Made by a program: the position numbers and the translations under genes. Positions 1 through 64,000 of a stretch of DNA of 64,000 nucleotides are shown here, piece after piece. Where the stretch lies: assembly GCA_003697105.1 (NCBI GenBank), contig RFFQ01000012.1, positions 1 through 64,000 on the forward strand. Reading direction: 5' to 3'. The stretch is from Gemmatimonadota bacterium. GTDB taxonomy: Bacteria; 4572-55; J002. Below the pieces are notes generated by a model, which made no database searches, was not told the origin of the DNA, and saw nothing but the letters and a program-made list of their open reading frames with translations. How positions within the stretch are numbered: the first letter of the stretch is position 1; every line of letters starts with the position of its first letter.

Positions 1-39
1 AACCAAAACCATCATTTATCCCTCTCGGAGTGTGGACAC

Positions 40-1395
40 ATGAAAACATCCATCAAAATTGCCAGTGGTCAAGGATTTTGGGGAGACCTGCAAATAGCAC
101 CAATTAATCAAGTACGACGTGGGAAAATTGATTATTTAGTAATGGACTATTTGGCAGAAGTTACCATGTCCATTTTGCAGAAACAAAAATTACGTTACCC
201 CGAAATGGGATACGCCCGAGACTTCCCGGAAACACTTCGTGAAATTTTACCTGACATTAAAGAAAAAGGCATCAAAATCATTTCCAATGCGGGCGGAGTC
301 AACCCGGAAGCATGTCGAGATAAAGTCCTTGAAATTGCCAATGAACTCGGTATTCGGAATCTTAAAATCGGTCTTATTTTAGGTGACAACATTTTAGACC
401 AGATTGACGACTTCATAGCTGCGGGGACAACCCTTAACCATATGGAAACAGGGGAACCACTGTCAATGGTACGGGATAAAATATTGTCTGCCAATGTGTA
501 TCTGGGAGCGTTTCCGATGGTAGAAGCGTTACAGCAAGGCGCCGACATCGTTATTGCCGGACGTGCTACCGATACCGGCTTAACCCTTGCCCCAATGATC
601 TATGAATTTGGGTGGAAACCAACCGATTATGATAAACTTGCCGCAGGAACCGTGGCAGGGCACATCATGGAATGTGGTGCACAAGCCAGTGGTGGAAATT
701 TCTTGGGAGATTGGCGCGCCGTCCCCAATATGCACGACATTGGATTCCCAATTGTAGAAGCCTACCCCGACGGAACATTTGAAGTAACCAAACATGAAAA
801 TATGGGTGGATTAGTCAACTCAGCTACCGTTAAAGAACAACTACTTTACGAAATTGGGGATCCAACAGCGTATATCACTCCTGATTGCATTGCTGATTTT
901 ACCACAATTCAATTAGACAATATTGCACCAAATCGCGTAAAAGTCACCGGAATCAAAGGTTATCCAGAAACACCGTACTATAAAGTATCGGCGGCGTATG
1001 CCGCGGGATTTTCTACAGCGGCAACACTGGTATACAGTTGGCCGGACGCTCTGGAAAAGGCCCAATACGCCTTCGATATTCTAAAAAAGCGATGCGATGC
1101 CCTTGGACTCCGGTTTGACGAAATTCATGCCGATTACATTGGCGCAAACGCCTGCCATTTGGACGTCGCCGATCCGCAAGATCAGTATAATGAAGTCATG
1201 TTGCGCGTAGCCGTAAAGAGCCAGTATAAAGAGGACATCGCCCGGTTCGGTCGGGAAATTGCCCCGTTAATTCTGACAGGTCCCCCGGCGGTTACCGGAT
1301 TTGCCGGAGGACGACCCCGACCCTCCGAAGTGGTTGCCTATTGGCCAGCATTGATCGAAAAAACATTAATCAATCCGAAAGTAGATGTGAGGTAA
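40..1395 (+). CDS. AtuA-like (DUF1446) acyclic terpene utilisation family protein
   Basis: This 451-residue soluble protein matches the AtuA/DUF1446 family by its opening (IKIASGQGFWGD), the IISNAGGVNP segment near residue 80, the IAGRATDTGLTLAP stretch near residue 175 and the GGGxP/FAGGRPRPSEV-type end. The family was named from acyclic terpene (citronellol/geraniol) catabolism in pseudomonads, but it is widespread beside acyl-CoA carboxylases and enoyl-CoA hydratases, and its exact reaction is not settled. The small ferredoxin-fold-like domain often fused at the C-terminus is absent here and is encoded by the next gene 4 bases downstream. The ATG follows a CGGAG ribosome site at about 25-30. 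The operon may begin upstream of the window, so pathway context cannot be judged. The family call is firm; the substrate is unknown. Confidence 0.85.
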   Translation: MKTSIKIASGQGFWGDLQIAPINQVRRGKIDYLVMDYLAEVTMSILQKQKLRYPEMGYARDFPETLREILPDIKEKGIKIISNAGGVNPEACRDKVLEIANELGIRNLKIGLILGDNILDQIDDFIAAGTTLNHMETGEPLSMVRDKILSANVYLGAFPMVEALQQGADIVIAGRATDTGLTLAPMIYEFGWKPTDYDKLAAGTVAGHIMECGAQASGGNFLGDWRAVPNMHDIGFPIVEAYPDGTFEVTKHENMGGLVNSATVKEQLLYEIGDPTAYITPDCIADFTTIQLDNIAPNRVKVTGIKGYPETPYYKVSAAYAAGFSTAATLVYSWPDALEKAQYAFDILKKRCDALGLRFDEIHADYIGANACHLDVADPQDQYNEVMLRVAVKSQYKEDIARFGREIAPLILTGPPAVTGFAGGRPRPSEVVAYWPALIEKTLINPKVDVR

Positions 1396-1399
1396 CTCA

Positions 1400-1765
1400 A
1401 TGAAAACAGTATTCTTATACCAAATCGCACATGGTAGAAGCGGCGACAAAGGTGACGCCGTCAATGTGGGTATCATTGCGCGTAAGCCTGAATTTTATGA
1501 ATTCATTGGACAAACCCTAACACCCGAACGTGTCAAATCCCATATGGGGCAAATGGTTGCTGGGGAGGTCATCCGGTATGACCTTCCCAATCTTCATGCG
1601 TACAATTTTATCTTGAATAACGCACTCGGTGGAGGGGGTACGATGTCCTTGCAATTGGATGCTCAAGGCAAAACATACGCCGCCGCTTTACTCAAAATGA
1701 AAGTGGAAGTTCCAGAGGAATGGGAAGTAATGCCGTGGCCTCAAAAAAGTGCCGAAAAGCAGTAA
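1400..1765 (+). CDS. AtuA-associated small domain protein (stand-alone AtuA C-terminal domain)
   Basis: This is a 121-residue protein with the motif AHGRSGDKGDAVNVGI near the N-terminus, PNLHAYNFILNNALGGGG in the middle, and a short charged tail. This pattern is the C-terminal domain found fused to AtuA in proteobacteria and commonly encoded as a separate small gene in other phyla. It starts 4 bases after the AtuA stop, so the two are almost certainly co-translated and probably form a complex (inference). No signal peptide or membrane segment is visible. The function is unknown beyond the AtuA association. Confidence 0.8.
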   Translation: MKTVFLYQIAHGRSGDKGDAVNVGIIARKPEFYEFIGQTLTPERVKSHMGQMVAGEVIRYDLPNLHAYNFILNNALGGGGTMSLQLDAQGKTYAAALLKMKVEVPEEWEVMPWPQKSAEKQ

Positions 1766-1847
1766 ACCAGATGCAAAAAATCCTTGCGTAACGCAGGCGA
1801 ATCATTTATTTTTCTCGTCCTTCAAATGATGTCTGCTTTACCGGCGT

Positions 1848-1924
1848 GGGCGGTTAGCTCAGATGGTTAGAGTACTTGCTTGACATGCAAGGGGTCACTG
1901 GTTCAATTCCAGTACCGCCCACCA
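1848..1924 (+). tRNA. tRNA-Val (anticodon GAC), CCA encoded
   Basis: A full cloverleaf can be folded by eye. The acceptor arms GGGCGGT (1848-1854) and ACCGCCC (1914-1920) pair perfectly. The D arm is GCTC/GAGT. The anticodon stem CTTGC/GCAAG encloses the loop TTGACAT, giving anticodon GAC, which reads the Val codon GUC. The T arm is ACTGG-TTCAATT-CCAGT. The discriminator A and an encoded CCA end the gene at 1924. It lies alone between the AtuA pair and a secreted propeller gene. Confidence 0.95.
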
Positions 1925-1991
1925 CTTTCATTAGAATACCTCCCCTATCCCACATGTTATGTGACCTCTTTTAATTTTTCCGGAGAAGCGT

Positions 1992-4124
1992 ATGACGCGA
2001 AATAACAGCCTACTATATCTTAGTTTGGGAATTATTCTCTTATTTAGCGGTATAACCCATGCCGTCACCACCCATTTTTGGGAACAAAAAACATCCACAG
2101 ACTTTGCCAAAGGTGTTACAGAACATCTCGCCATCACAAGTGATGGTGATGTCGTGCTCTCACCCCGGCTCAAAACAGTATCTAAGGAGTTATCCGAACT
2201 TTACATCTGGGCGCTGGTAGCCGATCAAAACGGAAATTTATATGCTGGAACCGGTAACGGCGGTAAAATATTTAAAATTACCCCAGATGGAAGGGTTTCG
2301 GTCTTCATGGATTCCCCCCAAGTGAGCATTTTATCATTGATATTTGATAAAAAAGGCAATTTATACGCTGGCACCAGCCCCGATGGACTCATCTATAAGA
2401 TTGAGCCAAACGGGAACGCCACCACGTTTTATCAAACCGAACAACGTTATGTCTGGTCACTCGTCACCGATAACGATGGAAATGTGTATGCGGGCACCGG
2501 TACCCGCGGCAAAATATTTCGGATTCAGCCGGATGGTACCGGCGAAGAATGGTACGATGCCCGGGAAACCCATATTATGACCTTACTCTACCGGAATCAA
2601 ACCCTATACGCGGGTGGCGCCGGATACGGACTGATTTATAAAATTGACGCGAATAAAAATGTGTTCGTCTTATATGACGCCCCAGAAGAAGAAATTCATA
2701 CGCTCATCATGGACACCGCCGGAAACCTCTATGCCGGCAGTATTCCCATCAACTTCCTAGATGTACCGTCTGTTCCGGTAGAGCGGCGTGACCCCAATAC
2801 AAACGGTGAGTCATCTGATTCCGGTACTACTGGCATCTCCTCTGGATTTTCGCTCTCCTCCAACCAGCAAAGTTCGGTGTACCGGATTACACCGGATGGA
2901 AATGTGGATCGTATTTGGAAGTGCCCAGAACCTTTAATCTTATCCATGTTGATCGATTCACAGGGTAATTTGCTGGTCGGTACAGGCAACAATGGAGCGT
3001 TATATCAGGTGAAATTGAATGATCATCGAAACTACATCCAGTTACTGAACTCATCCGACTCGCAATTATTGGCAATGGCAAAATCCCCCCGCAACGAGAC
3101 TATCTACATTGCGACGGGGAATCTCGGACGGCTATATAAGTTAAGTGACACACTGGCAGGAGAAGGTATCTTAGAATCGGATGTCTATGATACTCAGTTT
3201 CACTCGCAATGGGGAGTTTTGAGCTGGGAAAGTGTGACTCCCGAACAAACCGGAATTCGCTTTGCCACCCGTAGTGGCAACACGGAAATCCCTGATGATA
3301 CGTGGAGCGACTGGTCACCTGAATTCGACAAACCCAGTAAAATAACAAGCCCAGCCGCACGATTTATCCAGTGGCGCGCCACTTTAACCACACAGGATAG
3401 TACCATCTCACCGGATTTGTACGAGGTCTCCCTTGCATTTTTGCCAGAAAATATGCCACCGGTGATCTCCGCGATTTCAGTCTATACCGCCGGTGAGAAT
3501 GTCGGTAGTGCCGATGATAATGAGGGAGCAACATCACCAGACGCGACGAATAAGAAAAATGGAAATACGCTCGATAATGGCAAAAGCACCGTGAAATGGA
3601 GTTGCACCGACCCCAACGAGGATGACCTCAGTTACACCCTCTATTTTCGCGGCAAGGGAGAATCAAACTGGAAAATACTGGCAAAAGATCAGACGAGTAC
3701 CGAATACACCTGGAACACCGATACCTTCCCCGACGGTAAATACCAAATTAAAGTGGTTGCCACGGATAGCCTCGACAACCCCGCTACCTTGGCACACACA
3801 ACTGAATTTATCAGCCGAGATTTCATCATTGATAATCATCCCCCAGTGGTTTCCAATTTAACAGCAACACCCGACCGGGGACGTACCGTCCGCATTGAAG
3901 CTACCGCGACAGATAGCATCAACCGGTTGGAAGAAGCGCATTATGCCCTTGATGGGGGAGAGTGGCAATTGATTTTCCCTACAGATCACATTCTCGATCA
4001 GCAAACCGAGTACTTTTCATTTGAATTCACCGGATTAGCCAAAGGCGAGCATCTCATCGTCCTGCGAGTCAAGGATGCGGCAGGCAATACCGGTACCCAA
4101 AAAACCGTTTTTACAGTTCGATAA
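1992..4124 (+). CDS. Secreted beta-propeller protein with C-terminal Ig/FN3-like domains
   Basis: This 710-residue protein has an N-terminal signal peptide (hydrophobic SLGIILLFSGITHA, residues about 11-24). Residues about 60-380 contain repeated blades of the form GNLYAGTGxxGKIFKITPDG followed by a VWSLVTD-type strand, as in NHL/SMP-30 or two-component-sensor-type propellers. Residues about 400-480 hold a lectin-like or discoidin-like beta segment (SGNTEIPDDTWSDWSP). Two Ig-like domains follow: one near 530-610 with DGKYQIKVVATD and one near 615-710 ending KGEHLIVLRVKDAAGN. No kinase or sorting domain follows, so this is an exported propeller, not a sensor kinase. The ribosome site is CGGAG just before ATG 1992. 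The ligand is unknown. Confidence 0.7.
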   Translation: MTRNNSLLYLSLGIILLFSGITHAVTTHFWEQKTSTDFAKGVTEHLAITSDGDVVLSPRLKTVSKELSELYIWALVADQNGNLYAGTGNGGKIFKITPDGRVSVFMDSPQVSILSLIFDKKGNLYAGTSPDGLIYKIEPNGNATTFYQTEQRYVWSLVTDNDGNVYAGTGTRGKIFRIQPDGTGEEWYDARETHIMTLLYRNQTLYAGGAGYGLIYKIDANKNVFVLYDAPEEEIHTLIMDTAGNLYAGSIPINFLDVPSVPVERRDPNTNGESSDSGTTGISSGFSLSSNQQSSVYRITPDGNVDRIWKCPEPLILSMLIDSQGNLLVGTGNNGALYQVKLNDHRNYIQLLNSSDSQLLAMAKSPRNETIYIATGNLGRLYKLSDTLAGEGILESDVYDTQFHSQWGVLSWESVTPEQTGIRFATRSGNTEIPDDTWSDWSPEFDKPSKITSPAARFIQWRATLTTQDSTISPDLYEVSLAFLPENMPPVISAISVYTAGENVGSADDNEGATSPDATNKKNGNTLDNGKSTVKWSCTDPNEDDLSYTLYFRGKGESNWKILAKDQTSTEYTWNTDTFPDGKYQIKVVATDSLDNPATLAHTTEFISRDFIIDNHPPVVSNLTATPDRGRTVRIEATATDSINRLEEAHYALDGGEWQLIFPTDHILDQQTEYFSFEFTGLAKGEHLIVLRVKDAAGNTGTQKTVFTVR

Positions 4125-4143
4125 CTTCAACTCAGGAGGATGC

Positions 4144-4740
4144 ATGATGCCAAAATGGATGATGGCACTTATCGGTATGTTCGTTATCGCCGGCTGGACC
4201 TCTCAAGCCTGCGCCCAGATGAATGTTGTTGGTATTGAAAAACAGATCAAATTGGGATTGAATTTCGCCAATATCGGCGGTGATGATGCAGACGATACCA
4301 GCACTAAAACCGGCTTGGTTGGCGGTTTTGGTGTAAAACTGAGTCTAGCCGGAATAATTGCGGTTCAATCGGAACTGCTTTATACCAAAAAAGGAGCAAC
4401 GGTTGATACCGGCGCCGAAGAGATAGACGCGACTTACGATTATCTCGAAATCCCCGTAATGGGCAAAATAAACATGCCGGGTATTCCCAATTTTTATGCC
4501 GGTCCCGCACTCGGATTTAAACTAAACGCAGAAGCGGATGGCGACGATATTGGCGACACGGTAAAAAGTACGGATTTCAGCCTCGTTATCGGCAGTGATT
4601 ATGGCGTACCAATTCCCACGATTGGACGAGCCATTTTAGACTTGCGTTATACCTTTGGATTGTCCTCCTTTGATGATTCTGGCGCCGATTTAGATACGAA
4701 ACATCGTGTTTTCTCGGTAATGCTCGGCTTTGGCTTCTGA
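4144..4740 (+). CDS. Small outer-membrane beta-barrel protein (PorT/OmpA-like barrel family)
   Basis: The 198-residue product has a signal peptide (MMPKWMMALIGMFVIAGWTSQACAQ). Alternating beta strands follow (GLNFANIGGDDADD, LVGGFGVKLSL, AVQSELLYTKKGA, YDYLEIPVMGKIN, FYAGPALGFKLN) and the chain ends in an aromatic barrel strand, VFSVMLGFGF. This is the usual pattern of FCB outer-membrane beta-barrel domain proteins of the PorT-like group. The reading frame is open further upstream (to 4075), but AGGAGG at 4134-4139 and the signal peptide select ATG 4144 or the adjacent ATG 4147. It follows the propeller gene by 19 bases and is probably co-transcribed with it. The role is probably structural or transport; the substrate is unknown. 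Confidence 0.75.
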   Translation: MMPKWMMALIGMFVIAGWTSQACAQMNVVGIEKQIKLGLNFANIGGDDADDTSTKTGLVGGFGVKLSLAGIIAVQSELLYTKKGATVDTGAEEIDATYDYLEIPVMGKINMPGIPNFYAGPALGFKLNAEADGDDIGDTVKSTDFSLVIGSDYGVPIPTIGRAILDLRYTFGLSSFDDSGADLDTKHRVFSVMLGFGF

Positions 4741-4770
4741 TCCAGAACAAAAACAATCCGGCGATCAATA

Positions 4771-4812
4771 AAAAAAGCCGCATCACTCTTGGCGAGAATG
4801 ATGCGGCATTTT
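4771..4812. terminator. Bidirectional intrinsic terminator
   Basis: The inverted repeat GCCGCATCA (4777-4785) / TGATGCGGC (4799-4807) gives 9 bp and is extended by weaker pairs. It is followed by TTTTT on the plus strand and flanked by a run of seven A upstream, which gives T7 on the minus strand. It sits between two convergent genes and should stop both transcripts. Confidence 0.85.
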
Positions 4813-4831
4813 TATACCGGTTCGCAACCAA

Positions 4832-5071
4832 TCAACGGGGCTTGTAATCGGGACAAGTCACTGCATTCGGGCGTTCAGAACGAGTACAAACCGTGCCATA
4901 ATCGTATTTACAGGTATCACATAGATACCGGCTACCGGTCGTTTTCAAATTTCGACCCCCACGCAATTGCCCCCGTTGTTTCTCCTGAATACCAATCATC
5001 AAATAATAAAATGACCGCAACACCAGTACACAGATAGCAAAAACCAAAAATACCAAAAATACCCGCAACAT
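4832..5071 (-). CDS. Small Cys-rich single-pass membrane protein
   Basis: The 79-residue product begins with one strong transmembrane segment (MLRVFLVFLVFAICVLVLRS). After a basic linker comes a C-terminal Cys cluster, CDTCKYDYGTVC, followed by a fourth Cys in TCPDYKP. The spacing is C-x2-C-x7-C-x10-C, which could bind zinc or form disulfides. The start at 5071 is preceded by GGGAG on the coding strand, while longer in-frame starts lack this and would overlap the neighbour. It is the last gene of the minus-strand B12 locus, about 80 bases behind the propeller lipoprotein. I do not recognise a named family. A role in B12 uptake is suggested only by position. Confidence 0.6.
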   Translation of the reverse strand: MLRVFLVFLVFAICVLVLRSFYYLMIGIQEKQRGQLRGGRNLKTTGSRYLCDTCKYDYGTVCTRSERPNAVTCPDYKPR

Positions 5072-5150
5072 GGAACACTCCCGGATAGAACTCAAAACCC
5101 AGTTTCGATGTTCCATAATAAAACGATCCGCGGATAATCGCAATCCGAAA

Positions 5151-6185
5151 TTAACGCACGGCAATTGCCTGAGGCCCATCTCCAACTAAAAATTCACCGG
5201 AAACCTCCCCCGTCGTCACATCCAAAATACCGACTTTATCTTCACCGAAAATATTGAAATAGACAAAGTCCCCACGCCCAATCATGGCGCCGCTATCTGC
5301 CAACGTGGTGAGGGGGTCATCCAGCCCGTGCAAAATCGTATTGGATACCGGATCGTAATTCAATATTCCAACACCAAACCCCGCCAAATACATGGAACCC
5401 TGATGGTACAAAATACCTCCCGGGGAACTCCCAATCGCAATCGAATCACTCACCGTATTTGTATTTAAATCGATAATGTCCACCTGCGCAAAAACTGCCG
5501 GATCACCAAAACCGTAATTCCCCGTGGCGAGAACGTGCAACTCATTTTCCCCATCCAATGCAAACGCTCCCGCATTGAGCGAGACCGGAATCGTTGCCGT
5601 CACCGTAAATGTGCCCAAATCGATTACCGAAACGGTTGCCGGATCGTAGGCATACGTCGTGAAGTCAAAACCGGAATTGGCACTGTACAACTTGCCGTCG
5701 TGGATTAGCAAATCTTGCGGGGATTTGCCTACATCTAAGGTACGCGTAACTTGATTTGTCTCCAAATGGATCTCCGCAATCTGGCTGGCGATAGTATTCG
5801 AGACATACCCAAAGCCCCGTGCCTCATCCAGCACAACATCCCACGGATTGGCATTTGCCCCCATATCGATCAACGCCACATCTTCCCGACTAATGAGATC
5901 GATCACTTGCACCGTGTTATCCAGAGAGTTGGTGACATACGCAGTCAACCCGTCTTCGGTCACCGCAATGGATTGGGGGGACTGACCAACGACAATCGCA
6001 TCATTTTCAACCGTTCCGGTATCCAAATCAATCAGCGACAAGGTACCCGCAAGCCCATTTGCTACAATCAGCTCAAATTCCGGCATAACGGGTTCATTAC
6101 CATCATCATCCTCATCACAACCCGTAATAACCAATAACGAAAAACTGAGGAAAAACACCAAACTAATACGACGTAACATCAACAT
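5151..6185 (-). CDS. YncE-like beta-propeller lipoprotein, BtuG-like candidate B12-binding surface protein
   Basis: This 344-residue protein opens with a lipoprotein signal ending LLVITGC; the Cys is immediately followed by an acidic run (DEDDDGNE), which resembles the surface-export signal of Bacteroidetes lipoproteins. The rest is a YVTN/YncE-type seven-bladed propeller, with blades such as GQSPQSIAVTEDGLTAYVTN and LDVGKSPQDLLIHDGKLYSAN. It starts 8 bases after the BtuB-like receptor, behind AGGAGGG, and shares the cobalamin riboswitch. In Bacteroides, BtuG is a propeller surface lipoprotein that hands B12 to BtuB; the same gene order and fold here make that role likely (inference). A generic YncE propeller is the alternative. 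Confidence 0.75.
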   Translation of the reverse strand: MLMLRRISLVFFLSFSLLVITGCDEDDDGNEPVMPEFELIVANGLAGTLSLIDLDTGTVENDAIVVGQSPQSIAVTEDGLTAYVTNSLDNTVQVIDLISREDVALIDMGANANPWDVVLDEARGFGYVSNTIASQIAEIHLETNQVTRTLDVGKSPQDLLIHDGKLYSANSGFDFTTYAYDPATVSVIDLGTFTVTATIPVSLNAGAFALDGENELHVLATGNYGFGDPAVFAQVDIIDLNTNTVSDSIAIGSSPGGILYHQGSMYLAGFGVGILNYDPVSNTILHGLDDPLTTLADSGAMIGRGDFVYFNIFGEDKVGILDVTTGEVSGEFLVGDGPQAIAVR

Positions 6186-6193
6186 AAACCCTC

Positions 6194-8047
6194 CTAAAAT
6201 ATGAATTGAAGTTCACCCAGCCACTCTCGACCGGGCATAGGAACATATTGAAAATCCGCATAATGTTGGTTGGTGAGATTGCGGCAGGTCAACGCGGAGC
6301 GCACCCGCTCACTCCATTGTAGGTCGAGCTTAACATGCCACAGGTCGTATCCAGCCAACCAATGAAAATTTGCGGCGTTAAGCGGTCGCCGTCCGACACC
6401 ATTATAATCAAGGGTCAAGGTGTGATTTTGGACCAACAATTGCACCTGACCACTGCTAAGATGTTGCGGACGACGAACGAGAATTTTACCATGAGTCGTC
6501 CGTTCGCCACTGCGATTCCGTGGATCGAGATAGGTATAATTCCCTGAGATCACCAACGAGACCAATGGCGCCAACCGTTGTTGCCAATAGAACTGGGTCT
6601 CAATACCCCGAATCTCCGCCCGTGCCAGATTGGAAGGTCGCCAAATACCGGCACCGGTATTTGACCACTGAATCCACTGGTCAATCCGATTCTGAAATAG
6701 ACCCACTTCCAGCCGCAAATTTGATGTGAGATAAGCGATCACCCCACCATCCAGATTGAGGGCACGTTCCGGCTGAAGATTGGGATTGCCCTGTGCCAAA
6801 CCGCTCTGTGTCCAAAATAGGTCGTCAAAATCCGGCAACTTGACCGCCCGCTCGATCTGGAATCGCCCCAACAGCCATACCCATCCCAATTGGCGGCGCA
6901 TACCAAATTGGGGAGACCATTGCACCGGATATTCTGGTGTTAAAACGGTTCGGAGCGCCCCCAGCATCTTAATGCCCGCCCACGAATGCCGGTATTCAAA
7001 GAAGACCGCCGCCGAAGCTCGTGCTGGGTCACCGTCCGTGGTGCTCTTTAATTGGTCCCATTGGCTATTTATCCCGGCGAAGAGCGCTATAGAATCGGAA
7101 AATTGCACGGACTGCTCAAGTCCCACTTCCCACCGCAAATGATCATGTTGAAATTTGGGTGCGTCTGACTGTTTGCGGTAGGTAGATAACTGCCGTCCTA
7201 CGCTCATGACCCCATTTAGTTGGGAGAACATCACAACCGGGATATTATCGTCCCATACGGTCGATAATTGCGCAGATTGATGCTCTGTGATACTCCGGGC
7301 AAGCGGTGTCGGAAAAGTAACCGTTCCCGGAGAGCCGCGTTCCGCATGGGAGACCGTCAATTGCAATTTGGTATGGTCTGTCCCCAATGAAAGGTGAACA
7401 TTACCGGTTGTAAACGCACTATTTTGGAGATCAAAATCGGACTCCGCAGGACGCGCATCACCCTGTGTCACCTGCCCGGACAATTGCATATCCAGCAGAT
7501 CAAATTCGTGCTGATACTCCAGATAGACACCCAGTTGCTGGAGATTTCCGGTCTGAAGCGTGAATCGAGTTTGGGGCTTTCCTCGCTGGGTAATCAAGTT
7601 GATCACGCCTCCCAAAGCACCGGCACCCCACCGGGCGGCACCCCCACTACGAATAATTTGCACCGCCGCAATGCGATTCAAAGAGAGATTACTCAGGTCT
7701 GCCGAACCACTCCGAATCGAGTTCAATTTGCGCCCATCCATGAGTACTAGCACATGGTCTGTCGCCGAACCCCGAATGGAAATTAATTGGGTTTCACCGC
7801 CGTATTGCTGCACATACACCCCCGGCACCGTCTGGAAAATATGAGCAAGGGAAATGGCCGGTAATGTTTGTATCTGTCCGGCAGTAATCGTGGTCGTAGT
7901 CGTTATCTGGTGATCATTAAAGATCACCATCCGCTCTCCGGCAACATCGACTGGCGGCAAATGGTAAATCTGTGTCGAATCTGCCGCAAAAGCGGCAACT
8001 GGAAGACGGCACCACACCAACCCTAACACTAAACAGAAGTATCTCAT
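6194..8047 (-). CDS. btuB: TonB-dependent outer-membrane receptor, BtuB-like (cobalamin uptake)
   Basis: The 617-residue protein has a signal peptide (MRYFCLVLGLVWCRLPVAAFA). The TonB plug domain (residues about 35-150) shows LAHIFQTVPGVYVQQYGG, LISIRGSATDHVLVLMDGR and GGAARWGAGALGGVINLIT. A beta-barrel follows and ends in the aromatic strand GELQFIF. The length and plug motifs fit BtuB. The decisive evidence is upstream: a cobalamin riboswitch and attenuator control it. ATG 8047 is chosen because upstream in-frame codons would lie inside the attenuator hairpin. Energy would come from TonB-ExbB-ExbD; exbB/exbD genes occur at 51-52 kb. The propeller lipoprotein follows directly and may be its surface partner. 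Confidence 0.88.
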   Translation of the reverse strand: MRYFCLVLGLVWCRLPVAAFAADSTQIYHLPPVDVAGERMVIFNDHQITTTTTITAGQIQTLPAISLAHIFQTVPGVYVQQYGGETQLISIRGSATDHVLVLMDGRKLNSIRSGSADLSNLSLNRIAAVQIIRSGGAARWGAGALGGVINLITQRGKPQTRFTLQTGNLQQLGVYLEYQHEFDLLDMQLSGQVTQGDARPAESDFDLQNSAFTTGNVHLSLGTDHTKLQLTVSHAERGSPGTVTFPTPLARSITEHQSAQLSTVWDDNIPVVMFSQLNGVMSVGRQLSTYRKQSDAPKFQHDHLRWEVGLEQSVQFSDSIALFAGINSQWDQLKSTTDGDPARASAAVFFEYRHSWAGIKMLGALRTVLTPEYPVQWSPQFGMRRQLGWVWLLGRFQIERAVKLPDFDDLFWTQSGLAQGNPNLQPERALNLDGGVIAYLTSNLRLEVGLFQNRIDQWIQWSNTGAGIWRPSNLARAEIRGIETQFYWQQRLAPLVSLVISGNYTYLDPRNRSGERTTHGKILVRRPQHLSSGQVQLLVQNHTLTLDYNGVGRRPLNAANFHWLAGYDLWHVKLDLQWSERVRSALTCRNLTNQHYADFQYVPMPGREWLGELQFIF

Positions 8048-8059
8048 GATAAACCCAAT

Positions 8060-8092
8060 AAAAAAATCCCAACCCTCACCGGAGAGTTGGGA
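8060..8092 (-). terminator. Riboswitch expression platform: attenuator terminator
   Basis: Read on the minus strand, CCCAACTCTC-CGGT-GAGGGTTGGG forms a 10-bp stem with one G-T pair and a 4-base loop, followed by ATTTTTTT. It lies between the cobalamin riboswitch and the btuB start, so it is best read as the conditional terminator: B12-bound riboswitch, transcript stops (inference from position). Confidence 0.8.
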
Positions 8093-8154
8093 ACTCAATC
8101 CTTTTTAAACGGAAAAATTCCCATCCTTGCACCCCGAAGGATCGTCTGAATGAC

Positions 8155-8310
8155 GGGTAGGCAGGTCTTCTGACTTTCGCATCCACCTTCCTCAATCCCT
8201 TCCTCCGAAAAGTGGTGTTGATTGAGGTCGTCCGCGATTACAGCAGCGGGGGCTGTTCCGGATTTGCACCGGATTCCCTATTCTCCCGCAGAGCGGGCAC
8301 CTAGCCGACG
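8155..8310 (-). ncRNA. Cobalamin (vitamin B12) riboswitch
   Basis: On the minus strand the conserved aptamer core is visible in order. GGGAATCCGGTGCAAATCCGG is directly followed by the B12-box region (AACAGCCCCCGCTGCTGTAA), then TCGCGGACGA, and the 3' segment GCGAAAGTCAGAAGACCTGCC. These are the hallmark elements of the cobalamin riboswitch. The boundaries are approximate. It is followed by an attenuator hairpin and the btuB-like gene, and preceded by a good promoter. Confidence 0.95.
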
Positions 8311-8342
8311 TGTGATATACATTTTGTAAAAGAACACGGGGC

Positions 8343-8371
8343 AATTTACGTGAAATCACCCCGAGGGTCAA
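8343..8371 (-). promoter_or_regulatory. Sigma70-type promoter for the B12 locus
   Basis: On the minus strand TTGACC (8366-8371) and TAAATT (8343-8348) are separated by exactly 17 bases and lie about 30 bases upstream of the riboswitch. It should drive riboswitch, btuB, propeller lipoprotein and the small membrane gene. Confidence 0.7.
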
Positions 8372-8382
8372 GTCCATTTTTA

Positions 8383-8434
8383 GAAAAAACGCCATTTCTA
8401 AGATGAGAAGGGGTCATCGTGGAATGGCGTTTTA
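8383..8434 (-). terminator. Intrinsic terminator of the UDP-glucose dehydrogenase gene
   Basis: AAAACGCCATT (8386-8396) pairs with AATGGCGTTTT (8423-8433). Read on the minus strand the second arm runs into six T. It lies 14 bases beyond the ugd stop and just upstream of the B12-locus promoter, so it insulates the two units. Confidence 0.8.
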
Positions 8435-8447
8435 GCGGTTTACGGGC

Positions 8448-9764
8448 TTATTTTATACCGATACCATAATACTCAAAGCCTTGTTTGCGTAACTCATCCC
8501 GATTCAGGATATTCCGCCCATCAAAGATAAGCTTTCGCTTTAATAAACTCGCCATCTGCTCATAATCGGGATAGCGGAACTCACGCCACTCGGTTAAGAG
8601 GAGCAGACAATCCGCACCTGTTAAAACCTCATACGGGTCGGCGGCATATTCCAGTTTATCACCCATAATCAATTTGGCATTTTCCATCGCTTGGGGGTCA
8701 TAGCCTTTGATGTGGCAGCCCGCTTCATAAAATTTATCAACTAACACAATTGAGGGAGCTTCCCGCATATCATCGGTTTCCGGTTTAAACGAAAGTCCCC
8801 AGAGGGCAATCGTTTTCCCCTTGAGGTTACCCTCAAAATACCGGGACACTTTATGGAACAGCACCAATTTTTGGTCCGCGTTGACCGCCTCCACCGCATT
8901 CAGAATCCGTAAGTCATAGCCATGTTCTTTGCCGGTTTTGATAAGCGCTTTGACATCCTTGGGGAAACATGACCCCCCATACCCAATACCCGGATATAAA
9001 AATTTGGGACCGATACGCGGGTCGCTGCCGATACCTTTCCGCACTTTATTGACATCCGCCCCGAGCAATTCACACAGATTGGCAATATCGTTCATAAAAC
9101 TAATCCGCGTGGCAAGCATGGCATTGGCGGCATATTTGGTCATTTCCGCTGAGGGAATATCCATAAAAATAAGGGGATGCCCATTCAGAATAAACGGTTT
9201 ATAGAGTCGCTCCATAATTTGTTGGGCTTTATCCGTATCGACCCCCACCACAATGCGGTCGGGCTTGAGAAAATCGTCTATCGCCGCGCCCTCCTTCAAA
9301 AATTCAGGATTGGACGCCACATCAAAAGTTAGGTCACTCTGGCGAGCGTCCAATTCATGTTGTACCGCCTGACGTACTTTTTCTGCGGTACCAACGGGCA
9401 CCGTACTTTTGGTGACGACTACCAGATAATTTTGCATATATTTACCGATATTTTTAGCGACAGCCACTACATGTTGTAAATCGGCACTCCCATCTTCATC
9501 GGGTGGTGTCCCTACAGCGATAAAAGCGACTTCCACATCCTTCACACTCTGCTCAATATCGGTTGAAAAATGAATCCGTCCTTTTTCCATATTTCGGATC
9601 AGTAATTCTTCCAGCCCCGGTTCGTAAATTGGTGAAATTCCTTTTTTTAGATTATCAATTTTACGCTGATCTACATCCATGCAGACCACATCAATACCAA
9701 TTTCAGCAAAACAGACTCCGGTCACCAGCCCAACATAGCCAGTACCGACCACTAAAATTTTCAT
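8448..9764 (-). CDS. ugd: UDP-glucose 6-dehydrogenase
   Basis: The enzyme oxidises UDP-glucose to UDP-glucuronate in two NAD-dependent steps in the cytosol, supplying capsule, exopolysaccharide or LPS sugars. The 438-residue product has the N-terminal Rossmann motif GTGYVGLVTG (residues about 7-16), the substrate-binding NPEFLKEGAA near 155, the catalytic-Cys motif GYGGSCFPKD near residue 265, and ALWGLSFKPETDDMREAPS near 325 in the C-terminal UDP-binding domain. The length is normal for the family. ATG 9764 follows AAGGAGG. It stands as a single gene with its own terminator. No other polysaccharide gene is next to it. Confidence 0.96.
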   Translation of the reverse strand: MKILVVGTGYVGLVTGVCFAEIGIDVVCMDVDQRKIDNLKKGISPIYEPGLEELLIRNMEKGRIHFSTDIEQSVKDVEVAFIAVGTPPDEDGSADLQHVVAVAKNIGKYMQNYLVVVTKSTVPVGTAEKVRQAVQHELDARQSDLTFDVASNPEFLKEGAAIDDFLKPDRIVVGVDTDKAQQIMERLYKPFILNGHPLIFMDIPSAEMTKYAANAMLATRISFMNDIANLCELLGADVNKVRKGIGSDPRIGPKFLYPGIGYGGSCFPKDVKALIKTGKEHGYDLRILNAVEAVNADQKLVLFHKVSRYFEGNLKGKTIALWGLSFKPETDDMREAPSIVLVDKFYEAGCHIKGYDPQAMENAKLIMGDKLEYAADPYEVLTGADCLLLLTEWREFRYPDYEQMASLLKRKLIFDGRNILNRDELRKQGFEYYGIGIK

Positions 9765-9882
9765 TCGTAAACCTCCTTAGAACTAAAATTCATAAAGGTT
9801 AGTTGTGAACAAACAAAACAAACGTGAGACGGTATCCACACCGTTCCTTCCAACACCGTAAATGGGTTGGAATAAGTGAATT

Positions 9883-9915
9883 AACCCTTAGGGATTTAAT
9901 TCTCCTAAGGGTTTT
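9883..9915 (-). terminator. Intrinsic terminator hairpin
   Basis: AACCCTTAGG (9883-9892) and CCTAAGGGTT (9904-9913) form a perfect 10-bp stem with an 11-base loop. It lies about 50 bases past the stop of the minus-strand lipoprotein gene and upstream of ugd. The T tract is short on the minus strand and better on the plus strand, so the direction is inferred from gene order. Confidence 0.65.
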
Positions 9916-9965
9916 CTCCTCAATAACTGCCCACTATCACTCAAATATGGCAAAGCTATGGGATA

Positions 9966-11174
9966 TTAATCCAGATATGCGACAACAGCTCGCACAAAAT
10001 AGTGCTCATTGGGATAGAGCGCCCATGTCGAACCGTTGAAATCCCAAGATCGTTGGGTAGAAGAATCCAAATCCGACCCTAGAGCGGGGCAATCATCGGT
10101 CAACCATTGAAAAGCAACGATAAAATCCCCATCAACGGTCAGATTTTGGTCACTAAAATCGACTTCAATCCATCCGGCGGCTACCGGTTCTACGTTGACT
10201 GCCGTTCCGAGTTGAGCACCCGGAGACCCTCCTGTAAATTCGTAAATTTTGGCGGAAAACGTGTTATTGGAATCCGCACCACAAATATCTTTGATATAAA
10301 ATTTTGCGGACATCAATTGTGCTGGTGCCGGTGCGGTAAGACGAATACCCGAAACAAAACCGGCATCCACCAGCCGTCCCACGCCTTGTCCCGTGCCCCA
10401 ACCGGTTTCTGGATCGCCATCATCATAAAATAATTCGGTTGGTAATTCACTAATCTGTTCAATAGAGATCAGTTCACTCTCATCCAACAGAGTATCATCA
10501 GTATCTTTCAACTGTACTTGAAAGGTATTGATAGCATCGGTTGCCAACGTGACGGTTGTCTGACCGGTATGAAATCCATTTTCAGCACCGCTTTCCATCG
10601 ACTGGCTTCTCCCGTTAAACAGCAAATCAAATTGTCCAATTTCTGTGGTCAATGGGATATTGGATGTGGCTTTGACATCCACTTCCGTAGCGGTCGTTAT
10701 TTCACCATTTTCAATCTCATTCGTGGTATCCGCCGCATACAAGGTCAATGTGACCTGTGGTGTGGTACTGCCTCCCCCACCGCCAGACCCATCCGTAACA
10801 TAGATTGCTACTTCACCGGTAGAAACACGGGTGGTATCTTCCTGTAGCCGCACACGCACAGTCACTACATCCGTACCGGGGATGCTGGGGGCAGTGTAAT
10901 TGGTTATCGCTGCCGTTGGATTCTGAATTTGACCTCCCCCTTCAGACGCCGTCCAAAGGTACTCCAGCGGGTAATTATTCACGTTAGTAACTTGCACCCG
11001 CAATTGGGAGGTACCATTTGGTTCCACAATGGGCGGCACGGCGACAACGGTCGTAATAACAACCCCTTCCGGGCCTGGGGGTCCATCGGGTCCCTGTTCA
11101 CCCGTACAACTAAAAAACAGCAGACCAGCTAAAACCCCTACCACCACTCCCATCAAAACTGAAAAATGACGCAT
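9966..11174 (-). CDS. Lipoprotein with short collagen-like linker and Ig/lectin-like domains
   Basis: The 402-residue product starts with a lipoprotein signal (lipobox LFFSC). It is followed by a short collagen-like GxxGPxGPPGPEG stretch at about residues 25-37. A PKD/Ig-like domain occupies about 45-125 (LEYLWTASEGGGQIQNP), followed by a GSGGGGGST linker. A second beta domain lies near 140-235, and the C-terminal 150 residues (FYDDGDPETGWGTGQGVGRLVDAGF) look like a beta-sandwich of the kind found in FCB secreted proteins. The protein is probably surface anchored. No enzymatic motif is visible and the role is unknown. ATG 11174 follows CGGAGG on the coding strand (AGGAGTC in the leader). Confidence 0.65.
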   Translation of the reverse strand: MRHFSVLMGVVVGVLAGLLFFSCTGEQGPDGPPGPEGVVITTVVAVPPIVEPNGTSQLRVQVTNVNNYPLEYLWTASEGGGQIQNPTAAITNYTAPSIPGTDVVTVRVRLQEDTTRVSTGEVAIYVTDGSGGGGGSTTPQVTLTLYAADTTNEIENGEITTATEVDVKATSNIPLTTEIGQFDLLFNGRSQSMESGAENGFHTGQTTVTLATDAINTFQVQLKDTDDTLLDESELISIEQISELPTELFYDDGDPETGWGTGQGVGRLVDAGFVSGIRLTAPAPAQLMSAKFYIKDICGADSNNTFSAKIYEFTGGSPGAQLGTAVNVEPVAAGWIEVDFSDQNLTVDGDFIVAFQWLTDDCPALGSDLDSSTQRSWDFNGSTWALYPNEHYFVRAVVAYLD

Positions 11175-11262
11175 CTGACTCCTCCGGTCATAAATAAAAA
11201 TGGACAGTTCAATTCATGGCACAACTAAGGGCTATTTAGGCAGAAAGTCAAGAGCTTTCTAC

Positions 11263-11292
11263 TTGACAATCTACGAGAAAAAACCGTAGAAT
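11263..11292 (+). promoter_or_regulatory. Sigma70-type promoter for the MBL-fold hydrolase
   Basis: TTGACA (11263-11268) and TAGAAT (11287-11292) are separated by 18 bases and lie about 40 bases before the start codon. Confidence 0.7.
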
Positions 11293-11330
11293 GTGCCATC
11301 TTATTCACTTTAAATATTTAGAGGTTGGTC

Positions 11331-11960
11331 ATGATTTTAGAGACTTTTGTTGTTACCCCGTTTCAGGAAAACACCTATCTAGTCGCAAGTGAAAGTACTC
11401 GAAATGCAATCATTATCGATCCGGGTGGAGACGCTGACATGCTAATCCGGGCGATTGAAGCAGGTAACTATCACGTACAGCGGATCATCAACACCCACGG
11501 TCACATAGATCATGTGGGAGCGGTACAAGCACTGAAAGACCGGTTTGATGTCCCCTTTTGCCTACACCGCGCGGATCAATTTTTACTGGATCATCTCCCG
11601 CAAATTGCCGAGATGTACGGGATACCGATCAGCGGTGTACCCGAAATCGATCACTACTTGAATCCCGGGGAAAATATCACTCTTGATGAAATTGAATTTG
11701 AAGTCCGTTTTACTCCCGGGCACTCTCCCGGCAGTGTCTCACTCGTAACCAATCAAAACATCGTGTTCAGTGGAGATGCGCTCTTTGCCGGTTCGATTGG
11801 CCGCACGGACTTACCCGGCGGCGATCACGCGACCCTGATCACATCGATCCAAACCCAATTGCTGAGCTTGCCCGATGAATTTCAGGTCTATTCAGGGCAT
11901 GGACCCGTGACAACCATCGGACAAGAGCGGCGTTTCAACCCGTTTCTACAAAGTGTGTAA
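11331..11960 (+). CDS. MBL-fold metallo-hydrolase (glyoxalase II-like)
   Basis: The 209-residue soluble protein carries the dinuclear metal-site motif THGHIDHVG (about residues 57-65), further ligands in FTPGHSPGS (about 130) and FSGDALF (about 145), and SGHGPVTT near the C-terminus. This is the short glyoxalase-II-like group that cleaves thioesters or related substrates. It lacks the extra C-terminal domain of GloB, so the true substrate is uncertain. ATG 11331 with AGAGG 6 bases upstream is preferred over the TTG at 11325. It is a single gene behind its own promoter. Confidence 0.85.
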   Translation: MILETFVVTPFQENTYLVASESTRNAIIIDPGGDADMLIRAIEAGNYHVQRIINTHGHIDHVGAVQALKDRFDVPFCLHRADQFLLDHLPQIAEMYGIPISGVPEIDHYLNPGENITLDEIEFEVRFTPGHSPGSVSLVTNQNIVFSGDALFAGSIGRTDLPGGDHATLITSIQTQLLSLPDEFQVYSGHGPVTTIGQERRFNPFLQSV

Positions 11961-12150
11961 CGCAAGCACCACAGGTCAAGCGAAATCCACATTAAATCCG
12001 TTTGTAACCGCTGATTTTTGGCGGTTAACCGCATTAACGCGGGAATCATGCCTAATAATAAAATTCACCTCAAGTTCAATATCGCCTCGCCCTATCTTCC
12101 CTGCATAACGGTTATAGCATCACGGAAGTTGCCGAGAACGTGTTGCCTGA

Positions 12151-12179
12151 CTCCCGCTTATACCCGTGCGGGAGTTTTC
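12151..12179 (+). terminator. Intrinsic terminator
   Basis: CTCCCGC (12151-12157) and GCGGGAG (12168-12174) pair over a 10-base loop and are followed by TTTT. It lies about 190 bases past the MBL hydrolase stop. The 11961-12217 interval otherwise holds only a weak AACCGC/GCGGTT hairpin at 12006-12026 and no open frame I trust. Confidence 0.65.
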
Positions 12180-12217
12180 CACGAAAAATCAAAAAAAATA
12201 TAGAATGCGGTGCTTCG

Positions 12218-12514
12218 ATGGCTTGTGCAGTTGTACCCGCAACATGTCTATTGGAGAGATGCCTCACTGGTAAACGTGCGGATCCAGCTCTGAAAAGCGG
12301 ATGTACCGAACATGGGACGGCAAAAGATTGGGCAGGATGTGGGATTTATCGTCCCGATGAGGATTATGGCCGGCGTTTCGGGGAAAAACCCGCGTCACCA
12401 AACATCTTACGGGCAATTACCAACGCCGTTTGGGGGATGTTGGACAAACACAAGACCCACTTCATGGATAATTTGAACGAAACAGACGATGACGGCTTGA
12501 CCGGCTATTTGTAG
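12218..12514 (+). CDS. Unrecognised small Cys-rich protein
   Basis: This 98-residue reading frame starts ACAVVPATCLLERC and has five Cys (about positions 3, 10, 15, 29 and 41), all in the first half. The middle is WAGCGIYRPDEDYGRRFG, followed by an amphipathic segment (ILRAITNAVWGMLDKHK) and an acidic end (NETDDDGLTGYL). Codon choice matches neighbouring genes and the frame is clean, so it is probably a real gene, although the ribosome site before ATG 12218 is weak. An in-frame upstream ATG (12140) would run through the terminator hairpin and is rejected. The stop overlaps the convergent CtaM-like gene by 10 bases. The Cys set might bind a metal or cluster; the function is unknown. Confidence 0.5.
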   Translation: MACAVVPATCLLERCLTGKRADPALKSGCTEHGTAKDWAGCGIYRPDEDYGRRFGEKPASPNILRAITNAVWGMLDKHKTHFMDNLNETDDDGLTGYL

Positions 12515-12921
12515 TGATATAACATCAAATAAACAATCACACCCGAGACAGAAACAAACATCCAGACCGGAAAAATCCAGCGGGCAAGGCGGCGGTGCTT
12601 CTCAAATTGCTGGCGCCAGGCATGCCACACCAGTACCAAAATGAAGGGGGTCATCAATGCCGCCAAAATGACATGCGGAATTAGGATTGAAAAATAGAGT
12701 GGGCGCGTCCAGTCGTAGTGTGGATATTTGACGGATCCGACAAAATAGTGATAAATCAAATACGAGGTCAAAAACAAGGCAGACGAAATCAACGCCGCGA
12801 TCATTAATTTTTGGTGTGTTTCGCGATTCCCCCGCCGGATATGAAGGTATCCGAAGGTGAGCAAAACGGCACTGACGGTGTTCAAGGTGGCATTGAGCGT
12901 GGGTAAAGTAGTGATAGACAT
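12505..12921 (-). CDS. DUF420 / CtaM-like membrane protein (oxidase maturation)
   Basis: The 138-residue protein has four hydrophobic segments and conserved His in the loops (ETHQKLM near residue 36, LIYHYFVG near 56, LIPHVILA near 80, HRRLARW near 110). This is the DUF420 pattern; the Bacillus/Staphylococcus member CtaM is needed for heme-copper oxidase maturation. It is the last gene of the respiratory array, 1 base after a Sco-type copper chaperone. It sits in the cytoplasmic membrane. Role by family and context: assembly of the caa3 oxidase. Confidence 0.85.
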   Translation of the reverse strand: MSITTLPTLNATLNTVSAVLLTFGYLHIRRGNRETHQKLMIAALISSALFLTSYLIYHYFVGSVKYPHYDWTRPLYFSILIPHVILAALMTPFILVLVWHAWRQQFEKHRRLARWIFPVWMFVSVSGVIVYLMLYHYK

Positions 12922-12922
12922 G

Positions 12923-13528
12923 CTACAACCTTTTCAACAAAGCGTGAATATCTGCCCGAAGTTGGCGCAAACGGTCGGTATCAAAACTGTTGTAGTACCC
13001 CCGAATCAGGCCCGCCGCATCCACCAGCACAAATTTACTACTATGCCCCATCGGTAGATTCTCTGCCGGTAGAAAAAATCCCTTTTCACTTAAATCGATC
13101 ACCTTTTGCACGTTTTCTTCCCGCAAAAAGCGCCACCGGTTATCCGTCACCCCGTGTTCCTTTGCATATTCCTGCAACACGTGGAGCGAATCCCGCGCGG
13201 GATCAACCGAAATCGAGACAAATTGCACTAACGGTTGGTCGGCATACGCTTCATAGAGTTCCGCCATCCGGGCACTCATGGTTGGGCAGACACCCGGGCA
13301 ATTCGTAAAAATAAAATCTACCACACTAATTTTCCCCGTGAGGTCGTCCCGTCCAAACGGCTCACTGTTTTGGTCTATGAATTCAAACGCCGGAACTTCT
13401 CCATATACGTCTAATGAGGTTTGCTGCGATTGGACGTAGGCAAAGATAAATAACCCTCCACCAAGACCGATCATCAGAAAAAAGACGCCTAAAAAGACTT
13501 TTATACTGCCTCGCGTTGAATTTAGCAT
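12923..13528 (-). CDS. Sco1/SenC-type copper chaperone (second copy)
   Basis: The 201-residue protein has an N-terminal membrane anchor (VFLGVFFLMIGLGGGLFIFAYV). Its thioredoxin-like domain carries the copper-binding motif CPGVC near residue 78 and the distant His in GHSSKFVLVD near residue 163. Sco proteins load copper into the CuA site of oxidase subunit II and act at the outer face of the cytoplasmic membrane. The gene follows subunit IV across a terminator-like hairpin and precedes the CtaM-like gene. A second Sco gene lies upstream of subunit II in the same array. Confidence 0.92.
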   Translation of the reverse strand: MLNSTRGSIKVFLGVFFLMIGLGGGLFIFAYVQSQQTSLDVYGEVPAFEFIDQNSEPFGRDDLTGKISVVDFIFTNCPGVCPTMSARMAELYEAYADQPLVQFVSISVDPARDSLHVLQEYAKEHGVTDNRWRFLREENVQKVIDLSEKGFFLPAENLPMGHSSKFVLVDAAGLIRGYYNSFDTDRLRQLRADIHALLKRL

Positions 13529-13547
13529 AAATAAAATACACCTCCTC

Positions 13548-13590
13548 TAAAACAAAAAGCGACCCCTTTACGAAAGAGCCGCCTTTTTTG
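13548..13590 (-). terminator. Terminator-like hairpin inside the oxidase operon
   Basis: On the minus strand GCGGCTC (13576-13582) pairs with GGGTCGC (13559-13565) including two G-T pairs, then TTTTTGTTTT. It lies between subunit IV and the second Sco gene, and could reduce read-through so that assembly factors are made at lower level than subunits (inference). Confidence 0.6.
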
Positions 13591-13616
13591 CCAATCCGAA
13601 TCACGTCCAATAGAGG

Positions 13617-14171
13617 TTAATGTCCTTCTGCTGGAGTTTCTTCCGGTGAATGTCCGGCAGTGGAATCCATACCGGCAGGTTGGGTTGAATCGATGGTCGT
13701 ATCATGCGGTACAGCATCCGTCCCAGCATGTGTGGTATCCTCGTGTTCAGTTGTCGCGGTAGAGCCATGTTCACCCGTCGTTCCGTGCCCGTCGCCGTGC
13801 CCAAATTTTGCCGCCCGGATATCTAAGGAATCATAAAATGCGGCTTGAGTTTGAATGGGTCCGGCTTTGGCATCATCTAGGTCACCGCGCCGCATGGTAT
13901 CATACATCGTGAGAGTGATAAAAACCCCCACAAAAAGCACCCCTAAGATAAACACAAACATATACATTTTGTTATCATAATAGAGATGCATAAAAAAGAG
14001 TCCCACCAAGGTAGCTTTTACGGTTGCCACCGCCATCGCTATGACTAAATTGAGTGGTCCAAAATCAAACGTAGAAACCCAAACCGTAATACCGGTGAGA
14101 ACAATCAATGCCAAAAAAACGTTGACGAAAACCCACAGTGGAATGTGATGTTCGTGCGTATGTTGACTCAT
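13617..14171 (-). CDS. ctaF: Cytochrome c oxidase subunit IV (prokaryotic CtaF/CoxD type) with His-rich tail
   Basis: Residues 1-105 carry three transmembrane helices (IPLWVFVNVFLALIVLTGI; NLVIAMAVATVKATLVGLFF; MFVFILGVLFVGVFITLT) and the family signature KATLVGLFFMHLYYD. After residue about 110 comes a hydrophilic tail of about 75 residues rich in His, Thr, Glu and Gly, with eight His in the last 60 residues (for example GHGDGHGTTGEHG). Subunit IV proteins usually end near residue 110, so the tail is unusual. It could bind copper or act as a periplasmic or cytoplasmic spacer. The gene lies 4 bases after subunit III. Confidence 0.9.
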   Translation of the reverse strand: MSQHTHEHHIPLWVFVNVFLALIVLTGITVWVSTFDFGPLNLVIAMAVATVKATLVGLFFMHLYYDNKMYMFVFILGVLFVGVFITLTMYDTMRRGDLDDAKAGPIQTQAAFYDSLDIRAAKFGHGDGHGTTGEHGSTATTEHEDTTHAGTDAVPHDTTIDSTQPAGMDSTAGHSPEETPAEGH

Positions 14172-14175
14172 TGCG

Positions 14176-14832
14176 TTACCCTATCAAATAGAAAAGCGGA
14201 AAGAGAAAAATCCAAACCATATCAACCAAGTGCCAAAATAACCCGACCATCTCAACCGGCACATAGTATTCCGACGAGAATCGACCCTTCAATGTGCCGA
14301 TCATCACCCAGGTAATTAAGCCCATCCCGATCAAGACGTGCACCCCATGCAGACCGGTCATGGCGAAGTAAATTCCAAAAAAGAGATGGGGATTCGTCCC
14401 TTCAAGACCGTCATAAAAATAGAAATGCCCGGGTAATTGACCCACATGAATCTTGTGCGAATACTCAAAATACTTGATGACCATGAAAGTGGCGGCAAAC
14501 AAAAGTGTCAGGGCTAAGTTAATCACCGTTCCGGTGCGATTATTCCGCTGAATACAGTAAATCGCATATACAACCGTAAAGGAACTGGCGATCAGCACAA
14601 TCGTGTTAATGGTCCCCAGCCGCAAATCCAACACTTTATGAGCATCGTGGAACATCTCGGGGAACCAGGCCCGAAAGACGGCGTAGGCGCAGAATAGCCC
14701 TCCAAATGTTAGGATTTCCGTCGCTAAGAAAATCCACATCCCTAACTTTGCCGATTCTTTCTGTTGCTCGATATCAGAAAAATGATGCGCTAAATATTCA
14801 GGATGAGAAGCATCCTGGGCAACTGTAGACAT
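14176..14832 (-). CDS. ctaE: Cytochrome c oxidase subunit III
   Basis: The 218-residue integral membrane protein begins with a soluble stretch containing AHHFSDIEQQKESAKLGMW. It has five hydrophobic helices and the subunit III hallmarks FLATEILTFGGLFCAY, FFGIYFAMTGLHGVHVLIG and a C-terminal YWHLVDxVW-type motif (GLFWHLVDMVWIFLFPLFYL). It stabilises the oxidase core and the oxygen entry path. Its length fits the five-helix caa3 type. It lies 22 bases after subunit I. Confidence 0.95.
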   Translation of the reverse strand: MSTVAQDASHPEYLAHHFSDIEQQKESAKLGMWIFLATEILTFGGLFCAYAVFRAWFPEMFHDAHKVLDLRLGTINTIVLIASSFTVVYAIYCIQRNNRTGTVINLALTLLFAATFMVIKYFEYSHKIHVGQLPGHFYFYDGLEGTNPHLFFGIYFAMTGLHGVHVLIGMGLITWVMIGTLKGRFSSEYYVPVEMVGLFWHLVDMVWIFLFPLFYLIG

Positions 14833-14854
14833 AATAGTTTTCTACCTCAATAGG

Positions 14855-16510
14855 TTAAACGCTAACAGGTTCTTCTTTATACACTTTTTCGCCGTGTTCG
14901 TTGACCAACACGGTATCATAATCATAAAAACCATGTGTCATCTCAGGGACGGTTTCAAAATTATGATGAGGTGGTGGAGAAGTCGTTGACCATTCCCATG
15001 ATAACGCTCCCCACGGATTATTGCCGGCAATCTTCCCTTTGAAGAGCGACCCGACCAGATAAAACGCCATAATCAAAAATCCAAGCCCCAGCACCCATGA
15101 CCCAATCGAGGAAAAACCATGTAAGGGTTGGTATTGATCCAGATACGTATAATAGCGTCGCGGCATCCCTTGCGAACCCAAGACAAACTGGGTAAAAAAG
15201 GTCATATTGAACCCAACAAAGATTAAAAATGCCGCAATTGCCGCCCAGAATTCGCTATACATCCGTCCCCAGATTTTGGGCCACCAATAGTGAACACCTG
15301 CCAGAAACGCCATGACGGTGCCCCCCATCATCACATAATGGAAATGTGCCACCACAAAATAGGTATCATGCAGGTGAACATCCACCGATAACGCTCCCAA
15401 GAAAATCCCTGTGAAACCGCCAATACAGAATAGAAACAGAAACGACAACGTATAAAGCATCGGCGCTTCTAAGCTGATATTCCCTTTGTACATCGTCGTG
15501 ACCCAGTTAAACACTTTGATGCCGGAAGGAATCCCCACAAAGAAGGTCAAAAAGGAGAAGATCATCGCCGCTAATTCCGATTGGCCACTGGTAAACATGT
15601 GGTGACCCCACACCAAAAAACTGACAAAGGCAATCCCCAGACTGGAAAACGCAATAAACTTATACCCAAAGATTTTTTTATGGGAAAAGACCGAAACCGT
15701 TTCGCTGATAATCCCCATACCGGGCAAGATCATGATGTACACCGCCGGATGGGAATAGAACCAGAAAAAGTGTTGATAGAGTACCGGGTCACCCCCTAAT
15801 GCCGGGTCAAAAATGCCAATACCCAAAGTCCGCTCCAGAATGAGCAGTAAAAGTGTGATGGCTAAAACCGGCGTAGCCAAAATCTGAATAATTGCCGTTG
15901 CATACAATCCCCAGACGAACAGCGGTAATTTGAACCACGTCAAACCGGGGGCACGCAACTTGTGCACCGTCACGATGAAGTTCAGACCGGTCAAAATAGA
16001 GGAAAACCCCAGCACAAACACACCGGACGTCATCGAAACGACCGAGGTCGTCGTTGACGTGCTATAAGGGGTATAAAATGTCCATCCGGTATCTACCGCG
16101 CCGGTCACAATCGAATAAATACAAAAGATAGACCCCACCACATAAATGTAGAAACTGGCTAAATTCAAACGGGGGAATGCCACATCCTTTGCCCCCAGCA
16201 TCAACGGCAGGACAAAATTACCCAGCGCCGCCGGAATAGAGGGGATAATAAACAGAAAGATCATGATCGCGCCGTGCAGCGTAAACATCTGGTTGTAAGT
16301 ATCCCCACTCTGGAAGAAATCCCCTTGCGGCGTGAGGAGTTCCAACCGGATCAGCATCGCCAAAATACCCCCGATGGTAAAGAAAAACATAATCGCGAAA
16401 AAGTACATCAAACCAATTCGCTTATGGTCGAGGGTAAACAACCACGATTTTAGCCCAGGCGGGTCATTTAAATAATGTTTTTGGGGAAATGTTGCTGTAG
16501 CCGTCGACAT
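14855..16510 (-). CDS. ctaD: Cytochrome c oxidase subunit I (caa3 type)
   Basis: This 551-residue protein is the catalytic heme-copper subunit that reduces oxygen to water and pumps protons. Visible landmarks are HGAIMIFLF (low-spin heme His), [17 protein letters not shown] (CuB His-Tyr motif near residue 255), WGHHMFTSG (CuB His pair near 305) and the double-His heme region [14 protein letters not shown] near residue 390. Twelve or more hydrophobic helices are present. It lies between subunits II and III in the canonical order, after a clear AAGGAGTG-like ribosome site. Confidence 0.98.
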
Positions 16511-16531
16511 ATAAACACTCCTTAAGTCGCG

Positions 16532-17473
16532 TTATTTCAGAGTTTTAAGGTAAGCAATAATAGCATCAATATGACGGTCTTTCAAAATCCCTTGATATGT
16601 CGGCATAATGGGTTGAAAACCCGCAACCACTTTGGCATTGGGATTGAGGATCGATTCCCGAATGTAATTTTCATCAATCGTGAGGGAGGAACCATCGGCA
16701 AAATGCTCTGTTTTGCCCCAAATGCCTTTGAAGCTTGGACCATTCATCGGTGTTCCATCTATAGAATGGCAGGTGACACACGCTTTGCTTTTGTAAAGCC
16801 GTTCACCCATTTCGTGCAAGGCGATTGTGGTATCAAAATCAGCGGCTTCCAACCATTTTTGATAATCCAATTCGGATAAAATTTTAACTTTGCCGATCAT
16901 CTCGGAGTGTTTTGTACCGCAATATTCCGTACAAAACAGATTGTACTCTCCGGTTTCGGTCGCTTCAAACCACGCCTTCGTATATCGATTAGGCAGTACA
17001 TCCATTTTTACACGAAAGTCGGGCACATAAAAGCTATGAATCACATCTTTGGAGGACATAAGCAGTTCCACCGGCTTATTGACCGGAGCGACAATCTCGT
17101 TGACACTACTGGCACCACTCGGGTAATCAAATGACCAGAACCATTTTTGCCCGGTTACTTTAATCTGCAAAGCATCCTTGGGGGCAACATGCATCTTCAG
17201 AAAGCCATTAAAACCCCAAAAGAAAATCACAAATACCAGAATCGTCGGAATAACTGTCCATGTTACTTCCATGACATTACTATGTGAAAAGCCGGAAGTG
17301 AATTGCCGAGTGCCACCTCGCCGGCGATACCGGAAGACAAAAAACGCGGTTAATCCGATGACTAAAATAAAGAGAACCACCGAAGCGTAATATACAAAAT
17401 AAAAAATTGAATCGACTTCTCCGGCGACAGTCGAACTTGCCGGCGGTAACCAAAACGATCCACCATTACCCAT
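16532..17473 (-). CDS. ctaC: Cytochrome c oxidase subunit II with fused cytochrome c domain (caa3)
   Basis: The 313-residue protein has two N-terminal membrane helices (about 25-50 and 75-98), then the cupredoxin domain with CuA ligands in HSFYVPDFR (about 150) and CTEYCGTKHSEM (about 195). A C-terminal cytochrome c domain follows with the heme motif CVTCH near residue 237 and a late axial Met in QPIMPTYQG. The fusion marks a caa3-type oxidase, which accepts electrons directly from the complex III cytochromes. ATG 17473 lies 1 base after the upstream sco stop, so translation is coupled. Confidence 0.97.
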   Translation of the reverse strand: MGNGGSFWLPPASSTVAGEVDSIFYFVYYASVVLFILVIGLTAFFVFRYRRRGGTRQFTSGFSHSNVMEVTWTVIPTILVFVIFFWGFNGFLKMHVAPKDALQIKVTGQKWFWSFDYPSGASSVNEIVAPVNKPVELLMSSKDVIHSFYVPDFRVKMDVLPNRYTKAWFEATETGEYNLFCTEYCGTKHSEMIGKVKILSELDYQKWLEAADFDTTIALHEMGERLYKSKACVTCHSIDGTPMNGPSFKGIWGKTEHFADGSSLTIDENYIRESILNPNAKVVAGFQPIMPTYQGILKDRHIDAIIAYLKTLK

Positions 17474-17474
17474 A

Positions 17475-18320
17475 CTAAACAGTCTCCTTCACCCGTTCAG
17501 ACCGCCCGGAATGCGGACGCCGAACGTGCTCTTTTACCCAGAACGAGCTTAAAAACACGGTTAAAACAATAATTGTCAAAATACCCCCTAAACGCATGAC
17601 ATTGCTTGCTAAAACAACATACCCTTTTGCGTCGGGGTCATAGTGAAAACAGGATAAAATCAACTTATCAATCGTATTCCCAATTTTGCCTTCGGAGGCT
17701 TCCAGTAGAGCCAACCGAACATCTTGCGTGTTAAAGGTCAACCCGTACAAATAGCGGGTAATTTTACCTTCTGGTGATAAAAAGGTCAATACTGCCGGAT
17801 GCGCATATTGGTCATTGGTTTTATCATAATAATATTGGTAACCCACAGCACTTGCCAGCGCATCAATGTTGGCGGCGGTACCTACCAGAAATGCCCACCC
17901 TTCTTCGGGAACCGATTTGCCCAAACTTTCTAAATACATCTTTTTCTTTGCGGCGGCAAGCTGGGCGGTTTCACGCGGGTCAATACTGACGGTCACCCAC
18001 TGAAAATCTTCACCGGGGATAAGATGGAGCGGTTTTATCGCCTCCACGGCACCGTTCAAAATCAGGGAGCAGAGCATCGGACAGCGATAATAATTCAACG
18101 TGAGCAAAACCGGTTTATCAGCGGTAAAATATTGGGCGAGCGTAACAGCTTGCCCCGTGTCATCGGTAAAGACTAAATCCAGAGGGATAGACTCTCCAAG
18201 ATGCTCTTCCACATCAATCCCTTGCAACTCGGAAGGCTGGTCGAGAATGAGTTGTGCGGAAAGCGATGCGGCACCACCAAGCACAAAAACCAGCATGAAA
18301 ATAAGGCGTCGTAATGCCAT
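17475..18320 (-). CDS. Sco1/SenC-family copper chaperone (first copy)
   Basis: From ATG 18320 the 281-residue product has a cleavable signal peptide (LIFMLVFVLGGAASLSAQ), a thioredoxin-fold domain with CPMLC near residue 87, and the downstream His in QYAHPAVLTFLSP. A C-terminal transmembrane helix (GGILTIIVLTVFLSSFWV) is present, unlike the N-anchored second copy. This longer Sco group is typical of alternative complex III/caa3 operons, as in Rhodothermus-like clusters. The longer start at 18356 would overlap the upstream gene and mask the signal peptide. It acts in CuA loading of subunit II, encoded next. Confidence 0.9.
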   Translation of the reverse strand: MALRRLIFMLVFVLGGAASLSAQLILDQPSELQGIDVEEHLGESIPLDLVFTDDTGQAVTLAQYFTADKPVLLTLNYYRCPMLCSLILNGAVEAIKPLHLIPGEDFQWVTVSIDPRETAQLAAAKKKMYLESLGKSVPEEGWAFLVGTAANIDALASAVGYQYYYDKTNDQYAHPAVLTFLSPEGKITRYLYGLTFNTQDVRLALLEASEGKIGNTIDKLILSCFHYDPDAKGYVVLASNVMRLGGILTIIVLTVFLSSFWVKEHVRRPHSGRSERVKETV

Positions 18321-18330
18321 GAAAATTATC

Positions 18331-18660
18331 TCAACGTCCTTCCATCTGAGATTCAAACGCTCGCTCCGCCATGAGCTTCATAGCCCGATCAATGGGAATC
18401 CGGTAAACACCGGCGGAATCATCCAAAACGGCGTAGGTGGTCAACACATCATCCTCATGAGCACGGAGATCGCGGTAATCCGCCGCTTCCGGCTGGAGAA
18501 CAACGTCTTTAATCCGCTTTTCCGCCGTAAAGGTGAACCAGTTATCCAACCCCACCAGAAACCCAATGATGATAGCAATGATAATCAAGGTCACTACTAT
18601 CATTTGGAGCAAATTTACATCTTTCTTTTCATATCCGGCATGATGCGTTACATCACTCAT
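18331..18660 (-). CDS. Small single-pass membrane protein of the complex III/caa3 array
   Basis: The 109-residue protein has a short N-terminal polar stretch (SDVTHHAGYEKKDVN), one transmembrane helix (LLQMIVVTLIIIAIIIGFLVG), and a soluble, charged C-terminal part with YRIPIDRAMKLMAERAF near the end. The last phrase resembles the end of small subunits in other complex III operons, where PIDxAM-type motifs recur. I do not recognise a named family. It sits 12 bases after actF and directly before sco, and is very likely a small subunit or assembly factor (inference). Confidence 0.7.
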   Translation of the reverse strand: MSDVTHHAGYEKKDVNLLQMIVVTLIIIAIIIGFLVGLDNWFTFTAEKRIKDVVLQPEAADYRDLRAHEDDVLTTYAVLDDSAGVYRIPIDRAMKLMAERAFESQMEGR

Positions 18661-18671
18661 TGGCGACTCCC

Positions 18672-19862
18672 TTAATGATTAACAAAACGAATCGATTCAT
18701 CCAGTTTCGGGTCATCGATGGGAATAACCGGATGTGCCGCCAGCGTGCGCCAGAACCACCAGATAAAAATCCCACCAATTCCAAACAGCGTCGAGGCATC
18801 CATCCACGACAGATGAACGGTTTCATGGTGCAAATTCGGCAATACCAGCCAATACATATCGACCCAATGGAAGATCAACATCCAGAATGCCATAACGCCC
18901 AGAAAGGGCAGGGTACGTTTCGATTTTCGGGGCATTAATAAGACAAACGGGATAACAAAGTGCCCCAAGACTAAACCGAGACTGATCATCTTCCAACTGC
19001 CGGGCCACCGGTGCGCAAACCAAACGGTTTCCTCTGGGATATTGCCATACCAGATGAGGAAATACTGCGAATATGCCATATATGCCCAAAACACTAAAAA
19101 GGCAAACATGAGTTTTCCGAGATCATGATAATGCTCGACCGTAATAATCTCTTTAAGTTTACCGGTTTTTCGCAAAGAAAGCGAAACCAAAATGATTAGC
19201 GCCAATACGGAAACCAGCGCCCCGGAAAACACATATACCCCAAAAATAGTGGAGTACCAATGCGGATCGAGTGACATCAACCAATCAAACGAAGCAAACG
19301 TGATGGAGAGCGCAAACAGAACCATACCCGGCGCACTGATGGCCATCATTCGTCCCGTTAACTCCGGGTGATGCTTATCATCTTGTTTCAGAGATAACCG
19401 GTATAATAGAAATGCCAGTACCGCCCAAATCGCAAAATAGGCAAATGCGCGAATCAAAAAGAAAGGAACGTTCAAATAACCGACTTTTTCCTGCAACAAA
19501 GCATCATGGGCGACCGCATCCGCATGGCTCCAATGATATAATTCAGACAACCCTCCCATAAAGGCAATCGGCAAAAAGAAAATCACCATAAGGGGTAAGG
19601 TCACCATAATGCTTTCAAAGATGCGCCGGACGACCACACTCCAAATGGGGTGCAACAAGTGGTGAATCAAGGTAAAAAACAAACCACCCAAACCAATGGT
19701 TGTCCAGAAGACAAAGGCAACGAGATAGGAATGAAAAAACTGCGTTTTATCCATCGTAAAACCGATGCCACTGGCTACCAGCCCGATAACACCGATCACC
19801 AACGCGATCATGCCCAGTTTACCCGCATCCGTCAGACGAAAGGTTTGATCATCTAATTTCAT
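18672..19862 (-). CDS. actF: Alternative complex III subunit ActF (NrfD/PsrC-like quinol subunit)
   Basis: The 396-residue product from ATG 19862 has about ten transmembrane helices. It shows family features such as HSYLVAFVFWTTIGLGGLFFTLIH-type segments near residue 45, FASFDWLMSLDPHWYST near 190 and MLIFHWVDMYWLVLPN near 330. ActF is one of two PsrC-like membrane subunits in alternative complex III. The longer frame to 19940 would overlap actE and lacks a better ribosome site; GAGAG precedes ATG 19862. It lies between actE and the small membrane gene. Confidence 0.93.
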   Translation of the reverse strand: MKLDDQTFRLTDAGKLGMIALVIGVIGLVASGIGFTMDKTQFFHSYLVAFVFWTTIGLGGLFFTLIHHLLHPIWSVVVRRIFESIMVTLPLMVIFFLPIAFMGGLSELYHWSHADAVAHDALLQEKVGYLNVPFFLIRAFAYFAIWAVLAFLLYRLSLKQDDKHHPELTGRMMAISAPGMVLFALSITFASFDWLMSLDPHWYSTIFGVYVFSGALVSVLALIILVSLSLRKTGKLKEIITVEHYHDLGKLMFAFLVFWAYMAYSQYFLIWYGNIPEETVWFAHRWPGSWKMISLGLVLGHFVIPFVLLMPRKSKRTLPFLGVMAFWMLIFHWVDMYWLVLPNLHHETVHLSWMDASTLFGIGGIFIWWFWRTLAAHPVIPIDDPKLDESIRFVNH

Positions 19863-19887
19863 AAAATCACGTCTCTCTATAATAGCA

Positions 19888-20520
19888 CTATTGGGATAAT
19901 TGGTCCAACACCTCAGAGGGAACTTCGGCGGAAGTCGCATTCTGACTAAACTGCAACGCCCGAACGTAATTTACAATATGCCAGCGGTCTTCTACACGAA
20001 TTTGATGCCGGTACATGGGCATGTTCCGAATCCCGTTGGTAATGACATCAAAAATATGCCCATCTTGGCCATTTAAACCACCCCGCCGCAACCGGTCTTG
20101 ATGAAAAGAAGGCGGTGGAACATAACCAGCATCCATGGTTCGCAATACCACAATACCCCGTCCATCACCTACCCGGCTATGGCACGGCGCACAGTAAATA
20201 TTGTACTGTTCCTGTCCGCGCGCTAATGATTGCTCTGTTGGCGGAATGGGGGATATAACGACCAGACTATCCCGGGCATCACGCCCCCGATACAGCTTGG
20301 AATCTTCCGCTAAAAAGCCTTGCGCAACGGTACCGGCTACCGGCGGACGCATGGTCGCTTTATCCACAAAAAACTGACTTTCCGATTGCGGATTATACCG
20401 CTGAGTTTGGAACATATTGTGTTGTAATTTAATGGGTGACTTTTTTGACGGAGCGCCGCGATAACAGCCGATCAGGCTCACCCCGATTAGCACCACAACA
20501 AGCCCTGGTATCAATCGCAT
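19888..20520 (-). CDS. actE: Alternative complex III subunit ActE (monoheme cytochrome c lipoprotein)
   Basis: The 210-residue product has a lipoprotein signal (VVVLIGVSLIGC, Cys at about residue 19) and a single class I cytochrome c domain with heme motif CAPCH near residue 111. The axial Met is likely in MPMYRHQIR near 164. ActE is the electron exit towards the oxidase, so the heme may hand electrons to the cytochrome domain of subunit II. Its start overlaps the actD stop by 10 bases, which suggests coupling. Confidence 0.93.
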   Translation of the reverse strand: MRLIPGLVVVLIGVSLIGCYRGAPSKKSPIKLQHNMFQTQRYNPQSESQFFVDKATMRPPVAGTVAQGFLAEDSKLYRGRDARDSLVVISPIPPTEQSLARGQEQYNIYCAPCHSRVGDGRGIVVLRTMDAGYVPPPSFHQDRLRRGGLNGQDGHIFDVITNGIRNMPMYRHQIRVEDRWHIVNYVRALQFSQNATSAEVPSEVLDQLSQ

Positions 20521-21047
20521 GTAATCACCTCCACATTCGTACCCCCGATCAACTCCAGAAAAGCGGAGGTCTGCTCCACATTGAATTTACGGTCTGTCGC
20601 TTCGATGCTCACTAAAAAACCATCATCCGTCACCTTTTTGAATTGCTCGGACTCAAAAAGCGGATGATGCCAACGGGGTAAACCATTAAGCGCCATCATC
20701 CCAAAGGTCGAAACAAACGCAGAGGTCAACACGGCCACCGCAAATGTCACGGGCAGATATGCCTGATAACTCACAAATGGCTTTCCTGAAATAACAAATT
20801 GATAATCAACCCCGTTTGTCCACCATTGCATTCCTGCACCAGCGAGAGTCGCAATAACGGCAATACCACCGACAATCCACCCCAACGGGGACCGCCGTTC
20901 GCCCATCGCCTGATCCATCCCGTGAATGGGGAATGGGGAATGGCAATCAAACTTTTTATAACCCTCATCGCGCACCCGCTCGGCGGCTTTCAACAAGGCG
21001 GCGGGGTCTTCAAATTGAGCAATAACTCCAGCTACGCGCTCACTCAT
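20511..21047 (-). CDS. actD: Alternative complex III subunit ActD (DUF3341)
   Basis: The 178-residue protein starts with a soluble DUF3341 domain (VIAQFEDPAALLKAAERVRDEG; FDCHSPFPIHGMD). Two membrane helices follow (LGWIVGGIAVIATLAGAGMQ and AYLPVTFAVAVLTSAFVSTFG), then a short soluble end. This is the standard ActD layout. ATG 21047 follows GGAG; a GTG at 21062 is possible but less likely. It is placed between actC and actE. Confidence 0.93.
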   Translation of the reverse strand: MSERVAGVIAQFEDPAALLKAAERVRDEGYKKFDCHSPFPIHGMDQAMGERRSPLGWIVGGIAVIATLAGAGMQWWTNGVDYQFVISGKPFVSYQAYLPVTFAVAVLTSAFVSTFGMMALNGLPRWHHPLFESEQFKKVTDDGFLVSIEATDRKFNVEQTSAFLELIGGTNVEVITCD

Positions 21048-21065
21048 GTTTTCATACTCCACTGA

Positions 21066-22448
21066 TTAATGCGTGTCGTGATGATGCGGATCGGCTTGAG
21101 GCAAAACGCCTTTCACTTCCGCCATCGCAATGACCGGCAGAAAACGCACGAACAACAAGAACAACGTTAAAAAGAGTCCAAAGGTACCAATAAACGTCGT
21201 AACATCAAAAATCGTTGGACGGTAGTAATCCCAACTGGAAGGCAAGAAGTCACGGGACAACGAGGTAATCACAATCACAAAACGCTCAAACCACATCCCG
21301 ATGTTGATAAAAATAGATGCCACAAACATCACAGGAATACTACGACGTAACTTCTTAAACCAAAAGAGTTGGGGTACCAGCACGTTACAAGAGATCATGC
21401 TCCAATACGCCCACCAATAGGGACCAAATGCCCGGTTGATAAACGCAAACCGTTCAAATTCATTACCGCTGTACCACGCAATAAAAAACTCGCAACCATA
21501 GGCATAACCAACCATCATACCGGTGAGGAGCATAATCTTATTCATATTCTCAAGGTGGCGAATCGTGATATAATCCTCTAGCCCGAAAATCTTGCGGGTA
21601 ATAATACCGAGCGTCATCACCATCGCAAAGCCCGAAAAAATAGCGCCGGCAACAAAATAGGGTGGAAAGATCGTCGTATGCCAACCCGGAATGATACTCA
21701 CCGCAAAGTCCGTACTCACGATACTGTGAACGGAGAGCACCAACGGCGTGGATAGCCCTGCCAAAAGCAAATATGCCAATTCATAGTGCTTCCACTGCTT
21801 GTTCCCGCCGCGCCAACCTAACGCAAAAATACCAAACAGCACCTTGCGAATTTTAGTGGTTGCCCGGTCTCGCAACGTGGCTAAATCTGGGATCAAGCCC
21901 ACATACCAGAACAGACACGACACCGTAAAATACGTCCCGACAGCAAATGCATCCCATAACAGCGGGCTACGGAAGTTGGGCCACATGGAAAGGTATTGCG
22001 TCGGATAGGGAAAGATCCAATAAATCAACCAGATACGCCCCACGTGAATCGCCGGGAAAAGACCCGCACAAATCACCGCAAAAAGCGTCATGGCTTCCGC
22101 AAAACGATTGATGGATGTTCGCCACTTCTGGCGTAATAAAAAGAGAATCGCTGAAATCAGCGTTCCGGCGTGCCCGATACCAACCCAGAAGACGAAGTTG
22201 ACAATCGCCCAGCCCCAGCCATTCGGATTTTGCAAACCCCAGATGCCCAAACCTTCCCACAATAGGTAACCAACGGAGCCTAACAGCAATAACACAATGG
22301 AACTGGATAAACCGATCGCAATAAACCAGAGCGGAGGTGTCTTACCTTCGATTAAGGAACTGATCTTCTCCGAGACATCATGAAACGTCGGATTGCCCTG
22401 AATCAGCGGCGCATCAACATGCGTTTTTTCAGCAGTTACAGCGTCCAT
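21066..22448 (-). CDS. actC: Alternative complex III subunit ActC (NrfD/PsrC-like membrane subunit)
   Basis: The 460-residue polytopic protein has about ten helices. Family-typical stretches are [22 protein letters not shown] near residue 80 (quinol-site region), [14 protein letters not shown] near 140, [27 protein letters not shown] near 250 and [22 protein letters not shown] near 390. ActC contains the probable quinol-oxidation site and pairs with ActF. The gene is preceded by actB (53-base gap) and followed 18 bases later by actD. Confidence 0.95.
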
Positions 22449-22501
22449 AAATCATTACACCACGTTTATAGTGAATAGTATCAATGAGTTATCCTAAAAA
22501 A

Positions 22502-25500
22502 TCAGTGATGACTCCCACCGGAGTGATCATCATCCGTGGTTGGTGGTACCGCCACCGGTTCTAATTCCGGATTGGGGTTACGCACCTTCGCCAAATACGA
22601 AGTGCGTGGTTTAATATTGAGTTCAGCCAGCATCTCGTAATCCCGGTTGATCGCCTTCATCTGGGTGACCTGACTTTGCGGGTCGTTAATATTCCCAAAC
22701 GTGATCGCTTGTGTCGGGCATGCCTGCTGGCAGGCACTAACCACTTCGCCATCATGAATATGCTGGTCGGGGCGGGTACCATTCCGAAATTCATTTTTAA
22801 CTTTAATCCGCGTATAATTAATTCGTTGCGTACAGTACGTACATTTTTCCATTACGCCGCGAAAACGTACCGTCACATCGGGGTTCATCCCCATTTTCAC
22901 AATTTCAGGTGTCGCTTTGGTATAGTTGAAAAAGTTAAACCGACGAACTTTATAGGGGCAGTTATCCAAACAATACCGCGTACCGACACAGCGGTTATAC
23001 ACCATCACATTCAAACCTTCTTTATCATGCATGGTCGCCGCAAACGGGCACACTTGTTCACAAGGTGCATTTTCGCAATGATGGCATGCGACCGGCTGGT
23101 ACACCATCTCCGCGTCATCCGGCTTTTCCGGATTACCGGTAAAATAGCGGTCAATCCGAATCCAATGCATCTCACGACCGCGCCGAACTTCGGTCTTGCC
23201 CACAACCGGGATGTTATTTTCACTTTGACACGCAATGGTACACGCATTACATCCGACACAGGCGTTCAAATCGATCACCATTCCCCACTGATACCCTTCG
23301 TCATAGCTGGGTTCTTTCCAGAGAGACTTGGCGATCTGCCGATCATGTTCTTTAATACGTTTGATTTGGTCTGGATGATGTTGGTAATCCGATAAGGTCA
23401 TCTCCCGGATTAACATCGGCAACCGTTTCTGAATTTGGTCGGCGGCTAATTTTTCGGTATCCATGCCATGATGGTCTTGGGTACATGCCATTTCGTATGT
23501 GCCCGGTAGTTTTGTAACCGAAAGACCTTGATCAAAATGGAGTGCTTGGGACGTCCGCAAACGGTACGTGTTAAATCCAACCCGGTCCCCAACACGACCG
23601 GCGGCTTCACGCCCATAACCAAGTGCTACGGCAACCGATTTATCCGCCATACCGGGCATCACCCAGACAGGCATTTTCAGCCGTTTACCCCGGTAACTCA
23701 ATTCAACCCAGTTTTCATTCTCTACCCCGAGTTCTTTAGCCGTAGTAGCACTCATTAACGCGGCGTTATCCCACGTCAGTTTGGTCATGCTGTCCGGGAG
23801 TTCCTGCAACCACCCATTGTTGGCAAATCGCCCATCAAAAGTCGCCGGAGAGGCGTAAAAAACAATCTCCATCCCGCTTTTCACCACAATCGGATGGTCC
23901 TGAAGATACGCCCGGATGGATTCACTATTTAACCCGGGGACAACCGGTGTTGCCGCACTATTTTCCAGCACACCTTCGTGCAACACCTTACGCCAATGTT
24001 GCTCAAAATCGAGTTCACCCAATCGCGGTAACCATGTTGCCCGAACAAGGTCGTAGCCACGACCATCCTTGCCGGTAATAAGTAAACTGAGCACCTCAAT
24101 CGCACTTTTAGCACCGAACAACGGAGCGATCATCGGTTGAACGACACTCAAAGTACCATCTACGGCACGCACATCCCCCCATGCTTCCAAAAAGTGGGTT
24201 TGGGGCAGATGCCATTCCGCAAGTTTGGAGGTTTCGTTGACATGGGAACTTAGGTGAATCGAATGTTGCAGGCTTTTCAATGCGCGGGTCATATCCATAT
24301 CCGCGGGCGCGTCGTAAACCGGGTTACCGCCGAGCATTACCAAGGTATTGACATCCTGATTTCCGATTTTTGCCAGCAGGTCTGTGAAAGAAGACAAACG
24401 AGGCCGTTCTACATCTTGAAATGGGTAATAATCCACGGTTTGTCCGATATTCCCCAACGCGGTATTCAGGGCAAATACCATCGCATGGACCGCGGGAGAT
24501 TGGCGCCTGCCGGCAACAATCAAGCATTTACCCGGCGCATGTGCTAAATCCTTTGCCAATGCTTCCAGCCATTTTTTATCAAAATGTGCCGTCCCATCAA
24601 CCGGAATCGCATCCAACGAAACCGGAACACCCTGCGCTTGAAGTTCCTGCGCCAACGCCGCCACAAATGCGCCAATCTGGGAGCTTTGCAGGCGTAACCG
24701 GTGGTCCGCAACGGCACCCGTCGCCGTGTACATGGACTCAACCATATATAACCGGTTCATCGGGTCATGTTCGGTTTTCAATCGCCGCCCAGCAATAAAG
24801 CCACGAGCATTGACAACATTTTCACTTTCCATCAGGGTAAAATCAGCATCGACCGAGAGGACAACATCCGCTTTATCAAAATGATAACGCGGCTGGTACG
24901 CTTGTCCAGTGGCAATCTCAATGCCTTCAAAAAGGGTCTCATCCGTGACCGGTTCATAGGTTGCCCAAACAGCTTGCGGGAACATGGCTTCAAACTCAGC
25001 TTTCAGACGTGCCATTGTGGGCGAGGCAAACGATTCACTCAGGATCGCCAATCCTTTACCTTGATTCTCCACGAATTTGGGATAAAGCTCTCGCCACGCT
25101 GCGGTAAAGTCTGACCATTTTTTAGAGACACCTTTGTGGAGCACTCGCTGGGATCGATCCGGGTCATACAAGCCTAAAATTTGCGCTTGCATAAACGCAT
25201 TTGAACCCCCCAAACTAGAGGGATGTTTGGGATTACCTTCGATTTTTGTCGGGCGCCCTTCGTGATTTTCCACCACGAGACCATATGCTCCCGTGCCAAA
25301 CGGCATGGCCGTCGCGTAATAATTGGGGATACCGGGGATGACTTCTTCTGGTTGTACCACATACGGAATAATCTTTTCCACAGGACGGCGGCATCCCGTG
25401 AGACCGGCTAATGCGGCGGAAGCTCCCATCAATTTTAGGAACGTCCGGCGCGTCACCGGGTCGGTCATTTCAGAAGCCCCTTCGGGGAATTCCCGTTCCG

Positions 25501-25585
25501 TAAATTGGCGAAACTCCGGTGAATCCGCTAATTGATCCAAACTTCGCCAGTACTGTTTTCCGTTCTTTCCATCTATCGATGACAT
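22502..25585 (-). CDS. actB: Alternative complex III subunit ActB (molybdopterin-like plus Fe-S ferredoxin domains)
   Basis: The 1027-residue protein opens with YWRSLDQLADSPEF and then a Tat-type signal (RRTFLKLMGASAALAGL, about residues 46-65). A long molybdopterin-oxidoreductase-like domain (about 70-730) follows; in this family it carries no cofactor. A C-terminal four-cluster ferredoxin domain shows CVGCNACTIAC, CHHCENAPCEQVCP, CVGTRYCLDNCP and CTYC/CQQACP (about 745-975). It is the periplasmic electron wire of complex III. ATG 25585 lies behind AGGAGAGG and overlaps actA by 13 bases. The Tat-type start implies folded export. Confidence 0.96.
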   Translation of the reverse strand: MSSIDGKNGKQYWRSLDQLADSPEFRQFTEREFPEGASEMTDPVTRRTFLKLMGASAALAGLTGCRRPVEKIIPYVVQPEEVIPGIPNYYATAMPFGTGAYGLVVENHEGRPTKIEGNPKHPSSLGGSNAFMQAQILGLYDPDRSQRVLHKGVSKKWSDFTAAWRELYPKFVENQGKGLAILSESFASPTMARLKAEFEAMFPQAVWATYEPVTDETLFEGIEIATGQAYQPRYHFDKADVVLSVDADFTLMESENVVNARGFIAGRRLKTEHDPMNRLYMVESMYTATGAVADHRLRLQSSQIGAFVAALAQELQAQGVPVSLDAIPVDGTAHFDKKWLEALAKDLAHAPGKCLIVAGRRQSPAVHAMVFALNTALGNIGQTVDYYPFQDVERPRLSSFTDLLAKIGNQDVNTLVMLGGNPVYDAPADMDMTRALKSLQHSIHLSSHVNETSKLAEWHLPQTHFLEAWGDVRAVDGTLSVVQPMIAPLFGAKSAIEVLSLLITGKDGRGYDLVRATWLPRLGELDFEQHWRKVLHEGVLENSAATPVVPGLNSESIRAYLQDHPIVVKSGMEIVFYASPATFDGRFANNGWLQELPDSMTKLTWDNAALMSATTAKELGVENENWVELSYRGKRLKMPVWVMPGMADKSVAVALGYGREAAGRVGDRVGFNTYRLRTSQALHFDQGLSVTKLPGTYEMACTQDHHGMDTEKLAADQIQKRLPMLIREMTLSDYQHHPDQIKRIKEHDRQIAKSLWKEPSYDEGYQWGMVIDLNACVGCNACTIACQSENNIPVVGKTEVRRGREMHWIRIDRYFTGNPEKPDDAEMVYQPVACHHCENAPCEQVCPFAATMHDKEGLNVMVYNRCVGTRYCLDNCPYKVRRFNFFNYTKATPEIVKMGMNPDVTVRFRGVMEKCTYCTQRINYTRIKVKNEFRNGTRPDQHIHDGEVVSACQQACPTQAITFGNINDPQSQVTQMKAINRDYEMLAELNIKPRTSYLAKVRNPNPELEPVAVPPTTDDDHSGGSHH

Positions 25586-26226
25586 ATCGAACAATCCTCT
25601 CCTGGAGCAATATTCTTTTCTTTCTTTAAGCGGGCAGCAATTTCAAGTTGATTTGCTGGGGGTTGCCACGTCATGTCCGTGACGGAGGTGGTGTTTAAAT
25701 CCCGTAAGTGCATATCGGGATTCCGGTGACAATCCAGACACCACGCCATACTCAAGGGTTCAACTTGGGTGACTTTCACCATCTGATCCACGCGCCCATG
25801 ACAACTGGAACATCCGACCCCCGCCTGAAGGTGAGCACTATGATCAAAATAGACATAATCCGCGAGATTATGTACTCGTACCCACTCAATGGGATTCCCG
25901 GAATTCCAACTTTCCCGCACCGGCAGCAATTTTTCGCTTTCCGGTAAGATCAGGGTGTGACAATTCATACAGGTTTGGGTGGGAGGAACATTGGCTTCTT
26001 GCGAAACCTCGACGTTCGTATGGCAATACCGGCAATCCATGCCCAAATCACCTGCATGTAACTTGTGACTATACGGCACCGGTTGCTCTGGGCGATACCC
26101 CACATCAGTGTACGCCGGCGAAAAATAGTAGGCGTACACTATCGCCGCGCCGGTTGAACCAAAAACCAACACGAAGATTAAAACCAACGGAATTTTATTT
26201 GTCCACTTGGGAAATGTTTGTGCCAT
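25573..26226 (-). CDS. actA: Alternative complex III subunit ActA (pentaheme cytochrome c)
   Basis: The 217-residue protein has an N-terminal membrane anchor (IPLVLIFVLVFGSTGAAIVYAYYF). It has exactly five CxxCH heme motifs: CRYCH, CMNCH, CSSCH, CLDCH and CSICH at the very end. Its layout matches the pentaheme ActA, with YSHKLHAGDLGMDCRYCH typical. It is the first complex III subunit in the array, 46 bases after ctaB, and needs periplasmic heme attachment by a cytochrome c maturation system not present in this window. Confidence 0.95.
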   Translation of the reverse strand: MAQTFPKWTNKIPLVLIFVLVFGSTGAAIVYAYYFSPAYTDVGYRPEQPVPYSHKLHAGDLGMDCRYCHTNVEVSQEANVPPTQTCMNCHTLILPESEKLLPVRESWNSGNPIEWVRVHNLADYVYFDHSAHLQAGVGCSSCHGRVDQMVKVTQVEPLSMAWCLDCHRNPDMHLRDLNTTSVTDMTWQPPANQLEIAARLKKEKNIAPGEDCSICHR

Positions 26227-26272
26227 ATATCTGTAATCCTCTAAAGACGGAAGCTTACTTAGAGCTTAGAGC

Positions 26273-27133
26273 TTAAATAATTCCTTCCACAGCAATCGTG
26301 ATAAAAAGGGCAAACAAATACACGATGGAATAACCAAATAACCCCCGCAACCGCTGTGGAGATGAATCGTTCCGAACATCAAACGCTTTTTTAACAAACA
26401 GACCACCTAAAATAAGAGAAACCGCCAAATACAAAAACCCAAATTCGACGGTTAATAGCGACATGGTAATCGCAAACAACATTAACGAATAATAAAATAT
26501 CTGATTTAACGTTGCCGCATCCCCTTGAGCCACCGGTAACATTGGGTAGCCAACTTTTACGTAATCATCTTTACAAAACATGGCCAACGACCAAAAATGT
26601 GGCGGTGTCCAGAAAAAGATAATCGCAAATAAAATCCACGGGGTAATGCTAAAGGAACCCGTTGCTGCCGTCCAAGCACCCACCGGAGCCATCGCCCCGG
26701 CAACCCCTCCAATAACGATATTTTGATCCGTATTCGGCTTCAACCACAACGTGTAAAAAAAACCATAAAAAATAATGGTACTTAGGGCTAAGCCGGCAGT
26801 CAACCAATTAAAATAAAACCCAAATAAGAGCGTTCCCGCCGTACCGATTAGAATCGAAAAGGTAAGCGCCTGATAGGGGGTGAGTTTACCTTGGGGTAAC
26901 GGGCGGCGTTTGCTGGTGCGGGACATTTGGGCATCCACATCTCGCTCAAAGTATTGATTGAGAGCGTTGGCACACCCTCCGGTTAAATATAAACCCAGCA
27001 ATACTAAAAAAAAGCGGAACGGGTCCGATAAAAGACTCCCCTCGACAATGAGAGACGTCGCCCCTGTCACAACCACCAACAACATAATGGATGGTTTCGT
27101 TAAATTCAGATAATCTCGAAGATGTAAATTCAT
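26273..27133 (-). CDS. ctaB: Protoheme IX farnesyltransferase (heme O synthase)
   Basis: The UbiA-family enzyme attaches farnesyl to heme b, making heme O on the way to heme A for the caa3 oxidase. From ATG 27133 the product has 286 residues and about nine helices. It shows the first Asp-rich motif NALNQYFERDVDAQMSRT (about residue 65) with RRPLPQG just after, and a second polar loop near 185 (MFCKDDYVKVGYPMLP). Longer in-frame starts would lie inside the promoter and operator region and are rejected. It leads the respiratory array, a common place for ctaB. The protein is in the cytoplasmic membrane. Confidence 0.95.
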   Translation of the reverse strand: MNLHLRDYLNLTKPSIMLLVVVTGATSLIVEGSLLSDPFRFFLVLLGLYLTGGCANALNQYFERDVDAQMSRTSKRRPLPQGKLTPYQALTFSILIGTAGTLLFGFYFNWLTAGLALSTIIFYGFFYTLWLKPNTDQNIVIGGVAGAMAPVGAWTAATGSFSITPWILFAIIFFWTPPHFWSLAMFCKDDYVKVGYPMLPVAQGDAATLNQIFYYSLMLFAITMSLLTVEFGFLYLAVSLILGGLFVKKAFDVRNDSSPQRLRGLFGYSIVYLFALFITIAVEGII

Positions 27134-27173
27134 TGAATTGTATTGTGAAGAGTGGGATGATTTTGTGAGAATA

Positions 27174-27191
27174 TTGTGAAAAAGATCACAA
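27174..27191 (-). promoter_or_regulatory. CRP/FNR-like palindromic operator in the respiratory array leader
   Basis: The sequence TTGTGA-N6-TCACAA is a perfect palindrome with CRP-type half sites (TGTGA-N6-TCACA). It lies about 10 bases downstream of the -10 box of the ctaB promoter, where binding would more likely repress than activate. Two further TTGTGA boxes lie at 27163-27168 and 27143-27148 in the same leader. Confidence 0.6.
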
Positions 27192-27200
27192 ACGAGGCTG

Positions 27201-27229
27201 AAAATATGGACGCCTTTAGACTTTGTCAA
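27201..27229 (-). promoter_or_regulatory. Sigma70-type promoter of the ctaB-act-sco-cta array
   Basis: On the minus strand TTGACA (27224-27229) and TATTTT (27201-27206) are spaced by exactly 17 bases. It is located about 70 bases upstream of ctaB and is the only strong promoter seen ahead of the array. Confidence 0.75.
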
Positions 27230-27274
27230 TATTTAATTTGCAAGATACTGTATAAAAATGAGGTACCTAAATTA

Positions 27275-27793
27275 TCAGGACAAAAAGCGCAACAACGATT
27301 GTACCAACTGTTCAATCTTACTCCGCACTTTCTCATCCACCAACACGCCCTCTTGAAAACTGGCAGAACTGGTATATACCGTCGGTTGTACCGACATTAC
27401 ATTGACCTCAAACGAAAGTACTTTCATTAACTCCGCCGAGGCAAGATAAGAACCTTGACCCCCTGCCGTACACACAATTCCGGCAAATTTATCCCGCATA
27501 GCACCGGTGGTAATATCCAAAAAATTCTTTAACACCCCCGAAAACGAGTATTGATAAACCGGCATCCCCAACACATAGGCATCAGCCGATTCCAAAACGG
27601 CATAAGCATGTTGCATATCCTGATTATACGCCGATAATGGACGCCCATCACAAAATTCAAGATCAAGATGCCGGAGATCCAGTATTTCGGTCTCAATCCC
27701 ATGCGACACCAATAACGTTGCGATGTGCTCCAATACGATAGCGGTTTTAGAATCCTTCCCTAAACTCCCCTGAACAAGTACAACTTTGGACAT
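27275..27793 (-). CDS. NADPH-dependent FMN reductase (flavodoxin-like)
   Basis: From ATG 27793 the product has 172 residues of flavodoxin fold. The FMN phosphate loop is GSLGKDSKTAIVLEH near residue 9, followed by LGMPVYQYSFSGVLKNFLD near 85 and the isoalloxazine loop CTAGGQGSYLAS near 115. The family (SsuE/ArsH/azoreductase-like) reduces free FMN or quinones and similar acceptors with NAD(P)H. TAGGAG is about 10 bases upstream. The substrate cannot be told from sequence. It is divergent from proS and upstream of, but probably separate from, the ctaB promoter. Confidence 0.85.
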   Translation of the reverse strand: MSKVVLVQGSLGKDSKTAIVLEHIATLLVSHGIETEILDLRHLDLEFCDGRPLSAYNQDMQHAYAVLESADAYVLGMPVYQYSFSGVLKNFLDITTGAMRDKFAGIVCTAGGQGSYLASAELMKVLSFEVNVMSVQPTVYTSSASFQEGVLVDEKVRSKIEQLVQSLLRFLS

Positions 27794-27936
27794 CGTGATA
27801 AAAACTCCTACGCGATAAATAGAGTATGGTTTCCAATCCCCACGGCTGGGGGAGAGAATACAATGAACATGACCGAAAATCAATGACAAAGATGACCCAA
27901 CCCCGTCCAAATTCCGGCAAGATATTATGAAAGTGG

Positions 27937-27965
27937 TTGACAGTCCTGATTCCATTTCCTAAATT
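27937..27965 (+). promoter_or_regulatory. Sigma70-type promoter of proS
   Basis: TTGACA (27937-27942) and TAAATT (27960-27965) with 17-base spacing, about 60 bases upstream of the proS start. Confidence 0.75.
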
Positions 27966-28026
27966 GCGTGAATATGGACAAAACTCAATTCTGAAGGACT
28001 CGTTTTAATTTAAGGAGTGAAATATA

Positions 28027-29511
28027 GTGGCAAAACGTAACATCACCAAACGAAGTGAGAACTATTCACAATGGTATTTGGATATTATTCGAGAGGCACA
28101 GTTAGCAGAGAATGCACCGGTGCGGGGTTGCATGGTCATTCGCCCCAACGGTTTTGCAATCTGGGAAAAGATGCAACGAACCCTGGATGATATGTTCAAA
28201 GCCACCGGTCACGTCAATGCCTATTTTCCCCTCTTCATCCCCAAATCCTACCTCAGTAAAGAAGCCCAGCACGTGGAAGGATTCGCCAAAGAATGTGCGA
28301 TCATCACCCACTATCGCCTGAAAAACGCCGAGGACGGCAACGGCGTGATGGTTGACCCCACCGCAAAATTGGAAGAGGAACTCATCGTCCGCCCAACCTC
28401 TGAAACAATGATCTGGAGTGTGTACAAAAACTGGATTCAATCCTACCGCGACCTCCCTATCCTGATCAATCAATGGGCAAATGTAGTCCGGTGGGAAATG
28501 CGCACTCGCCTCTTTTTGCGTACCGCCGAATTCCTGTGGCAAGAGGGTCACACGGCACATCGCACCTACGAGGAAGCGGAAGAAGAAACCCTTCGTATGT
28601 TGAATGTCTATCGTACGTTTGCAGAAGATTACATGGCAATGCCGGTCTTTACCGGACGAAAAACCGAAGGTGAAAAATTCGCCGGAGCCGAGCATACCTA
28701 CACCATCGAAGCGATGATGCAAGACCGCAAAGCATTGCAAGCCGGTACGTCACACAATTTAGGTCAGAATTTTGCCAAAGCATTTGATGTAAAATTCCAA
28801 GATAGTGATGGCGATGTAAAATATGTGTGGGCAACCAGTTGGGGGCTTTCCACCCGCATGATTGGGGCATTAATTATGACCCATAGCGATGATCGGGGAC
28901 TGGTACTCCCCCCCAAATTGGCAAGCCAGCAAGTGGTCATCGTCCCCATCTGGAGATCCGATGATGAAAAAGCGATGGTCTTAAACTACGCGGAAAGAAT
29001 TGAACACGAAATTCGTGAGAGCGGTATCACCGTCCATTTAGATGATCGGGATGGTTACACCCCGGGCTGGAAATTCAACGAATGGGAAGTCCGGGGAATC
29101 CCAGTACGCTTGGAAATCGGTCCCCGCGATGTCCAAGGCAAAAATGCGATGGTCGCCCGCCGCGATATGGAGGGTAAAGCCGCCAAACAAATCGTACCAC
29201 GCGATGCGATCCAAGCACAAGTGAACCAAATCCTGAAAGATATGCAAAATAACTTGTTTGAAAAAGCCCGTGCGTTCCGGGATCAACATACCTACGACTT
29301 GAAAACGTATGGCGATATGAAAGAATTACTGGAAGGTGAAGGTGGATTTGCCCGTGTGTGGTGGAATGGCACTCCCGAGGATGAGGAAAAATTGAAAGAA
29401 ATCAAAGCCAGTGTTCGCTGCATTCTGCCAAACCCAGCAGGCGAAAAAGGGGCGTGTATTCTCACCGGCAAAGAAACCGACCAACGCGTGATTATCAGTA
29501 AAGCGTACTAA
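28027..29511 (+). CDS. proS: Prolyl-tRNA synthetase, archaeal/eukaryotic type
   Basis: The enzyme charges tRNA-Pro in the cytosol. The 494-residue product lacks the large editing insertion of the classical bacterial enzyme. It shows the class II motifs: motif 1 near residue 40-60 ([16 protein letters not shown]), motif 2 region [24 protein letters not shown] near residue 155, and motif 3 with [16 protein letters not shown] near 275. The C-terminal extension typical of the shorter, eukaryotic/archaeal-like form is also seen. This form is common in Bacteroidetes and Thermus-like bacteria. GTG 28027 is preceded by AAGGAG at 28012-28017. A strong terminator follows. Confidence 0.97.
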
Positions 29512-29520
29512 CAGCGTCAA

Positions 29521-29544
29521 GCCTCGCTTCGGCGAGGCTTTTTT
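29521..29544 (+). terminator. Intrinsic terminator of proS
   Basis: GCCTCGC-TTCG-GCGAGGC followed by six T: a perfect 7-bp stem with a UUCG tetraloop. It ends only 20 bases before the H-NOX start codon. Confidence 0.92.
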
Positions 29545-29564
29545 AGAGGGAAGGGAGACAATTC

Positions 29565-30104
29565 ATGCACGGAATTATTTTCGTAAAGTTGAAAAAGTAC
29601 GTCGAGGAAAAACTCGGAAAACCAGCATGGAAACAATTACAAGAACACGCCGGTCTCAAAAATAAAATCTATATGCCGATTAAAGTGTATCCCGATGAAG
29701 AGATGTTCGCCCTCATTTCAAGTGCCGTTGAGCTTACCCGCCAACCGCTCCCCGATATTTTGGAAGATTTCGGGAAATACGTTGTACCGGACCTGGTGAA
29801 GATGTACAAATCCTTGATTAAACCCGAGTGGAAAACACTTGATCTGCTAGAACACGTGGAAAACACCATCCATAAAGTGGTGCGAATTACCAACCCGAAT
29901 TCCACACCACCGCAACTGATCTGTCACCGTGTGAATCCCCGAGAAGTCCAAATCATCTATTCATCGGCGCGGAAAATGTGTCCCTTCGCACGGGGTATTA
30001 TCCAGGGTATTGCAGATTTATATCACGAGCCAATCCGTATCACAGAACATCAATGTATGCTCTCCGGGGCGGAAAGTTGCCATATCCACGTGACATTAGT
30101 CTAA
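29565..30104 (+). CDS. hnoX: Stand-alone H-NOX heme NO-sensor protein
   Basis: The 179-residue protein is the length of a single H-NOX domain. The family opening MHGIIFVKLKKYVEEKLG is present, with the proximal heme ligand His103 (ENTIHKVVR) and the heme-propionate motif YxSxR at Tyr132-Ser134-Arg136. Position 140 is Pro, not the distal Tyr of oxygen-binding members, so NO (or CO) sensing is expected. Cys139, His162, Cys164 and Cys172 form a set like the zinc site of Shewanella/Vibrio H-NOX. GGGAG precedes ATG 29565. Bacterial H-NOX genes usually sit next to a histidine kinase or cyclic-di-GMP enzyme, but none is adjacent here. The nearest signalling gene is the double-receiver protein at 31.4 kb on the other strand. 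Confidence 0.92.
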   Translation: MHGIIFVKLKKYVEEKLGKPAWKQLQEHAGLKNKIYMPIKVYPDEEMFALISSAVELTRQPLPDILEDFGKYVVPDLVKMYKSLIKPEWKTLDLLEHVENTIHKVVRITNPNSTPPQLICHRVNPREVQIIYSSARKMCPFARGIIQGIADLYHEPIRITEHQCMLSGAESCHIHVTLV

Positions 30105-30863
30105 CCGCCGGGCATGAATGAAAAACCGGTGCAAGGTTACATCCAGATAGCCATCCCGCTCAATCCGGTTGTGAATTTCACCCAACGGCTCCCAGTAGGC
30201 CTCCACCGAAAAATCTGGAACTTGCCACGGAACTGCCTTGAGATAGTAGATAATCGCCCCAATATCATAAAAACGGGTGCGGGTAAAATCCGTCTGGGTT
30301 TGCTCGACCCAGAATCCCACGTTACCCAGCGCCCGGGCTGCCGTATCCACAAACCAATTTGCCTCTCCTCCGGTCGGTGAAGGCGCCCCTAACAACAGAT
30401 TTAGCTCAATGTCGTTGTTCTCCCCAACTTGTTGGGTGATGAATTCACCCCCCGGCTTTAAAATTCGATACACTTCTGAGGGCGCATACCATTCATGCCG
30501 GTTGATCACCAATTCAAATTGTTGGTCGGAAAAGGGGAGCGGAGAACCTTCCTCAACGGGTATCACTTCAACGCCGAGTGGACTCAATCGGCGCCGGGCA
30601 ATCGGGACATTGGGCGGGTAAGCTTCTGTGGCGTAGGTCTGGGCAGGTAAAGGTTGTAATGAGGCTAAAAATTCACCCCCACCGGTACCCATATCCAGTA
30701 ACGAGGCAACCTGCCGAATTTTGGGCAAAATACGGCTTTTGTAACCCCACGCTACCGGCATTTCGACCATCCGCCCCGCCAGATAAGAAAAATCCCATCC
30801 CGCAAATGATGAGGTTTCAGCTTCCTTTAGCCAAAACTCAAACAATGCTCGATTCTTTATCAT
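30096..30863 (-). CDS. Class I SAM-dependent methyltransferase
   Basis: The 255-residue soluble protein has the SAM-binding motif LLDMGTGGGEFLASL near residue 57, the acidic loop ATEAYPPN near 79, and the substrate-region SDQQFELVINRHEWYAPSEVYRILKPGGEF near 105-135. These are the features of a Methyltransf_11-type enzyme. The C-terminal part (YDIGAIIYYLKAVPWQVPDFSV) is typical of a common small-molecule methyltransferase subgroup. The target is unknown. The stop overlaps the convergent H-NOX gene by 9 bases, and it follows tag closely (6-base gap). Confidence 0.85.
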   Translation of the reverse strand: MIKNRALFEFWLKEAETSSFAGWDFSYLAGRMVEMPVAWGYKSRILPKIRQVASLLDMGTGGGEFLASLQPLPAQTYATEAYPPNVPIARRRLSPLGVEVIPVEEGSPLPFSDQQFELVINRHEWYAPSEVYRILKPGGEFITQQVGENNDIELNLLLGAPSPTGGEANWFVDTAARALGNVGFWVEQTQTDFTRTRFYDIGAIIYYLKAVPWQVPDFSVEAYWEPLGEIHNRIERDGYLDVTLHRFFIHARRLD

Positions 30864-30869
30864 GGGGAA

Positions 30870-31430
30870 TCAAACCTGCGAATAACGGAAACAATCGATG
30901 GTGTGGTCATTGACCATACCGGTGGCTTGCATGAAGGCATAACAGATGGTTGATCCGACAAAGGAAAAGCCTCGTTTTTTGAGGTCTTTACTCATGGCAT
31001 CGGATTGTGGTGTGGTGGTGGGCACGTCAGCGAGCGTATGCCATTGATTTTGGATCGGGTTGCCGCCCACAAATTGCCAGATGTACCGGTCAAAACTCCC
31101 AAATTCATCTTGTACCCGCAAAAAGGCACTGGCATTTTGGATCGCCGCCTTGATTTTCAATCGATTGCGTACAATACCCGGATTTGCGAGCAACTCTGCC
31201 ACTTTGACGTCATCATACCGGGACACTTTTTCGGGGTCAAACTGGTCAAACGCTTGGCGGTAATTATCTCGTTTTTTCAGAATGGTGAACCAACTGAGAC
31301 CCGCCTGCGCCCCCTCTAAAATCAAAAATTCAAATAACAGGTGGTCATCATGGAGCGGCACACCCCACTCCTGATCATGATATGCTACATACAGTGGATT
31401 ATCCGGCGGCACCCAAGTACAACGGATCAT
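30870..31430 (-). CDS. tag: DNA-3-methyladenine glycosylase I
   Basis: The enzyme removes 3-methyladenine from alkylated DNA to start base excision repair. The 186-residue product shows RCTW at the N-terminus, YHDQEWGVPLHDDHLLFEFLILEGAQAGLSW (about residues 16-48, split motif with catalytic Glu), and the HTIDCF end. Cys4, His18 and the late His/Cys of DHTIDC match the structural zinc site of E. coli Tag. The start overlaps the upstream response regulator by 4 bases (ATGA), so they are co-translated. Confidence 0.95.
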   Translation of the reverse strand: MIRCTWVPPDNPLYVAYHDQEWGVPLHDDHLLFEFLILEGAQAGLSWFTILKKRDNYRQAFDQFDPEKVSRYDDVKVAELLANPGIVRNRLKIKAAIQNASAFLRVQDEFGSFDRYIWQFVGGNPIQNQWHTLADVPTTTPQSDAMSKDLKKRGFSFVGSTICYAFMQATGMVNDHTIDCFRYSQV

Positions 31431-32425
31431 ACGTTCTCCCGTTCTTGAATCAACCGTTTAACCGTCTCATACAACTCACTCAGGTCAAACGGTTTCGTGA
31501 AAAAAGCATCAAACTGCCAGCGATCTTGCTCATTTTGCAACACTTCATTTTCAAACTTCGCCGTAATCATCACTACGGGCAAATCGGTGCTGATCTGCTT
31601 GCGAATGGTACCCACCAGCCCAAACCCATCCAATTCAGGCATCATGGCGTCACAGATCACCAAATCGACATGGTGGGCAGGGTCTCGTAAAACATCCAAC
31701 GCTTCCCGCCCATTGACCGCCGTGAGTACGCTAAAACCGGTCTTTTTGAGCTTGAGTTCGATCATGTGGCGCACCAATTCCTCATCATCGACAATAAGGA
31801 CTGTTTTCCGGCGCGGTTCCAACCCCTCAAATAAATCAAGAACTTCCCGGACATATTCTTGCACCAGTTTAACCAGCGGAGACAATTCAGAACGGGCTTC
31901 TGTCGACAGCGTTTTTGAGATATTCCGTAAGTTCTGCTGAACATCCTGACCGAGTTTCTCGATCTCCAGATAGGCTTGATCGATCCGGTCTTGTCGCTCC
32001 TGAAGTCGATCTGTTAGGCGTTGATTTTCCTCCTTCAACGCTTTGATTTTCATTGAGCGGCGTAATAGAAACCGAATCTGCGTTAAGAGTTGGTCGGGCT
32101 GGAAAATATCAGTCAGATAAGCATCTGCGCCAATTTCGTACCCGTGCGCGAGGTCATCCCGTCCAGAACGGAGCGCTGAAAACATGATCACCGGAAGGTC
32201 TTCCGTCTCTGGATTCTGGCGGATGCGGCGGCATACTTCAAAACCGTCCATTTCCGGCATGACTACATCCAATACGACCAAGTCTGGATGTTCGGTGTTA
32301 ATTTTTTCGATGGCAGATTTCCCGTCATATGCCTTGATCACCTCATAATCTGTCTCTTTTTTCAGCGTTTGTCCCAATAATTGCAATAAATGGGGGGTGT
32401 CATTGACAATTAATATCCGTGCCAT
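31427..32425 (-). CDS. Double-receiver response regulator without output domain
   Basis: The 332-residue protein has REC domain 1 (residues 3-122; phosphoacceptor Asp53 in VVLDVVMPEMDG), a coiled-coil linker (about 120-185, ENQRLTDRLQERQDRIDQAYLE) and REC domain 2 (about 207-330; VLIVDDEELVRH, CDAMMPELDG, FTKPFD). No DNA-binding or enzymatic output is present. REC2 has the normal Lys of TKPF, but REC1 has YLTDIFQP, so the conserved Lys is replaced by Asp106. REC1 may be poorly phosphorylatable or constitutively shaped (inference). It is the first gene of the REC-tag-methyltransferase cluster. The partner kinase is not in the window. Confidence 0.88.
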   Translation of the reverse strand: MARILIVNDTPHLLQLLGQTLKKETDYEVIKAYDGKSAIEKINTEHPDLVVLDVVMPEMDGFEVCRRIRQNPETEDLPVIMFSALRSGRDDLAHGYEIGADAYLTDIFQPDQLLTQIRFLLRRSMKIKALKEENQRLTDRLQERQDRIDQAYLEIEKLGQDVQQNLRNISKTLSTEARSELSPLVKLVQEYVREVLDLFEGLEPRRKTVLIVDDEELVRHMIELKLKKTGFSVLTAVNGREALDVLRDPAHHVDLVICDAMMPELDGFGLVGTIRKQISTDLPVVMITAKFENEVLQNEQDRWQFDAFFTKPFDLSELYETVKRLIQERENV

Positions 32426-32448
32426 CGATGGATACCCTCACGTTAAAG

Positions 32449-34368
32449 TTAAAGTTCAAGCTCTTCCCGCAGGAGTTGTTTTTGATGTAAATCGGCATAG
32501 ATGCCGTCCATAGCAATCAAACTGTCATGAGTCCCTTGTTCGACAATTTGCCCTTCATCAAGAACAATGATCAAATCGGCATCTTTAATCGTGCTAATCC
32601 GGTGAGAAATAATCAGACAGGTGCGCTCTGCCATGACACCTCGTAGTTGGGCTAAAATCAATTCTTCGGTATAAGTATCCACACTGCTTAACGCATCATC
32701 TAAAATTAAGATCGAGGGACGCCGGATCAAGGCGCGGGCAATGGTGGCACGTTGTTTCTGCCCTCCGGAAAGGGTGATGCCCCGTTCACCTAAAATGGTC
32801 TCAAATTGGTGTGGAAAACGGTCTACATCGGTTTTGAGTTGGGCAATATCGGATGCCCACAACACATCATCCATTTCCCATTGATCTAACCCGTAGGCAA
32901 TGTTTGTTCCGAGCGTCGTCGAAAATAAAAACGGCTCCTGTGAGACAAACCCAATATGTTTGCGCAGGGTTCGCAAGGGAATATTTCGGACATCCACCCC
33001 GTCAATCCGCAACTGCCCCTGGCTTACATCATACAACCGGGGAATGAGATTCACCAACGAGGTTTTACCGGCGCCGGTATAGCCAACAATCGCCACGGTT
33101 TGTCCCTGCCGAATCCGTAAATTGATGTTCTTGAGAACCGGCTTTCCAGCCACATAACCAAAGGAGACATCTCGAAATTCAATATCGCCACGAATGCGAT
33201 CTAACGGCTGAAATGCGTCTTTGATGACGGTTGCCGTGCCTTTTTTGCCATTTTGAGGCACGCGCTTCTCCGCAATCATGCGCGCCGTGAGAACCACCGG
33301 ACGATAAACGCTTGTTGGATCATGGATTTCTGGGATTTCCTCAAAGATGCGATTCAGCCGCGCCATACTCGCCGAACCGCGCTGAATTAAGCTTAGGACC
33401 CAACCGATTGAAATAACGGGCCACGAAAGCGTCACTAAATAGGTGTTAAACGCTACCAGATTGCCCAGCGATATCTCCCCCGCCACAACTAATTTACCGC
33501 CGTACCAAATGCCCAATAGCGTACTCATTCCTAAAAGCATCCCCACCAAGGGGAATACCGCGCCTTCCACTTTCACCAGAAACATGTTTTCATCAATATA
33601 TTCTCGATTCAGCTTTTCAAACCGCTGAATTTCGGAATCTTCCCGCACAAACGCTTTGATCACCCGAATCCCAGAGAGGTTTTCTTGAGATAACGTACTA
33701 ATTTCCGAGAACTTTTCCTGCACTCGAAGATGACCTTTGTAAATCCATTGCATGGCGGTGTAAACCACCAAAATAACCAGAGGCACGGTGATTAAAACCA
33801 ACAGCGTCAATTTCAAGCTAATCAGGATCATCACGGAGAGAACAAATATAAAGGTTAAGACGGTGTTGAAGGAGTACATCACGGCGGGTCCAATCAATGC
33901 CCGGATGGAATTAAGGTCGTTCGTGGCGCGTGCCATCAAATCGCCGGTGGAGTACTTCTGGAAAAAAGACATCGACATGCGTTGCAAATGCGCGAAAAAG
34001 TCATTGCGCAGATCGTACTCAATCTTACGGGAGGTCACAATAATCGTCTGGCGCATCCAATAGCGGAAAATTCCAGCAATTATCACGGAGATAATGATGG
34101 CAACGGCGTAGCCCATCATCCGCGCATTCACCTCCAGCTGATTGAGATACTGCACAATTTTCACCACCAAAAAACCAATTCCCGGTAGTTCACCATGCGT
34201 ATCATGAATCGATTCGGGATTGAGGCTATCAATCGCATATTTAATAAAACGTGGCGAAAGCAAGGCAAACGCCTGATTCATTACAATTGCCCCAATTCCC
34301 AGCATCAACGGAATTTTATATGCCGGAATGTATTTCAGGAGCGTCTTTAACTCTTGAATATTTTTCAT
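32449..34368 (-). CDS. MsbA/LmrA-like ABC exporter (fused membrane and ATPase domains)
   Basis: From ATG 34368 the product has 639 residues. An ABC type 1 membrane domain with six helices covers about 15-320 (motif STGDLMARATNDLNSIRALIG near 115). The ATPase domain covers about 385-639 with Walker A GYTGAGKTSL, Q-loop FVSQEPFLFS, signature LSGGQKQR, Walker B ILILDDALSS and the H-loop ISHRIST. A Ser/Thr- and Arg-rich linker of about 70 residues separates the halves. It is a half-transporter that should dimerise. The substrate is unknown; multidrug or lipid export is likely. It belongs to the envelope-gene cluster with rseP and precedes the receiver gene by 23 bases. Confidence 0.92.
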   Translation of the reverse strand: MKNIQELKTLLKYIPAYKIPLMLGIGAIVMNQAFALLSPRFIKYAIDSLNPESIHDTHGELPGIGFLVVKIVQYLNQLEVNARMMGYAVAIIISVIIAGIFRYWMRQTIIVTSRKIEYDLRNDFFAHLQRMSMSFFQKYSTGDLMARATNDLNSIRALIGPAVMYSFNTVLTFIFVLSVMILISLKLTLLVLITVPLVILVVYTAMQWIYKGHLRVQEKFSEISTLSQENLSGIRVIKAFVREDSEIQRFEKLNREYIDENMFLVKVEGAVFPLVGMLLGMSTLLGIWYGGKLVVAGEISLGNLVAFNTYLVTLSWPVISIGWVLSLIQRGSASMARLNRIFEEIPEIHDPTSVYRPVVLTARMIAEKRVPQNGKKGTATVIKDAFQPLDRIRGDIEFRDVSFGYVAGKPVLKNINLRIRQGQTVAIVGYTGAGKTSLVNLIPRLYDVSQGQLRIDGVDVRNIPLRTLRKHIGFVSQEPFLFSTTLGTNIAYGLDQWEMDDVLWASDIAQLKTDVDRFPHQFETILGERGITLSGGQKQRATIARALIRRPSILILDDALSSVDTYTEELILAQLRGVMAERTCLIISHRISTIKDADLIIVLDEGQIVEQGTHDSLIAMDGIYADLHQKQLLREELEL

Positions 34369-34479
34369 AATATCGCCGCAACGTGAAAATGAACGGTTCC
34401 CAGACGGCTTGAGCGGTTTCAAAACGGCTCGTCCGCCGGAACAAAACCGCCGAAACGTATGTGACTGCGCCGTACGTCC

Positions 34480-35790
34480 CTAACTAAAAAAACTACGCAT
34501 AATATCATTGAATGTGGCAAAGATCATCAACATAATCAATGCGACAAAGCCGACCGTTTGCCAAAACACCTTGCTTTGTACACTCAGTGGGCGGCGAATG
34601 ACACTCTCAATCAGCAAAATCAAAAGGTGACCGCCATCCAGCGCGGGGATCGGTAGCAGATTCAAAATAGCAAGGTTGATGCTTAGCAACGCCATAAATC
34701 GCAATAATTCAAACAGCCCGTACCGGGCAGAATCCCCTGCCGCTTGAAAGATCAGAATGGGACCCCCGACATTATCAGCGCCGACTTTCCCGGTGACCAA
34801 CATACCCAAAAATTTGTAGATCATGGTACTGACGCCGACAAATTCTGCCGTTGCGACCTTAAACGCCTCCCCCACCGGTAACTTTTTGGTAATGGTGGGT
34901 GGTGAAATGCCGATCAAGCCGATCTGCTTGGTTTCCGTACCGTCTTCATTCGCGGGTGCCAACTGGGAAATCGGGGTGATGGTAGCGGACATCATTTGAT
35001 CGCCCCGAACCCACGTAATTTCCAACGGAACTTTAGGGCTACCATGAATAATCTCAACCATTTCACGCCAACTTTCAACCGGCTCATCTTCAATTTGGAT
35101 GATGCGATCCCCCGGTCGCATTCCCGCTTTTTGGGCTGGTTTACCAGTAATGATCCGCCCAACCACTGCCGGAGTTCGCGGCTCAAATCCCAGCGAATAG
35201 CGGTTTGTACTATCATTTTTTTCCGGTTGGTACACAATCGAGACGACCTGATCCCCCCGTTCGACCTTGAACGTCATGGGTTGGTCTAACTTGGTGGAAA
35301 CGATTTTGGTCAGGTCGTGCCAATCTGCCACCGGTTGGCCATCAATCGCCACCACCCGGTCTCCAGAAACCAGCCCCGCCTGTTCCGCCACCGATTGCGG
35401 CGTCACGTCAATCACGGATTCCGACGTGCTAAATCCGACATAAGCAAAAATGAAAAAGTAAAGAGCAAACCCCAAAGCAAAATTCATCGCCACGCCGGCA
35501 AAAAAGACAATAAACCGCTGCCACGCCGGTTTAGAGGCAAGCTCATCTTCCGCACCCGTCGCTTCTTCTGGGTTCTCACCCTTCATTTTAACATAACCCC
35601 CAAAGGGAATCCATGATAAAATATATTCGGTTTCGGCGCGCCGGAAAAGGGTTATCGCTTTGGGAGGAAAACCAATGGAAAACTCTTCAACAGCAACCTT
35701 GAACGCCTTTGCCGCCATAAAATGACCAAGTTCGTGGATAAACACAAGCACACCGAACACAAAGAGTCCGGCAAAAAGGGTAATCAACAT
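34480..35790 (-). CDS. rseP: Site-2 zinc metalloprotease RseP-like
   Basis: The 436-residue membrane protease has the active-site helix VFIHELGHFMAAK (HExxH at about residues 17-21), two PDZ domains (about 110-205 and 205-290; SVAEQAGLVSGDRVVAIDGQP and KAGMRPGDRIIQIEDEP), and the second active-site motif NLLPIPALDGGHLL near residue 385. RseP cuts anti-sigma factors and signal-peptide remnants inside the membrane, controlling envelope stress responses. The start at 35790 is chosen because GGAGAG precedes it at the right spacing. It is transcribed from its own promoter, divergent from the M48 gene. Confidence 0.93.
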   Translation of the reverse strand: MLITLFAGLFVFGVLVFIHELGHFMAAKAFKVAVEEFSIGFPPKAITLFRRAETEYILSWIPFGGYVKMKGENPEEATGAEDELASKPAWQRFIVFFAGVAMNFALGFALYFFIFAYVGFSTSESVIDVTPQSVAEQAGLVSGDRVVAIDGQPVADWHDLTKIVSTKLDQPMTFKVERGDQVVSIVYQPEKNDSTNRYSLGFEPRTPAVVGRIITGKPAQKAGMRPGDRIIQIEDEPVESWREMVEIIHGSPKVPLEITWVRGDQMMSATITPISQLAPANEDGTETKQIGLIGISPPTITKKLPVGEAFKVATAEFVGVSTMIYKFLGMLVTGKVGADNVGGPILIFQAAGDSARYGLFELLRFMALLSINLAILNLLPIPALDGGHLLILLIESVIRRPLSVQSKVFWQTVGFVALIMLMIFATFNDIMRSFFS

Positions 35791-35858
35791 AGACATCTCT
35801 CCAAAAACTAATAAAGAATTCATCCAGAAAAGCCCTGAAGGCACTAAAACATCAAGGC

Positions 35859-35887
35859 AAAATAACATGATCGCCAAACAGTGTCAA
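35859..35887 (-). promoter_or_regulatory. Sigma70-type promoter of rseP
   Basis: On the minus strand TTGACA (35882-35887) and TATTTT (35859-35864) are spaced by 17 bases, about 70 bases upstream of the rseP start. Confidence 0.7.
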
Positions 35888-35931
35888 GGATTGATGGGCA
35901 CACTACCACCCCACCGCCCCAAACTTAAATC

Positions 35932-35961
35932 TTGATTTTTGATAGGCTTAGCCATTATTAT
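35932..35961 (+). promoter_or_regulatory. Sigma70-type promoter of the M48 lipoprotein gene
   Basis: TTGATT (35932-35937) and TATTAT (35956-35961) with 18-base spacing, about 50 bases before the start codon. The promoter lies back to back with that of rseP. Confidence 0.6.
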
Positions 35962-36012
35962 GAAGAAGGTCAGTCCTTATCCATGTTCATCCCTAGTGTA
36001 AGGAGAATCCAC

Positions 36013-36828
36013 ATGCGTAACTTTCTCTTAAAACGTCAAATTCTGTTCTTTTTAAGTCTGATGTTAGTCCTCGTCGCGTGCGCAACCGTACCCATCACCG
36101 GGCGGCACCAATTAACCCTGATACCCGCGGCGCAAATCAATGCCATGAGCTTTCAGAACTACCAACAGGTATTGGCAGAAAGCCATGTAATCACCGATAC
36201 GCCGGAAGCGCAAATGGTTAAAAGTGTCGGGCAACGGATTCAAGGCGCCGTAGAACGTTACTTTGCCGAACATGGCATGTCCGATCAACTGAGTGGCTAC
36301 GCATGGGAATTTAACCTTATTGAGGACGATCAGGTCAATGCCTGGTGTATGCCGGGGGGTAAAGTGGCAGTTTATACCGGAATTTTACCGATTACCCAAA
36401 CCGAAGAAGGTTTGGCAGTCGTAATGGGGCACGAAATCGCCCATGCCATTGCCAATCATGGCAACGAACGGATGAGTCAGGGGCTATTACAGCAGTTTGG
36501 GGGACTCGCCCTTGCCGAATATCTAAAAGATAAACCAGAAACCACCCAAGCCCTGTTTTTGGGAGCGTATGGGATCGGTACCACCGTCGGGTTAATGCTC
36601 CCTTTTAGCCGCAAGCAAGAAGCCGAAGCCGATCACCTTGGCTTGATTTTTATGGCAATGGCAGGTTATAACCCGGAAGTCGCCGTTGACTTTTGGGCAC
36701 GAATGGCAGATACAAAAGGCGGAGCCGCACCACCAGAGTTCCTAAGCACTCACCCTTCGGACCAAACCCGCATCAACCATTTACGCCAATTGATCCCTGA
36801 AGCAATGGAATATTACCAACCCCGTTGA
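36013..36828 (+). CDS. M48-family metalloprotease lipoprotein (LoiP/BepA/OMA1-like)
   Basis: From ATG 36013 (AGGAGA 6 bases upstream) the product has 271 residues. It has a lipoprotein signal (SLMLVLVAC), the conserved ATVPITGRHQLTLIP stretch, the zinc-binding helix MGHEIAHAIANHGNE (HExxH at about residues 140-144) and the third ligand Glu in RKQEAEADHLG near residue 205. The late LSTHPSDQTRI motif of the M48B/C quality-control proteases is also present. Members degrade misfolded outer-membrane proteins in the periplasm. It is next to rseP, fitting a joint envelope-proteolysis role (inference). Confidence 0.92.
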   Translation: MRNFLLKRQILFFLSLMLVLVACATVPITGRHQLTLIPAAQINAMSFQNYQQVLAESHVITDTPEAQMVKSVGQRIQGAVERYFAEHGMSDQLSGYAWEFNLIEDDQVNAWCMPGGKVAVYTGILPITQTEEGLAVVMGHEIAHAIANHGNERMSQGLLQQFGGLALAEYLKDKPETTQALFLGAYGIGTTVGLMLPFSRKQEAEADHLGLIFMAMAGYNPEVAVDFWARMADTKGGAAPPEFLSTHPSDQTRINHLRQLIPEAMEYYQPR

Positions 36829-36860
36829 TTACCAAACTTCCCCATACATTACAACATACC

Positions 36861-36893
36861 AACCGCTACTTACGTCTTGAGTAGCGGTTTTTT
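36861..36893 (+). terminator. Intrinsic terminator of the M48 gene
   Basis: AACCGCTACT (36861-36870) pairs with AGTAGCGGTT (36880-36889), a perfect 10-bp stem followed by a T run. Confidence 0.9.
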
Positions 36894-36895
36894 AA

Positions 36896-36948
36896 TTGAC
36901 AAACTCCGCGCTATATGTTATATAAGCCAAACTTTATTATTAGTAATA
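36896..36948 (+). promoter_or_regulatory. Promoter of the IsdG-like gene with a possible overlapping operator
   Basis: TTGACA (36896-36901) and TATATA (36919-36924) are spaced by 17 bases. Just downstream, TATTA-TTAG-TAATA (36935-36948) is a perfect-armed palindrome placed about where a repressor would block the start of transcription. The regulator is unknown; an iron- or heme-responsive repressor would fit the gene (inference). Confidence 0.55.
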
Positions 36949-36986
36949 TAACTATAATCTTACTATTAAAACATAAGGAGGTCCCC

Positions 36987-37334
36987 ATGACAAAATCCCC
37001 CCCAGCCAAGTGCAATGTCGTCACAATTAATTACATCCATTGTCAAGCACATTATCGCCAGAGATTTGAGGAATTATTTGCCACCCGGGCTCATGCCATT
37101 GACCGGGTCCCGGGCTTCATCGAGATGCACGTCTTACGACCCAAAGATATGGAAAGTGATTATCTGATCGTCAGTTTTTGGGAAAACGAGGCGGCATTTC
37201 AATCCTGGACAACATCTCCCGAATTTATCGAGGGACACAAACGCGGTTTTGAGGATATACGGCAAGCAAAAGAGCGGGGTGAAGAACCTCCTATGACATC
37301 GGATTTTAAAATATACGAGGTCATCGCCCGGTGA
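36987..37334 (+). CDS. Antibiotic biosynthesis monooxygenase-fold protein, IsdG-like heme-degrading candidate
   Basis: The 115-residue dimeric alpha+beta-barrel (ABM) domain protein shows VVTINYIHC, GFIEMHVLRPKDMESDYLIVSFW and FQSWTTSPEFIEGHKRG. Asn15, Trp74 and His84 match the spacing of the Asn-Trp-His triad of IsdG/IsdI heme oxygenases (Asn7/Trp67/His77), which makes heme degradation plausible. The last 30 residues (RQAKERGEEPPMTSDFKIYEV) are typical for the bacterial HmoB/IsdG-like group. AAGGAGG lies 5 bases before ATG 36987; the upstream in-frame ATG at 36915 lies in the promoter zone. A 44-codon membrane gene overlaps its stop. Confidence 0.85.
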   Translation: MTKSPPAKCNVVTINYIHCQAHYRQRFEELFATRAHAIDRVPGFIEMHVLRPKDMESDYLIVSFWENEAAFQSWTTSPEFIEGHKRGFEDIRQAKERGEEPPMTSDFKIYEVIAR

Positions 37335-37465
37335 ACTGGAAAAAGATCACATCCAAAAGAATAATCAAGCGCATTGCGGCCACCGGATTCTGGTTTTTCT
37401 TCCTGAAAGGCATTCTCTGGCTGTGTTTACCGGCATTAATGGCTCTGACCGCCTGGCTCCGGTAA
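37331..37465 (+). CDS. 44-residue membrane miniprotein translationally coupled to the IsdG-like gene
   Basis: GTG 37331 overlaps the IsdG-like stop codon (GTGA), a classic coupling arrangement. The product is NWKKITSKRIIKRIAA followed by a single hydrophobic helix (TGFWFFFLKGILWLCLPALM) and ends TAWLR. It has seven Lys/Arg before the helix, so the N-terminus should stay in the cytoplasm. I do not recognise a family; short basic single-helix proteins like this are common and often unannotated. Confidence 0.5.
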   Translation: MNWKKITSKRIIKRIAATGFWFFFLKGILWLCLPALMALTAWLR

Positions 37466-37496
37466 GTGCCGCTATGCCCAGTGTCGCATTTTCTTG

Positions 37497-37525
37497 TTGA
37501 TAGCTGACTCCATTCATGCTAATAT
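37497..37525 (+). promoter_or_regulatory. Sigma70-type promoter of the surface-protein block
   Basis: TTGATA (37497-37502) and TAATAT (37520-37525) are separated by exactly 17 bases, about 50 bases before the start of the 954-residue secreted protein. Confidence 0.7.
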
Positions 37526-37576
37526 ACGTTTCAATTTGAGGTCGATCTCTCTATCATTACACTATAGGATTAGAAA

Positions 37577-40441
37577 ATGCGAGCTTTATTCATCGTGTTA
37601 CTCGGGCTAAGTTTGGTATCCTCTGGTCAAGCGGAGGATTTGAAATCTATCTACCAATCGTTGAACCGTCACGACCCTCAAGCACCGGTCAGTGTACGGG
37701 ATGATTACCTTCGTGCCAGCGGGCAAGCGGTCGGGATTCAGGATCGGGGGCGGGTGCAGAATGTCTTCAGCAACTTCGGTATTCTTTCCAACTTGCATTT
37801 GTTCACACCGGCAGTACACTTCCCCAATACGGATGTGTTCGTCCAACAATATTCGGCGGGCGTCAACTTCTTGGTGGGCGTAAAGGGAGATGTCATTAGT
37901 TCGGTCTTTAATCCACAGGATTTTGTGCGCAATTACGAGTGGCAACCTGCCAGCCGGAATCTCTTTTCCGGGGATCGCACGGCTTCCGACGGCACACCCC
38001 TCTTGGCATCCAGTGACGATGAACTCACCTGGCCCCGCGATGCCTCGGATCAGCCATTTTGGCCCGGTCGTTACCGTTTAGATGAAGAAGGCACTCCGGT
38101 AGCAGGTGAATTCGTCTCCGAACGAGATATTTACGCGGTCTTCACCGATCAGGGCAATGAACGCGGCAGTTACGGATTAGAAGTGGAATTAACGGCGTAC
38201 TCCTTCAATCGCCCCATTTTAGAGGATGCCCTCATCTTTGATTTTTATATCCACAACCGCAGTGATACTGACCTAGATAGTGTCGTCATCGGCTATTTGG
38301 TTGATCTCAAACCGGACTATGATTTTAAAGATATTTTGTTCGATTACCGTCACCTCCCCAATCACCTGATTTACGAACAAGATTTTAATCAGACCCCAGA
38401 TGGAAATTGGGAGGAGGTCGCCTTAGTCGGGTTTGGAACATTGCCCACCCCGCAGACCGTCTCGACCCGGATTCAGAATTTTCATTATTTTGATGATGTG
38501 AGCGAACCGGCAGATGATGGTCTGCTCTGGCGATTGATGACCAGTGACCGGGCATCCCTTCCGGATAGTATCGCCGCCAAATACTTCCACGGTGAGGATG
38601 TGAAGTACGATGATACCTCGCTTTCGCCTCTGCTTGACCCAAGCGGCAATGGAGAAGGCACCGATGTGACCTTCATCGTTTCGAGTGGTCTGCTCTCCAT
38701 TGCGGCGGGGGATTCGGTGCGCTCCACAGTGGTGATTCTACTGGCAGAAACCGCCAACCAGATGATCGACCATTTCGAGTTTTTACGGGAACGTGCCCGG
38801 GACGACTTCCGGAGTTCTACCGCGCCACCGGTGCCGGCACTTTATGGTGTCGCCGGAGATGGGCGGGTCACTCTAACGTGGGACCGTGTGGCGGAATCCG
38901 CCATTGATCCCCTAACGGAACAAGCGGATTTTGAAGGCTACCGGCTCTATCGCTCCACCGACCAAGGCACAACGTGGGGAGAACCCGTGACCAATTCCCG
39001 CGGGCGGGTTATTGACTATGTACCCTTAGCCCAATTTGACCTCGATAACGAGGTGTTTGGCACCGATCCGGTGTCTGGGTTGTATTTGGGCAACAATTCC
39101 GGATTGACCCATGTGTTCATCGACTCCACGGTGGTCAACGGCATTGAATATTGGTACACCCTCACCGCCTACGATAACGGTTTGGAGAACGTGCCGGAAG
39201 GGAGTCTTAGCAGTCCACGGGGTGTTTTTCCGCAAAATGAAAAGCAAATTATCGCCGTCACACCGGGGGGATTAGCATCGGATATCCGGTTTGTACCGGT
39301 CAATAATAGTCAACCCCTCGAACCACTTGGCGGAATCTGTGATGGAACGGTAATCATTGAGGTGGTCGATCCGGCGGCACTGCTAGACCAGCAGTACACC
39401 CTCACGTTTGACATTATCGATGACACCACAACGGTATTTAATCTGATTGCCATGCCCAACGATACCCTCCTCAAGCACTATCCCGTGCTGGAATCCCCAA
39501 CGGATTTTGTGCCCATCATCAATGGGTTTCGCCCGATTGTAATCGATACCGAATTTGGGGTGATTTCCGCCGAATGGACCTACGTACACCATGAGCAAAC
39601 CACCTTTGATTGGTGGTTTGAACAGCGCACCAACTCCAATGAGGAACTGGGTCCGGTGATGTACGGTTACCATAACTATCGCATCACGGTGGGCGACGAA
39701 ACCACCGGTGAAATGCTCCCTGCCGCTTCCGGCATTGACGGATTGCTTTGTGAAGCGCATGTGTACGAAACCGTTTGGATTCCCCTCCGGGTGGAAGCCT
39801 TTTTAACAGAAGAGGAGATGACCGATGTAACATCCTATTGCGGGCTGTTGGATTTGCGCTATTATTTCCCCCAATCGTCGGTACTGAGTCCCCAAGGTTG
39901 GGATTTGATCCCCGGTGGAAAAGCGTACAACCCCACCGCTTTAGCGGATCAATGGGCAGACCGGATCGTCCTGAAAAATGGACCCACCTGCGAAGATGAT
40001 GAATTTTGGATGGGGACACAGCACCCGCCAGAAGAATTGGGAGGCATCCCGCCATCCCCGGGCGACCAGTTCACGATTATCACTGCAAAGCCCTTCCGGG
40101 AGACGGTGTATTACCAATTTGAAACCCAAAAAGCCCGCCCAACAGAATCCGGCGGCGAACCATTGAGTGCCATCAAAGTGGTACCAAACCCGTACATCGT
40201 CTCGTCAGATTTGGCAAATAACGGCATCATGTTTACCCATCTGCCATCAAAATGTACAATTCATATCTTTACGGTCGCCGGTGATAAAGTCACCCAAATC
40301 GATCATCAAAGCCAATCAGATACCGCCTATTGGGATTTGCGGAATTCCAGCGGGCGAGAGGTGGCATACGGCTTGTATGTGTACGTGGTGGAAACACCGC
40401 AACATGGCACCTATACGGGTAAATTTTACATTATTCGCTAG
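37577..40441 (+). CDS. Large secreted protein with fibronectin-like domain and C-terminal sorting domain
   Basis: The 954-residue protein has a signal peptide (ALFIVLLGLSLVSSGQA). A beta-rich N-terminal region of about 400 residues follows (YEVELTAYSFNRPILEDALIF-like stretches), then a fibronectin type III domain near 415-530 (GVAGDGRVTLTWDRVAESAIDP; YWYTLTAYDNG). The C-terminus, IKVVPNPYIVSSD to YGLYVYVVE, is a FlgD-Ig/Por-type sorting domain of about 85 residues, marking export by a type IX-like system and surface or extracellular placement. No catalytic motif was recognised. Proteins with this layout are abundant in Calditrichota/KSB1-like genomes. It heads the plus-strand secretome block. 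Confidence 0.75.
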   Translation: MRALFIVLLGLSLVSSGQAEDLKSIYQSLNRHDPQAPVSVRDDYLRASGQAVGIQDRGRVQNVFSNFGILSNLHLFTPAVHFPNTDVFVQQYSAGVNFLVGVKGDVISSVFNPQDFVRNYEWQPASRNLFSGDRTASDGTPLLASSDDELTWPRDASDQPFWPGRYRLDEEGTPVAGEFVSERDIYAVFTDQGNERGSYGLEVELTAYSFNRPILEDALIFDFYIHNRSDTDLDSVVIGYLVDLKPDYDFKDILFDYRHLPNHLIYEQDFNQTPDGNWEEVALVGFGTLPTPQTVSTRIQNFHYFDDVSEPADDGLLWRLMTSDRASLPDSIAAKYFHGEDVKYDDTSLSPLLDPSGNGEGTDVTFIVSSGLLSIAAGDSVRSTVVILLAETANQMIDHFEFLRERARDDFRSSTAPPVPALYGVAGDGRVTLTWDRVAESAIDPLTEQADFEGYRLYRSTDQGTTWGEPVTNSRGRVIDYVPLAQFDLDNEVFGTDPVSGLYLGNNSGLTHVFIDSTVVNGIEYWYTLTAYDNGLENVPEGSLSSPRGVFPQNEKQIIAVTPGGLASDIRFVPVNNSQPLEPLGGICDGTVIIEVVDPAALLDQQYTLTFDIIDDTTTVFNLIAMPNDTLLKHYPVLESPTDFVPIINGFRPIVIDTEFGVISAEWTYVHHEQTTFDWWFEQRTNSNEELGPVMYGYHNYRITVGDETTGEMLPAASGIDGLLCEAHVYETVWIPLRVEAFLTEEEMTDVTSYCGLLDLRYYFPQSSVLSPQGWDLIPGGKAYNPTALADQWADRIVLKNGPTCEDDEFWMGTQHPPEELGGIPPSPGDQFTIITAKPFRETVYYQFETQKARPTESGGEPLSAIKVVPNPYIVSSDLANNGIMFTHLPSKCTIHIFTVAGDKVTQIDHQSQSDTAYWDLRNSSGREVAYGLYVYVVETPQHGTYTGKFYIIR

Positions 40442-40478
40442 CGTCATGGGGATTTAATCGACAATTACATCGATTTTT

Positions 40479-40515
40479 GTTTCATTCTGAAACCAAAAAG
40501 ATTTCAAAATGAAAC
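40479..40515 (+). other. Intergenic hairpin without T tract
   Basis: GTTTCATTCTGAAA (40479-40492) pairs with TTTCAAAATGAAAC (40502-40515), 13 of 14 positions. No T run follows, so it may be an RNA-stability hairpin or weak terminator between the two secreted-protein genes. Confidence 0.45.
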
Positions 40516-40575
40516 TTCACCTGGGCCGCACATTTATTCATATTCACCATTTATTTGCAGGAGGGAAATACTGTT

Positions 40576-41601
40576 ATGCGTTATTTTGCGATTCTTTTCG
40601 GTGTCATTACCGCGCTTGTCATCATGCCAGTGGCGCAGGCACAAGAGGTACTCTATGAGGATCACTTCGGCGAACCCGGGGGCGATTGTGAAACCCAAAT
40701 TGAGTGGGGGTCAGTCATTGGGGGAAATACCGTACAACCCTTTTTCTTTGCCGATCAAACCCCAGATGGGGAATTCTGCGCCGGAGAATTAACAACGGTC
40801 GATGCCAACGGTGGTATTGTCATTAGTGGAGGTGGTGAACCAACGTTGGAGGACTATCGGGTGGAAGCATGGGTTTACACCATTGTGGATGCCGGTACCA
40901 CCGCCCCCAATAACGGGATTGTCGCCCGCGCGCGTTATGATGACGTTACGGAAAACCTGTACGGATACATTTTATGCTCGGATTTTGATCAAAATACGGA
41001 TAATAATGCCCCCCGCATCCGGTTGCTTCTCTATAATGGGGTGGTCTTCCCCAGCACCATTGCCCAATGGAGTGGCGATGATATTCCCGGCGGCGCCCCC
41101 ACCGAATCTGGCTGGCACAAATTCACATTGCAAGTAGAAGGGGATCAACTTTGGGCGTGGTATGACGATGAATTGCTTGCCGGTTGCCCTTATACCGATA
41201 GCTCGCTTTCGCAAGGGTTGTTTGGCGTTTACGCATTTGATTTCATGCAGATGAATGCCACCTATGTGGACGATTACATTGTGACCGAACCGTTCCAAAC
41301 GGGGGTAACGGTGGAAGCGGCTAGCATCCAAACCCCGGCAAATAGCGTGCTGTACCAAAATTACCCGAACCCATTTAATCCCCGCACCACCATCCGCTAC
41401 CAAATCCACCAAGCAATGCCCGTGCAATTGACCGTTTACAATACGCAGGGTCACGTGGTGCAAGCATTAGTGGATCAAATGCAGTCTGCCGGAACCTATA
41501 CGGTCGAGTGGAACGCGGAAAACCTGACCAGCGGTACCTATATTTACCAGCTAAAAACGCCGGCACAGGTGGAACAGCGGGAAATGATCCTGCTCAAATA
41601 A
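40576..41601 (+). CDS. Secreted lectin-like protein with NPFNP-type sorting domain
   Basis: The 341-residue product from ATG 40576 has a signal peptide (YFAILFGVITALVIMPVAQAQ). A beta-jelly-roll domain spans about 25-245 (DYRVEAWVYTIVDAGTTAPNN, ESGWHKFTLQVEGDQLWAWYDDELLAG), as in LamG or DUF1080-type carbohydrate-binding folds. The C-terminal sorting domain opens with YQNYPNPFNPRTTIRYQI and ends LTSGTYIYQLKT. It should be exported through the type IX-like route. The ligand is probably carbohydrate by fold, which is weak evidence. A strong terminator follows. Confidence 0.8.
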   Translation: MRYFAILFGVITALVIMPVAQAQEVLYEDHFGEPGGDCETQIEWGSVIGGNTVQPFFFADQTPDGEFCAGELTTVDANGGIVISGGGEPTLEDYRVEAWVYTIVDAGTTAPNNGIVARARYDDVTENLYGYILCSDFDQNTDNNAPRIRLLLYNGVVFPSTIAQWSGDDIPGGAPTESGWHKFTLQVEGDQLWAWYDDELLAGCPYTDSSLSQGLFGVYAFDFMQMNATYVDDYIVTEPFQTGVTVEAASIQTPANSVLYQNYPNPFNPRTTIRYQIHQAMPVQLTVYNTQGHVVQALVDQMQSAGTYTVEWNAENLTSGTYIYQLKTPAQVEQREMILLK

Positions 41602-41627
41602 CCTCCAAACTTTGCCGTTGAAATTGA

Positions 41628-41677
41628 AATGGGTAGTGGTTATAATGGCATCAATCACTACCCATTCTTTTTATTTT
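41628..41677 (+). terminator. Intrinsic terminator
   Basis: AATGGGTAGTG (41628-41638) and CACTACCCATT (41656-41666) form an 11-bp stem followed by CTTTTTATTTT. It separates the sorting-domain proteins from the TonB receptor. Confidence 0.85.
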
Positions 41678-41694
41678 AGTCGGGTTATATCAAA

Positions 41695-44280
41695 ATGAAA
41701 AAGTTATATTGTATGGTACTCTTATGCATCTTTTCGAGCGCCGCATGGGCGGGAACTGTCGGTAAAATTGCCGGCACGATCCTAGACAAAGAATCTGGGA
41801 AGCCGTTATCAGTCGTATCTGTGCAGGCATTACAAGACCATCGCACTGTCGGGCAGGCGATCAGTGATGAAAACGGCAATTATTATATTTTGAATCTTCC
41901 CCCCGGCACATATACGTTACAATTTCAACGGATCGGCTACCAATTCTATCGTGTGGACGGGCTAACCGTCAACGCGGGACGAACCACCCAGCTCAATGCC
42001 ACCCTATACAGTGAAGCCTTACCAATGGAAACAGTGGATGTACGCGGTGAACGAGAATTGGTCACCCGTGATCTCACGGCTTCCCGCTCCATTGTGACCC
42101 GCCAACAGTTGGAAGACATTCCTCTGGCAGATTTCAAGGATATTTTGGAAGTACAAGCAGGCATTTCCACGGATCAAAGCGGTGAAATCCACTTACGCGG
42201 GGGGCGCACCGATGAAATTGCCTTTTTTGTGGATGGGGTCCGGGTTGAAAATCCATTTTCCGGTGGATTTGATGGTATTTTCAGCAATGATGCCATCCAA
42301 GAATTGCAAGTCCTCAGTGGAACGTTCAATGCGGAATATGGTGACGCGCAATCTGGCGTGGTCAATATCGTTACGCGCGAGGGAGGCTCCCGGTTACACG
42401 GAAAGATTGAAATTACATCTGGAGCACTCAATGCCAGCCCCTACCGCAAACCCAACGCGCTGACGACAGATAAAAATCCATTTGATCCGGAAAATAACCC
42501 GCTGGTGTACCAAGAACAGGATGCCCTCGACCAACTGAAGCCGCTGATCCCCGCCGAAGGGGAGATTGAGGGATACCTCAGCGGGCGCATTCCCCAATTG
42601 CCGGAAGTCAATTTTTTCATTTCCACCCGCTATCTGAATGAAAACTCCCAATTACCGCATGGTTACAATCTGGAACGCAACACTTTCGGAAAATTGACCT
42701 TCCGCTATGCCAATTTCAAATGGTCGCCATTCGTGGATGTGAGTAACCGCCAATACCAACCTTACCGGCACAGCTACAAATACGCCCCGGAGCGGCAAAA
42801 TCAACGGGAAAAAGATCGAACCCGAATCGGGTTGAATATGACCCACACGGTCAGTCCAAGCCTATTTTACCAGCTCAACATCGCGCAGACAACCCAAACA
42901 GAGGATGCGTTTGTCCCGGGCCAGCCCCGGGATGAACTCGACCTACCCAGTTACGACCCAGAGTTTGAGTTTGTGATTGATGGCGCCGACCTTATGTGGG
43001 CAACGGAACTAAAAACAGTACTGTTCAAGGGAGATGTTACCGCCCAAGTCACCCCGAGGCACCAGCTCAAATGGGGGGCAGAACTACAACATCATTCGAT
43101 TCAATATGCCGGCATTCGCCCTTTAGGTACGTTTGCCCGCTCCTTTTATCGCAATGAATATCTCCAAAAACCGCTGGAAGGTGCCGTGTATGCGCAGGAT
43201 AAAATCGAATTAAACTACATGGTCGCCAATATCGGGCTGCGGTTGGATTTTCTGGATACAAATACCCCTGCATTAGCAGACCCCAGTGATGTCACATCCG
43301 GTATCATTGATGCCGAAACAAAAATCCAGTTGAGTCCCCGGATCGGGCTAGCCGTTCCGGTTAGCGAAGCCACCGTGGTACATTTTTCCTACGGGCATTT
43401 TTTCCAAAATCCAGAATATCAGGATATGTTCCAAAGCCTCGACATCATCCGCAACCCAGCACCACTGGACACATTAGCGCAAGTATTCATGGGTAACCCC
43501 AATGCCGATCCCCAGAAGACGGTCGCTTTTGAAGCCGGAATTCAACATCAATTTCATACGGATTGGCTAATTCATGCCACAGCGTTTTACCGGGATATTA
43601 CCGATCTGCTGGGGGGTACCGGCAGTGTGCGCACCTATCAGGATGGAGCGCAAATCAGCTACGCTTACATGGATAACGTGGATTTTGCCAATGTCAAAGG
43701 CATTGAATTCACGCTGGCACGCACGGGTAACCGGTATATTAACGGGCAGTTGGCATATACTCTGATGTACGCCAAGGGTAACAATGCGACACCGGAATCC
43801 GGCATTTACGAAGTCCTAACCGCCGATACCGTGACCACGTATCGCGATTATTATCTTTCATTTGATCGCCGTCACGATATTGCCGTATCGATTGATTTGA
43901 CCGTTCCACCGGATGAAGGATGGGGGGTACTTGATGATATATCCGTTAAAGTGATTGCTCAGGCGGCAAGCGGATTCCCCTACACGCCGGTCAGCCGTAT
44001 GGGATTTGATGAGGATGTTGAGCCGAATTCAGCGCGGCAGCCGTGGACAGCAACGGTTGATCTGCGGGCGCAAAAGCAAATCCAAGCCGCCCAAGCCACA
44101 CTCGCTTTCTTTTTGGAAGTAACCAACCTCTTTGACCGAATCAATCCCTTGTTTGTCAACCCACAAACGGGGCAATTGTGGGAGACCCCCCGGGAACTTG
44201 CCAATTATGACGCCGTGTACAATCCGGCATTGGCGGACCAGCGCCGGATCGTAAAGGCTGGGTTGAAAGTTGAGTTTTAA
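41695..44280 (+). CDS. TonB-dependent receptor with carboxypeptidase-regulatory N-domain
   Basis: The 861-residue outer-membrane protein has a signal peptide (LYCMVLLCIFSSAAWAG). A carboxypeptidase-regulatory-like domain (about 22-105; GTILDKESGKPLSVVSVQA, NYYILNLPPGTYTLQFQRIGY) is followed by a plug domain (about 115-225; DFKDILEVQAGIST, IHLRGGRTDEIAFFVDGVRVENP, FNAEYGDAQSGVVNIVTREGG). The barrel runs to the final strand RRIVKAGLKVEF. This is the SusC/Oar-like architecture. Neighbours are a PorV/PorQ-like barrel protein and a giant peptidase, so the substrate may be peptides (inference). Oar-type proteins can also serve in protein export or adhesion. Confidence 0.88.
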   Translation: MKKLYCMVLLCIFSSAAWAGTVGKIAGTILDKESGKPLSVVSVQALQDHRTVGQAISDENGNYYILNLPPGTYTLQFQRIGYQFYRVDGLTVNAGRTTQLNATLYSEALPMETVDVRGERELVTRDLTASRSIVTRQQLEDIPLADFKDILEVQAGISTDQSGEIHLRGGRTDEIAFFVDGVRVENPFSGGFDGIFSNDAIQELQVLSGTFNAEYGDAQSGVVNIVTREGGSRLHGKIEITSGALNASPYRKPNALTTDKNPFDPENNPLVYQEQDALDQLKPLIPAEGEIEGYLSGRIPQLPEVNFFISTRYLNENSQLPHGYNLERNTFGKLTFRYANFKWSPFVDVSNRQYQPYRHSYKYAPERQNQREKDRTRIGLNMTHTVSPSLFYQLNIAQTTQTEDAFVPGQPRDELDLPSYDPEFEFVIDGADLMWATELKTVLFKGDVTAQVTPRHQLKWGAELQHHSIQYAGIRPLGTFARSFYRNEYLQKPLEGAVYAQDKIELNYMVANIGLRLDFLDTNTPALADPSDVTSGIIDAETKIQLSPRIGLAVPVSEATVVHFSYGHFFQNPEYQDMFQSLDIIRNPAPLDTLAQVFMGNPNADPQKTVAFEAGIQHQFHTDWLIHATAFYRDITDLLGGTGSVRTYQDGAQISYAYMDNVDFANVKGIEFTLARTGNRYINGQLAYTLMYAKGNNATPESGIYEVLTADTVTTYRDYYLSFDRRHDIAVSIDLTVPPDEGWGVLDDISVKVIAQAASGFPYTPVSRMGFDEDVEPNSARQPWTATVDLRAQKQIQAAQATLAFFLEVTNLFDRINPLFVNPQTGQLWETPRELANYDAVYNPALADQRRIVKAGLKVEF

Positions 44281-44301
44281 TGCCCCGGATCAGGAGATAC
44301 T

Positions 44302-45273
44302 ATGAAAAAGTGGACCATCTTTAGCCTCATGCTGTTGTTTTCCGTTGCGACCGCAAATGCCGCTTCCAACACCGGCACGGTCGCGGCACAATTCCTAAAA
44401 ATCGGGGTTGGTGCGCAAGCCGCCGCAATGGGTGGCGCCACGACCGCCCACGTCAATGACCCCGCCGCACTGTATTGGAACGTGGGTGCATTAGCCCATC
44501 TCAACCAACCAGCATTGTACGGTGCCCATACGGAATGGTTCGCCGGTATTCAGCATGATTTTATTGGGCTGACGCTGCCAATCGGCGCAAATAACATCCT
44601 CGGTTTGAGCCTGATCGCTCTGACCACCGGGGACATTGAACAGACCACCCTCTCCCAACAAGATGGCACCGGCATTTTTTATGACGTAGCGGATATCGCC
44701 TTAGGAATTTCTGCCGCCCGGCAACTCACAGATCGCTTTTCCGTTGGTGTGACCGGTAAATACGTCCGGCAAACCGTCTGGAACGAAAGCGCCGCCACGT
44801 TTGCCTTTGATATTGGGGCATTGATGATCACCGATCTGCACGGGATGCGCTTGGGGATGCAATTTTCCAATCTGAGCGGCGACCTCAAACTGAACGGGTC
44901 GGATCTGCTGGCTGGTGACGGTACCCAACAGGTAACGGAATCGTACGCCTTGCCTGTGCGGTTTCAGTTTGGAATTGCCCTCGATGTGGTGGGGCACAAC
45001 ATGCCGGAAGCGCCACACCGGCTCACCGTAGCCATTGACGGCACTCATCCCGGGGACGGAGCAGAAACCCTGCATTTGGGGCTGGAGTACGCCCATAAAA
45101 CGTGGCTCTTTTTACGTTCTGGATATGTAATCAATCATGATACGGCAGATGTCTCGTTTGGCGGCGGGGTGCGCTGGAGTTTGGCGCAGACGCCGTTTCA
45201 ACTGGATTATGCCTACGCCGATTTGGGGCTGTTGGACGATGTCCAACGGGTGAGTCTGAAGTTGAATTTTTAA
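44302..45273 (+). CDS. PorV/PorQ-family outer-membrane barrel protein
   Basis: The 323-residue product has a signal peptide (WTIFSLMLLFSVATANA) and the family opening FLKIGVGAQAAAMGGATTAHVNDPAALYWNVGAL. A series of beta strands follows (YGAHTEWFAGIQHDFIGLTLP; LRSGYVINHD; FGGGVRWSLAQTPFQLDYAYADLG) to a C-terminal barrel strand. Members of this group include PorV and PorQ, which accompany type IX secretion in Bacteroidetes. Here it lies between a TonB receptor and a multidomain peptidase, 22 bases after the first, so it may help present or export the peptidase. Confidence 0.85.
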   Translation: MKKWTIFSLMLLFSVATANAASNTGTVAAQFLKIGVGAQAAAMGGATTAHVNDPAALYWNVGALAHLNQPALYGAHTEWFAGIQHDFIGLTLPIGANNILGLSLIALTTGDIEQTTLSQQDGTGIFYDVADIALGISAARQLTDRFSVGVTGKYVRQTVWNESAATFAFDIGALMITDLHGMRLGMQFSNLSGDLKLNGSDLLAGDGTQQVTESYALPVRFQFGIALDVVGHNMPEAPHRLTVAIDGTHPGDGAETLHLGLEYAHKTWLFLRSGYVINHDTADVSFGGGVRWSLAQTPFQLDYAYADLGLLDDVQRVSLKLNF

Positions 45274-45301
45274 TTAGGGTCTCTAAATTTGAGGTAATTC
45301 A

Positions 45302-48300
45302 ATGCGATATATTTCATATAGCTTACTGATTTTATGGGTGTTATTTGGAAGTAGTGTCCGTGCGGACTCTAGCATCCATCATGACATCCATGTGATGGAA
45401 CTAAACCCTGCCGAGCATACCATTCGTGTGAAAGACGAAATTACCATTCCGGCAGACCGGCTAAGCCCGGAAGTCCATTTTTTACTACACGGCGACTTGA
45501 TGGTGACGGAGTCGTCCATCTCTTACCGCCGCCAGCGGGAAGCCGCCGCGGAAGATTTTGGCTTGAATCCGGAAGATTTTGAAGCTCCGATGGATATCCC
45601 CGTGTTTCATTACATCATCGAGGTTCCAGACCCGGGTCATGAACTCACCTTTACATTTTATTACGAGGGTACAATCTACCACCCGATTGAGGAGATGTCG
45701 GAAGAATACGCCCGCTCATTTAGTGTGTCCCCGGGGATCATCTCGGCAGAAGGGGTGTATTTGAGCGGCTCATCAATTTGGGTTCCGTGGTTTAATGACG
45801 ATTTGGTCACGTTTAATCTGGATGTCACGGTGGATGCGGCATGGGATGTGATCAGTCAGGGCACACGCGCCGTGCATGAGGTGGTAAACGGAAAAAAACG
45901 TGTCCGGTGGGAATCCCCCCAGCCGGTGGATGAACCCTTTTTAATTGCCGGACCCTTCACCGAATATGACCGCAATGCAGGTGCCGTCACGGCAATGGTC
46001 TTTCTGCGCGAAGCCGATGATGCGGCAACGCTTGCGGAAAAATATCTGGAAGCCACCGCCCAATATCTGGAAATGTACCGTGAACTGATTGGACCCTACC
46101 CGTACACCAAATTTGCGCTGGTGGAAAACTTTTGGGAAACCGGTTACGGCATGCCTTCCTTCACCTTGCTCGGTCCTAAAATTATCCGTTTCCCGTTTAT
46201 TTTGCACTCCTCCTATCCCCATGAAATTTTGCACAACTGGTGGGGTAACGGCGTTTTTGTCGATTACGATAAGGGCAATTGGTGCGAAGGTCTCACCGCA
46301 TATATGGCAGATCATTTGATCAAGGAACAGCGCGGGCAGGCGGTGGAATATCGGCGCTCAACTTTGCAAAAATATGCGGATTATGTTAAAGAGAGTAACG
46401 ATTTTCCCCTGATTGAGTTTCGTTCCCGCCACAATGCGTCCACGGAAGCCATCGGTTACGGAAAATCCCTGATGTTTTTCCACATGTTACGGCAGGAAGT
46501 GGGTGACGAACTCTTTGCCCGGGGGATGCGCCAATTTTACCGGGAGCAAAAGTTCAAAAAAGCCACTTTTGACGATATTCGCACGGCGTTTGAGAGCCTC
46601 ACCGGTATTGACCTAAAACCGTTTTTTGAACAATGGACTACCCGTACCGGCGCACCGAATTTGGCACTTTCGGATGTCACAGTCACACCCACCGGTGATA
46701 AACACCAACTGACATTCCAACTCCGCCAGACCCAAGCCGGCGACCCTTTTCCCATGCGAGTACCGGTGGCAATCTACTTCGCCAGCCAACCGGAACCGGA
46801 AATTCAGCACGTACCGCTTACGTTCAAGTCCCAATTCTACCAATTTGAATTCGATCAAGCCCCCGTACGAATCGATGTGGACCCGCAATTTGATGTGTTT
46901 CGAGCTGTTGATCCCCATGAAGTTCCCCCGGCGCTCTCCAAAATTTTTGGGGATGATGAGGTGCTGATGGTGCTACCACGAAATTCTGCATTAGTGGAAG
47001 CCTACCAGCAACTAGCTCGTACGTGGAACAAACCGGTAGTTTACGCCGATGAACTTGAACACATCCCAGCGGATAAGCCGGTCTGGATTTTAGGATGGGA
47101 TAATCCCCACCGGTCGATTATTACCAATGGTATCAGTGATTATGATGCCGTCATCGGTGAGAGTCAAGTGCGCTTCGGAAAGACGGTTTTGACACGAGAA
47201 AATAACAGTTTTGTGGTGGTAGCCCGCCATCCCCAAAATGTGGAACACGTAGTGGTCTGGTTGGCGACTGATAATCCGGCGGCAATTCCGGGTTTAGCAC
47301 GCAAACTGCCCCATTACGGCAAATATAGTTATCTTGTGTTTGAAGGAGATGAACCCACCAACATTGCAAAAGGACAATGGGAAGTGGTGCATTCTCCCTT
47401 GAGTGTCACACTGGGCCAGATGACCGTCGAGCCAAAACTTCCGGAACGGCAGGCATTGGCAGAACTTCCGCCAGTCTTTTCGGCAGATCGGATGATGGCG
47501 GATATTCAATTTTTAGCTAGCGCGGAATTACAAGGTCGCGGCTTTGGTTCGGCAGGTTTAGACCGGGCGGCGGAATACATCCAACAGCAATTTGAGAACG
47601 CCGGATTGCAAGTGATCGTTCAGGAATGGTCAGATCAAGGGGGTCTCGATAATCAAACGGCGACCCTCAAGAACATCATCGGCATTATTCCGGGCACCCA
47701 TTCCGGCTGGGAACAGCAATCTGTGGTTATCAGCGCCCATTACGATCATCTTGGCTTAGGGTGGCCCGATGTGCGACAAGGGAATGAAGGTAAGATTCAC
47801 TACGGCGCGGATGACAACGCCAGTGGCGTAGCAGTTTTGCTCGAATTAGCCCGCACCTGGGGCACCAAATTGCAACCCAGCCGGACGATTATTTTAGCAG
47901 CATTTACGGCAGAGGAAGCCGGTCGCCGGGGTTCTAAATATTACGTCGATCATTTTGAGCCATATCCGGCAGATCAGGTAATGGCAAATATCAATCTGGA
48001 TACCGTCGGGCGTTTGGGTGACGGCAAGATTCAAGTGATCGGCGGTTCAACCGCCTCAGAATGGAAACACGTGGCGATGGGCGTCAGTTTTGTGACCGGT
48101 ATCCCCTCTGAGATGGTCACTCAAGATTTAGATGCCAGTGATCAAGTCAGTTTCATTGAAAAAGGCATCCCTGCCATCCAGTTGTTTACCGGCGCCCATC
48201 TGGATTATCATCGCCCGTCGGATACACCAGATCGGATTGATGCCGATGGGCTGGTCAAAGTAGCCATGTTCACCCGCGAGGCAGCACTCTATCTGGCAGA

Positions 48301-48631
48301 ACGAGAACAACCCATGCGTTTTACCGGTAGCCCCGACAAAGAACCCCCCCCCGTGATGGAAGGAACGCGCCGGGCCACCACCGGTAGTATGCCCGATTTT
48401 AGCTATAGCGGCGAAGGGGTGCGTCTGGCAGAAGTACCGGCAGATTCGCCCGCCGCCAAAGCGGGTCTGCAACCCGGCGATGTGCTGATCCGGGTGAATG
48501 AAACACCGATCCCCAATTTGCAAGCGTACACAAACGTTCTCAAAGCCCACCAACCCGGTGATGAAGTGCTGGTAACCTTCCAGCGAGATGGCAACGAAAA
48601 ATCCGCAAAGTTGGTACTCGGCGCCCGATAA
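45302..48631 (+). CDS. Multidomain surface peptidase: M1-like aminopeptidase, M28 peptidase and PDZ domain
   Basis: The 1109-residue protein has a signal peptide ending near residue 22. An M1-like gluzincin module follows: HEILH at residues 307-311 with the third ligand Glu in NWCEGLTAYMADH, and YGMPSFTLLG in place of the classical GAMEN motif. After a linker, an M28 zinc peptidase begins near 790, with SAHYDHLG (His813, Asp815), GADDNASG near 836 and AFTAEEAG near 870. The C-terminus is a PDZ domain (about 1030-1109; VPADSPAAKAGLQPGDVLIRVNE). M28 enzymes are amino- or carboxypeptidases with two zinc ions. M28-PDZ pairs are known, but the preceding M1 module in one chain is uncommon. The protein is probably periplasmic or surface exposed and used for peptide nutrition. 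Confidence 0.88.
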   Translation: MRYISYSLLILWVLFGSSVRADSSIHHDIHVMELNPAEHTIRVKDEITIPADRLSPEVHFLLHGDLMVTESSISYRRQREAAAEDFGLNPEDFEAPMDIPVFHYIIEVPDPGHELTFTFYYEGTIYHPIEEMSEEYARSFSVSPGIISAEGVYLSGSSIWVPWFNDDLVTFNLDVTVDAAWDVISQGTRAVHEVVNGKKRVRWESPQPVDEPFLIAGPFTEYDRNAGAVTAMVFLREADDAATLAEKYLEATAQYLEMYRELIGPYPYTKFALVENFWETGYGMPSFTLLGPKIIRFPFILHSSYPHEILHNWWGNGVFVDYDKGNWCEGLTAYMADHLIKEQRGQAVEYRRSTLQKYADYVKESNDFPLIEFRSRHNASTEAIGYGKSLMFFHMLRQEVGDELFARGMRQFYREQKFKKATFDDIRTAFESLTGIDLKPFFEQWTTRTGAPNLALSDVTVTPTGDKHQLTFQLRQTQAGDPFPMRVPVAIYFASQPEPEIQHVPLTFKSQFYQFEFDQAPVRIDVDPQFDVFRAVDPHEVPPALSKIFGDDEVLMVLPRNSALVEAYQQLARTWNKPVVYADELEHIPADKPVWILGWDNPHRSIITNGISDYDAVIGESQVRFGKTVLTRENNSFVVVARHPQNVEHVVVWLATDNPAAIPGLARKLPHYGKYSYLVFEGDEPTNIAKGQWEVVHSPLSVTLGQMTVEPKLPERQALAELPPVFSADRMMADIQFLASAELQGRGFGSAGLDRAAEYIQQQFENAGLQVIVQEWSDQGGLDNQTATLKNIIGIIPGTHSGWEQQSVVISAHYDHLGLGWPDVRQGNEGKIHYGADDNASGVAVLLELARTWGTKLQPSRTIILAAFTAEEAGRRGSKYYVDHFEPYPADQVMANINLDTVGRLGDGKIQVIGGSTASEWKHVAMGVSFVTGIPSEMVTQDLDASDQVSFIEKGIPAIQLFTGAHLDYHRPSDTPDRIDADGLVKVAMFTREAALYLAEREQPMRFTGSPDKEPPPVMEGTRRATTGSMPDFSYSGEGVRLAEVPADSPAAKAGLQPGDVLIRVNETPIPNLQAYTNVLKAHQPGDEVLVTFQRDGNEKSAKLVLGAR

Positions 48632-48719
48632 TAATGGAATTACCCGAGCGGTGGCACAACACCGTCTCCCAAACCGGTATTAAGCTCATTACCAGCGGGA
48701 ACGGTATTCATAACAACCA

Positions 48720-48780
48720 ACCCTTGCCCGGTGTCACAAATGGCAAGGGTGAAACGTAGAAAAATACGGTAAACTATAAT
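48720..48780 (+). promoter_or_regulatory. Hairpin and TATAAT promoter element ahead of the TolB-like gene
   Basis: CCCTTGCC (48721-48728) pairs with GGCAAGGG (48742-48749), a perfect 8-bp stem without T run, possibly ending the peptidase transcript. A consensus TATAAT lies at 48775-48780, about 35 bases before the next start codon; no convincing -35 box is visible 17 bases upstream. Confidence 0.5.
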
Positions 48781-48816
48781 CTTTTCATTCTCACCTTTTA
48801 AATTTAAGGAGTTCAT

Positions 48817-49950
48817 ATGACGCGGTACATTGTAATCGTAATGAGCATTCTGTTTTTCACCCTTTCACTTTCGGCGGAAGAAACCCTCCTACCGGACCAA
48901 CTGAAAGATTCACGGGAGGTTCATCTTCAAAATATTAAACAATTAACTTTCGGCGGGCAAAATGCAGAAGCCTATTTTTCATTTGACGGGCAACGATTAA
49001 CATACCAATCGACCCCCCGTGACGGAAAATGCGATCAGATTTATCACATGAATATTGACGGCAGTGATAAACGGATGGTCAGTACAGGCAAGGGAATCAC
49101 GACGTGTTCCTTCATGTATCCTGATGGGAAGCACTTTTTGTATGCCTCCACCCATGAAGGGAACCCGGACTGCCCCCCACCACCGGACATGAGTCAAGGA
49201 TATGTATGGCGTTTGGAAAAAGAGTATGACATTTACAAAGCGGATATGGAAGGCAATATTGTTCAAAAATTGACCGATACTCCCGGCTATGATGCCGAGG
49301 CGGTCATCTCCCCGACCGGTGACAAAATCGTGTTTACCAGCGTTCGCAGTGGTGATTTGGAACTTTGGACAATGGATTTGGACGGTAGTAACCTCAAACA
49401 GTTGACAAACACCCCCGGTTATGATGGGGGTGCGTTTTTCTCCCGCGATGGGAAAAAAATTGTGTGGCGTGCCAGCCGGTTTGAAAACGATCCGGAAGGG
49501 TTAGCCGATTACCAACGCTTGCTCAAAATGGGCATGATCCGACCCTCTAAACTGGATATTTACATAATGGACGCCGATGGCTCGAATGTCCAACGCGTCA
49601 CGCATTTTAACAAAGCCAGCTTCGGCCCCTATTTTCATCCTTCTGGCGAAAAGATCATTTTTTCAAGCAACTTAGGTGATCCCAAAGGGCGGGAGTTTGA
49701 TCTATACTTGATCAATATTGATGGTAGCGGTCTGGAGCAGATCACCTTTACGCCGGAATTTGACGGCTTCCCCATGTTCAGTCTGGATGGGAAAAAACTC
49801 GTCTGGGGGTCCAACCGGTTTAATGAGTTACCCCGGGAAACCAATGTGTTTATTTGCGATTGGGTGGATCAACCGCTAAAATCAAACCTCACACCAGCTA
49901 AACGCGGTAAAGCCCGCCGGGTGAGTGGAGAATCCAGTCACACCCAATAA
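48817..49950 (+). CDS. Secreted TolB-like PD40 propeller protein
   Basis: The 377-residue product has a signal peptide (VIVMSILFFTLSLSA). A six-bladed TolB/WD40-like propeller follows, with PD40 blades such as QNAEAYFSFDGQRLTYQST, YDAEAVISPTGDKIVFTSVRSGDLELWTMDLDG and FGPYFHPSGEKIIFSSN. A short C-terminal extension, RGKARRVSGESSHTQ, ends the chain. Many such proteins occur in FCB genomes next to proteases; the role is unknown. AAGGAG precedes ATG 48817. It is not TolB itself because the N-terminal TolB domain is missing. Confidence 0.75.
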   Translation: MTRYIVIVMSILFFTLSLSAEETLLPDQLKDSREVHLQNIKQLTFGGQNAEAYFSFDGQRLTYQSTPRDGKCDQIYHMNIDGSDKRMVSTGKGITTCSFMYPDGKHFLYASTHEGNPDCPPPPDMSQGYVWRLEKEYDIYKADMEGNIVQKLTDTPGYDAEAVISPTGDKIVFTSVRSGDLELWTMDLDGSNLKQLTNTPGYDGGAFFSRDGKKIVWRASRFENDPEGLADYQRLLKMGMIRPSKLDIYIMDADGSNVQRVTHFNKASFGPYFHPSGEKIIFSSNLGDPKGREFDLYLINIDGSGLEQITFTPEFDGFPMFSLDGKKLVWGSNRFNELPRETNVFICDWVDQPLKSNLTPAKRGKARRVSGESSHTQ

Positions 49951-50008
49951 AAATAAATCGTAAAACATGACCTAAATCAAGGTCTCTTATTCCTGTTTTG
50001 GGTATAAT

Positions 50009-50044
50009 ATATGCCGTATTGAATTCACTGCCAATACGGCATAT
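50009..50044 (+). other. Perfect 13-bp inverted repeat next to TATAAT
   Basis: ATATGCCGTATTG (50009-50021) and CAATACGGCATAT (50032-50044) are perfect complements with a 10-base loop. TATAAT lies directly before it (50003-50008), so the hairpin would be the 5' end of the next transcript or, alternatively, the terminator of the upstream gene. Confidence 0.55.
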
Positions 50045-50074
50045 TTCCTACATCAATCGTTAAGGGAGTCGTAT

Positions 50075-50269
50075 ATGTCTCAGCCAGTTTCCAATCCCCA
50101 TTGTGTCTATTGCCAACGCACCAGTGATCAAGTTCCGTTGATACCCATCATGTTCAAAGGGGAAGAATTGCATATTTGTTCCCAGCACATGCCGGTACTC
50201 ATCCATCATCCTGAGCAACTTGCGGAATTTATGCCCGGCACCGAAAATTTGGAAGGACATCAGCATTAA
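50075..50269 (+). CDS. Small zinc-ribbon-like protein
   Basis: The 64-residue product has CVYCQRTSD near the start and HICSQHMP in the middle, giving a CxxC-x(23-24)-CxxH set that could bind one zinc ion. The rest is acidic, ending ENLEGHQH. GGGAG is upstream of ATG 50075. Its stop codon TAA overlaps the first base of the next gene's ATG (TAATG), so the two are translationally coupled. The function is unknown; short proteins of this kind are widespread but unnamed. Confidence 0.7.
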   Translation: MSQPVSNPHCVYCQRTSDQVPLIPIMFKGEELHICSQHMPVLIHHPEQLAEFMPGTENLEGHQH

Positions 50270-51045
50270 TGGCAAAAAATTGGAAACCCCCACTGCCCAA
50301 AGAACACGGGGCGTGGGGGATTCTTATCGGTTCATTTTTAGTGGTGCCCGCATTAGAACACCAATTTACCATCGCTATGGGCATCTTTTTGATAGGGTTA
50401 CTCTGCCTCTACATCTTTAGTCAAGGAGTGTTGGTCTGTCTCAAACGGCAATTACAATTGCAAGATTGGCTCTGGTTAGGGTGTTTTGGCGGTGGGGGTA
50501 TGCTCTTGTTGGGCATATCCCTTATGCTGGCGCAGACCCTTTTTCCACTCTGGGGGCTCACACTGATGATCCCCTTCTGGTTGGTCCAATGGGCACTGAT
50601 CCGTGCCCGAATGCAACGTACTATTTTTGCTTATTTACTGGGTAGCATTGGGTTATCTGTAGTTGCACCACTCACGTTACTACTGATCGAGCCTCACCTC
50701 ACACCCCATCTGATATGGGTTTGGCTACTGGCGGCATTGTTTTACAGTAGCGCCATCTTATTTGTACAATATCTGATCATCAATTTGAAACACCAAGAAG
50801 AATTGCGGCAACGTTACCGGTTGACCCTGATTATCTATCACATCATTCTTTTTGGGTTTCTAATCGGGCTTGTTCGGGGGGTTGAACGTTTGCAATGGGG
50901 ATTAATTTTGGTGTACACACCGATTACCGCACAGGTGGTGTGGGGACTTCTCCGGCAGCCTAAAGTCCGCAGTTTTAAAACCGTCGGTTGGATTCAAATT
51001 TTACACGGGGTCGTGTTTATCCTGCTAATTTGGGGATTAGTCTAA
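50269..51045 (+). CDS. YwiC-like integral membrane protein
   Basis: The 258-residue product starts KNWKPPLPKEHGAWGILIGSFL, the signature of the YwiC-like family. It has about seven hydrophobic helices with a KEHGAW motif that looks like a catalytic or binding site. Helices continue to the C-terminus (QILHGVVFILLIWGLV). The family's function is unknown; in Bacillus ywiC lies beside anaerobic nitrate genes. The gene is coupled to the small zinc-ribbon-like gene by TAATG and overlaps the convergent exbD by 9 bases. Confidence 0.85.
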   Translation: MAKNWKPPLPKEHGAWGILIGSFLVVPALEHQFTIAMGIFLIGLLCLYIFSQGVLVCLKRQLQLQDWLWLGCFGGGGMLLLGISLMLAQTLFPLWGLTLMIPFWLVQWALIRARMQRTIFAYLLGSIGLSVVAPLTLLLIEPHLTPHLIWVWLLAALFYSSAILFVQYLIINLKHQEELRQRYRLTLIIYHIILFGFLIGLVRGVERLQWGLILVYTPITAQVVWGLLRQPKVRSFKTVGWIQILHGVVFILLIWGLV

Positions 51046-51504
51046 TCCTCCAGAAAAGGCAATTTCGGTAAAGCCAGAGCGGTTACAGCGGCTCATAACT
51101 TCCACAATATCCTCATAAAGCACATCATCTGCAGGAATCAACACAACGGTTTGAATTTGGGGATGGTCTCTTTTGATTTGTACCAAGCGCGTAGTCAGGC
51201 GAGAAAAATCATAGGCTTGACCCGCCCGGCACGGAATCTGTTCCACCAGCACCCCATCAAGAACCAGATTTAAGCCATCACGGGAGATTCCCACCGCAAA
51301 CGCCACAATTTCAGGTTCTTCTTCAGATGAAGGCTCCGCCGGTTCGCCCTCTGCTGGAAGCGAAAATTCAAAAATAGCGGTCTGGGCAAAAACCGCGGTC
51401 AGCAACAGGAACGGAATCAGCACTAAAAAAAGATTCATCACCGGCAATACATTGACTTCCGCCTCATGGGCACGTTTGCGGTGACGTGAACGACGACGAG
51501 ACAT
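51037..51504 (-). CDS. exbD: Biopolymer transport protein ExbD/TolR
   Basis: The 155-residue protein has a basic N-terminus (RRRSRHRKRAHEAEVNVLPVMNLFLVLIPFLLLT) with a single transmembrane helix near residues 18-38 and the periplasmic C-terminal domain found in ExbD/TolR (LVLDGVLVEQIPC, VVLIPADDVLYEDIVEVMSRC). The helix shows Asn in VMNLFLV where the proton-conducting Asp is common in E. coli ExbD (Asp25), so coupling may differ. It lies downstream of exbB but 187 bases away, across a repeat-rich spacer. Confidence 0.88.
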   Translation of the reverse strand: MSRRRSRHRKRAHEAEVNVLPVMNLFLVLIPFLLLTAVFAQTAIFEFSLPAEGEPAEPSSEEEPEIVAFAVGISRDGLNLVLDGVLVEQIPCRAGQAYDFSRLTTRLVQIKRDHPQIQTVVLIPADDVLYEDIVEVMSRCNRSGFTEIAFSGGLD

Positions 51505-51593
51505 TTTTCAATTAATGATGACAAATGAATAATGATGAATGACCCACTCCCCAATCAGGATTTAGGGATTAGGATTTAGGGGTTCATGTAATT

Positions 51594-51691
51594 CCCCAAC
51601 TCACCAACTCCCAAACTCCCAAACTCCCAAACTCCCAAACTCCTAAACTCCCAAACTCCCAAACTCCTAAACTCCCAAACTCCCCAACTCA
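51594..51691 (-). repeat. Octamer tandem repeat, G-rich on the coding strand, between exbB and exbD
   Basis: About eleven copies of an 8-base unit (AAACTCCC on the plus strand, GGGAGTTT on the minus strand, with a few TCC-to-TCCT variants) fill this interval. The minus strand carries at least four GGG runs spaced by 5 bases, which meets the usual G-quadruplex pattern. Next to it, 51558-51581 has two copies of GGATTTAGGG-like sequence and 51505-51540 has ATGATGA/ATGAAT repeats. No gene is visible here. Confidence 0.85.
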
Positions 51692-52315
51692 CTATTTTTT
51701 ATTTTTCAGTAAGTTACCAATGTGAGTCGAACAGCGATCTATATCATCAAGTAGGCGTTCTGTGCGTCGCCAAATAACGGTGTACGCAATCAGGCAAGGA
51801 ATTGCAACAATCAACCCGAAAGCGGTGGTATTCATCGCTTTGGAGATACCTTGAGTCAATTCCATGGCACGAGCGGCGGCACTAGCCGTCCCCACTGCCG
51901 AAAAGGAATCCATTAAACCAATGATAGTGCCCAACAATCCCAGCAACGTGGCAATCTGAGCCAGCATCGACAGGTAGGGGGTCCGTGCTTCGAGTAAGGG
52001 CAATTCCGCTAGTGTCGCTTCTTCCAACGCATCCTCGACGGGTAACTCATCTTCTTGAAAAGCTAACAAACCGGCAAGTATAATCCGTGAAAAGACGGTG
52101 GGATGGTCGCGGCAATAACGAATTGCTTTATCAAGGTTATCTACCCGAATATCACGGGCGATCTCATTGATAAAATAGTCAACACGGGTACGATGCGGCA
52201 AAAAAATGACCATCACCCGCTCAATAGTGATCGCCACTGCTACAGCGGAGACCGCTAAAATCAGGTACATAAAAACGCCGCCATCCTGAAAGGCACGAGC
52301 GACCAGTTCGATCAT
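51692..52315 (-). CDS. exbB: Biopolymer transport protein ExbB/MotA/TolQ-type proton channel
   Basis: The 207-residue product has three transmembrane helices: FMYLILAVSAVAVAITIERVMV at the N-terminus, and after a cytoplasmic loop of about 90 residues TLLGLLGTIIGLMDSFSAVG and AFGLIVAIPCLIAYTVIWR. The motif LLGLLGTIIGLMDSF near residue 125 and SKAMNTTAFGLIVAIP near 155 are the MotA/TolQ/ExbB hallmarks. It energises TonB-dependent receptors such as those at 6-8 kb and 41.7 kb. It follows the small exported protein by 9 bases. Confidence 0.92.
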   Translation of the reverse strand: MIELVARAFQDGGVFMYLILAVSAVAVAITIERVMVIFLPHRTRVDYFINEIARDIRVDNLDKAIRYCRDHPTVFSRIILAGLLAFQEDELPVEDALEEATLAELPLLEARTPYLSMLAQIATLLGLLGTIIGLMDSFSAVGTASAAARAMELTQGISKAMNTTAFGLIVAIPCLIAYTVIWRRTERLLDDIDRCSTHIGNLLKNKK

Positions 52316-52324
52316 AGGGAGTCC

Positions 52325-52774
52325 TCACCATATTAAATAGATTAAGCCCGAAAGTAACAAACTTCCGCCGGCAGCATAGCCTAACTGCCGGGCGGCATTC
52401 GTTTGGTCTTGATTGTGTAGAACCCAAGCGGCGGAGCCGAAACCCACGCCAGCCGCAGCGGTACTCCACATGATAGCGCGTGAAAGACGAAAATTGGGAG
52501 AGGTCGCCGTCAAGAGGGCATCGGAATCCGGGTGGAGGGGTTTTTCCAGTGCTTCTAGGTTCGGTTCGAGGGGATTCAGGGGTACTATTTTTTTCTGTAA
52601 TGGTATTGCTGCTGGTTGGGATTCTACGGCGCCTTCGATCTGTGCCGCCTCCATAATCATGGTTTCACCCGCTTTTGAGGTATCTTGGGATGCGGTTTCT
52701 TGCGCCGAAGCACCGAACACGCACCCCAAGAGAATCACTAACACGAGGGAGAATCGATGGAAGACATTCATCAT
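52325..52774 (-). CDS. Hypothetical exported protein with C-terminal membrane helices
   Basis: The 149-residue product has a signal peptide (FSLVLVILLGCVFGASA), a low-complexity acidic/Pro linker (about 25-80; SQPAAIPLQKKIVPLNPLEP) and a C-terminal hydrophobic hairpin (AIMWSTAAAGVGFGSAAWVL and GYAAGGSLLLSGLIYLIW). The C-terminal pattern resembles DUF5683-type proteins common in FCB bacteria. It is co-transcribed with exbB (9-base gap), so it may belong to the energy-transduction unit. The ribosome site AAGGGA precedes two possible starts, ATG 52774 and ATG 52771. Confidence 0.65.
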   Translation of the reverse strand: MMNVFHRFSLVLVILLGCVFGASAQETASQDTSKAGETMIMEAAQIEGAVESQPAAIPLQKKIVPLNPLEPNLEALEKPLHPDSDALLTATSPNFRLSRAIMWSTAAAGVGFGSAAWVLHNQDQTNAARQLGYAAGGSLLLSGLIYLIW

Positions 52775-52830
52775 CAATCCCTTACAATGGAGATGAGCCA
52801 GCGGAGATGTTCAGCCGTATCTTGTTCAGG

Positions 52831-53760
52831 TTAGCCTTCCTGCGACTCCAACCACCGTTCGGCATCAATCGCCGCCATACAACCTGTTCCGGCGGCAGTA
52901 ATTGCCTGACGATAATAGGAATCTTGCACATCACCACAAGCAAACACGCCTTCAATATTGGTTTTGGTTGATTTGGGCTGGGTGATCAAATACCCGACCT
53001 CATCCATATCCAATATCCCTTTGAAAAGGTCTGTATTGGGTTTGTGACCAATCGCCATAAAGACGCCATCAATGGGCATTTCGCGGGTTTCGTTGGTTTT
53101 GACATTTTTCAACCGTACCCCGGTCACATTTTTCTCACCTAAAATTTCATCAATAACCGTATCCCAAATGAACTCAATTTTTTCGTTCTTCATGGCACGC
53201 TCTTGCATGATTTTGGAGGCGCGCAGTTCGTTACGGCGGTGCACCACATACACTTTGGAGGCAAACCGGGTCAAAAAGGTGGCTTCTTCCATGGCGGTAT
53301 CGCCCCCGCCAACGACGATGACCGCTTTATCGCGGAAAAAGGCGCCATCACAGGTGGCACAGGCAGAAACCCCGAAGCCCATCAGGCGTTTTTCGGATTC
53401 CAAACCCAGTAATTTGGCAGTAGCGCCTGTCGCCACAATCACCGCTTTGGCGAAATAATCGTTTCCGTCATCCGCACTGATTTTGAAGGGTCGCTGGGAA
53501 AAGTCAACCGCGGTCACTTCACCGAAAATGGACTCCGTCCCAAAGCGAAGGGCTTGTTTCTTAAATTTTTCCATCATTTCGGGACCCATGATCCCATTTT
53601 CAAAACCGGGATAATTTTCCACATCGGTTGTGATGGTGAGCTGACCGCCGGGTTGCATACCTTCAAATACCAACGGCTTTAAGTTTGCGCGGGCGGTATA
53701 AATAGCCGCGGTCCAACCCGCCGCCCCCGCACCAATAATAATCACATTGCGAATATCCAT
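52831..53760 (-). CDS. trxB: Thioredoxin reductase
   Basis: The 309-residue flavoenzyme transfers NADPH electrons to thioredoxin in the cytosol. From ATG 53760 the FAD-binding motif [15 protein letters not shown] (about residues 10-24, in place of the usual GSGPAG) is followed by the redox-active CATCDG (about 135), the NADPH-binding [15 protein letters not shown] (about 150) and the C-terminal FAD motif VFACGDVQD (about 277). AAGGAG lies 8 bases before the start. Its length is normal. It is not obviously tied to neighbours. Confidence 0.96.
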
Positions 53761-53813
53761 TACACAAACTCCTTCAGTGATATAAATCATGAAAAAATAA
53801 GATGGTATTGCGA

Positions 53814-54623
53814 TTAATTATGTTGCATTTGCTCCCGCCAATCGACCTTCTTCAAGCCTTCCGGCAGTTTGAAGAGTGCCGCATCCACGTTTGTTTCTTC
53901 AATTTGGCGAAGCTCACTGGTTTCCACCACGTGATCCCCTTCATACGTGACCGTTTTAACCGGAACACCACTGTACATCAGCTTTTCTTCGGCTTCAGCA
54001 GAGCCATAGGCGTAAATCTCATCCCGGTCTGGATTCAGTTTGGCAAAAAAGTCAGCCATTTTCTGTAACGTCGCAAAATCATGCCCGGTTATTCCGAGTT
54101 TGGTTTCATCTGCCGCCCAAACAGTTTCGATTTTTGTATCATCTTCATACCCGTCGTACACATCACACACCCATGTGCCTATTTTTTCCCCAGAGCGTAT
54201 TTTTTTGTACACCACCGGTGGTTTCTCATCCGGCATATACACCCCCATCATGTCTTCCATCATTTGGCGTTGTTCTGGGGGCAACTGTTTCAGTTGTTCT
54301 TCCATCAGGCGCTGTTGTTCCGTCATGGCGGCATTCACTTGCTCACCTACCGCTTCAATATCCGCTTTGGTCATTTCTGTATAGGTTTTGTCCTTCAAAT
54401 TGATAGACCAGACCACCTCTTTCGCGGCATCAAAAATAAAGATGGCTTGATCTTCGACGGATTCAAACCGCAAATGATCCCCATCTATAAAAATCTTTTC
54501 GGTTAAGGTCTGTCCAGACACCTCGTTTGTAGTGGTATGAACTGCCGCAATCCCAGCAAAACCATCACTCGAAATTCCCAGATTGAGAAGTAACAACAGT
54601 GAGACCACCGTTAAATAGCGCAT
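53814..54623 (-). CDS. DUF4412-like exported protein
   Basis: From ATG 54623 the product has 269 residues with a signal peptide ([21 protein letters not shown]). The domain features strands such as [30 protein letters not shown] followed by a Gln/Met/Glu-rich helix ([25 protein letters not shown]). A second half has [30 protein letters not shown]. This is the DUF4412 pattern of periplasmic or outer-membrane lipid/ligand-carrier-like proteins in FCB bacteria. The function is unknown. A divergent promoter pair separates it from the amylase relic. Confidence 0.75.
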
Positions 54624-54679
54624 AGTAAAAAACATCCTTTCTTGGCAAAAGAGAAAAATTGATAAATTTAAGAGCCTTC

Positions 54680-54709
54680 AAAATAGTGTTTTTTGTCATT
54701 CTCTGTCAA
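54680..54709 (-). promoter_or_regulatory. Sigma70-type promoter of the DUF4412 gene
   Basis: On the minus strand TTGACA (54704-54709) and TATTTT (54680-54685) are separated by 18 bases, about 60 bases upstream of the start. Confidence 0.7.
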
Positions 54710-54816
54710 GCCTTCCTTTTGGATTTCGCTTGATCTTCAACGGGAATCATGCTAAGTTGCCGATGTCTCAATTCTATCACCGACAGTTCACGGTTCATGT
54801 TCAGGGAGTTCAAGTG

Positions 54817-55291
54817 ATGCGGAAATTCCTTTTTCTGACCTTTTTTAGGGATATGTGTCACCAGTTGTGATTCCGATGATAGCCGCCCCACCGGAACCCC
54901 CCCCCCTCCATTACCGAGCAAGGTTTCGATCCCCGGTACAACTTACTGGTGGAATGATACCGTCTTTTACGAAATTTTTGTACGTAGTTTTTACGACAGT
55001 GATGGCGATGATACCGGTGATTTTGCCGGTCTGATTGACAAACTGGATTATCTGAACGATGGAAACCCCAACGCCACGACCGATTACAAAGGTATTAAAC
55101 TGGATGCGATGACAGTCGGGGAAGCATGGGATAACACCAGTGTGGTCCGTGGTTATGCGGAGAGCGGACTCGACTTTTGTTTTGAATTCGATCTGGCAAC
55201 GGCGATTTTAAATGCCGTCAATAGCGGTGCCCCGGATTATATTCAATCCCAACTGGAAATCGTAGCAGATGCCTACCCCTACCACCAATAA
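54817..55291 (+). pseudogene. Relic of a GH13 alpha-amylase-family lipoprotein: frameshift plus large internal deletion
   Basis: ATG 54817 opens MRKFLFLTFF, then a T6 tract at 54841-54846 shifts the frame by one base. In the +1 frame the text continues LGICVTSCDSDDS, a proper lipobox, then a Pro-rich linker and YWWNDTVFYEIFVRSFYDSDGDDTGDF, the start of a GH13 amylase domain. After LDYLNDGNPNATTDYKG the sequence jumps directly to KLDAMTVGEAWDN and GLDFCFEFDLATAILNAV, which in intact enzymes lie several hundred residues further on. It then stops at AYPYHQ. Domain B, the first catalytic Asp region, and the C-terminal domain are missing. A TTGATC-17-TAAGTT promoter at 54730-54758 may still be active. 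The identity is clear; the exact endpoints are not. Confidence 0.85.
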
Positions 55292-55303
55292 GGTAACCTC
55301 ACC

Positions 55304-56524
55304 ATGAAAACGGTTCTGCAATGGCTGTTGCTGATCAGCTTGATGTTGGTTGCTAGCGGAAAAAGCCAACCGGTACGGACAATTACCAGCAGTGCCGAAT
55401 TGCAAGCCCTTTTTGCCGAACCTGTTGACTCATTGCAAATTTATCTTCTGCGGGGTACGTACGAGTTGCAACCGCAGACGATTATCGATTCCAGTTGTGG
55501 TAACTGTGAAGACCCTGCCACACCGGTGGAAGCAACCGTCGGGTTACAGATTAGCGGGAAGCATGTGGTTCTTGCCGGCGTCGCCGACCGGTCGGCAATT
55601 CTTCAGACCAACGCGGGATACGGAATTTTCTTCAACGATTGTCAAGATTGCCGGCTGGAAAATCTCCAAATTACCGGTGGCATCCGTGACCCAGACCCTA
55701 ACGCGACAAATGCGGCGGTCGTTGTCAAAAACAGCACGGTGACAATCCAAAAAAACCGTATTTTTGCCAACATCGGCGATTCCAGTCGAGTTAATGAGAC
55801 TGTTGTGGGTATTATGGGCATTGCCGGACGGGAAAATGCTCTCATTAACATTTTTGATAATGAGATTGTGCAAAATTCATGGGATGGGATCGCGCTTTAT
55901 CGTGGAGCTTCGGCCCATATTGCCCGCAATTTAATTGACGGCGTCGATCAGGTACGCGGGCGGCAAATTGGTGGAGGACGCGGTGTTGGCATCGGTGTGA
56001 CATGGAATGCGGATGCCATCATTGAAGATAATTTAATCCGGCGTTATTGGAAAGGCATTGGCCTATTTGTAGATGCCAACGGTATTGTTCGCCGCAACAT
56101 TGTGGAAAATATTCTGACATGGGGTATGAGCCTGTGGGATGCCGGAAAAGGCAAGCCGGTCGGTGTTTTTCTGGATAATGTCATCTACCAGACGGGCGCT
56201 TGCGGGATGTCCATCACCCGGCAATTACCGGGACAAAATCCGGGAATGATCATCGGGAATATCATCATTCAAACGGGTCAGAATCCCATGTACGATGCAC
56301 CGGATTACTACTGCTACCAGTGCCCACTGGCACTCCATGCCGTACCCCGCACGTTTGATATCGAACAAAATCTATTTTATGATAACCGGCGTGGGTCCCC
56401 TGATCTACCCGACACGGATCTGAGTCCCGAGGCATTCCAACAAGCGTTGCAGTCGCGCTGCGAATCCCTGAAAGCCCACCCGTGGCACGAAAAATCCAGC
56501 ATGGTGAAACAATTTTGTCCTTAA
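55304..56524 (+). CDS. Exported right-handed beta-helix (NosD/pectate-lyase-like) protein
   Basis: The 406-residue product has a signal peptide (LQWLLLISLMLVASGKSQ). Repeated coils follow, of the type VVVKNSTVTIQKNRIFANIGD, ALINIFDNEIVQNSWDGIALY, AHIARNLIDGVDQ and GIVRRNIVENILTWGMSLWDAG. These are the beta-helix repeats of NosD/DUF1565/parallel beta-helix proteins, often glycan-binding or -cleaving. No complete lyase catalytic set was recognised. Paired Cys (CGNCED; CQDC; YCYQC) could form disulfides. It lies only 12 bases after the amylase relic, so it may once have been its operon partner. Confidence 0.75.
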   Translation: MKTVLQWLLLISLMLVASGKSQPVRTITSSAELQALFAEPVDSLQIYLLRGTYELQPQTIIDSSCGNCEDPATPVEATVGLQISGKHVVLAGVADRSAILQTNAGYGIFFNDCQDCRLENLQITGGIRDPDPNATNAAVVVKNSTVTIQKNRIFANIGDSSRVNETVVGIMGIAGRENALINIFDNEIVQNSWDGIALYRGASAHIARNLIDGVDQVRGRQIGGGRGVGIGVTWNADAIIEDNLIRRYWKGIGLFVDANGIVRRNIVENILTWGMSLWDAGKGKPVGVFLDNVIYQTGACGMSITRQLPGQNPGMIIGNIIIQTGQNPMYDAPDYYCYQCPLALHAVPRTFDIEQNLFYDNRRGSPDLPDTDLSPEAFQQALQSRCESLKAHPWHEKSSMVKQFCP

Positions 56525-56554
56525 CCGTGATTCACTTTTATTTGGAGAACAAAA

Positions 56555-56782
56555 ATGGCAGATTGCAAATACATAGAAGCGTGTCCGTTCTTTAACGAAA
56601 AATTGCCAAATATGCCGGCCATGACAAAACTCATCAAAAAGCAGTATTGTCATGGAAATTTCACGGAGTGCGCCCGGCTCATCGCCTACGAAGCGACCGG
56701 TATCGAAGTGCTACCGAATACCATGTACCCCAATGACAGCAAAGCCGCACAAGCATTTATCCAAGAACATCAAAAAAAGTAA
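56555..56782 (+). CDS. Small Cys4 protein with CPFFN motif
   Basis: The 75-residue product has CKYIEACPFFNEKL at the N-terminus and QYCHGNFTECARL in the middle, giving four Cys (positions 4, 10, 32 and 39), then a helical end. The C-x5-CPFFN and YCxGxxxxCAR patterns recur as a small domain in other bacterial proteins, sometimes fused to signalling modules, and suggest a metal or Fe-S site (inference). It is preceded by TTTGGAGAAC. No named function is recognised. The gene stands between the beta-helix protein and a terminator. Confidence 0.7.
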   Translation: MADCKYIEACPFFNEKLPNMPAMTKLIKKQYCHGNFTECARLIAYEATGIEVLPNTMYPNDSKAAQAFIQEHQKK

Positions 56783-56882
56783 GACTGTGTCATCAGATAG
56801 GCTCATCTACCGCCCCAATATTCCGCCAGATTCGGCGTATTGAGCGAGCCGAAATAACACCACCATAATAATTCAAATGAAA

Positions 56883-56917
56883 GAGGCAAAGACGGATAAT
56901 CTTTGCCTCATTTTTTC
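56883..56917 (+). terminator. Intrinsic terminator upstream of the POT transporter
   Basis: GAGGCAAAG (56883-56891) and CTTTGCCTC (56901-56909) form a perfect 9-bp stem followed by A and six T (56911-56916). It ends the Cys4 gene transcript and also shows that the ATG at 56877 cannot be the transporter start. Confidence 0.88.
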
Positions 56918-56945
56918 CAAACCCTTCAACCTAAAGGAGACTCCA

Positions 56946-58286
56946 TTGGCGAAGACTCAACCAAAATATCCTCCCGGCATTCCGTACATCATCGGGAATG
57001 AATTTGCAGAGCGATTCAGTTATTACGGCATGAAGACCATCCTCGTGGTTTTTATGACCCAATACCTGATGAGTAACAGCGGCACCCTAGACCCGATGTC
57101 TGAAGCAGACGCCAAATATTGGTACCACATGTTCAGTATGGCAAACTATTTTTTCCCCATTATTGGGGCGATTATCTCCGATATTTTTTGGGGGAAGTAC
57201 AAAACGATCATCAATTTGTCGATTGTTTACTGTCTGGGACACCTGTTTTTGGGGTTGTTCGAGACGCGGTTCGGATTAGCCATGGGTTTGACCCTAATCG
57301 CTATTGGTTCCGGCGGGATTAAACCCTGTGTTTCAGCTCATGTGGGTGATCAATTTAGTGAGAAAAACAAGTCATTATTGACAAAAATGTTCAGCAATTT
57401 CTACTTGGCGATCAATATTGGGGCGGCAACCTCTTCCCTACTGACACCCGTCTTATTAGAAATATATGGACCCCACATCGCCTTTGGGTTACCGGGCGTG
57501 TTAATGCTCATTGCCACGATCATCTTTTGGATGGGCCGGAATAAGTTTGTCGCCATGCCGCCGGTGGGTATTGAACAATACAAACGTGATTTGCTGAGCC
57601 CCCAAGGAAAAAAAGCGCTGAAAAATCTGAGCTTGATTTACTTGTTTGTGTCTATTTTTTGGTCTTTGTTTGATCAAACAGGTTCATCATGGGTTTTGCA
57701 AGCCCAACACATGGATCGGTGGGTGAATTTGGGTTTTGTTCAATTTGAGTTGCTTTCTTCGCAGATACAAGCGTTCAATCCGGTGCTGATCATCATTTTA
57801 ATCCCTACATTTGCCTATGTGGTCTATCCGTTTGCCAATCGCTTTTTTGATTTTACGGCATTGCGGCGAATGTCTGTTGGTTTTTTTGTTGCGGCAGCCT
57901 CATTTGCGCTTTGTGCGGTGGCGCAAAGCTTGATCGATGGCGGCGGGACTCCAAGCATTCTCTGGCAATTTTTCGCCTATTTTCTGATCACGATTGCGGA
58001 AATTCTGATCTCCATCACCGCGTTGGAATTTGCTTATACGCAGGCACCCCATAACATGAAATCGTTTATCATGGGGTTTTACTTGCTTTCGATTTCGCTG
58101 GGGAATTTCGTGACAGCGATGGTGAATCATTTCATCCAAAACCCGGATGGCAGTTCCAAATTGGCTGGTGCCGCCTATTTTTGGTTTTTTGTGGTGCTAG
58201 TCAGCATCACCGGTTTTATCTTTATGTTTATTTCGCGACATTATAAAGAAGAGATTTATTTGCAATCGCGGGAGAAACTCGGATAA
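56946..58286 (+). CDS. POT/PTR-family proton-dependent oligopeptide transporter
   Basis: The product (446 residues from TTG 56946, 6 bases after AAAGGAGA) is a 12-14 helix MFS symporter that imports di- and tripeptides with protons. The family motif FAERFSYYGMKTILVVFMTQYL near residue 20 is complete. The second signature is at the end of the first half (FSNFYLAINIGAATSSLLTPVLLEIYG), and the proton-site ExxERFxYYG pattern is conserved. It lies after a peptide-related secretome but has its own terminators on both sides. The upstream ATG of the same frame lies in the preceding terminator. It may take up the products of the surface peptidases (inference). Confidence 0.93.
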   Translation: MAKTQPKYPPGIPYIIGNEFAERFSYYGMKTILVVFMTQYLMSNSGTLDPMSEADAKYWYHMFSMANYFFPIIGAIISDIFWGKYKTIINLSIVYCLGHLFLGLFETRFGLAMGLTLIAIGSGGIKPCVSAHVGDQFSEKNKSLLTKMFSNFYLAINIGAATSSLLTPVLLEIYGPHIAFGLPGVLMLIATIIFWMGRNKFVAMPPVGIEQYKRDLLSPQGKKALKNLSLIYLFVSIFWSLFDQTGSSWVLQAQHMDRWVNLGFVQFELLSSQIQAFNPVLIIILIPTFAYVVYPFANRFFDFTALRRMSVGFFVAAASFALCAVAQSLIDGGGTPSILWQFFAYFLITIAEILISITALEFAYTQAPHNMKSFIMGFYLLSISLGNFVTAMVNHFIQNPDGSSKLAGAAYFWFFVVLVSITGFIFMFISRHYKEEIYLQSREKLG

Positions 58287-58310
58287 CGGGTAGAAACCGG
58301 AAAAAATAAC

Positions 58311-58338
58311 AGGCGACTCTTTGCGGAGTCGCCTTTTT
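58311..58338 (+). terminator. Intrinsic terminator of the POT transporter
   Basis: AGGCGACTC (58311-58319) and GAGTCGCCT (58326-58334) form a perfect 9-bp stem with a 6-base loop, then TTTT. Confidence 0.9.
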
Positions 58339-58463
58339 TAGTGGTTATCATAGTGGAATTTTGGCTTACGGGATTTACCCAGTTCCGAGGTTCCATTTCG
58401 GGGGCAATCCTCTACCAAATTCACGGAGGAATCATCGTGAAAATTCAAACCGTTTTTTACCGG

Positions 58464-59264
58464 TTATTTTTCCGGGGAGATCAAATACTGTACATTTTCT
58501 GGAAGGCGGAAATTAAAATCATCATCTTTAATGGCACGGTTCAATTCTTGATCGCGGAAGCTAAGTTGCACGGACTCCCCGGTCGTTGGACGCTCAATAC
58601 GGATGCGTTGCGGGCGCCAATGGGTAAAAATCTGGGTATAATCCTCCAGTACCATGCGGTAGATGAGGGTATTGGCGCGGTCTAAGCGTTGGATTTCCAC
58701 CGGATTGAGGGTTTCCGGTTCTAACCAGTAGTAGAATGTTCCGGTTGCCTGAGTGACGGTCAAAAGATAATATTGCCCATCCGCCCGCACGGAGGAAGAC
58801 CCAATATCATCCCACAGAAACGCCAAGCCCCCGTCCAGTAGCGCAAAGAGGTCATCAAAATTGATTTCTGCCCCGATGATATTCGCTAATTCGTTGGAAT
58901 CGGTGGTGGTTTCAATCAGTGTATTTTCCACCGGCACATAAACGCGCACTGAATCCTGTTTAATGGTAACAATAGCTCCTAAAATTCCCAAGGGACCGAA
59001 AATATCCAGCCGCAGATGATCCGGTTTGCGAAAGAGGAGCGCCCCGTTAAAGACATTCCGTTGGTGGTCTCTCTCGATGTGGATTTTTGTGACAGCCCGT
59101 AGCGTGCGGAAAGCGGCGCTTCGCTGGCGGAGAGTCGTGATGATTGATTTATCGGTCTGTTTGAGAATTACCGGCGCTGTGGAGCGTATTTGGCGGGAAC
59201 ATCCCCCTGAAGAGAGGGCAAGGAAGAGGCTGAGGAGGAGGAGCCCGAAGAATTTACTGGGCAT
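58464..59264 (-). CDS. LolB/DUF4292-like lipoprotein
   Basis: The 266-residue product has a lipoprotein signal (GLLLLSLFLALSSGGC). A beta-rich domain follows that matches DUF4292 (FNGALLFRKPDHLRLDIFGPLGILGAIVTIKQDSV near 70-100; FYYWLEPETLNPVEIQRLD near 185; DYTQIFTHWRPQRIRIERP). These are the open half-barrel features of LolA/LolB-like lipid or lipoprotein carriers. The start overlaps the upstream TPR gene by 11 bases, so the pair is coupled. The likely role is outer-membrane biogenesis (inference). Confidence 0.8.
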   Translation of the reverse strand: MPSKFFGLLLLSLFLALSSGGCSRQIRSTAPVILKQTDKSIITTLRQRSAAFRTLRAVTKIHIERDHQRNVFNGALLFRKPDHLRLDIFGPLGILGAIVTIKQDSVRVYVPVENTLIETTTDSNELANIIGAEINFDDLFALLDGGLAFLWDDIGSSSVRADGQYYLLTVTQATGTFYYWLEPETLNPVEIQRLDRANTLIYRMVLEDYTQIFTHWRPQRIRIERPTTGESVQLSFRDQELNRAIKDDDFNFRLPENVQYLISPEK

Positions 59265-61137
59265 TATCGATTTTCTCCTGAATGGCTGCGGGATTTTCGG
59301 GTTTTAATTCCACGGCACGTTGCCACTGCTCTATCGCTTTTTGAGTCATACCGAGCGCCTGATAGACATCCCCCAAATGGTCATGAATCACGGGGTCATC
59401 CACACCCGTTTGGAGGGCTTTTTCCAGTTGGAGCCGGGCATCACTCAGCCGTCCCATCTGAAAATAGACCCAGCCCAGACTATCCAGAAAAAAGCCATTT
59501 TCTGGCTCTAAATCCACCGCTTTTTGGATCAGTTCCAGCGATTCCTCCAAATTAATGCCCGCCTCTGCTTGCATATAACCCAGATAATTCAGGACGGTTG
59601 CATTTTCCGGGTTGATGTCCAAAATTCGATAAAACACCATCGCGGCTTGGTCGAGGTCTCCTAACCGTTCATAGGCAACACCTAACCCAAACAGCACGTT
59701 TTCATTTTGGGGATTCGCTTCGAGTGCCTTTTGATACGCCACAATTGCTTTTTCATAGGATTTATTTTGACGGTAGGTCGTACCCATCAATTCATAAGGA
59801 GAGGTGGTCGGATCATCCAATAACGGAATTGCTTTTTCAAAGGCGATTTTCGCCATGTTTTCATCTTCCAGACGGAGATAGCAATCTCCAATATTGAGCC
59901 ATGCTTGGGGCATATTGGGGTCATAGATCAGGGCGGTTTCAAAACTGACAATGGCTTGTTGGCAATCCCCGGCATTCAGATAAAATCGTCCTTCATAAAA
60001 ATAAATCGAGGGGTCTTCGGGGTCAATTTTTTGCGCTTCTCCGAGGGCAAAAAGGGCATCTTCATTCCGGTCTAATTGTTGGTAAGCTAGGGCAAGTTGG
60101 GTCCAGGCGTTCACCAAGGTGGGGTCATATTTTAGGGCGATTTCCAGTTGTTCTACGGCGTTTTCGGGTTTGCCGGCATCTAGGTACACTTCACCAAGCA
60201 TCATGTACAATACGGGGTCTAATGGATGCAGTTCAATCAACTTTTCATATTGGGCAATGGCTTTGTCAAATTCCATACCCCAGTGGTAGAAGAGTCCTAA
60301 TTGGCGCTGAACCTCATAATTATCTCCAACGACGTTTTCCATGCCTTCGAGCAAGGTAGCGGCATCGGCAAATCGGCGCTCTTCTACGTACAGGTCCAAT
60401 AATCGCCGGAGAAATCGCGGATTATCCGGTTCGAGCCGGACCAAGCTCTCGTATGCCCGGATCGCTTTAGGTTTGTTTTCCTGCGCTTCATACATTCGAG
60501 CCAATTTGATGTGAACATCGAACCAATCCCGATTCAACATTGCTGCTCGTTCGTAGCTATCCATTGCCAACGGGGTCAGGTCATACTGCTCATAAATTTG
60601 CCCGACCCGAAAATAGAGAATCGCCGATTGCAAATTACGCTTCATGATCGACTCACAAAAATCAAGAATGTTCCTCGGATCGGGTTCGAGGTCATACAGT
60701 TGCAACAATCGCATAAAGATTCCGATCCGGGTTGAATCCGACTCAATAACCCGCTTATAATTCTCCTTAGCGCAATCCAGCCGGTCGAGCGCGTCGCAAA
60801 ACTCAGCCAATGCCAGAATCATTTCCACATCGTCTGGGGCGAATGCAAGCCCTTTTTTAATGGTTTCAATAGCTTGATTGCTACGCCCTGTTTCAAAATA
60901 AATGATCGCAATATCACGGTAAACTCGTACCAGCGAGGGGTCTAATTTGAGTACCGTTTCAAATTTTTCCATTGCCGCTTTGGTATTGCCTGCTTCTTTC
61001 AGTAACACTCCTTCCAAATATTGCAGATACGCACTGGCACGATTGTCAATATCTTCCACTGAGGTGATTGCCTGTACAGAAGCGGTCAGGCACAGGATAA
61101 TTAGCGCGGGTATTGTCCAAAAAACCCTACGATTCAT
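59254..61137 (-). CDS. Exported tetratricopeptide-repeat protein
   Basis: The 627-residue product has a signal peptide (VFWTIPALIILCLTASVQA). About sixteen TPR units follow, each with the W/L-G-Y-A-P spacing (for example AIVAYQKALEANPQNENVLFGLGVAYERLGDLDQAAMVFYRIL). There is no other domain. It should sit in the periplasm or at the outer membrane as a scaffold, perhaps in outer-membrane assembly with the LolB-like product encoded next. The C-terminal residues NAIQEKIDNAQ end the solenoid. Confidence 0.88.
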   Translation of the reverse strand: MNRRVFWTIPALIILCLTASVQAITSVEDIDNRASAYLQYLEGVLLKEAGNTKAAMEKFETVLKLDPSLVRVYRDIAIIYFETGRSNQAIETIKKGLAFAPDDVEMILALAEFCDALDRLDCAKENYKRVIESDSTRIGIFMRLLQLYDLEPDPRNILDFCESIMKRNLQSAILYFRVGQIYEQYDLTPLAMDSYERAAMLNRDWFDVHIKLARMYEAQENKPKAIRAYESLVRLEPDNPRFLRRLLDLYVEERRFADAATLLEGMENVVGDNYEVQRQLGLFYHWGMEFDKAIAQYEKLIELHPLDPVLYMMLGEVYLDAGKPENAVEQLEIALKYDPTLVNAWTQLALAYQQLDRNEDALFALGEAQKIDPEDPSIYFYEGRFYLNAGDCQQAIVSFETALIYDPNMPQAWLNIGDCYLRLEDENMAKIAFEKAIPLLDDPTTSPYELMGTTYRQNKSYEKAIVAYQKALEANPQNENVLFGLGVAYERLGDLDQAAMVFYRILDINPENATVLNYLGYMQAEAGINLEESLELIQKAVDLEPENGFFLDSLGWVYFQMGRLSDARLQLEKALQTGVDDPVIHDHLGDVYQALGMTQKAIEQWQRAVELKPENPAAIQEKIDNAQ

Positions 61138-61152
61138 GATAATGCAATCTCC

Positions 61153-61809
61153 TTAACATTTATGATCTTGACGAGAGGGACATAAGTCATTCAAAGGGCA
61201 TGTTGTACATTGAGGGCGACGTGCGATACACGTTTTGCGCCCATGTAAGATCATCGCATGCGAGAAATAGACCCAATCTTCCTGAGGAACAATTTTCATT
61301 AAATCCTGTTCGATCTTCACTGCATTTTTGGGATGGTCAACTAATTTCAATAGATTGGTGATGCGGGTCACATGCGTATCCACCACAATACCTTCGGGCT
61401 TATGGAAGGCATCCCCAAGTACAACATTAGCGGTTTTGCGCCCGACACCGGCAAGGGCAGTCAACTCTGCCATTGTTTGGGGCACTTCTCCGTTGTGATG
61501 TTCTACCAATGCTCGGCAGCACTGCTGAATGTTACGTGCCTTGTTGCGGTAAAATCCCGTGGAGCGGATCATCTCCTCCAATTCTGGGAGTGGCGCCTGA
61601 GCAAAATCAGCGGCAGTCGGATATTTTTCAAATAGCGCCGGCGTCACCATATTAACCCGTTTATCCGTACACTGAGCCGACAAAATAGTAGCAATAAGCA
61701 GTTGCAACGGGCTATTATGGTGCAAGGCACAGTGGGCATCGGGGAATTCGGTTTTAAGCCGTTCTAGCACCTTTTTGACACGAAAACGGCGATGTTCTAG
61801 GGACTCCAA
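61153..61809 (-). CDS. nth: Endonuclease III (base excision repair glycosylase/AP lyase)
   Basis: The enzyme removes oxidised pyrimidines and nicks the resulting abasic site. From TTG 61809 (AAAGGAG 5 bases upstream) the product has 218 residues. The helix-hairpin-helix motif with the catalytic Lys is LAGVGRKTANVVL near residue 108; the catalytic Asp lies in VDTHVTR near 130. The 4Fe-4S cluster loop is C-x6-C-x2-C-x5-C at the end (CIARRPQCTTCPLNDLC). The frame stays open 21 codons further upstream and reads like a lipoprotein signal; see the findings. It is 15 bases after the TPR gene's start region, in an independent order. Confidence 0.94.
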   Translation of the reverse strand: MESLEHRRFRVKKVLERLKTEFPDAHCALHHNSPLQLLIATILSAQCTDKRVNMVTPALFEKYPTAADFAQAPLPELEEMIRSTGFYRNKARNIQQCCRALVEHHNGEVPQTMAELTALAGVGRKTANVVLGDAFHKPEGIVVDTHVTRITNLLKLVDHPKNAVKIEQDLMKIVPQEDWVYFSHAMILHGRKTCIARRPQCTTCPLNDLCPSRQDHKC

Positions 61810-61924
61810 AGCAACTCCTTTATCGACGGCGACCTTCTGGGATGTGCAACCCACCAGCGCCAATAATAACAAACTAAAATTAGGCCTGTCAAATTATTTA
61901 TAGCGACACCTTCATTTAGAATAA

Positions 61925-61957
61925 AAAATCGCTGAAGGTTCTGCCTCCAGCGATTTT
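61925..61957 (-). terminator. Intrinsic terminator of the sorting-domain protein
   Basis: AAAATCGCTG (61925-61934) and CAGCGATTTT (61948-61957) pair perfectly. On the minus strand the second arm runs into TTTTTTAT. It is about 75 bases past the stop of the 62-64 kb gene. Confidence 0.8.
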
Positions 61958-61979
61958 ACGACTCATCTCAAGAAACCGT

Positions 61980-62014
61980 GCCGGTCTCTTTTCGAGTGAA
62001 TCCAAGAGACCGGC
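61980..62014 (-). other. Second hairpin downstream of the sorting-domain protein
   Basis: GCCGGTCTCTT (61980-61990) and AAGAGACCGGC (62004-62014) form a perfect 11-bp stem, without T run. It precedes the intrinsic terminator and may protect the mRNA 3' end. Confidence 0.55.
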
Positions 62015-62030
62015 AGGTATTAGAGCCAGT

Positions 62031-64000
62031 TTACTTCAACATCACCATACTCCGCGTCATGCTGAAGTCACCCGCAGTGATACGATAGACGTACACGCCA
62101 CTGGCAACCGCGTTGCCGAGTTCATCCGTGCCATCCCATGTTGCGGTGTAGTAACCCGCCTCCCGCGGCGCATTGACCAGCGTTTTCACCAACTGACCGG
62201 CGGCATTGTAAATTTCCAGATTTACATGCGCCTTGACAGGTAATTGGTACCGGATTGAGGTCGTCGGGTTGAATGGGTTTGGCGTGTTTTGAGCCATGTC
62301 GTAGGTTACCGGAACATCTACGGATGGGGTTTGTTGTTTGCTTTCCGAGCTAATTTCAAGTTCTGTGACGGATTCAACCGCTTCCGCCAGTTGTTGACCT
62401 CGCGAGGTCATGCTCACGTCACTCTTGAGCGTGAGTTCTGTTTCGCCTGAGAATCGTGCCCGGAAGGTCACGTTTGCGAGCACACCTTCACCATTCACCC
62501 CGCCAGCGGCGGCACCAAGGCGAGTCATATCAATCCGAACCGTACCTTGCTCAACATCGTTGTGGAAGAAGAGCGTTGGTGTACCATCCATGCGGAGGAA
62601 GGAGCCTTCTTCGACACGGACGAGTTCAAATTGAGCGGCATCATATTCGACTTCCAGACTCGTTGCAAACAAGTCTATTGCCTCATTCGCTATAATGCTA
62701 AAGGTGTATTCTTCACCTTCCACAAACGACCGCGAACCGGTCAGGCTTTCTAAGTGATAAACCGGCGCGCTGGATGCTCGGTGTGCCAAAGCGTGATCCA
62801 CTGCCTGATCCGCAATCCGGCTAGCACCGGCATAGGTATCGTAATACAACGCGAAGAGCGTCAAATCTGCCAGATTGATCCGGTAACGCCCACTTGGGAT
62901 ATTATCCGCCCCGCCACCTGCGAGGATCGGTGCACTACCGTTTTCACCGGCATAGATACCAATATTACAGATCGGGTTCCAGTTACCAGAAACTTGACCT
63001 GTAGCGGGGTCATAGTACGAATTCAAGGCGTAATAAATCACCAAGACGTCATCTAAGCCCCCGATGTAACCATCCCCGTTGAAATCCGCTGGCGAGAAGA
63101 AGTCTGAAATTTCCAGTTCAACGGGCATTTCTACATTACCGGTTGAGGCTTCAAATGTGACGGTCCAGTTGTACACACCCGCGACAACATCACCATCAAT
63201 CATATCATCATTATCTTGATCGAAATCGAAGATAAAGTAAACGACGGCACTGCTCGGCTCATCTGAATTTTGGCCATATAAGGTCAAACCGCCATCGATT
63301 TGCGCATCATCAAAGGTCAACCATCCTTCTGTGCCCGAAACTCCCGAGACCGTAACGGTAGCACTTGGGTCAAAAGCGGGGTTCGTAAGGCGCACAGCGA
63401 CGCGTTCGGAGACATCTTCATCATCAATGGGGACAAAGAAGGCTTCCAGCATATCCGTATCCGCTTCAAAGTTCGGATGAACAACGAGTTCTGCGGGAAC
63501 ATCCAGAATCGCGCATTCTGGACCAACGATGTCGCTATTGCCAACGTTGTACCGGGCGGCAACGCCGTAGCAGTACTCAACGCCAAACTCGACATTCTCA
63601 TCTACATACGATGTTTGCCGTCCTGTCCAGATCAGCGTCCATTCCTCTTCAGAGGCAAGCCGGCGATAGAGATTATAGCCAAGTAACCGGATGTCGCGAA
63701 GGTCTGAATCCTGTTGCACGGCTTTAGACGCGGCAACCGATTTGGCATTATCACCAATTGATGCCGCCGCAACTTTTGTCAACGGGGTAATATCCCGCTC
63801 TCCACCAATGCGCTCGGCGCTATCCCAACTGACATGGATCGTACCTTCATCGAGCATTGCTTCTGCCATGAGGTTTGCTGGACCTGCCGGCGCACCGACC
63901 GTAATGGTTACCGGAACATCAACCACCCGTTGATTGGGATCGTTGCTTCGGAATTGCAATGTTGTTTGGTAGGTATCACCCGATTCAAAATCAGTCGCAT
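62031..64000 (-). CDS. C-terminal part of a secreted protein with cohesin, dockerin and sorting domains (partial)
   Basis: This reading frame runs off the window end, so the N-terminus is missing; no start is claimed. From about 63900 upstream-to-downstream it reads a Ig-like strand (LQFRSNDPNQRVVDVPVTITVG). A fibronectin-like part follows (LLGYNLYRRLASEEEWTLIWTG), then a dockerin type I-like motif (DFNGDGYIGGLDD at 63049-63086). A cohesin-like domain spans about 62400-62770 (FVEGEEYTFSIIANEAIDLFATSLEVEYDA). The Por-type sorting domain (QNTPNPFNPTTSIRYQL) ends the chain. It is an extracellular protein exported by a type IX-like route. Cohesin and dockerin in one chain suggest scaffolding or self-assembly (inference). 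Confidence 0.8.
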   Translation of the reverse strand, partial: ATDFESGDTYQTTLQFRSNDPNQRVVDVPVTITVGAPAGPANLMAEAMLDEGTIHVSWDSAERIGGERDITPLTKVAAASIGDNAKSVAASKAVQQDSDLRDIRLLGYNLYRRLASEEEWTLIWTGRQTSYVDENVEFGVEYCYGVAARYNVGNSDIVGPECAILDVPAELVVHPNFEADTDMLEAFFVPIDDEDVSERVAVRLTNPAFDPSATVTVSGVSGTEGWLTFDDAQIDGGLTLYGQNSDEPSSAVVYFIFDFDQDNDDMIDGDVVAGVYNWTVTFEASTGNVEMPVELEISDFFSPADFNGDGYIGGLDDVLVIYYALNSYYDPATGQVSGNWNPICNIGIYAGENGSAPILAGGGADNIPSGRYRINLADLTLFALYYDTYAGASRIADQAVDHALAHRASSAPVYHLESLTGSRSFVEGEEYTFSIIANEAIDLFATSLEVEYDAAQFELVRVEEGSFLRMDGTPTLFFHNDVEQGTVRIDMTRLGAAAGGVNGEGVLANVTFRARFSGETELTLKSDVSMTSRGQQLAEAVESVTELEISSESKQQTPSVDVPVTYDMAQNTPNPFNPTTSIRYQLPVKAHVNLEIYNAAGQLVKTLVNAPREAGYYTATWDGTDELGNAVASGVYVYRITAGDFSMTRSMVMLK

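Follow-up and report, generated by a model that had tools for sequence, protein, structure and literature searches.

The window analysed here, a stretch of 64,000 nucleotides from contig RFFQ01000012.1 of a Gemmatimonadota bacterium, represents a poorly sampled phylum and most likely carries a B12 capture locus of the BtuG type that works in the manner of BtuBG. The locus lies on the minus strand and consists, in this order, of a cobalamin riboswitch, a terminator, a BtuB-like receptor, a propeller lipoprotein, a small gene whose product carries four cysteines (Cys4) and a second terminator. A riboswitch-controlled pair of BtuB and a BtuG-like propeller outside Bacteroides, as put forward in a preliminary description of this DNA, is upheld by profile, by fold and above all by genomic context. 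The interval 5071–8371, given there for the locus, encloses the regulatory RNA, btuB and the propeller gene, but it ends at the start codon of the small gene, the body of which occupies 4832–5071. The riboswitch, the gene order, the predicted fold and the association of the propeller with btuB and the riboswitch, conserved in several phyla, form the established part of this explanation. Another propeller protein, with Reg_prop repeats and Ig-like domains, is encoded on the plus strand at 1992–4124 of the window and is unrelated to the B12 locus.

The riboswitch aptamer at 8319–8143 (minus strand) matched RF00174 over the full length of the model (1–189) with 106.4 bits and an E-value of 1.2e-25, well above the gathering score of 31.5 bits, and was the only match to this family in the genome. 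An intrinsic terminator of 11 pairs followed by a T-run was found by a terminator scan at 8092–8067 on the same strand, as an expression platform between the aptamer and btuB, and RNA energy folding gave the same structure, in agreement with the cobalamin riboswitch and the terminator-type attenuator of the preliminary description. A hairpin that competes with this terminator, GGAuuGAGUU-CCC-AACUCUCC, was read by eye rather than predicted by a tool and could be the antiterminator. The transcription unit is closed by a further terminator of 13 pairs and a T-run at 4807–4777 (minus strand), also obtained from the scan. The promoter proposed at 8371–8343 (TTGACC-17-TAAATT, 9 of 12) was dropped, as comparable sites in the region were not above chance, with six observed against 5.5 expected in shuffles.

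The propeller gene (6185–5151, minus strand) starts 8 bp past the btuB stop and encodes a BtuG-like seven-bladed beta-propeller lipoprotein of 344 aa. The acidic, export-like run noticed earlier was confirmed, as the lipobox VITG-C23 is followed by DEDDDGNE directly after the lipidated Cys23 (CDEDDDGNE); one Phocaeicola BtuG, for comparison, reads C-SDDDDD. The AlphaFold2 model, built with 17 aligned sequences, reached a pLDDT of 93 and a pTM of 0.90. A Foldseek search of this model against the PDB ranked 1l0q, an archaeal YVTN propeller, at the top, followed by all BtuG1, BtuG2 and BtuG3 entries and then by hydrazine synthase and YncE, with E-values of 1e-18 to 7e-16 for the BtuG1/2/3 chains and 1.8e-13 for Escherichia coli YncE. 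VIA-align Z-scores were 32–35 for BtuG, 38.5 for 1l0q and 34 for lactonases, which does not separate BtuG from other propellers, and this ranking was given up as a test for BtuG.

At the level of sequence, the profile of the propeller family matched BtuG1 in the PDB with an E-value of 2e-22 and YncE with 2.4e-13. The hhalign comparison with three Bacteroidota BtuGs extended over 284 columns (probability 99, E 4e-18), against 127 columns (E 2e-9) with E. coli YncE, an uneven comparison in that the YncE side was a single sequence. Pairwise identity between the window propeller and BtuG is about 20%. PF16819 (DUF5074), the Pfam family of BtuG, did not match the window propeller, and among the relatives it scored 23 bits in L043 and 32 bits in L044 at a cut-off of 27.2. 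A residue-level mapping onto the BtuG2 pocket (W194, W272, Y316, Y335) was abandoned, as the sequences are too divergent. Overall, the fold and the sequence of the propeller lean to BtuG, short of proving orthology.

The alternative that survives best makes the propeller a generic lipoprotein of the YVTN/YncE type, independently recruited to a btuB locus, which would serve another role, structural or with another ligand, and would have no lid function. It draws on 1l0q, a generic archaeal propeller, which is the single best match by both fold and sequence, a rank probably due to general YVTN repeats, and on the BtuG/YncE trees, which were built twice and show long branches with the deep order not separated, so that a grouping of the window protein with YncE is not rejected (AU p 0.297; the AU p values were 0.297 and 0.46). 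Because this deep phylogeny does not separate BtuG from YncE types, strict orthology to BtuG is unproven. A propeller nearer to unrelated YncE proteins, the outcome named beforehand as fatal to the BtuG assignment, is allowed by the trees but contradicted by the profile and Foldseek scores, both of which place BtuG above YncE. With the placement of its relatives and their second domain, described below, also standing against it, we regard generic recruitment as unlikely.

Genomic context is the strongest evidence for the BtuG-like assignment. Relatives were gathered on the propeller sequence alone, with riboswitches disregarded, and the 14 strong named ones came from KSB1, Zixibacteria, WOR-3, one genome labelled Gemmatimonadota and bacteria that are unclassified or of doubtful label. 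A BtuB-like receptor was located within 0.4 kb upstream of the propeller in all 14, and a cobalamin riboswitch upstream in 12, the two exceptions being WOR-3 loci. The profile search of 386 genomes gave 58 matches at E<=1e-20, 41 of them within 6 kb downstream of an RF00174 match on the same strand, and in the stricter set (E<1e-30) the same held for 38/46, both counts taking in the window locus and a few profile members. Two spacings between riboswitch and propeller recurred, about 2.3 kb in the order riboswitch-btuB-propeller and 0.1–0.4 kb where the riboswitch directly precedes the propeller. Among the best 30 loci, btuB stood beside the propeller in 22, and either btuB or a riboswitch in 27, far above random placement, which by our own estimate would put about 0.3% of propellers, well under 1%, near a riboswitch; such a linkage argues against generic recruitment.

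Several of the relatives' loci carry additional genes. Downstream of the propeller in L045 (4428–5269, G010), a small lipoprotein resembling a DUF4430/transcobalamin-like domain and a membrane protein resembling an ECF transporter S component were recognized by eye; in L046 (9363–9929, G002), an ECF S-component-like membrane protein, likewise read by eye, lies just 3′ of the riboswitch, ahead of two TonB receptors and the propeller. L062 and L067 harbor two propeller genes per B12 locus, with L067 also carrying btuB and the cobalamin riboswitch in duplicate. In B. finegoldii (L109), a btuB1-btuGH locus was found on a record labelled plasmid 34, a replicon that may be either mobile or wrongly labelled.

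Ten of the 14 named relatives (among L058–L068 and L070) have a second, conserved domain of roughly 190 residues behind the propeller. Nine of these ten close with a type IX secretion tail of the usual kind (YPNPFN...SGIY); in the tenth, L058, a dockerin-like stretch takes this place. For the second-domain model (pLDDT 77), the two best VIA-align matches were BtuH2 (7biz, Z 13.3) and the BtuG1 H domain (8blw, Z 13.1), with the next match at 9.6, and its top Foldseek match was BtuG1. A C-terminal sequence profile of the relatives, searched against the PDB, matched only FlgD-like and Por tails and not BtuH, and hhalign against the H domain of B. finegoldii reached only 76% over 73 columns; comparison by fold was clearer on this point. 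Judged on the predicted model, the second domain of the ten relatives is BtuH-like, a further point against a generic propeller, and the nine with type IX tails seem, from their sequences, to owe their display to type IX secretion in place of a lipid anchor. The window propeller has no second domain of this kind, and a search for one elsewhere in its genome, run without a positive control, found none.

The receptor encoded at 8047–6194 (minus strand, 617 aa) carries both the Plug (PF07715) and the barrel (PF00593) domains above the Pfam cut-offs, and TIGR01779 (TonB-B12) was the best of all NCBIfam models with 139.3 bits, in keeping with the receptor first read at this place. This score lies under the equivalog cut-off of 599.7 bits, and the receptor is therefore termed BtuB-like. 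Its residues 458–474, WIQWSNTGAGIWRPSNL, align with extracellular loop 8 of Bacteroides BtuB, with which they share the length and an aromatic tip, here W469; the position of Tyr538 in BtuB3 (PMC10404256) is thus occupied by Trp. An aromatic residue is found at this loop-8 position in E. coli BtuB too, yet E. coli has no BtuG.

A less probable alternative holds that receptor and propeller import a related non-cobamide ligand, such as another metal tetrapyrrole, and that the riboswitch is merely a shared regulator. The shortfall against the TIGR01779 cut-off (139 versus 600 bits) speaks for it, as do the heme and siderophore receptor models, which also match the receptor. Against this stand the rank of TIGR01779 as best model, the control by a cobalamin riboswitch and the physiology of a genome that uses B12 while lacking CbiC, and we consider the import of another ligand very unlikely. 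Methylmalonyl-CoA mutase and MetH are present in this genome, CbiC, an enzyme of B12 biosynthesis, was not found in it, and its one FecCD permease belongs to a btuF-btuD-btuC operon on another contig; these calls tested only fold families, gene names beyond the families being read from the sequence. The presence of btuFDC and of B12 enzymes together with the absence of CbiC suggests that the organism is a B12 salvager.

Taken together, the locus is probably a B12-repressed uptake unit in which the propeller serves as a surface lid that captures B12 for the BtuB-like receptor, where we infer the surface exposure, the B12 binding and the lid action. Given the riboswitch class and the terminator, B12 when present would favour the terminator at 8092–8067 and keep btuB and the propeller off, whereas in its absence transcription would pass the terminator into both genes. 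The lipidated propeller would then be exposed on the outside of the outer membrane, where it may bind cobamides, cap the BtuB-like receptor as a lid and pass the ligand on for import driven by TonB, in the way of Bacteroides BtuG. BtuFDC, encoded on the other contig, would subsequently move B12 into the B12-requiring cell.

The small gene with four cysteines reported in the preliminary description is present at 5071–4832 (minus strand) and encodes 79 aa (YLCDTCKYDYGTVC...RPNAVTCPDYK) with a hydrophobic N-terminus and the four cysteines towards the C-terminus; the window copy matched neither Pfam nor NCBIfam. Relatives of it were obtained from 21 of the 385 other genomes, where they stand beside unrelated genes. 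Neither btuB nor the propeller occurs within 1.5 kb in any of the 21, and an Rfam scan of 20 of them (all but L108) gave no cobalamin riboswitch. These relatives (L088–L108) are short proteins of a scattered family that has the pattern YLCDxCxYDYxxxCxxPERPNAxxCPDY and lies beside varied genes. Conservation beside btuB had been set as the test for an extra component of the B12 locus, and that proposal failed on linkage, as none of the 21 relatives in 386 genomes is so placed. That this gene contributes a function to the B12 system is the least credible of the readings considered, since the gene, though on the same strand, 79 bp downstream of the propeller with no strong terminator between them and a terminator after it (4807–4777), is missing from every other btuB-propeller locus examined and its relatives lie away from btuB and RF00174. 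Judging from these sequences, it is very likely a bystander to the B12 locus, perhaps co-transcribed with, or read through from, the B12 operon.

BtuG homologues have been published as exclusive to Bacteroidetes (PMC6143338), and no BtuG was reported from other organisms relying on BtuB (PMC12751083); what drove Bacteroidetes to add BtuG was raised as a question, with the crowded gut as a suggested answer (PMC6143338, PMC12751083). A BtuG-like lid locus outside Bacteroidota implies that this capture device appears far more widespread than published. Such a spread was partly foreshadowed by a 2026 paper on DUF4465, another B12-binding family, which extends over eight clades and often stands beside PF16819 propellers (PMC13398666), while no description of BtuG in KSB1, Zixibacteria or WOR-3-type phyla was found in the open literature. 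On balance, we favour the view that BtuG-type surface capture of B12 is old and widespread across phyla (KSB1, Zixibacteria, WOR-3) rather than a speciality of gut Bacteroidota, with a varied display, by a lipid anchor in the window and by BtuG-BtuH fusions with a type IX tail in most named relatives. If lid-type capture indeed extends across environmental phyla, gut competition would not be the whole answer for BtuG. The assignment also helps in naming the many propellers annotated as "YncE family" or "surface layer" in environmental genomes, and it offers a test of the lid mechanism without the Bacteroidota lipoprotein export route.

Among known systems, E. coli YncE and the archaeal 1l0q share the propeller fold and the repeat type of the window protein and have no known cobalamin link, with YncE being a weaker match than BtuG by both profile and Foldseek. 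The closest BtuG by sequence and Foldseek is BtuGH (BtuG1) of B. thetaiotaomicron (PMC10404256, PMC12751083), whose two-domain layout is common to the ten relatives, whereas the window protein is without the H domain. Compared with BtuB2G2 and BtuB3G3 of the same species (PMC6143338, PMC10404256), the window locus lies outside Bacteroidota, at an identity of about 20% and with a receptor of 617 aa, it has no BtuH or BtuJ partner, and its btuFDC genes are on another contig. What it has in common with these BtuB-BtuG systems is the riboswitch control, a receptor whose loop 8 matches in length and bears an aromatic tip, a btuB gene adjoining btuG and a seven-bladed propeller lipoprotein with acidic residues behind the lipidated Cys.
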